The notes beneath the pieces were generated by a model. It searched no databases, had not been told where the DNA came from, and saw only the letters and a program-made list of their open reading frames with translations. Source: a virus. From it: DNA of 21,604 bases. Below are positions 1 to 21,604 of the stretch, piece by piece; the stretch's first letter is position 1, and each line of letters begins with the position of its first letter. Where the stretch lies: positions 1 to 21,604 of the IMG/VR virus record IMGVR_UViG_3300046009_007703. One strand, given 5' to 3'. A program made the position numbers and the translations under genes.

Positions 1-444
1 TTTATCTTTATCTTCAGTAAATACCTCCCTTATAGAACCTAATCCTCTTGAACTAATTCCAATTATAATTCCTGATGCTAGTATATTTTTTAAAATATTA
101 CCTGACGGTGTAGGTAGTATTTCTATATCTCCCATTAAATCATTACCATTCCACCACATTTTTGTTATATGATGTGATGCATTGGCTAAACTAACTACAG
201 ATGAATCAGGGTGGTCACACTCACCTAAAGCTCTTCTCTGAGTTACAAACTCTTCATTATATTTATCTGCTTCTCTCTTTAATATATCCATTGGATATAC
301 TCTACCATTTTGATTCTTAGCTCCTGCTCTTTGTAATACTCCTGTAACTCTGATTGGTCTATTATATTTTATAGCTTCATTTATTGAATCTACGTTTGGA
401 GTAAATTTATTATATTCTATAAGTAATGATTTGTTAGATGTCAT
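1..444 (-). CDS. gp21: Prohead core protease, T4 gp21 type (C-terminus cut by window edge)
   Basis: This is a serine protease of the T4 gp21 (prohead protease) type, which in that family matures the capsid by cleaving scaffold and head proteins. The start is an ATG at 444-442, and 148 codons run open to the left edge, so the C-terminal part is missing. Family marks visible are an N-terminal beta region (around RPIRVTGVLQRAG), the NGRVYP motif near residue 46, the catalytic-His block GECDHPDSS (His78), a KMWWNGNDLMGDIEILPTPSGN core at about 95-116, and the nucleophile block GISSRG (Ser131 or Ser132). Both catalytic positions are intact. It lies 10 nt after a putative scaffold gene and two genes after the portal, the same relative order as T4 genes 20-67-68-21. 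No Shine-Dalgarno motif precedes the ATG. Identity is confident; the exact nucleophile is inferred from the motif only. Confidence 0.9.
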   Translation of the reverse strand, partial: MTSNKSLLIEYNKFTPNVDSINEAIKYNRPIRVTGVLQRAGAKNQNGRVYPMDILKREADKYNEEFVTQRRALGECDHPDSSVVSLANASHHITKMWWNGNDLMGDIEILPTPSGNILKNILASGIIIGISSRGLGSIREVFTEDKDK

Positions 445-454
445 ATCTTTATGT

Positions 455-934
455 TTAATTAAACAATTCTTGAAGTTTGTTTTGTATGTATACAATTTTT
501 GAATTTATAGAATAGAATTTTTTAGAACTGTTTTGCCAAAACTGACCATCTAGTTGGAAATCTTTTTTTAATTTTAAATTATTATCTATTATTTTTTTAA
601 CATCTTCCAAATTTTTATCTATATCTATAAAACATTTGTTTAACTTCTCTTTGTTTGTATTTGAATCATCATTTTTATAATCGTAATATGTTATTTCAGA
701 TAATGATTTTTTATAAGGTATTGTATTCTTATAGGATTTTTTTACTTGTTTTCCTACAGAATTTTTTAAATTTGAATTTTTCTTAGCTTCATCAGACTTT
801 CTTGCAGGTTTTTTCACAAATGCATTAGGCGTTTGATAACCTGCCACATTTGCCGTTACATTCTCCTCTTCCAATTGCTGAGATATATTTGATAACTCTT
901 CTTCTATATCGTCATATATTTTATCTAACTTCAT
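455..934 (-). CDS. Small charged protein in the portal-protease interval, possible prohead core/scaffold component
   Basis: This 159-residue protein is Lys-, Asn- and Asp-rich. It opens with an acidic predicted helix (residues 1-25), followed by a short motif VAGYQTPNAF (about 30-39). That motif recalls small proteins next to prohead proteases in other T4-like phages, though this is from memory and not searched. A basic, low-complexity middle (KKPARKSDEAKK) leads into a predicted coiled-coil second half with repeated ILxNKL spacing. No enzyme motif is visible. It occupies the interval between the portal-linked gene and the protease, where T4 has the small core proteins gp67 and gp68. A scaffold or core role is therefore inferred from position and composition only. 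The ATG at 934-932 follows the previous stop by 14 nt. Confidence 0.55.
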   Translation of the reverse strand: MKLDKIYDDIEEELSNISQQLEEENVTANVAGYQTPNAFVKKPARKSDEAKKNSNLKNSVGKQVKKSYKNTIPYKKSLSEITYYDYKNDDSNTNKEKLNKCFIDIDKNLEDVKKIIDNNLKLKKDFQLDGQFWQNSSKKFYSINSKIVYIQNKLQELFN

Positions 935-948
935 AATATTCTATGTAT

Positions 949-1785
949 TTATAATTCTCTTAATAATTCATAATATCTTATCATAGATAGATAATGACTC
1001 TCCGTAATAAAACTTGAATTTTTTAACTTTGGCAGTATACTTAATATTTCTTTTACTTTTATATCTAATACTGTATCTTCTATATTTACTAATTTAGATT
1101 TTAGTTTAGACTCTATATTATTTATGTGTTCCGTGATAAATATTGTTGTTTTCTCACTATCAACGGAATTAAATATAAAATGCCTTAGTATTTCTTTTTG
1201 ATTTTCATCTAAGTTAGAACTCCACTTATTATTGAATTTTTCAGTAAGTAACTTAAATGTCAATGATTTTAATTCAGGGTCTACAGATTCCATGAATTCT
1301 TGCTTATCACCTGTACTGTCCGTATTATTACTAGTTATATGATTTACTATATATAGTTTATTTTTTAAATATAACGAAGGATTATCTGATTCTCTATGCT
1401 CAAATAAATTATATATGGAAGCATATATTTTGTAGTTATCTATCTGAGTTTTCATAAATATATCTTTGTTAAAGCTTTTATTAATATCTTTAACAAGATT
1501 GTATTTACTCTTCTCTAATGTTGGGGAGTTTATTTGAGAGTGTTCTTTTATAACAGCATCCACCATTTTTAAAGCAAATTCAGGATTTTTATCCTTGTAA
1601 TTATATAACGTATTATATAAATTAAGTTCTGATTTCAATGGTGAGTCATCATTGAAATATTTCTTGACAAATTTTATACTGAGTGGATTCTTACCTTGTA
1701 AAACATCACTTGTCATTTGTCTAATCAGCAATTCGTATAGAAGTCCTGTATTCTTTATTTTTTTATGTTTAAAAATCTTCGACAT
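949..1785 (-). CDS. Conserved phage protein directly downstream of the portal, T4-like head-assembly neighbourhood
   Basis: This 278-residue, mostly helical protein begins with a basic patch (KIFKHKKIKNTGLLYELLIRQ, about 4-24). It continues with regularly spaced amphipathic helices to the C-terminus (YLSMIRYYELLREL). The opening NTGLLYELLIRQ and the later YKIYASIYNLFE resemble an uncharacterised protein that I recall lying between portal and prohead protease in T4-like marine phages. I assign no biochemical function. No signal peptide, membrane segment or catalytic motif is apparent. It starts 31 nt after the portal stop, behind a TATATTTATA box shared with two other gaps, so it may have its own promoter. 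A prohead core or assembly role is an inference from position. Confidence 0.6.
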   Translation of the reverse strand: MSKIFKHKKIKNTGLLYELLIRQMTSDVLQGKNPLSIKFVKKYFNDDSPLKSELNLYNTLYNYKDKNPEFALKMVDAVIKEHSQINSPTLEKSKYNLVKDINKSFNKDIFMKTQIDNYKIYASIYNLFEHRESDNPSLYLKNKLYIVNHITSNNTDSTGDKQEFMESVDPELKSLTFKLLTEKFNNKWSSNLDENQKEILRHFIFNSVDSEKTTIFITEHINNIESKLKSKLVNIEDTVLDIKVKEILSILPKLKNSSFITESHYLSMIRYYELLREL

Positions 1786-1803
1786 TATATCTTAATTATT
1801 TAT

Positions 1804-1813
1804 TATAAATATA
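1804..1813 (-). promoter_or_regulatory. Candidate promoter box TATATTTATA upstream of the 278-residue gene
   Basis: A minus-strand TATATTTATA occurs 18 nt before the ATG at 1785, within the 31-nt portal/next-gene gap. It matches the box at 7411-7420 exactly. No upstream -33 element is clear. Confidence 0.35.
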
Positions 1814-1816
1814 CAA

Positions 1817-3643
1817 TTATGAATCTAACATTTCATTTAAACTTTTCTTTCCGAAACTATCTTCCAATTGCTTCAACAATTTTGCTCTGTCTACTCCTTC
1901 TCCTTTCGTTGAAAAACCTGTATCTGACATAACTCTTTGATATCCTAAAGGGTCTCTTCCATTAGATTTATCTCTGTCAGTTCCAAACTTTTTATTTGAT
2001 TTAGGTCTACCACCCATCTCTCCAAACTCACCACCATCACTTTCAACAGGTTCTTTTGATACATGCATTTGAGCTATTGTGTGTGGAGTTCCTTTAACCT
2101 CTCCTGATTGTCTAGGGTCATTACCTTCACTAGCTATCTGCTCCATTCTCCAAGCTGTAGCTTGGTCTTTCAATAATAATTCTTCCTCGGCAACCCATTC
2201 GTCCCTACTTAGATTCAATACATTTTCATATATATATTTTCTTGATACTAATTTAGAGTCTTTCATTGCATTTGCTAATGTAATCTTCTCATTTAGTATT
2301 TCTACTCTCTGTCTTTCATAAACTATAGATGGATTATTTAAACTTAATTCAAAATCAATTAAAGATGAATCAGTATATCCTTGTAAAAATAAATGTATTA
2401 CTGCTATTTTATATAATTCAGATTCAAATATACTTTGAATTCTTTCAATTGTTCTTGCAAATCTTACATCTTCTGCTGCTAATACGGCTTTTCCTTCCAA
2501 ATTTTCATCGTATCCTAAGAATGCTCTAGGTATCTTTAAAGCAGCCATCATTTTCTGCTTAATGTAATCAACGTCTTCTATAAAACCATCATTACTCATT
2601 CCATCTAAAGTCTCAATTTCTGTTTGATTATCTCCTCCTCTGACAGGAATATAGACATCTTCCAACATATTTTGCAAATTAAACTTCAAATTGTACTGAC
2701 CTGTTTTTTCATCTATATATGGAGTCTTTTTAGTATCATCCATAATTTTCTGCATGTATTGGTCAATTTCATTAGGACTCAAATTACCTACAGCTATCTT
2801 ATAAACTCGTCTTTGAGGTGCTCTCATAATTCTATGAATCATCATGGCATCTTCCATCAAAGAAAGTCTTTTGTATTCTTTCCTAGCAGCCTCTAACATT
2901 GACCTACCGTATGGTAAGAAATTAGTATCTGAAAGTAATCTAAAATGAGCTATCTCATAATATTCATACTCATCTTTTAAAAATGGATTTCTATTTGTTA
3001 ATGGTTCATATTTAAATCTAACATCATAGGGATTATATTCAGCCATCCCACCTTTGTCAAATCTAGTTTGCATATCTGATTTAAGTCCCGCTTGTTGTGC
3101 TTCTAATCCCTCTAGTCTTTGTACGTCATACGAGGACATCGGAATTACATTCACAACTCCAAGTTCTTCATCTAAATCTAAAGCTAAATAAAAATCTCCA
3201 TACTTACAGGCATTCCGTATCCAAGGCCATAAATTAAATTCAATATTTAATATATCATAAAATAAATTATGTAATATTTGTTTTATTTTATCATTCTGAG
3301 TTTTTATTTTTAATATAGAACCATCAGCAGACCTTATACTAGATTCATCTGCATATATGTCTAATGCTGATGCTAATATAGGGTCTTCATCCATTGCCTC
3401 ATAATCCCTATATAATTCTAACTTTGTGGCAAAGAAGTTTGTAGAAGCATTAGGAGTATAATATCCATGTGATTTATAAGTATGAACTCCTGTATACCTA
3501 CCTCTATACGCACTATCTCTAGTTCCTACAGACTGTAACTGAGAAGTATCATAAACCTTTATCCTATTCTTGCCTGTTCTCCTAACTACTACTTTAGTAG
3601 AAAATAGTTTTGATAACCTAGACCTAAATGATTCTTCTGCCAT
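1817..3643 (-). CDS. gp20: Portal vertex protein, T4 gp20 type
   Basis: Portal proteins form the dodecameric DNA gateway at one capsid vertex, nucleating head assembly and docking the terminase. This one has 608 residues, versus 524 in T4. Family marks include ALDIYADESS (about 93-102), WIRNACKYGDFYL (141-153), the APQRRVYKIAVGNLSPNEIDQYM block (275-297), a MLEDVYIPVRGGDNQTEIETLDG segment (326-348), and the clip/stem stretch IPRAFLGYDENLEGKAVLAAEDVRFARTIERIQ (371-403). The excess length is mostly an acidic/polar C-terminal tail (about 500-608) rich in Gly, Asp and Lys, ending in a short helix. The gene starts 22 nt after the terminase stop. T4 places genes 18 and 19 (sheath and tube) between 17 and 20; here they are absent. 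Confidence 0.95.
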   Translation of the reverse strand: MAEESFRSRLSKLFSTKVVVRRTGKNRIKVYDTSQLQSVGTRDSAYRGRYTGVHTYKSHGYYTPNASTNFFATKLELYRDYEAMDEDPILASALDIYADESSIRSADGSILKIKTQNDKIKQILHNLFYDILNIEFNLWPWIRNACKYGDFYLALDLDEELGVVNVIPMSSYDVQRLEGLEAQQAGLKSDMQTRFDKGGMAEYNPYDVRFKYEPLTNRNPFLKDEYEYYEIAHFRLLSDTNFLPYGRSMLEAARKEYKRLSLMEDAMMIHRIMRAPQRRVYKIAVGNLSPNEIDQYMQKIMDDTKKTPYIDEKTGQYNLKFNLQNMLEDVYIPVRGGDNQTEIETLDGMSNDGFIEDVDYIKQKMMAALKIPRAFLGYDENLEGKAVLAAEDVRFARTIERIQSIFESELYKIAVIHLFLQGYTDSSLIDFELSLNNPSIVYERQRVEILNEKITLANAMKDSKLVSRKYIYENVLNLSRDEWVAEEELLLKDQATAWRMEQIASEGNDPRQSGEVKGTPHTIAQMHVSKEPVESDGGEFGEMGGRPKSNKKFGTDRDKSNGRDPLGYQRVMSDTGFSTKGEGVDRAKLLKQLEDSFGKKSLNEMLDS

Positions 3644-3661
3644 ACTTTTACTTTTTTATAT

Positions 3662-3678
3662 ATGGTTATAATAACCAT
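3662..3678 (-). other. 17-nt palindrome spanning the terminase stop codon
   Basis: Arms ATGGTTAT and ATAACCAT flank a single central base, giving 8 perfect base pairs if extruded. The terminase TAA (3668-3666) lies inside it. The gap to the portal ATG is 22 nt. The stem is too AT-rich and the loop too small for a convincing intrinsic terminator, and no T-run follows directly on the minus strand. It could be an RNA-processing site, a protein-binding site or chance in AT-rich DNA. Confidence 0.3.
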
Positions 3679-5249
3679 CTTAATGAATCTGATTCCTTAT
3701 TCGGTAACTCTTGAGTCCAATTTTTATGGTCACTACTATTGCTTGAATAAAATGATTTTTTAAAATTATCTAAGGTAGCTCTTTGAATTTCAATACCCTG
3801 CTGTTTCAATTTCATTGCTGTGTCCCTTACCCAAAATGCCATTGCCCAACACATTGTTAAATCATCGTGATATCCTCTTTGAGCTTCAGCCCGACCACTT
3901 TTCCATATAAATGTGTTAAACTCATCTAAAGACCTAACGCTTCTACATATCGGAGATTTTTCTCTGAAGTATGTTTCTAGTTTAGATATCATTACAGGTC
4001 TTGTTTTCATGTTTATCGAAACACCGGGTGTCATTTTACTCTTATCCTGCAAATCATATGAACCAACTAAATGTTTAGAAATATCTACATACGGGTCATT
4101 CTTATAATGATAAAACAAATTAGTATATCCTCTATCTAATGCAACTTGAACAGTATCCCATCCAATTCCATTGTTATCTATAATCAATAATGCGTTATTC
4201 CATTCGGAAGCTACAGATACCAACATATTACCGAAATCCTTAGTACTTATAGCACCTTTATACTCGGCAACCTGTGTAACAGTTTCTACATCGATTACTA
4301 CAAATGCACTCTCATCTTCTCCGTCACCACGAGCAACGTCAGCAGATATTATATATGATTTTTGATATGAAGGATACTCCCATATCCAATAATTAGCATC
4401 GAAACCTCTCTTTTCTATGGGTTCTTGAGCGTATGTTGTTCTATACCATTCTATTATCGGCCCGTCTATAACCGTATGCCCTGAAGTTATAAAGTCACAA
4501 TCATTTTCTTGTGCAGCCATTTTTGGGCCGAGTAAATTATCCTGTTCATCCCTCCAAGATTGGTCTCTATCAGGATGTACATACCATGGTAATCTTATTG
4601 GGAAAAATTCCTTCCCTTGTTGTGCTATAGTCCACTTTTTATGAAATAAATTGCCCGTTCCATTTGGAGATGATATAAGTATTGCTCCACCCCCTGTAGA
4701 TAGCGTAGATTGTGCTGCTGTCCATATATCATCTATAGTATCAATATGAGCTGCTTCGTCTATTACAAGTAACGATAATGCCTCAGAACGACCTGCATCT
4801 ACTGATGCTGCAACTGCTTTAACTTGTGAACCGTTTTTTAGTCTTAAACTTAGCTTATTATCTTCTATAGATGAAGCTTTCAGCCATGAAGGTAAGTTTT
4901 CATACATGACTCTAACTTTAGTAACAAGGTTTTTTGCAACTTCTTGTTTTGTTGCAATAACCAATACGTTAAAATCAGAATTAAAAGTCATTTTATAAAG
5001 GATATATCCCGCTGTAAGTGTGGATAATCCTAACTGCCTTCCTTTATTAACAACAACAAATCTATTCTCTTCAAAATCAAATAGACATTGCTCTTGGAAT
5101 GAGAATAGTTTAAAATTAACTTTACCTTTCTTAGGATGCTGTATTACACAGTATTTCTTCATGAAGTGAGTAGGGTCTACCGAACATTTTCTGTACTCAT
5201 CCTCTATAATTTCCTTTAATGTTTTTTTTGCCTTTACCTCCTCTTGCAT
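3666..5249 (-). CDS. gp17: Terminase large subunit (packaging ATPase-nuclease), T4 gp17 type
   Basis: The large terminase drives DNA into the prohead by ATP hydrolysis and cuts the concatemer. At 527 residues it is close to family size (T4 610). The ATPase domain shows a Walker A-like NKGRQLGLST (68-77), Walker B LLVIDEA (160-166, Asp164-Glu165) and coupling motif SSPNGTGN (193-200). The nuclease domain shows Asp304 (SADVARGDGEDES), Asp358 (LLIIDNNGIG) and Asp462/463 (GYHDDLTM), the RNase H-like metal-binding trio. The Walker A lysine is at the front of the loop (Lys69) instead of before the Ser/Thr. This matches the deviant loop of lambda gpA (KSARVGYS), so I read it as functional. The ATG directly follows the TAG of the preceding gene with no spacer, suggesting coupled translation. 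It is followed by the portal gene. Confidence 0.95.
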   Translation of the reverse strand: MQEEVKAKKTLKEIIEDEYRKCSVDPTHFMKKYCVIQHPKKGKVNFKLFSFQEQCLFDFEENRFVVVNKGRQLGLSTLTAGYILYKMTFNSDFNVLVIATKQEVAKNLVTKVRVMYENLPSWLKASSIEDNKLSLRLKNGSQVKAVAASVDAGRSEALSLLVIDEAAHIDTIDDIWTAAQSTLSTGGGAILISSPNGTGNLFHKKWTIAQQGKEFFPIRLPWYVHPDRDQSWRDEQDNLLGPKMAAQENDCDFITSGHTVIDGPIIEWYRTTYAQEPIEKRGFDANYWIWEYPSYQKSYIISADVARGDGEDESAFVVIDVETVTQVAEYKGAISTKDFGNMLVSVASEWNNALLIIDNNGIGWDTVQVALDRGYTNLFYHYKNDPYVDISKHLVGSYDLQDKSKMTPGVSINMKTRPVMISKLETYFREKSPICRSVRSLDEFNTFIWKSGRAEAQRGYHDDLTMCWAMAFWVRDTAMKLKQQGIEIQRATLDNFKKSFYSSNSSDHKNWTQELPNKESDSLRWLL

Positions 5250-5654
5250 CTATTTTATATTTGCCACAATTCTATAGGATGTATATGCACTTATAACTCC
5301 TATGAAAAACCAAACAACAGGCTTTTCAATAAAATTTTTCTTATCTGCTTTTATATAATCTTTATATGCTTGTATACTTTTTTGCATATTTTGTATTCTA
5401 TCATCTTTTAATTTGATGAGTTTCTCATCTAAATATGATAATTGTTCGTACTCAGCATTTTCATTTTTATATTGCTCTATTAGTAAATTACTTAATTCTA
5501 AATTTTTATTTAGTTTTACATTTGTAGTTTCTAATGAATCTATGTAATTGTAGATTCTTATAACTTGCTTTTGTGTAAATACCGTATCAACATCTACTTG
5601 AGATATCAATGCGGTATTTACTAATAGAAATAATATAATTAATGTATTTTTCAT
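5250..5654 (-). CDS. Spanin-like or lysis-associated protein: exported coiled coil with C-terminal membrane segment
   Basis: This 134-residue protein starts with a short hydrophobic segment (MKNTLIILFLLVNTALISQ, 1-19) that reads as a signal peptide or signal anchor. A long predicted coiled coil follows (about 25-105), rich in Lys, Glu, Asn and Leu. A C-terminal hydrophobic stretch (VVWFFIGVISAYTSYRIV, about 113-130) would span the membrane. No catalytic motif is present. Together with the preceding 103-residue membrane coiled-coil protein it forms a small two-gene membrane pair, which recalls phage spanins. However, terminal hydrophobic segments at both ends are not the classical Rz layout, and no holin or endolysin is in view. 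The start codon abuts the stop of the previous gene (TAA then ATG), and its own TAG abuts the terminase ATG. Lysis function is inferred. Confidence 0.5.
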   Translation of the reverse strand: MKNTLIILFLLVNTALISQVDVDTVFTQKQVIRIYNYIDSLETTNVKLNKNLELSNLLIEQYKNENAEYEQLSYLDEKLIKLKDDRIQNMQKSIQAYKDYIKADKKNFIEKPVVWFFIGVISAYTSYRIVANIK

Positions 5655-5966
5655 TTATAAATTTTTTAATTTCTTAGATATTTTTTTTATATCAGTTTCT
5701 ATTGTTTTATTTTCATTAACTATACTATCTCTATTATTTTCAATTTTTTTAATCTTTTCTTTAATATTTTTTATATTATTCTTTTTGTCTTCTATTTTAT
5801 TAAGTATGTTCTCTTCCTCTGTATTTATTTGTTTATCTACTTTTTCTACTTCTGCCAAACTTTTTTTTAATCTATATTCAATTATATATTTTTTTAATTT
5901 ATAATAAGCATATATCAATACTACTGATATTACTATATAATACAAATAATTTAAATATTGGTTCAT
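5655..5966 (-). CDS. Small N-terminally anchored coiled-coil protein, inner-spanin-like
   Basis: This 103-residue protein has one N-terminal membrane segment (YLYYIVISVVLIYAYY, about 7-22). A continuous charged coiled coil (about 28-103) follows, built of Lys/Glu/Asn with Ile and Leu at heptad positions. The layout matches inner-membrane spanins (Rz/i-spanin) in topology and length, but such proteins have little sequence signature, so this is a structural analogy. The ATG at 5966-5964 follows the previous stop by one nucleotide. The gene ends immediately before the next membrane coiled-coil gene, so the two are probably translated together. Other possibilities are a membrane-bound assembly factor or a superinfection-exclusion protein. 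Confidence 0.5.
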   Translation of the reverse strand: MNQYLNYLYYIVISVVLIYAYYKLKKYIIEYRLKKSLAEVEKVDKQINTEEENILNKIEDKKNNIKNIKEKIKKIENNRDSIVNENKTIETDIKKISKKLKNL

Positions 5967-5967
5967 T

Positions 5968-6603
5968 TTAGTTATTTAAGTTTTGTTCCTTACTGAATTC
6001 CTTATATGGCTCAAACATATCTTCTTTTAATTTTTCAAAATCATTATCTATCTTTTCTAAAAAGCTTTTCTTATTTTGAAAGTTCCAAATTTCTCTGCTG
6101 CCATCCTCTTCTACATACTCTATTGCATCTAAAGAGGATTTTATGATTTCTTTTTCTTTTTCAGCATCTTTAAAAAATGATACTATAGATTCATAATTTT
6201 TCCTTTTTTCGTATTCTTCAAATTTACCATCTGCTTTTAGATATGTTTCGAATCTTGTCAAACAATCTAAACACATGTTGTGAGACATGCAAGATTGTTT
6301 ATCATACCTAGTATATATTTTTGTCTTTAGTTTCTCGCAATCATCATAACATTTGTCATAAGATTCTAATTCTTCTTTTAAATGGTATAGAGATTTTAAA
6401 TTCTTTCGTCTCTTCACTCTATACCCTTTTTTCTGCTCCCATTCAACTACAGCTCCATTTGGTAAAACTTCTTCCCAAATTTCACCAACGTTTCTTATAT
6501 TACTATCTTTGGCTTTTTCATATCCAACAATAGTTCGAGTCTGCATTTTATGCTCTCCCGCTAATAATTGTCTTACAGCTTTTATGTTTTGTAACTTCGA
6601 CAT
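5968..6603 (-). CDS. Conserved phage protein of unknown function with a cysteine cluster
   Basis: This 211-residue protein has the opening MSKLQNIKAVRQLLAGEHKMQTRT and a GEIWEEVLPNGAVVEWEQKKGYRVK block (about 37-62). I associate both with an uncharacterised T4-like phage family near the packaging genes. Residues about 82-115 contain a cysteine-rich stretch (DKCYDDCEK, then SCMSHNMCLDC), which could bind zinc. The remainder is charged and helical. Position shortly upstream of the large terminase makes a small-terminase or packaging-accessory role conceivable, but no small-terminase signature is visible and I do not claim it. The gene begins 6 nt after the previous stop. Confidence 0.5.
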   Translation of the reverse strand: MSKLQNIKAVRQLLAGEHKMQTRTIVGYEKAKDSNIRNVGEIWEEVLPNGAVVEWEQKKGYRVKRRKNLKSLYHLKEELESYDKCYDDCEKLKTKIYTRYDKQSCMSHNMCLDCLTRFETYLKADGKFEEYEKRKNYESIVSFFKDAEKEKEIIKSSLDAIEYVEEDGSREIWNFQNKKSFLEKIDNDFEKLKEDMFEPYKEFSKEQNLNN

Positions 6604-6609
6604 AATTTA

Positions 6610-7395
6610 TTATTCTCTTGTTTTAAATTTATTTATAATTGCTTTACGAATGAATGCATCCGATATGCTAGGTAAAGCAGATAACATCTGAATATAAGCC
6701 TCTGCCTTATCTCTTCGTGAGCTCATCCTAGAAGCGTCTTGAACGAAATTTGAAAATCCTGAAGATTTCAATAAAGATGATATTGATTTACTAGGTGATA
6801 CTTCTTCTTCAGAATTTTTTTCCTGTTTAGGATTTTCAGGTTTTTTAGTACTTTCAGATTCTTTTTCTGATTTTGGTTTTTCTGATTTTAACTTTTCTGA
6901 TTTCTCAGCCTCTTGTATAAATTCTAATAATTGTTTTAAATCTCTATTTGATACCTTACGCTTAGATTCTTCCATATATTTACTATAGTCTAAATCATTT
7001 TGTACATCAGCAGGAAGAAAATCAACCCACTTTTCACCTCTAATATCTTTCCCAATCTTATCTTTCTTTTCTTTATCCGAAAGTGTTTCATCCTCTAGTG
7101 TAGGTGCTATCATCTTAGCTATAAATGTAGAAAGTTTATCAACAAACTTTGTATTTTCTGCTTTAGTTTTTGTTTCTAATTCATTAAGTTTAGTATCATC
7201 ATATCCTTTTTGGATAACTTTCTTACTCTTGGATGCTCCGATATCTTTATGACTAGCTATTCTTTTTTGAACATATGCCATTAAATCTGATATGGCAGGA
7301 GTTGTTTTATTTCCTGATTTTATATGTTTGTCTATAAAATATCCAATTTTTTCTAAATAATCAGCTTCTGTTAATCTTGTTCTATTAATGTTCAT
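6610..7395 (-). CDS. Unrecognised phage protein with Lys/Glu/Ser/Pro-rich linker
   Basis: I do not recognise this 261-residue protein. The N-terminal third is helical and basic. A central low-complexity linker (about 165-205) consists of repeated KSEKPKSEKES-like units. The C-terminal part (about 205-261) holds a compact helical segment with SSRRDKAEAYIQMLSALPSISDAFIRKAIINKF. No signal peptide, membrane segment or catalytic motif was seen. The architecture (two folded ends joined by a charged linker) is common in phage scaffold, neck or adaptor proteins, but no role is assigned. It begins 36 nt after the galactopyranose mutase gene, behind a TATATTTATA box, and may start the transcript carrying the packaging and head genes. 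Confidence 0.45.
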   Translation of the reverse strand: MNINRTRLTEADYLEKIGYFIDKHIKSGNKTTPAISDLMAYVQKRIASHKDIGASKSKKVIQKGYDDTKLNELETKTKAENTKFVDKLSTFIAKMIAPTLEDETLSDKEKKDKIGKDIRGEKWVDFLPADVQNDLDYSKYMEESKRKVSNRDLKQLLEFIQEAEKSEKLKSEKPKSEKESESTKKPENPKQEKNSEEEVSPSKSISSLLKSSGFSNFVQDASRMSSRRDKAEAYIQMLSALPSISDAFIRKAIINKFKTRE

Positions 7396-7410
7396 AATAT
7401 ATATTTTTAC

Positions 7411-7420
7411 TATAAATATA
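7411..7420 (-). promoter_or_regulatory. Candidate promoter box TATATTTATA upstream of the 261-residue gene
   Basis: A minus-strand TATATTTATA lies in the second-largest gap (36 nt), 15 nt before the ATG. The same 10-mer, or a one-base variant, sits 14-18 nt before the ATG in two other relatively large gaps (1804-1813 and 11670-11679). Recurrence at gene starts in the same orientation suggests a phage promoter element, but AT-rich sequence makes chance matches likely. Confidence 0.35.
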
Positions 7421-7431
7421 TCAGAATTAAA

Positions 7432-8511
7432 TTAAAATTTACTATTTATATAACTTAAAGCATTTTCAATTATATTATGCATATCATAGTATTTATACTC
7501 AGCTAATCTCCCGCCAAAATGAACATTTGGAAGTTCATCTGCCAAACTTTTATACTTTTTATATTTTTCAGTATTTTCAACATCATTTACAGGATATAAA
7601 GGTTCGGATATCTCCGTGTACTCTATTGGAAACTCATGAGTTATCCATGTAGAATCTATTTTTTTATAATCGAAATGATTATGTTCTATAATTCTTGTGT
7701 AAGGTATATCTACATCTGTATAGTTTATCATTGCTGTTCCTTGAAAATCCGCAAGATGTACTTGAGTATGTTGAAATTTAGTTGTTTTATACTCCAATAA
7801 TCCATATTTATAATCAAAAAATTTATCAATAGCACCTGTATATATCACATTTTTATGCGGAGGTAATTCTGAATTAAAATAATCAGTATCTAGGATAACA
7901 TCTATATTTTCTAACAATTTTTCAAAAATTTGAGTGTATCCTCCTATAGGTATGCCTTGATATATGTCATTAAAATAATTGTTGTCATATGTAAATCTTA
8001 CAGGTAATCTTTCTATTATTTCTTTAGGTAATTCTGTAGCTTTCTTTCTCCACTGCTTTTCAGTATATCCTTTTATTAATGCTTCGTATACATCTGTTCC
8101 TACTAGTTTGATAGCTTGTTCTTCTAAATTTGTTGGATTATCTATGTGCTTTGATTGTATTCTAATAATCTCTTTTACTATGCTTGGTGAAGCATCTCCC
8201 CAAAATTTTGTAAAAGTCCACATATTAAAAGGTAATGAATATATTTCATTCTTGTAAGATGCTACAGGTCTTAGTGTAAAATTATTAAATTCAACGAATT
8301 GATTTATCCATTCCCAAACTTTTTTGTTTGAGGTATGGAATATGTGAGGGCCGTATTCATGAACATGCACACCATCTCTATTTGATGTATAGCAATTCCC
8401 GCCTATATGACTTCTCTTATCTATTACACGTACTTTGTAACCTTTTTTATTTAGCTCGTATGCACATATAGAACCGTAAAATCCTGAACCTACTATTAGA
8501 TAATCTATCAT
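7432..8511 (-). CDS. glf: UDP-galactopyranose mutase
   Basis: This flavoenzyme interconverts UDP-galactopyranose and UDP-galactofuranose, the donor for galactofuranose-containing glycans. Its 359 residues are close to bacterial Glf length (about 365-390). The FAD-binding Rossmann motif GSGFYG is at 8-13, followed by RSHIGGNCYT (33-42) and GPHIFHT (54-60). The family signature GYTEKQW is at 148-154. The substrate/flavin region RFTYDNNYFNDIYQGIP lies at about 172-188. YTRIIEHNHF and the C-terminal GRLAEYKYYDM carry the conserved arginines. All expected motifs are present, so the enzyme is likely active. It is the last gene of a four-gene sugar cassette, starting 17 nt after the GT25 gene. It is unusual within a phage structural block. 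Confidence 0.95.
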   Translation of the reverse strand: MIDYLIVGSGFYGSICAYELNKKGYKVRVIDKRSHIGGNCYTSNRDGVHVHEYGPHIFHTSNKKVWEWINQFVEFNNFTLRPVASYKNEIYSLPFNMWTFTKFWGDASPSIVKEIIRIQSKHIDNPTNLEEQAIKLVGTDVYEALIKGYTEKQWRKKATELPKEIIERLPVRFTYDNNYFNDIYQGIPIGGYTQIFEKLLENIDVILDTDYFNSELPPHKNVIYTGAIDKFFDYKYGLLEYKTTKFQHTQVHLADFQGTAMINYTDVDIPYTRIIEHNHFDYKKIDSTWITHEFPIEYTEISEPLYPVNDVENTEKYKKYKSLADELPNVHFGGRLAEYKYYDMHNIIENALSYINSKF

Positions 8512-8528
8512 AAGATATTTTTAAAAAA

Positions 8529-9221
8529 TTAAAAAAGTATATTTATTTTTTTATCATAATTAGATATCCAATAATCTTCACATAAACCTCCATAATTATG
8601 CCATCCTATATCATTCATAACTCCACATCTTTGAATAACTGCCATAGGATATGCTAAATACTTTTCAACATATTTGGTAGTTAAATATATATCAAAATAA
8701 TTTTCATTTTCGTAATCATTTATTATTTTATCAAATATTATACTATTTATTAACACGGCATGAGTTCCTATTGCCTCAACTACTTTAATCAAATTAAAAT
8801 TAATTAAATTAAATTCAGTTTGTGCTTTACCTGGGTCTGCCCCTAAATAAAATATCTCCCAATTTGGTATATGCTTTAATTGGTTAATAGAATTTTCTAC
8901 AACATGTATAGGATTGTAACCACCTTCAGTATAGAATTTTGCATCATCTTCAAATATTAATACATTTGATAATTTTCTAAACTTAGCTTCTTTTATTATA
9001 TCTACATGTGTATACAAACATGACCTTGTATATGACATAGGGTCATATTTTCCATTATCCAATATTTTATAGCCTAAATCGGGAGGACTAATAGCAGATT
9101 TTCTTTTCACATACTTAAGTATTCCTAAATCTTTAAAATGATTTTCTATTATATCTCTCTTATCTCTTCTATGTTCTAAGTTTATATAATAAGCATCATC
9201 AATAAAATTAAATAATTTCAT
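8529..9221 (-). CDS. Glycosyltransferase family 25 protein (LPS/collagen galactosyltransferase-like)
   Basis: GT25 enzymes include bacterial LPS galactosyl- or glucosyltransferases and the animal/mimiviral collagen galactosyltransferases. This 230-residue protein shows the family opening DDAYYINLEHRRDKRDIIENHF (8-29), then SCLYTHVDIIKEA (67-79), a metal-binding EDD (91-93, in VLIFEDDAKF), and a GTHAVLINSIIFDKII segment (about 152-167). The C-terminus is short compared with some members, with WHNYGGLCEDYW near the end. Its ATG overlaps the stop of the upstream glycosyltransferase (ATGA, 4 nt), so translation is probably coupled. The sugar donor and acceptor are not readable from sequence. The neighbouring mutase makes UDP-galactofuranose a plausible product pool. 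Confidence 0.85.
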   Translation of the reverse strand: MKLFNFIDDAYYINLEHRRDKRDIIENHFKDLGILKYVKRKSAISPPDLGYKILDNGKYDPMSYTRSCLYTHVDIIKEAKFRKLSNVLIFEDDAKFYTEGGYNPIHVVENSINQLKHIPNWEIFYLGADPGKAQTEFNLINFNLIKVVEAIGTHAVLINSIIFDKIINDYENENYFDIYLTTKYVEKYLAYPMAVIQRCGVMNDIGWHNYGGLCEDYWISNYDKKINILF

Positions 9222-10402
9222 ATTACTAAATTTTTAATATAATTTAACCACATATTTCCTATAGTTTCTAATTTATATTTTGAAGTAATATAATTATAAC
9301 CATTATCTTTAACAAGATTTTTAACTTGTGGGTTCTGTTCTAAATAATGAATCATATGTACAATATTTTCATCTATTTTAAACTTACCATCTAAATCTTT
9401 AGTTAATGGTTCATTTTGTACAGTTTCTAAATTAAAACCTACAGGAAGTTGTAACCATTGACAATAGTCTTTATAATTGTCATACAATGCCCCTAAAGGG
9501 TATGTAATTACTGTTACACCTAGAGCTATAGCTTCAGCGACTACACATGAGAACGTATCTTTATGAACATCTTGATATGGTGTATACAGTGGATATATGA
9601 AATATTCACTCTCAGCTAAGTGCTTAAATAATGTTTTTTTGTCTACTCCATCATGTTTATAAAAGAATTTTGCATCATTACTAGGTATTGTTATCAAGTA
9701 ATCAAATGCATGAAATTCCTTATCTTCATAAGTAAGTTTATCAATGGCTGAGTAAGCTATGTCTCCTCCTCTTGCCCAAGATGCGTGGAATATAAACTTA
9801 TGAGGTTTTTTAATTGGTTTTTCTTTTAATATCTCGTCTACTATCTCATCCATTATTGGGTTAGGTATTGTTTCTATTTTTACAGATTCTTCCCCCAAAT
9901 TTTCTTGTATGGTTCTCGATACATTTCCTGTCATTTTTTTCTCCCAATCAGATATATGTACAATACCTAAATTTAGATTATGTTTTTTTACATAGTTCAC
10001 TATACTATCAATACCATATATCCATTGCATATGTGACCAATATATCAAAGAATTACTAACAGATATTGGTAATAAATCATAATTCTCAAACCAAAGCATA
10101 CTAATTAGTATATCAAATTTTTTATTTGATATACCATCAAAATTTAAATTAGTATAAGATACTCCATTATAATGATATCCATAATCATAATTTATTTCTG
10201 ATTTTCTATATTCATCTTTTAATTCAGGTTCTAAATCATCAGTAGCAACTACTATCTGATTTCCAAATTTACTTAAATATTCAGCAATTAATATAACACT
10301 TGTATCAGTACCTGAACAACTACCTCCTCCATATCTCATAGTATAACCATTAACATAGTTACTTCTACGACTGTTACCTATAGTAATGAATGCTATTCTC
10401 AT
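9218..10402 (-). CDS. GT-B fold glycosyltransferase, GT4-like
   Basis: This 394-residue protein has two Rossmann-like halves typical of GT-B transferases. The N-terminal strand MRIAFITIGNSR is followed by a glycine-rich acceptor-side loop (YGGGSCSGTD, 24-33). A mid-protein TIPNPI (178-183) links the domains. The donor domain starts with HKFIFHASWARGGD (201-214), and the C-terminal VAEAIALGVTVITYPLG (288-304) is the GT4-type nucleotide-sugar motif with Glu290. No signal peptide or membrane segment is seen, so it is probably cytoplasmic. It overlaps both neighbours by 4 nt (ATGA), placing three transferases in one tightly coupled unit. Sugar specificity is unknown. Confidence 0.8.
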   Translation of the reverse strand: MRIAFITIGNSRRSNYVNGYTMRYGGGSCSGTDTSVILIAEYLSKFGNQIVVATDDLEPELKDEYRKSEINYDYGYHYNGVSYTNLNFDGISNKKFDILISMLWFENYDLLPISVSNSLIYWSHMQWIYGIDSIVNYVKKHNLNLGIVHISDWEKKMTGNVSRTIQENLGEESVKIETIPNPIMDEIVDEILKEKPIKKPHKFIFHASWARGGDIAYSAIDKLTYEDKEFHAFDYLITIPSNDAKFFYKHDGVDKKTLFKHLAESEYFIYPLYTPYQDVHKDTFSCVVAEAIALGVTVITYPLGALYDNYKDYCQWLQLPVGFNLETVQNEPLTKDLDGKFKIDENIVHMIHYLEQNPQVKNLVKDNGYNYITSKYKLETIGNMWLNYIKNLVI

Positions 10403-11655
10403 ACAAATAATTTTTCATATCTTTCACTCCAACCTAAATCTTCATCATATAAATACATTACTATTTTTTTAGGTTCTTTAATACCATTCATAGTAACTTC
10501 ATAAAAATTTGTTTTTAAATTTATGTAAGTATCATCTAATAAATCTATTCTATATAATTCTTCTGTATCTGAATGAACACCTAGTGTTAGAAATTTTGGT
10601 TTAGTAAAATTAAAATTTCTAAAGAATTCTAAATCCCATATGCAATCTAAGGTATACTCTTTACTTTTGAAGTCTTCTTCCCAAGAAATTGGATTTGGAG
10701 GTTCTTTAACATCTAAGGTATATCTTTGTATTAAACATTCTTTAAATTTGAATCCACCGTAAATTTCATAATCTTCTAAAGTTCTCTGCTTTCCAATTCC
10801 GTATTTCTCATCTATTGTTATACCATAATCTTCTTGACCAAATAGTTGTCTTGTTTTATTCCTAGAGAACATATCTCTTTGAGTACTCGTATACTCTGTT
10901 TGTGAAACTTCTCCATGGTCTTCCCAATGTTTAGGTCTATAACTTCTTGTATATTCGTGCCACATAATCATTCTATATGGACTGTAAAAATCATAACCAT
11001 TGGTAAAAGCTCTTAAACTTAATGTAGTTTCTTCAGTATACCCTCCAAAATATATTTCAGGGTCATATGGAACATCTTTTATAAATTTACCATATGTAAA
11101 ATAAAAATGACCACTTATAGTTCTTGCTCTTATAATATTATGTCTACTTTCGTAATCTTGTATATACCAAGGCATACTCATCAGAAGTTTATCACTACTG
11201 AATTCATATTGAGACATTAAACATGGAATTTTTATATACTCACTTTCGTCAGTATTAGGGTCGAATGGAGTACAATATGTTGTTATTATTGGATTTTCTG
11301 AATAATTTAAAGCTTCCTTAAAATCTTCTAGTAATATTGAATCCCAATTTTTAACAAATCTGTGATGGGAATCTATCTGTAAAGTATATAATTCACCATC
11401 ATAAAGTTCATTTGTTATATTTCTTGCCCAACCCAATCCTTTACTTTCAGAGTAATGATGTTTTGATATTCTAAAATTTTTCTTATTATCATAATATGAT
11501 ATGTCTTCATCATCCCCATGCTGCCAACATATCCCAAAAATTAAATTATTAGGATTTTTAGCTTTAGCTAACATATCATCTATTGTAGGTATTAATTGCA
11601 AATCTCGGTAACTTGCAATCTGCACAAATATTTTTGGAGAATGTACGCTTTTCAT
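10399..11655 (-). CDS. GlcNAc-transferase-like glycosyltransferase (Skp1/mucin GT60-type domain)
   Basis: Residues 8-240 match the pattern of the GT60 family. That family includes Dictyostelium Skp1 GlcNAc transferase and polypeptide alpha-GlcNAc transferases of protists. Visible marks are KIFVQIASYRD (8-18) with PTIDDMLAKAKNP (23-35), IFGICWQ (39-45), and the metal-binding Asp-Ser-His in LQIDSHHRFVKNWD (92-105, Asp95/His97). A conserved YFGGYTEETTLSLRAFTNGYDFYSP (202-226) and WHEYTR (232-237) follow. The remaining 180 residues form an extra region ending in a beta-rich stretch (about 325-418) of unknown role. The family modifies proteins on Thr or hydroxyproline. The gene directly follows the Thr-Pro-repeat protein, with a 43-nt gap holding a promoter-like box. 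Confidence 0.75.
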   Translation of the reverse strand: MKSVHSPKIFVQIASYRDLQLIPTIDDMLAKAKNPNNLIFGICWQHGDDEDISYYDNKKNFRISKHHYSESKGLGWARNITNELYDGELYTLQIDSHHRFVKNWDSILLEDFKEALNYSENPIITTYCTPFDPNTDESEYIKIPCLMSQYEFSSDKLLMSMPWYIQDYESRHNIIRARTISGHFYFTYGKFIKDVPYDPEIYFGGYTEETTLSLRAFTNGYDFYSPYRMIMWHEYTRSYRPKHWEDHGEVSQTEYTSTQRDMFSRNKTRQLFGQEDYGITIDEKYGIGKQRTLEDYEIYGGFKFKECLIQRYTLDVKEPPNPISWEEDFKSKEYTLDCIWDLEFFRNFNFTKPKFLTLGVHSDTEELYRIDLLDDTYINLKTNFYEVTMNGIKEPKKIVMYLYDEDLGWSERYEKLFV

Positions 11656-11669
11656 TAAAACTTTTTATT

Positions 11670-11679
11670 TACAAATATA
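11670..11679 (-). promoter_or_regulatory. Candidate promoter box TATATTTGTA before the glycosylation genes
   Basis: A minus-strand TATATTTGTA lies in the largest gap of the window (43 nt), 14 nt before the ATG of the GlcNAc-transferase-like gene. It contains TATATTTG, which fits the Bacteroidetes -7 consensus TAnnTTTG. It differs by one base from boxes at 7411-7420 and 1804-1813. I see no good -33 TTG at the usual distance, so this is a candidate only. Confidence 0.4.
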
Positions 11680-11698
11680 CATAAATTAATTCATACAT

Positions 11699-12670
11699 TT
11701 AAGAACCACCTCCACCACCTGTACAATCAATACAGTCAAAATCACCATCACAATTTATTGATGTAGGACTTACTTCTATTGTACCACTGTTGACAGATGG
11801 AGTATTTCCATAGGTTACACATTTACAAATAGTATCTCCTATATCTACATTAGTTTGTGTAGAACCTATTCCACATCCATCATAAGACACATTTCCAACT
11901 GATGCACCTACGTTCTCAAAAGTCCAACAAGTACAACTTGGTGTAGGTGTTGGTGTTGGCGTAGCTGTTGGTGGTACAGGTGTTGGTGTAGCAGTAGGTG
12001 TAGGTGTAACCGTTGGTGGTATAGGTGTAGGTGTAGCAGTAGGTGTAGGTGTAGCCGTTGGTGTAGCCGTTGGTGTAGCAGTAGGTGTGGGTGTAGCCGT
12101 TGGTGTAGGTGTAACCGTTGGTGGTATAGGTGTAGGTGTAGCCGTTGGTGTAGCAGTAGGTGTGGGTGTAGCCGTTGGTGTAGCAGTAGGTGTTGGTGTT
12201 GGTGTAGCCGTTGGTGTTGCTGTAGGTGTAGGCGTAGGATATCCACAAGCAATTGAATTGTATTCAATACCTATAACTTCTTGATATGTTCCACAAGAGC
12301 CGTTAGCATACACGGCATATGTATATAAATCATAAACAACACATGATTGATATGTTCCCAAGAATGTTCCATATGAAGGACATGGAGTTGGCGTAGGTGT
12401 CGGTGTTGGTGTAGCAGTAGGTGTGGGTGTTGGTGTAGCCGTTACAAATGGATAATTTCTAAACTGCTCTGTATTAAATACATCTACTATAGGATTTGTA
12501 ATAGTTCCTGCATATGTTGGGTCAAAATATGCAGCTACAGATTGTGATATTAATTGATTAAAATTATTTATACCTGATACAGCTCCTCCATGAGAGTATA
12601 TAGCTCCTGCTATAGTAGTAGGATTTAATATACCAAACATATTAAATGAACCTGATATCGGAACTGTCAT
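11699..12670 (-). CDS. Mucin-like Thr-Pro-repeat virion protein with two Cys-containing modules
   Basis: This 323-residue protein has four parts. Residues 1-76 form a globular N-terminal module ending [10 protein letters not shown], a form I associate with phage tail or decoration proteins. A short Thr-Pro linker (77-97) follows. A Cys-containing module (97-144) has [14 protein letters not shown] and EYNSIACGY, resembling small domains repeated in phage fibre proteins. A long run of [10 protein letters not shown] units (145-244) then leads to a C-terminal Cys-rich module (about 245-318) ending in a Gly5-Ser tail. No signal peptide or catalytic motif is present. The gene starts one nucleotide after the collagen-like fibre gene, so a fibre-tip or decoration role is likely but inferred. 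The dense Thr-Pro sequence is a typical substrate for mucin-type O-glycosylation, and transferase genes follow directly. The repeats extend and rewrite easily, so length may vary among relatives. Confidence 0.65.
11940..12236 (-). repeat. Minisatellite encoding the long Thr-Pro/Ala repeat
   Basis: A tandem array of 6-nt-based units (plus-strand ggtgta, ggtgtt and gccgtt) is combined into 12-, 18- and 30-nt higher-order repeats. It stays in frame and encodes PTPTATPTP-like sequence. A longer motif with Ile/Val-Pro-Pro-Thr-Val breaks recurs two to three times. Frame is kept throughout, so selection on the protein repeat is likely. A smaller array of the same type is at about 12380-12440. Confidence 0.85.
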
Positions 12671-12671
12671 A

Positions 12672-15575
12672 TTATTTTAATCTTTCTTCTATACAATTTA
12701 TCTTGTTAGAAAGTTCAATTATAGCACTATGCAAATATGCCATTATAGCTCTATCTCGTATTGTTAAATAACCATCTTCTCTCTCTGATATTACATAAGG
12801 TATTGCATTTAGTACTTCTTGAGCGATAAATCCTGCATCTTTATATCCATTCTTTATGTAACTATATGAATTAAATTTTCTTAATATTTCTAAGCTTCCT
12901 GATAATTCTTTAATATCACTTTTAAGTCTTCTATCTGAAGTAGTTATAAAATTGTCAGCAGTTACAAATTGACTTGTTTGTATGTTGCCTGAGAATGTAG
13001 CTGTTACACCTGTTGCATTACCCGCAGTATATGATGTATTAATTTGACCTAACCTAGTTATTAAATTAGCTACTGATACGTCTACATCAGTACTTGAGCC
13101 CTGCGCTCCTGCTGTACCTTGTAAACCTGTAGGCCCTTGATTACCTTGAGCTCCCATTATTCCTTGTAATCCAAATCCTGTGAATCCTTGAAATCCTTGA
13201 GTTCCCTGCCTTCCTTGGAATCCTTGTGTGCCAATTGTACCTTGTATACCTTGGTCACCTTGAGTTCCTACAGTGCCTTGTAGACCCATTGTTCCTTGAG
13301 TACCTTGGTTACCTTGAGCTCCCTGTGTACCCTGTAAACCCGTTGTTCCTTGAAATCCTTGAGTTCCCTGCCTTCCTTGGAATCCTTGTGTGCCAATTGT
13401 ACCTTGTATACCTTGGTCACCTTGAGTTCCTACAGTGCCTTGTAAACCTGTTGTTCCTTGAGCTCCTGCTGTACCCTGTAAACCTGTTATACCTTGATTT
13501 CCTTGATTTCCTTGAGCTCCTTGAGTTCCTTGAGTTCCTTGCCTTCCTTGGAATCCTTGCACACCTTGAAATCCTTGAAATCCTTGCACACCTTGAACTC
13601 CTTGTGAGCCTAATCCAATAATTACTCCTCTTAGAGTTGAACTACTATTTATTGTATTTATAAGTAATTTCTCATCTAAGGTTGAATTACTGTTAAGTGT
13701 TATGCTTTGTGTAGTTATATTTAAATTTGTGGGATTACCATTTTTACCTATAAAGTCAACTACAAAAACATATTCTTCATCTATCTTATTTACAGGTAAA
13801 TTATCTAATGGAATCATCACACAGAATTCCTTTGGAGAATTACCTGACGGTGATGACGGTTCTACTTTCATACTTGAGAAATCCCAAATACCTGTATTCA
13901 ATACTAGTGATAACTTTATTTTATCAGAATCTGATGCTGCTGTGAAGAAATATTCTAAATTATCTTGTCTTTCTCCATTGCCACCCTCTAGGGTATCTAT
14001 TAATGTGCCGAAGGAGTTGGATGTGTCACCTCCCTCCTCGATTGATGGGCCGTTTATGAATATCTGAGCAGTTGGTTTTTTCTTTGTTGCATCATATTTT
14101 GAAAATGCATTCAATGATATCTTATACTTAGTTCCTGCCTTAGCTGAACCTAAGAATTGGTCTTTAACTGATAATGCTGTTACATTTGATTCAGCTAATG
14201 GTGATTCAAAACTTATAGCATTTGTTACATTTGTACTACTCTGTACGGGGTTTGGTACTGATAGTCCTCCACTTGCTAATTCAAAGTTATAGTTATCAAA
14301 TGAATTAGAATTTGCATTAGTATTTACTTTGTATTCATTGTAATTAAAATAGTTTGAGATGTCATTACTTGATGTGACTTCTCCCACACTTTTGTAGTCT
14401 ATACCTAATTTAGGGTCAAATGTATAACTCCCCGTATCTTGCATCTTGTTTGGAGGCATAACATCAAAATCACCTATAAACATAGGTGCTCCAATTGAAC
14501 CAACAGGCTTTGCAGATACTTTTACCTTATCAATAACTCCATTGGATGTTGCTACATTGTCAAAACACATTTTAGCATATCCTGTAACTTTTTGACCCTC
14601 GGATGTCTTTACATTTTTATTATAATTTATAGAATATATATCTGATACAAATGAATCAACAACAAATTTAGTTGTATTACTTGTTATATTATGGAAAAAT
14701 AAATTATCAACAACGATAGTTGTTGAGTTTACTACTTCTAATATATTACCTACATATTCTGAAACAGAACCTATTTGAGACTGCAAATTAGGTGGAACTC
14801 TATCGATTACTATTGGAGTAGCTGTTATAGTTCCTCCAACCATATCTGATATGAATTCAGCTACCGTGCTAACTATTGTAGGATTTCCTTCAGTTGATAC
14901 ACTAGAACTTATACCCGTTGCAGATGATTGCTCTTCTACTTTTGATATTGAAGTGTTATTTATATTAGATATAACTGATGGTTTATTTAAAATATTATTA
15001 GATGTTGTACTTGACTGAATTATTGGAAAATATGTTAGCTTCCCTGTACCTGATTTTGTGGAAGGTCTATCTGTGGACTTATCCCTATATGATATATCTA
15101 TAGGCGTTATTCTAACAGATATATCTTTTGGATTTTTCTCGAATACTATATCATCAGGATTATTAGGTGTCTTAAATTCCTCTACAGCAGTATTTATTTG
15201 AGTCAATCCTCTCCATATTAAGTTCTGTCTTGATTGGTCTAGTGCTCTTAAGGTATCAACATCCCTAGATGCCTTACCTAATATTATTAGCTTTCCTGTA
15301 CCTTTTGTTACAGTATCTTTTATGTCAATATGTAATATTATACTGCCACCTGAAGTTACTTGGTTTGTATATTCTACAGGAATATTTTTACCACTCCTAT
15401 CTAATAACTCTACAGAAATACTAGAACCTGCTACTATTATTGGGTCAGGAGATAATGTGATAGTATTTTTACCTTTTTTTAATACCGTAAAATTTCTTGA
15501 TACATTAAAGTATTTTAATGAATAAGTATCTCCATCCCATCTCGCACCGTTTTTTACATACGATTCTAAACCCAT
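12672..15575 (-). CDS. Large tail-fibre-like protein: collagen-like stalk plus C-terminal S74 self-cleaving chaperone
   Basis: The 967-residue protein has three zones. Residues 1-650 are beta-rich virion-type sequence. The opening ([40 protein letters not shown]) is like tail-fibre or baseplate proteins of T4-like marine phages. Residues about 653-828 are an uninterrupted-style collagen-like stalk of Gly-X-Gln/Gly-X-Y triplets ([13 protein letters not shown] type). The C-terminal 88 residues form an S74-type intramolecular chaperone. Its SDRRLK motif (Ser880-Lys885) is the predicted self-cleavage site, so the tip would be released after trimer folding. DAGFIAQEV and [16 protein letters not shown] are further family marks. 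The gene starts 28 nt after the primase stop and is followed by the Thr-Pro protein. A receptor-binding or side-fibre role is inferred. Confidence 0.85.
13085..13618 (-). repeat. Collagen-like triplet repeat region
   Basis: About 175 codons of Gly-X-Y with Gln favoured at the third position (written as plus-strand ttg/cct-rich units). Inside it a 98-nt stretch at 13185-13282 recurs without mismatch at 13347-13444, a 162-nt (54-codon, 18-triplet) offset. This shows recent expansion by unequal recombination or slippage. Frame is preserved. Confidence 0.9.
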
Positions 15576-15595
15576 TTAATATTTATTTTATATTG

Positions 15596-15611
15596 ATATG
15601 TTTTCACATAT
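15596..15611 (-). other. Small GAAA-loop hairpin across the primase stop codon
   Basis: On the minus strand ATATGT-GAAA-ACATAT forms a 6-bp stem closed by a GNRA-type loop. The primase TGA (15606-15604) lies in the loop/stem junction. It precedes the fibre gene by about 20 nt. The stem is weak (AT-rich) and has no U-run, so it is a poor terminator. An RNA-processing or stability role is possible, as is chance. Confidence 0.25.
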
Positions 15612-16530
15612 TAATCTTTGAAAACAGTTTATATCTATAAATATCATTTTCAGTAACTATATTGCTATTATTTATATATTCCCATACATTTTTAGTTCCT
15701 AATGAAGATGGGTCTTCTCCTACAGGCATATTAACAAAGTATGGATTCTTTCCAACATCTAAAACATATTTTGCTATTTTCAATATGGAATCTAATTCTC
15801 CACCATCTAATGCTATATAAAAATTTTGGCAAGATGAACTAACAATCCTCTCCTTTACCTTATCATTAAGAAATTTTCCAAATAAAGGTATAGCATTTCT
15901 CTTTACTGCAATCGCATCAAAAATACCTTCCACAATAACTATATCATGACTCCAATCTATTATAGATTCTAAAAATACTTTATCTTTAGAGCATTTAGGA
16001 TTGTTATACTTATTAGTTACTATATTTTTAGATATGTAATAGTTTAAATTAAAAGAACTATCATAACTTGGTATAACTATGCTATCAGTAGTGTTATCTT
16101 CTGCGTATCCTATATTATACTTTATGATATCATCATCTGATACATTTCTCGATTTCAAATAATTTCGTAATCTGTTAGTATAGAAATTATCAATACATTT
16201 ATCAAATGGAATAAAATTACTAGGTAAGCTTACATTTTCATCAGTGCTCTTCTCAAATCTAACATTAGTATTTTCTAATTTAGAAATCTTTGCAATATCG
16301 CTGCTTTCAGCAGATACTTTACGTAACAATTTAGTTAGGGTGTTACCACTTGACTTGCATACCCAACAATTCCATAGCCCACTGCTTAACTCAATCTCTA
16401 GTTTCTTTTTGTGATGATTACAGAATGGACATGCAAGTGCTACATTCGTAGAACTCCTAGGTGAATAATCACCTAAATATTTACTAACTATTCGGAGCTT
16501 TTCTGTTTGCTCCATGGTGTAACTGCTCAT
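15604..16530 (-). CDS. DNA primase: zinc-ribbon plus TOPRIM domain, T4 gp61-like
   Basis: Primases lay RNA primers for replication. This 308-residue protein (T4 gp61 has 342) shows an N-terminal zinc ribbon with Cys34-x2-Cys37 (ACPFCNHH) and Cys55-x2-Cys58 (WNCWVCKSSGN). An RNAP-basic/TOPRIM core follows. It has Glu201 in IVIVEGIFDAIAV, the acidic ALDGGELD (240-247, Asp242 and Asp247), and GEDPSSLG (271-278). Residues 112-146 carry the common RNYLKSRNVSDDDIIKYNIGYA linker. No helicase domain is fused and no helicase gene is in view. Its ATG overlaps the GIY-YIG-like gene by 4 nt (ATGA), so the two are translationally coupled. An internal Met6 is an alternative start, but the ATGA overlap supports the longer form. 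Confidence 0.85.
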   Translation of the reverse strand: MSSYTMEQTEKLRIVSKYLGDYSPRSSTNVALACPFCNHHKKKLEIELSSGLWNCWVCKSSGNTLTKLLRKVSAESSDIAKISKLENTNVRFEKSTDENVSLPSNFIPFDKCIDNFYTNRLRNYLKSRNVSDDDIIKYNIGYAEDNTTDSIVIPSYDSSFNLNYYISKNIVTNKYNNPKCSKDKVFLESIIDWSHDIVIVEGIFDAIAVKRNAIPLFGKFLNDKVKERIVSSSCQNFYIALDGGELDSILKIAKYVLDVGKNPYFVNMPVGEDPSSLGTKNVWEYINNSNIVTENDIYRYKLFSKINM

Positions 16531-16934
16531 ATTCGACCTTTATAAAACTTTCCTAATATGTTAATGTTCAGATAATTATCTTTCTCTAAAACTTCTCTTA
16601 TAAATTGATACTTCGTTTCCAAGTATGTCAATTCAATTTTGGAATAGGCAAATATAAGTATTTCTCTTTTAAATTCAGAATGTTTTTTTTCTTTTAGTAG
16701 ATTTTTTATTACATCATTAGAACCGTAATAGCTAATCCAATTTGATTCCTTTTCTACTAATCTCTTTTTCTTTGTTCCTTTTAATGGTGGTAACTTCCTA
16801 TGGTATTTTATAACCTTTTTACCAATATACTTTTTATTTGTAGGAGTGTGAGTAACTTCATATATAAATCCATATACGTCTTCATTCGGCATATCTGATA
16901 CCGTTTTTATTTCTTTACCCTCGAATATCCACAT
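16527..16934 (-). CDS. GIY-YIG-like endonuclease
   Basis: This 135-residue protein has the GIY-YIG fold signature in variant form: GFIYEVT (22-28) as the GIY strand and KKYIGKKV (34-41) as the YIG strand. A Trp/Tyr block follows (NWISYYGSNDVIKNLL, 65-80), then a helix with the catalytic-type Glu106 (TYLETKYQFIREVL) and the closing NYLNINI (120-126). It lacks any DNA-binding C-terminal extension of the I-TevI kind, so it resembles stand-alone phage Seg-type or repair nucleases. It is coupled to the primase gene by an ATGA overlap. Homing, repair or host-DNA attack are all possible. The basic patch KYHRKLPPLKGTKKKR (43-58) may contact DNA. Confidence 0.75.
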   Translation of the reverse strand: MWIFEGKEIKTVSDMPNEDVYGFIYEVTHTPTNKKYIGKKVIKYHRKLPPLKGTKKKRLVEKESNWISYYGSNDVIKNLLKEKKHSEFKREILIFAYSKIELTYLETKYQFIREVLEKDNYLNINILGKFYKGRI

Positions 16935-16952
16935 ATTTTTATATTATTTTTA

Positions 16953-17213
16953 CTAGACGTATTTTGTTAATTCCAATACTACATAACCATTACCTTTTAG
17001 TAATCTATGGTAAACATCTTTTTTTATATAAGTGTTGTCTATCGGCTTAGGTAATTCATTATCTAATTGTATTAACCAATTATCTCCACCGTCTAATACT
17101 TTCAATAACCTATCTTCAGCATCCCTATGCCATACAAGTTCTGAATCATCTATATTTTCTGAGAATAATCTTGTGTATGTGACGTTAGATACTTTATCTT
17201 CTGAGTATACCAT
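16953..17213 (-). CDS. Small cupin-like phage protein
   Basis: This 86-residue protein has a compact all-beta look: YTRLFSENI, then ELVWHRDAEDRLLKVLDGGDNWLIQLDNELP (about 25-55) and VYHRLLKGNGYVVLELTKY at the end. The WHRD, WxxQLDNxLP and YHR marks match a small single-domain cupin-like family that I recall from T4-like phages; no database check was possible. The His residues could bind metal, but no function is known. It starts 9 nt after the previous stop, 18 nt ahead of the GIY-YIG gene, and is likely cotranscribed. Confidence 0.55.
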   Translation of the reverse strand: MVYSEDKVSNVTYTRLFSENIDDSELVWHRDAEDRLLKVLDGGDNWLIQLDNELPKPIDNTYIKKDVYHRLLKGNGYVVLELTKYV

Positions 17214-17222
17214 ATGTTTATA

Positions 17223-17780
17223 TTACCAATATCCTGAATAGTTTCTTCCTCCCCCCAAAGATTTCCAATATCTTGTTATTCTACACGCCCAATATCCTGA
17301 GGATGTTCTATCTGTTTTGTCACTGCAATTATGCCTATCTGCAAATGCTTTCCTCCTTTTAGGGTCATTTAATTTTACAGATAGTTTTCCTCCCCCATCT
17401 TTAGCACCAAACGATACTTTTTTAATATTATCTGATTTAGGGTCTCTGACATATACATAGAATTTTTTACTTCCACCTCTTTTGGGTTTACCTAAATCTA
17501 CATCTTTACCTTGATATTCTGATTCTTGTAATGGCATATCTAAAGGTACTTTCTCTCCCTCATATATACCATACTTACCGATATCTGTGTTTTCTAGTAG
17601 ATGGATGTCATCTTCGCAAAAATTTACTTTATTTTCGAAATGTAATTTCCGACATTCTTCAAATAATTCTAAAAATTTATCAGATGAGTACCTATAAATA
17701 TTTTCCATTATAGGTATTTTATTATCTATGTGGTACTGTAAACCATCCGATACTTTTATAAGTTTTTTTAGTTTTATCAT
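17223..17780 (-). CDS. Basic phage protein with conserved C-terminal RHNC-type domain (prohead/head-associated family)
   Basis: This 185-residue protein has two parts. Residues 1-85 are acidic and helical. Residues about 98-185 are Lys/Gly/Arg-rich (GKPKRGGSKKFYVYVRDPKSDNIKKVSFG, RRKAFADRHNC, TSSGYWACRITRYW, then a Gly-rich end). The DPKRRKAFADRHNC block followed by YWACR is a module that I associate with T4-like phages, sometimes fused to head-protease or capsid genes. Two Cys and a His in it might bind metal. Function is unknown; nucleic-acid or head binding would fit the basic charge. It lies 14 nt after the repeat protein stop. Confidence 0.55.
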   Translation of the reverse strand: MIKLKKLIKVSDGLQYHIDNKIPIMENIYRYSSDKFLELFEECRKLHFENKVNFCEDDIHLLENTDIGKYGIYEGEKVPLDMPLQESEYQGKDVDLGKPKRGGSKKFYVYVRDPKSDNIKKVSFGAKDGGGKLSVKLNDPKRRKAFADRHNCSDKTDRTSSGYWACRITRYWKSLGGGRNYSGYW

Positions 17781-17794
17781 GTAAATTTTATTTT

Positions 17795-20017
17795 TTATCT
17801 ATATTTTTTCTCTGCATTACTTAGCTTTAAATTATTACTTATTTTAAATTTAACTATAGCATTTTTTAATTGTTCAGGAGCTCCGTTAAATGCATCTTCT
17901 TCAATATCTAAATTACCATTTTCTTCAAATACTTTATTAAGAAAGTAATACATTATATCGTCACTTACATATTTATAATTTTCGTCAGCTATAGAATTAC
18001 CACTATCTATAAGATTAGTAAAATGTTTATCTAATTGTTCCTTACTCATTAATTCATACTCATAATCATTAAGTTCATATTCAGAATTTGACCTATTATC
18101 TATATATTCTGATTTTTGTTTAGGAGTTAAAAATTCAAATTCATTTATAGTTAATGCGTCAAATTTACTAAGTTTGAAAGTAATGTCTTTTTCTTTTTGC
18201 TTAGGTGTTGCTGCATCAAATTCGTGTTCTCCTAATCTTTTATTATCTTTTAATATTAAATCAATATACTTTTCTTTTTGTTTAGGTGTTGCTATTCTAA
18301 ATTCTCTGTCTTTCAGTTCTCGTTTAATATTTGAATATTTAGATATTATAGTATCAATATATATTTCTTTTTGCTTAGGAGTTGCTATTTCTAACTCAGG
18401 AGTCGATAGACCATACATATTATCTAATAGATTATCAATTTTTTTATCTAATAGATAATCAATATATTTTTCTTTTGCGTTACCCTTCAAATACTTAACA
18501 AATTCATCAGGCCAATATCTATCATTTTTAATCACTATATCAAGATACTTTAATTGTTGTTTTTCTGTTGCTGCTACTGTTTCATATCCTTTCAATCTTA
18601 TATCTCCATCATTTTCAGCTAATTCTAATACAGAATCTATATATTTTTCTTTTTGATTGTCTGTTGCTTCTTTAAATTCATCTCTACTTAATTTTACTTT
18701 TGTGTTTATCATAATATCTATATGCTTTTCTCTTTGTTCAGGAGTTGCTATCTTCAATTCATAATCTTCTAAACTATTATTATTGTTCATTCTAATATTT
18801 AGATATTTTTGTTGTTGTTCAGGAGTTGCCTCGTCAAGCATATATCTTGGTAACTTTAATTCATTATCTATTACAAAATTTATTATATATACTTTAGAAT
18901 CTTTAGGTGCTCCTTTATATTCAAAGTCTTTTATATACTTTGATTTACTTAAAATCATTTTTATATATTCTTTTTTTTGACTCTGCGATGCAAATGCATA
19001 CTGAAAGTCAAATAGTCTAATCTCTTCTTTTATTAATCTATCGATATATTGTCTTTTATTTTCTAAAGGAAGTGATACGAATTCTGATTTAGATAATCCT
19101 TCTTTATCTTCATCTTTTAATTTTTTTAATGCTCTTGTTCTTATGGTCTCTTTTCCCTCAATTTCACCTCTTTGACTATCTTTGTATAAACATCCTAATC
19201 TTTCATAGCTTCCCGACAACTTTTGTGTTTTTTCCATGTAGTCATCTACCTCATCCATAAATTTTTCAGAATTGGATATTTTACCATAAGTTTTAAGTTC
19301 AGCATATAATACTACGTCTTCTTTATTTTCTGTGTTTATATATGGTTTTATTAAAACTCTTCCTAATGGTTTTTTTAAATTAGTGTCACTAATTGTAGTG
19401 AGATAACATATTATTGAACCTTCTTTTAAATCTAATTTTACATAATGTCTATTGCTTCCTTTAATAACATTCATACAACTGTCCCAATAAGAATCTCTAT
19501 CTGTAGACATTCCTATGATATCATACTTAGCACTTGAAAATACTATCATCAAGTCCTCATCTTTATTTGTAGCACCTTTACCTTTGATAGCTGCATATCT
19601 ATCTAAAAGTTCTTTAGCATCAGGTTCTTTTTTTGATATTTTGTTGAGTGCTTTACCTATTGCTATCTCTTTGTTACTTTTAGTATCTAATGCTACTCCA
19701 TCTTTGTAGTTTTTTATAGAAAAGTCGTAAGGTTCTAATATAGATTGTATTTCAAATTCAGTGGAGTCTTCTGCATATGGAAATGCTATTCTGTATCCAC
19801 GTTTATCAAGTTGACGTGCATTTGGTAATGATTTGAGTTTACTGAATACTTGTTTGATTCTTGTTTCTGCTTCAGGACTTCTTTCTATAGTCATGTATTC
19901 TTTAGCTACTGAGTATGGAACTGCTTCAGTAAGTTTGACATAGTCATATGCTTCAGTGAGTACGTTTAGTATACTTTTTAAGTATATGTCTGTATTTGTA
20001 TGTTTAATCTTTATCAT
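17795..20017 (-). CDS. Repeat protein: conserved N-terminal domain plus about 15 helical 27-residue repeats (downstream paralog)
   Basis: This protein of 740 residues starts from the ATG at 20017-20015. A TTG nine codons upstream is also open, but it overlaps the previous gene more deeply and has no better context. Residues 1-307 form a domain I do not recognise. It contains GMSTDRDSYWDSCMNV (about 169-184), an RHYVKLDLKEGSIICYL strand pair, and KPLGRVLIKPYINT (about 216-229). From about residue 308 to the end run roughly 15 tandem 27-residue units, consensus Leu-x3-Glu-Phe-x2-Ala-Thr-Pro-x-Gln-Lys-Glu-Lys-Tyr-Ile-Asp, predicted as helix pairs (an alpha-solenoid). No signal peptide or membrane segment is seen. 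The start overlaps the stop of its upstream paralog by 14 nt. A binding or scaffold function is inferred from the repeats. Confidence 0.7.
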   Translation of the reverse strand: MIKIKHTNTDIYLKSILNVLTEAYDYVKLTEAVPYSVAKEYMTIERSPEAETRIKQVFSKLKSLPNARQLDKRGYRIAFPYAEDSTEFEIQSILEPYDFSIKNYKDGVALDTKSNKEIAIGKALNKISKKEPDAKELLDRYAAIKGKGATNKDEDLMIVFSSAKYDIIGMSTDRDSYWDSCMNVIKGSNRHYVKLDLKEGSIICYLTTISDTNLKKPLGRVLIKPYINTENKEDVVLYAELKTYGKISNSEKFMDEVDDYMEKTQKLSGSYERLGCLYKDSQRGEIEGKETIRTRALKKLKDEDKEGLSKSEFVSLPLENKRQYIDRLIKEEIRLFDFQYAFASQSQKKEYIKMILSKSKYIKDFEYKGAPKDSKVYIINFVIDNELKLPRYMLDEATPEQQQKYLNIRMNNNNSLEDYELKIATPEQREKHIDIMINTKVKLSRDEFKEATDNQKEKYIDSVLELAENDGDIRLKGYETVAATEKQQLKYLDIVIKNDRYWPDEFVKYLKGNAKEKYIDYLLDKKIDNLLDNMYGLSTPELEIATPKQKEIYIDTIISKYSNIKRELKDREFRIATPKQKEKYIDLILKDNKRLGEHEFDAATPKQKEKDITFKLSKFDALTINEFEFLTPKQKSEYIDNRSNSEYELNDYEYELMSKEQLDKHFTNLIDSGNSIADENYKYVSDDIMYYFLNKVFEENGNLDIEEDAFNGAPEQLKNAIVKFKISNNLKLSNAEKKYR
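19201..19392 (-). repeat. Direct repeat A (near-identical to 21413-21604)
   Basis: This segment matches 21413-21604 at a fixed offset of 2212 nt, with 10 mismatches in 192 nt and no indels. The last 89 nt are identical. It encodes the end of the conserved N-terminal domain of the two paralogs. The downstream repeat arrays are much more divergent, which indicates recent duplication or gene conversion limited to the head segment. Confidence 0.9.
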
Positions 20018-21604
20018 ATTCTTGGTATCTTTCTTTTTGTTCAAGAGTTGCTTCTATATATTCAAAAGAGTTTAATTGTTCCTTGTTATTTATTTTTTTT
20101 TCAATATACTTTTCTTTTTGTTCAGGAGTAGCATCTTTAAACATATCATAACTCAAAATCATATCATATTTTACTGAATAATTTCTAATTATCCAATTAA
20201 TATATTTTTCTTTTTGTTCTTTTGTTGCATATTCAAATTCGTATTTTTGTAATTTATAACCATTTTTTAATTTTATATCAATATATTTTTCTTTTTGTTC
20301 AGGAGTTGCTAAATCTAATTCATAATCAAACAAATTTTTATTATTTTCTATTTTAGAAATAATATATTTTTCTTTTTGTTCTTTTGTTGCTGCATCGTAT
20401 TCATGACTTTGTAAACTTTTGAAGAAAAAATCATCCAATTTTAAATTAATATACTTTTCTATTTGTTCATCAGTCATATATTTAAAGTCAGTTGATGAAA
20501 GTCCCCAATAACTTTCTGATTTTATATTTAAATATTCTGTTCTTGCTTCATTAGATAACAATTCTATTTCACTATCATATAAAGAATCATTCCTAAGAAT
20601 TAACTTAACATATTTTATTTGTTGTTTTGGAGTAGCTATTCTAAGTTCATAGTCTTTTAATCTTTCATTACTGTCTATTAAACCATCAATATATTTTTCT
20701 TTTAAATTTTGTGGCATATACTTAAAATAAGACTCAATAATTCTATATCCTCTTTCTATAATAATATTATAATGTTTTTCTTTTTGTTTTTCTGTTGCTA
20801 TATCAAGTTCGTAGTCTTCTAACGTATTGTATATTATACTATCAATATACTTTTCTTTTAAATTTTGTGACATATACTCAAATGAATACTTATTGAGTCT
20901 TTTTCCGTTTCTTATAACTACATTATAATATTTTTCTCGTTGCTCTTCTGTTGCTAACTTAAGTTCATTGTTGTATAAAAAATTTTCATTTTCTATTTTA
21001 TTATCTAAATGTTTTCCTCTTTGCTCAGGAGTAGCTGCTCTATATTCAGAGTCTTCTAATTCTATACGATTATCTAATTTATAATCTATTATTTCTTTTT
21101 TTGAATCTTTAGGTGCTCCATTAAATAAAAAAGGATATATTCTCATTTTATTTTTAATATGAATTTTTATAATATTTTTCTTTTGACTCTGTGATGCGTA
21201 TGAATACTTAATGGGAAATATAAAACCATCTAACTCTAAATTATTTTTAATAAAATCATCTATACTCTTTCTTTTTATTTCTAATGGAAGTGATACGAAT
21301 TCTGAATCTTCTAGTTCTTCACCATTTTCAAACTTTTTTAATGCTCTTGTTCTTATGGTCTCTTTCCCTTCTATGGTATCTCTATCACTATCATCATATA
21401 AACATCCTAATCTTTCATATCTTCCCGACAACTTTTGTGTTTTTTCCATGTAGTCATCTACTTCATCCATAAATTTTTCAGAATTTGGTATAGAACCGTA
21501 AGTTTTTAGTTCAGGATATAATACTACGTCTTCTTTATTTTCTGTGTTTATATATGGTTTTATTAAAACTCTTCCTAATGGTTTTTTTAAATTAGTGTCA
21601 CTAA
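20004..21604 (-). CDS. Repeat protein, upstream paralog (N-terminus cut by window edge)
   Basis: The reading frame is open from the right edge to a TAA at 20006-20004. The Met at 21470 is internal, because 44 further codons upstream (SDTNLKKPLGRVLIKPY onward) continue the same domain as the downstream paralog. At least 532 residues are visible. The first 96 visible residues match the second half of the paralog's N-terminal domain closely. About 16 tandem 27-residue helical units follow (consensus YEL-x2-ATPEQKEKYID). The first three units share the paralog's SLPLE, ASQSQKK and GAPKDSK variants. Later units differ. Its stop overlaps the next gene. Function is unknown. Confidence 0.7.
   Translation of the reverse strand, partial: SDTNLKKPLGRVLIKPYINTENKEDVVLYPELKTYGSIPNSEKFMDEVDDYMEKTQKLSGRYERLGCLYDDSDRDTIEGKETIRTRALKKFENGEELEDSEFVSLPLEIKRKSIDDFIKNNLELDGFIFPIKYSYASQSQKKNIIKIHIKNKMRIYPFLFNGAPKDSKKEIIDYKLDNRIELEDSEYRAATPEQRGKHLDNKIENENFLYNNELKLATEEQREKYYNVVIRNGKRLNKYSFEYMSQNLKEKYIDSIIYNTLEDYELDIATEKQKEKHYNIIIERGYRIIESYFKYMPQNLKEKYIDGLIDSNERLKDYELRIATPKQQIKYVKLILRNDSLYDSEIELLSNEARTEYLNIKSESYWGLSSTDFKYMTDEQIEKYINLKLDDFFFKSLQSHEYDAATKEQKEKYIISKIENNKNLFDYELDLATPEQKEKYIDIKLKNGYKLQKYEFEYATKEQKEKYINWIIRNYSVKYDMILSYDMFKDATPEQKEKYIEKKINNKEQLNSFEYIEATLEQKERYQEYDKD
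21413..21604 (-). repeat. Direct repeat B (near-identical to 19201-19392)
   Basis: This is the partner of direct repeat A, with 182 of 192 positions identical by hand alignment. The match runs to the very edge of the window, so the true repeat is probably longer. Confidence 0.9.

What the first reader, a model, noticed from the sequence alone, without database searches (positions are those of the whole stretch)
7432..12670. Possible virion glycosylation system: mucin-like Thr-Pro protein followed by GT60-like, GT4-like and GT25 transferases and UDP-galactopyranose mutase
Seen: a 323-residue Thr-Pro-repeat protein is followed directly by four sugar genes, three of them ATGA-coupled, all inside a structural block. 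Known: GT60 enzymes add GlcNAc to Thr (protist mucins) or hydroxyproline. Trypanosoma cruzi mucins carry alpha-GlcNAc-Thr cores that may bear galactofuranose, whose donor is made by the mutase. Inference: the phage may build a galactofuranose-containing O-glycan on its own Thr-Pro protein. I know of no described phage system with this exact combination.
Basis: partly seen in the sequence, partly recalled or inferred. Interest (0 to 1): 0.8.

Follow-up and report, generated by a model that had tools for sequence, protein, structure and literature searches.

The report
Phage gene cassette for mucin-like glycosylation
A bacteriophage carries, directly behind a gene for a threonine-proline-repeat protein, a set of sugar enzymes led by a relative of the enzymes that start mucin glycosylation in protists and animals, so the phage probably sugar-coats its own particle; the same pairing recurs in many other phages.

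Summary
A 323-aa Thr-Pro protein is followed by PF11397/GT60-like, GT4-like and GT25-like transferases and a UDP-galactopyranose mutase, near terminase and portal genes. The GT60-like model (pLDDT 94) matches mucin-type polypeptide GalNAc-transferases best (Z 22; first other row 17). In 80 viral loci with this enzyme (49 clusters), a Thr-Pro gene lies directly upstream in 20 of 48 testable clusters (shuffles: mean 4.4, maximum 11). PF11397 occurs in 11 of 80 records with the Thr-Pro pattern and 0 of 78 reversed-pattern records. Of 12 jumbo isolates, the 2 with PF11397 are the 2 with Thr-Pro tracts; one, XacN1, has at least two glycoproteins by its authors' proteomics. One upstream Thr-Pro protein is crAss-muzzle-like. 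Best explanation: a phage-encoded, stepwise, mucin-type O-glycosylation system acting on Thr-Pro virion proteins, with variable outer genes (GT10, GT11, methyl-, carbamoyl-, sulfotransferase). The galactofuranose part is less secure: glf and GT25 are not always present. Against it: 69 of 80 Thr-Pro records show no PF11397, and some cassettes have no visible Thr-Pro gene. No activity is shown for this phage.

The parts
12672..15575 (-). 967-aa tail-fibre-like protein: collagen repeats and C-terminal S74 chaperone domain; gene directly upstream of the Thr-Pro gene; alternative acceptor
   Evidence: PF01391 1.9e-25, PF13884 3.3e-10; PHROG tail fibre
11699..12670 (-). 323-aa Thr-Pro-repeat protein, proposed acceptor (mucin-like virion protein)
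   Evidence: no family match except phrog_15511 at 0.003 over the repeat region
12387..12439 (-). first Thr-Pro tract
   Evidence: tandem repeat rows; translation
11938..12238 (-). main Thr-Pro tract; whole-protein length differs between near-identical relatives (323, 289, 270, 395 aa)
   Evidence: lengths
10399..11655 (-). GT60-like polypeptide alpha-HexNAc transferase, proposed initiating enzyme; invariant D95-S96-H97 and H233
   Evidence: PF11397 1.6e-58; alignment; model and fold matches
9218..10402 (-). GT4-like glycosyltransferase, proposed second sugar
   Evidence: phrog_2170; model pLDDT 92.4 and PimA/MshA/BshA matches; present in 41 of 41 close loci that extend past GT60
8529..9221 (-). 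GT25-like glycosyltransferase, variable outer enzyme; absent at this place in L002-L004
   Evidence: PF01755 below cut-off; invariant E91-D92-D93 in 21 sequences; gene maps and junction alignment for L002, L003
7432..8511 (-). UDP-galactopyranose mutase (glf), proposed source of UDP-galactofuranose
   Evidence: TIGR00031 above cut-off; UDP-galactopyranose mutase chains in PDB

Best explanation
The segment is a phage-encoded mucin-type O-glycosylation cassette. In the infected cell the GT60-like enzyme transfers a HexNAc (probably alpha-GlcNAc) from a UDP-sugar to threonines in the Thr-Pro tracts of the virion protein encoded just upstream. The GT4-like enzyme, conserved with it in close relatives, adds the next sugar. 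GT25-like and other exchangeable enzymes add outer sugars or decorations. glf converts UDP-galactopyranose to UDP-galactofuranose for one of them. The result would be a stiff, sugar-coated projection on the virion. Shown by sequence and model: gene content, order, family of the first enzyme, its ppGalNAc-transferase-like fold and invariant DxH motif, and the recurring pairing with Thr-Pro genes. Inferred: donor, linkage, sugar order, acceptor sites, location on the particle, and purpose (shielding, stability or adhesion).
For: Family and fold: PF11397. Of 50 Foldseek rows shown, 49 are ppGalNAc-transferases. VIA Z 22.3 over 277 residues; the first row outside that family is 17.3. D95, S96, H97 and H233 are invariant in 43 sequences. 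Gene order: Thr-Pro gene directly upstream in 20 of 48 clusters, downstream in 2; shuffles mean 4.4, SD 1.9, max 11 in 2000. GT4 partner in 41 of 41 close loci extending past GT60. Genome level: PF11397 in 11 of 80 Thr-Pro-pattern records against 0 of 78 reversed-pattern records, Fisher p 7e-4; the control records hold fewer bases (2.75 against 3.87 million), and at equal rate 7.8 would be expected. Of 12 jumbo isolates, PF11397 in 2 and the (Thr-Pro)3 pattern in the same 2. XacN1, one of these, has 'at least two glycoproteins' by proteomics, which its authors suggest may be made by the phage transferases ORF328 and ORF334; ORF334 is the PF11397 protein. The Thr-Pro protein upstream of GT60 in L072 has crAss muzzle domains. 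Outer cassette genes include typical glycan decorators: GT10, GT11, methyl-, carbamoyl- and sulfotransferases. No lipid-carrier transferase or flippase was recognised among the window proteins and the 20 partner genes scanned.
Against: 69 of 80 records with the Thr-Pro pattern show no PF11397, so most of these Thr-Pro proteins are not demonstrably paired with it, though many records are short fragments (median 30 kb). Of 15 records picked because no Thr-Pro gene had been flagged beside the cassette, 6 have no (Thr-Pro)3 pattern anywhere in the record, including one of 136 kb. In 28 of 48 testable clusters no Thr-Pro gene was counted directly upstream. In L014 the upstream gene looks like a fibre by eye (not tested), in L040 a fibre relative lies three genes upstream. 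The GT4-like partner was not found in the 37 more distant loci, so the core is not one fixed operon. XacN1's glycoproteins were not named in the text I could read, and its GT60 gene is not beside its Thr-Pro genes. The GT4-like and GT25-like proteins have hydropathy maxima of 1.72 and 1.59, about the usual membrane-segment limit (recalled), so solubility is likely but not shown. No activity was measured, and this window's Thr-Pro protein has no proven place in the virion.
Confidence: 0.7

Rival explanations
1. The cassette glycosylates a virion protein other than the Thr-Pro protein, such as the neighbouring collagen/S74 fibre (Thr in Gly-X-Y triplets) or the capsid.
For: The collagen fibre gene is directly upstream of the Thr-Pro gene. 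GT25-type enzymes include procollagen galactosyltransferase, which is only a very weak match (E 0.55-0.81). In L014 a 685-aa protein that looks like a fibre by eye lies directly upstream of the cassette; in L040 a 2230-aa relative of the window's fibre lies three genes upstream.
Against: By a simple Gly-X-Y scan, collagen repeats near the cassette were flagged only in L002, L003, L004 and L006 of the 43 close loci, while Thr-Pro genes recur upstream across distant GT60 clusters.
Confidence: 0.12
2. The cassette changes host surface polysaccharide (LPS, capsule), for example to block superinfection; closeness to the Thr-Pro gene reflects a shared variable slot.
For: glf, GT25 and GT4 enzymes are common in polysaccharide loci (established knowledge). 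In L012, L013, L015, L016 and L019 the cassette has opposite-strand genes on either side. A partner gene in L070 matches Caps_synth (62.5 bits) besides Gly_transf_sug (105.2 bits).
Against: The initiating enzyme has a polypeptide-HexNAc-transferase fold. No lipid-carrier initiating transferase or flippase was recognised among the proteins scanned. The order Thr-Pro gene then GT60 is directional, 20 against 2.
Confidence: 0.1
3. The Thr-Pro tract is only a flexible linker of a variable fibre, and fibre genes and sugar genes share a recombination hotspot without a functional tie.
For: The Thr-Pro protein varies in length among near-identical phages, and the GT25 slot is also variable. 69 of 80 Thr-Pro records show no PF11397. 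My shuffle test does not allow for a shared fibre region.
Against: Genome-level co-occurrence also holds where the genes are far apart, as in the jumbo isolates. In bacterial loci too, 9 of 75 have a Thr-Pro gene beside PF11397 (shuffle mean 3.4, maximum 9).
Confidence: 0.05
4. The enzymes glucosylate phage DNA, as T4 alpha- and beta-glucosyltransferases do.
For: Phage glycosyltransferases often act on DNA (established knowledge); an alpha-glucosyltransferase bound to DNA (1y6f) appears at rank 49 for the GT4-like model.
Against: GT60 fold; no hydroxymethyl-pyrimidine synthesis gene was recognised among the window proteins scanned, but the window is a fragment; glf and fucosyl-type partners would be unusual for DNA (inference).
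Confidence: 0.03

Closest known systems
Mucin-type O-glycosylation of Trypanosoma cruzi and Dictyostelium (polypeptide alpha-GlcNAc transferases; CAZy GT60)
   Same: PF11397-type first enzyme; Thr-rich acceptor with Pro nearby; in T. cruzi Core 2 the GlcNAc carries beta-galactofuranose (PMC3769586, passages read); the Dictyostelium GT60 enzyme is described as related to polypeptide GalNAc transferases (PMC3188802, passage read)
   Different: Those work in the Golgi of eukaryotes; here the genes are in a phage and would work in bacterial cytoplasm
Mycobacteriophage virion glycosylation (Freeman et al. 2023, not held; described in PMC12619734, passage read)
   Same: Glycans on phage structural proteins (capsid, tail tube); phage-encoded transferases there are recalled
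   Different: There the C-termini of capsid and tail tube subunits; the passage mentions no GT60 or Thr-Pro system
Xanthomonas phage XacN1 (PMC5852040, passages and outline read)
   Same: Carries a PF11397 enzyme (ORF334) and Thr-Pro proteins (ORF180, 190, 232-237); at least two glycoproteins reported from its proteomic analysis
   Different: Enzyme gene not adjacent to Thr-Pro genes; next gene is a carbamoyltransferase; in the passages read the authors do not connect ORF334 to GT60 or to Thr-Pro tracts

Membership tests
PF11397 / GT60 polypeptide alpha-GlcNAc transferase | Profile match over the curated cut-off | tested here: met
   199 bits against 21
PF11397 / GT60 polypeptide alpha-GlcNAc transferase | GT-A fold close to ppGalNAc transferases, with a DxH metal motif (motif role recalled) | tested here: met
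   Z 22.3; D95-S96-H97 and H233 invariant in 43 sequences. Residues were not superposed; a sequence profile found no PDB chain at E up to 10
PF11397 / GT60 polypeptide alpha-GlcNAc transferase | Transfer of alpha-GlcNAc to Thr/Ser or hydroxyproline | not testable with these tools
   needs enzyme assay
Mucin-type acceptor | Long Thr/Ser-Pro-rich tandem repeat | tested here: met
Mucin-type acceptor | Dense O-glycans on the repeat | not testable with these tools
   needs glycopeptide mass spectrometry
UDP-galactopyranose mutase | Equivalog profile over cut-off | tested here: met
   TIGR00031 379.7 against 303.75 bits; closest PDB chain 4mo2 E 5.4e-136
GT25 | PF01755 over cut-off | tested here: inconclusive
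   window protein 19.5 against 24 bits; relatives L028 35.7 and L023 24.4 bits pass
GT4 | GT4 enzymes as nearest solved structures | tested here: met
   Foldseek: PimA 5.8e-12, MshA 9.9e-12, BshA further down; the GT4 label and GT-B fold of those enzymes are recalled
Phage-encoded virion glycosylation | Glycan present on virion protein | not testable with these tools
   only indirect: XacN1 report

The most novel reading that the evidence does not exclude
Thr-Pro tracts in phage virion proteins, and in some bacterial injection-type structural proteins such as VgrG-like spikes, are prokaryotic mucin domains served by a dedicated, widespread GT60-led O-glycosylation system whose outer glycan genes are swapped between near-identical phages; the mucin-type initiating enzymes of protists and animals belong to the same wider family.
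Probability: 0.45. Interest if true: 0.9.

Novelty: new variant of a known kind. Interest (0 to 1): 0.78.

Why it matters
Phage particles are usually treated as unglycosylated protein. A dedicated mucin-type system, with a recognisable acceptor and variable outer sugars, would explain Thr-Pro repeat proteins of many environmental phages. It would give a genome signature for glycosylated virions and offer prokaryotic enzymes related to mucin initiation for study.

Tried and rejected
Collagen fibre as the main partner: by a simple Gly-X-Y scan, collagen repeats near the cassette were flagged only in L002, L003, L004 and L006 of 43 close loci, so not general. Thr-Pro proteins as a strict marker of GT60: rejected, 69 of 80 pattern records show no PF11397.

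A first split of those 80 into Thr-Pro-coding and not (9 of 50 against 2 of 30 with PF11397) was not informative: my first ORF filter missed Thr-Pro frames. A recount found 75 of 80 with the repeat in an open stretch of at least 100 aa, so I used the reversed-pattern records as control instead.

Sequence search of PDB with GT60, GT4 and GT25 gave no useful hit; a profile of the 43 GT60 sequences gave none up to E 10. PHROGs gave nothing for three genes upstream of the Thr-Pro gene in L017 and for the 1503-aa gene in L033; of six Thr-Pro proteins scanned, four (L033, L030, L054, L045) matched only phrog_15511 (unknown function) and two (L017, L029) nothing. Papers: no paper in the library holds GT60, glycosyltransferase and phage together, nor threonine-proline, phage and glycosyltransferase. 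Four hold bacteriophage and TPTPTP, none about phage proteins by title. Other searches. Only listings were seen except for PMC12619734, PMC5852040, PMC3769586 and PMC3188802, of which passages were read. Supplementary files could not be read, so XacN1 Fig. S4 was not seen.
Full report
What is there. The window is an IMG/VR virus record of 21,604 bases, with the genes discussed on the minus strand. In transcription order: primase-like gene (PHROG DNA primase), collagen/S74 fibre, the 323-aa Thr-Pro protein, GT60-like, GT4-like, GT25-like, glf, four further genes, terminase, portal. The terminase is 53% identical to that of Microcystis phage Mel-JY01 and 50% to those of Flavobacterium immuto phages.

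The first enzyme. PF11397 matches at 1.6e-58. An alignment of 43 sequences (32-76% identity to the window's) keeps D95, S96, H97, H98, W104, E208, E209, R215 and H233 invariant. The model (pLDDT 94.4) finds ppGalNAc transferases in 49 of the 50 Foldseek rows shown. VIA gives Z 22.3 (277 residues, 3.5 A) for GalNAc-T2; the first row outside that family is 17.3. From memory, D-S-H is also the metal motif of GalNAc-T2 and a later His the third ligand; the residues were not superposed here. A 2011 paper says that the Dictyostelium GT60 enzyme is related to the polypeptide GalNAc transferases (PMC3188802, passage). So a polypeptide HexNAc transferase is the best reading; activity is not shown.

The partner. 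80 viral loci carry a relative (the best 80 of 85 found); they form 49 clusters at 85% identity. One has the gene at the edge. Of the other 48, 30 have a Thr-Pro-rich ORF somewhere in the locus. In 20 it is directly upstream (one small ORF may intervene), in 2 directly downstream. Moving the Thr-Pro genes at random among genes of at least 150 aa gives 4.4 upstream on average, at most 11 in 2000 shuffles. This null does not allow for a shared fibre region. The pairing reaches GT60 relatives at 34-42% identity (L045, L050, L060, L070, L072; in L060 and L070 a 147-aa ORF intervenes). In L072 the upstream 1573-aa Thr-Pro protein has crAss muzzle domains (PF25731 2.6e-13, PF25729 4.7e-8), a virion tail protein in crAss-like phages (recalled).

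Genome-level tests. PF11397 is in 11 of 80 of their records (9 of 50, 2 of 30). The same pattern reversed gave 80 listed loci, of which 78 new ones were searched: 0 of 78; Fisher p 7e-4. The control records are shorter (median 17 against 30 kb; 2.75 against 3.87 million bases); at equal rate per base 7.8 would be expected. For records of at least 100 kb it is 7 of 12 against 0 of 5, p 0.04. Of 12 jumbo isolates (two with the enzyme and ten that I picked from the DNA-polymerase relatives of XacN1), PF11397 is in 2, and the (Thr-Pro)3 pattern in the same 2, with 19 and 29 matches and 0 in the ten others; RAS14 was left out as a third carrier with the same match values as CM1. These sets are not corrected for phage relatedness. 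Of 15 GT60 records picked because no Thr-Pro gene had been flagged next to the cassette, 9 have the pattern somewhere and 6 not; this group includes L010, whose adjacent Thr-Pro protein fell under my threshold, and L036, where the enzyme is at the edge.

An isolate with glycoproteins. In a search of 50,697 phage records with three GT60 queries, only Stenotrophomonas phages CM1 and RAS14 and Xanthomonas phage XacN1 matched. XacN1 ORF334 is the PF11397 protein (260.8 bits), followed by a carbamoyltransferase and, further on, a HtrL_YibB-like protein. Such genes occur in metagenomic cassettes as well: a carbamoyltransferase in L053 and a HtrL_YibB-like protein in L045. XacN1 ORF180, ORF190 and ORF232-237 carry Thr-Pro tracts. 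[quoted passage not shown] they name ORF328 and ORF334 (PMC5852040, passages). The main text does not contain any ORF number from 230 to 239, and the figure with the glycoproteins was not available to me.

The rest of the cassette. Of 43 close loci (L002-L044), 41 extend past GT60 and all 41 have the GT4-like gene; glf is in 34 and GT25 in 27 of 43. None of the 37 more distant loci had a GT4-like match by the same search. The GT4-like model resembles PimA, MshA and BshA. Other genes in the slot: GT11, GT10, two kinds of methyltransferase, a PLOD-type transferase, a sulfotransferase, a carbamoyltransferase (20 partner genes scanned, 7 without a match; one, in L070, matches capsule-synthesis and sugar-transferase models). 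This is what a glycan with a fixed base and a variable end would need. The window's near-identical relatives L002-L004 lack GT25, so GT4 runs straight into glf (junctions of L002 and L003 aligned). L220 has a different 266-aa gene there and L005 three genes. The Thr-Pro protein is 323, 289, 270 and 395 aa in window, L002, L003 and L004, with nearly identical flanking domains. Because glf stays when GT25 is gone, the galactofuranosyl transferase may be the GT4-like enzyme or an unknown one; I do not assign it.

Origin of the block. Five have cassette genes: four of the window's own clade (L217, L219, L220, L228) and L279. Three of these show the Thr-Pro gene; L220 is cut inside GT60. The other 41 show neither cassette nor Thr-Pro gene in the stretch held. 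In the clade of the window the two came together or were kept together; L279, which lies in the same contig as L040, has the cassette without a Thr-Pro gene nearby and without the pattern in its 136-kb record.

Bacteria. 77 bacterial loci carry the enzyme. In 75 testable ones a Thr-Pro gene lies in the locus in 13 and next to the enzyme in 9, against 3.4 expected and at most 9 in 2000 shuffles; gene calls in these often G+C-rich stretches are rough. Some of these contigs may be phage (L317 and L365 have gene maps like L060 and L070; inference). In Trinickia L311 a VgrG-like spike (PF05954 7.9e-88) ends in a long Thr-Pro run, three genes from the enzyme.

Judgement. The protein-glycosylation reading rests on three lines: enzyme fold, gene order, and genome co-occurrence, with an isolate reported to have glycoproteins. 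The weak points are that most Thr-Pro records examined show no such enzyme, some cassettes lack a visible Thr-Pro gene, and nothing has been measured for this phage. The sugar identities are inference from T. cruzi, whose mucins start with alpha-GlcNAc-Thr and may carry galactofuranose (PMC3769586, passages).

Noticed in passing
window 17795-21470: Two neighbouring, overlapping ORFs (749 and 488 aa) share a module and short repeats of the type ATPEQKEKYID (by eye); no Pfam or PHROG match for the larger one.
   Followed up: no
window 16527-16934: SegE-like GIY-YIG homing endonuclease (PF19835 6.1e-28) beside the primase gene.
   Followed up: no
L311 14640-16988 (Trinickia), also L334, L324, L357: Proteins with long C-terminal Thr-Pro or PPTE repeats two to three genes from PF11397 enzymes; L311 is VgrG-like by Pfam (PF05954, PF22178), L324 and L334 by similar N-termini only, L357 not read. 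Possibly glycosylated secretion spikes.
   Followed up: partly
L316, L323, L371: Proteins of about 1200 aa with an internal Thr-Pro-rich tract directly upstream of PF11397 in Sphingomonas and another proteobacterial MAG; L316 has an Rv2525c-like hydrolase domain.
   Followed up: partly
L390 38049-47105 (XacN1 ORF232-237): Six neighbouring proteins with similar N-termini (by eye), each with a Thr-Pro tract.
   Followed up: partly
L059, L061-L064, L066-L068, L071: Two GT60-like genes in tandem in one cassette.
   Followed up: no
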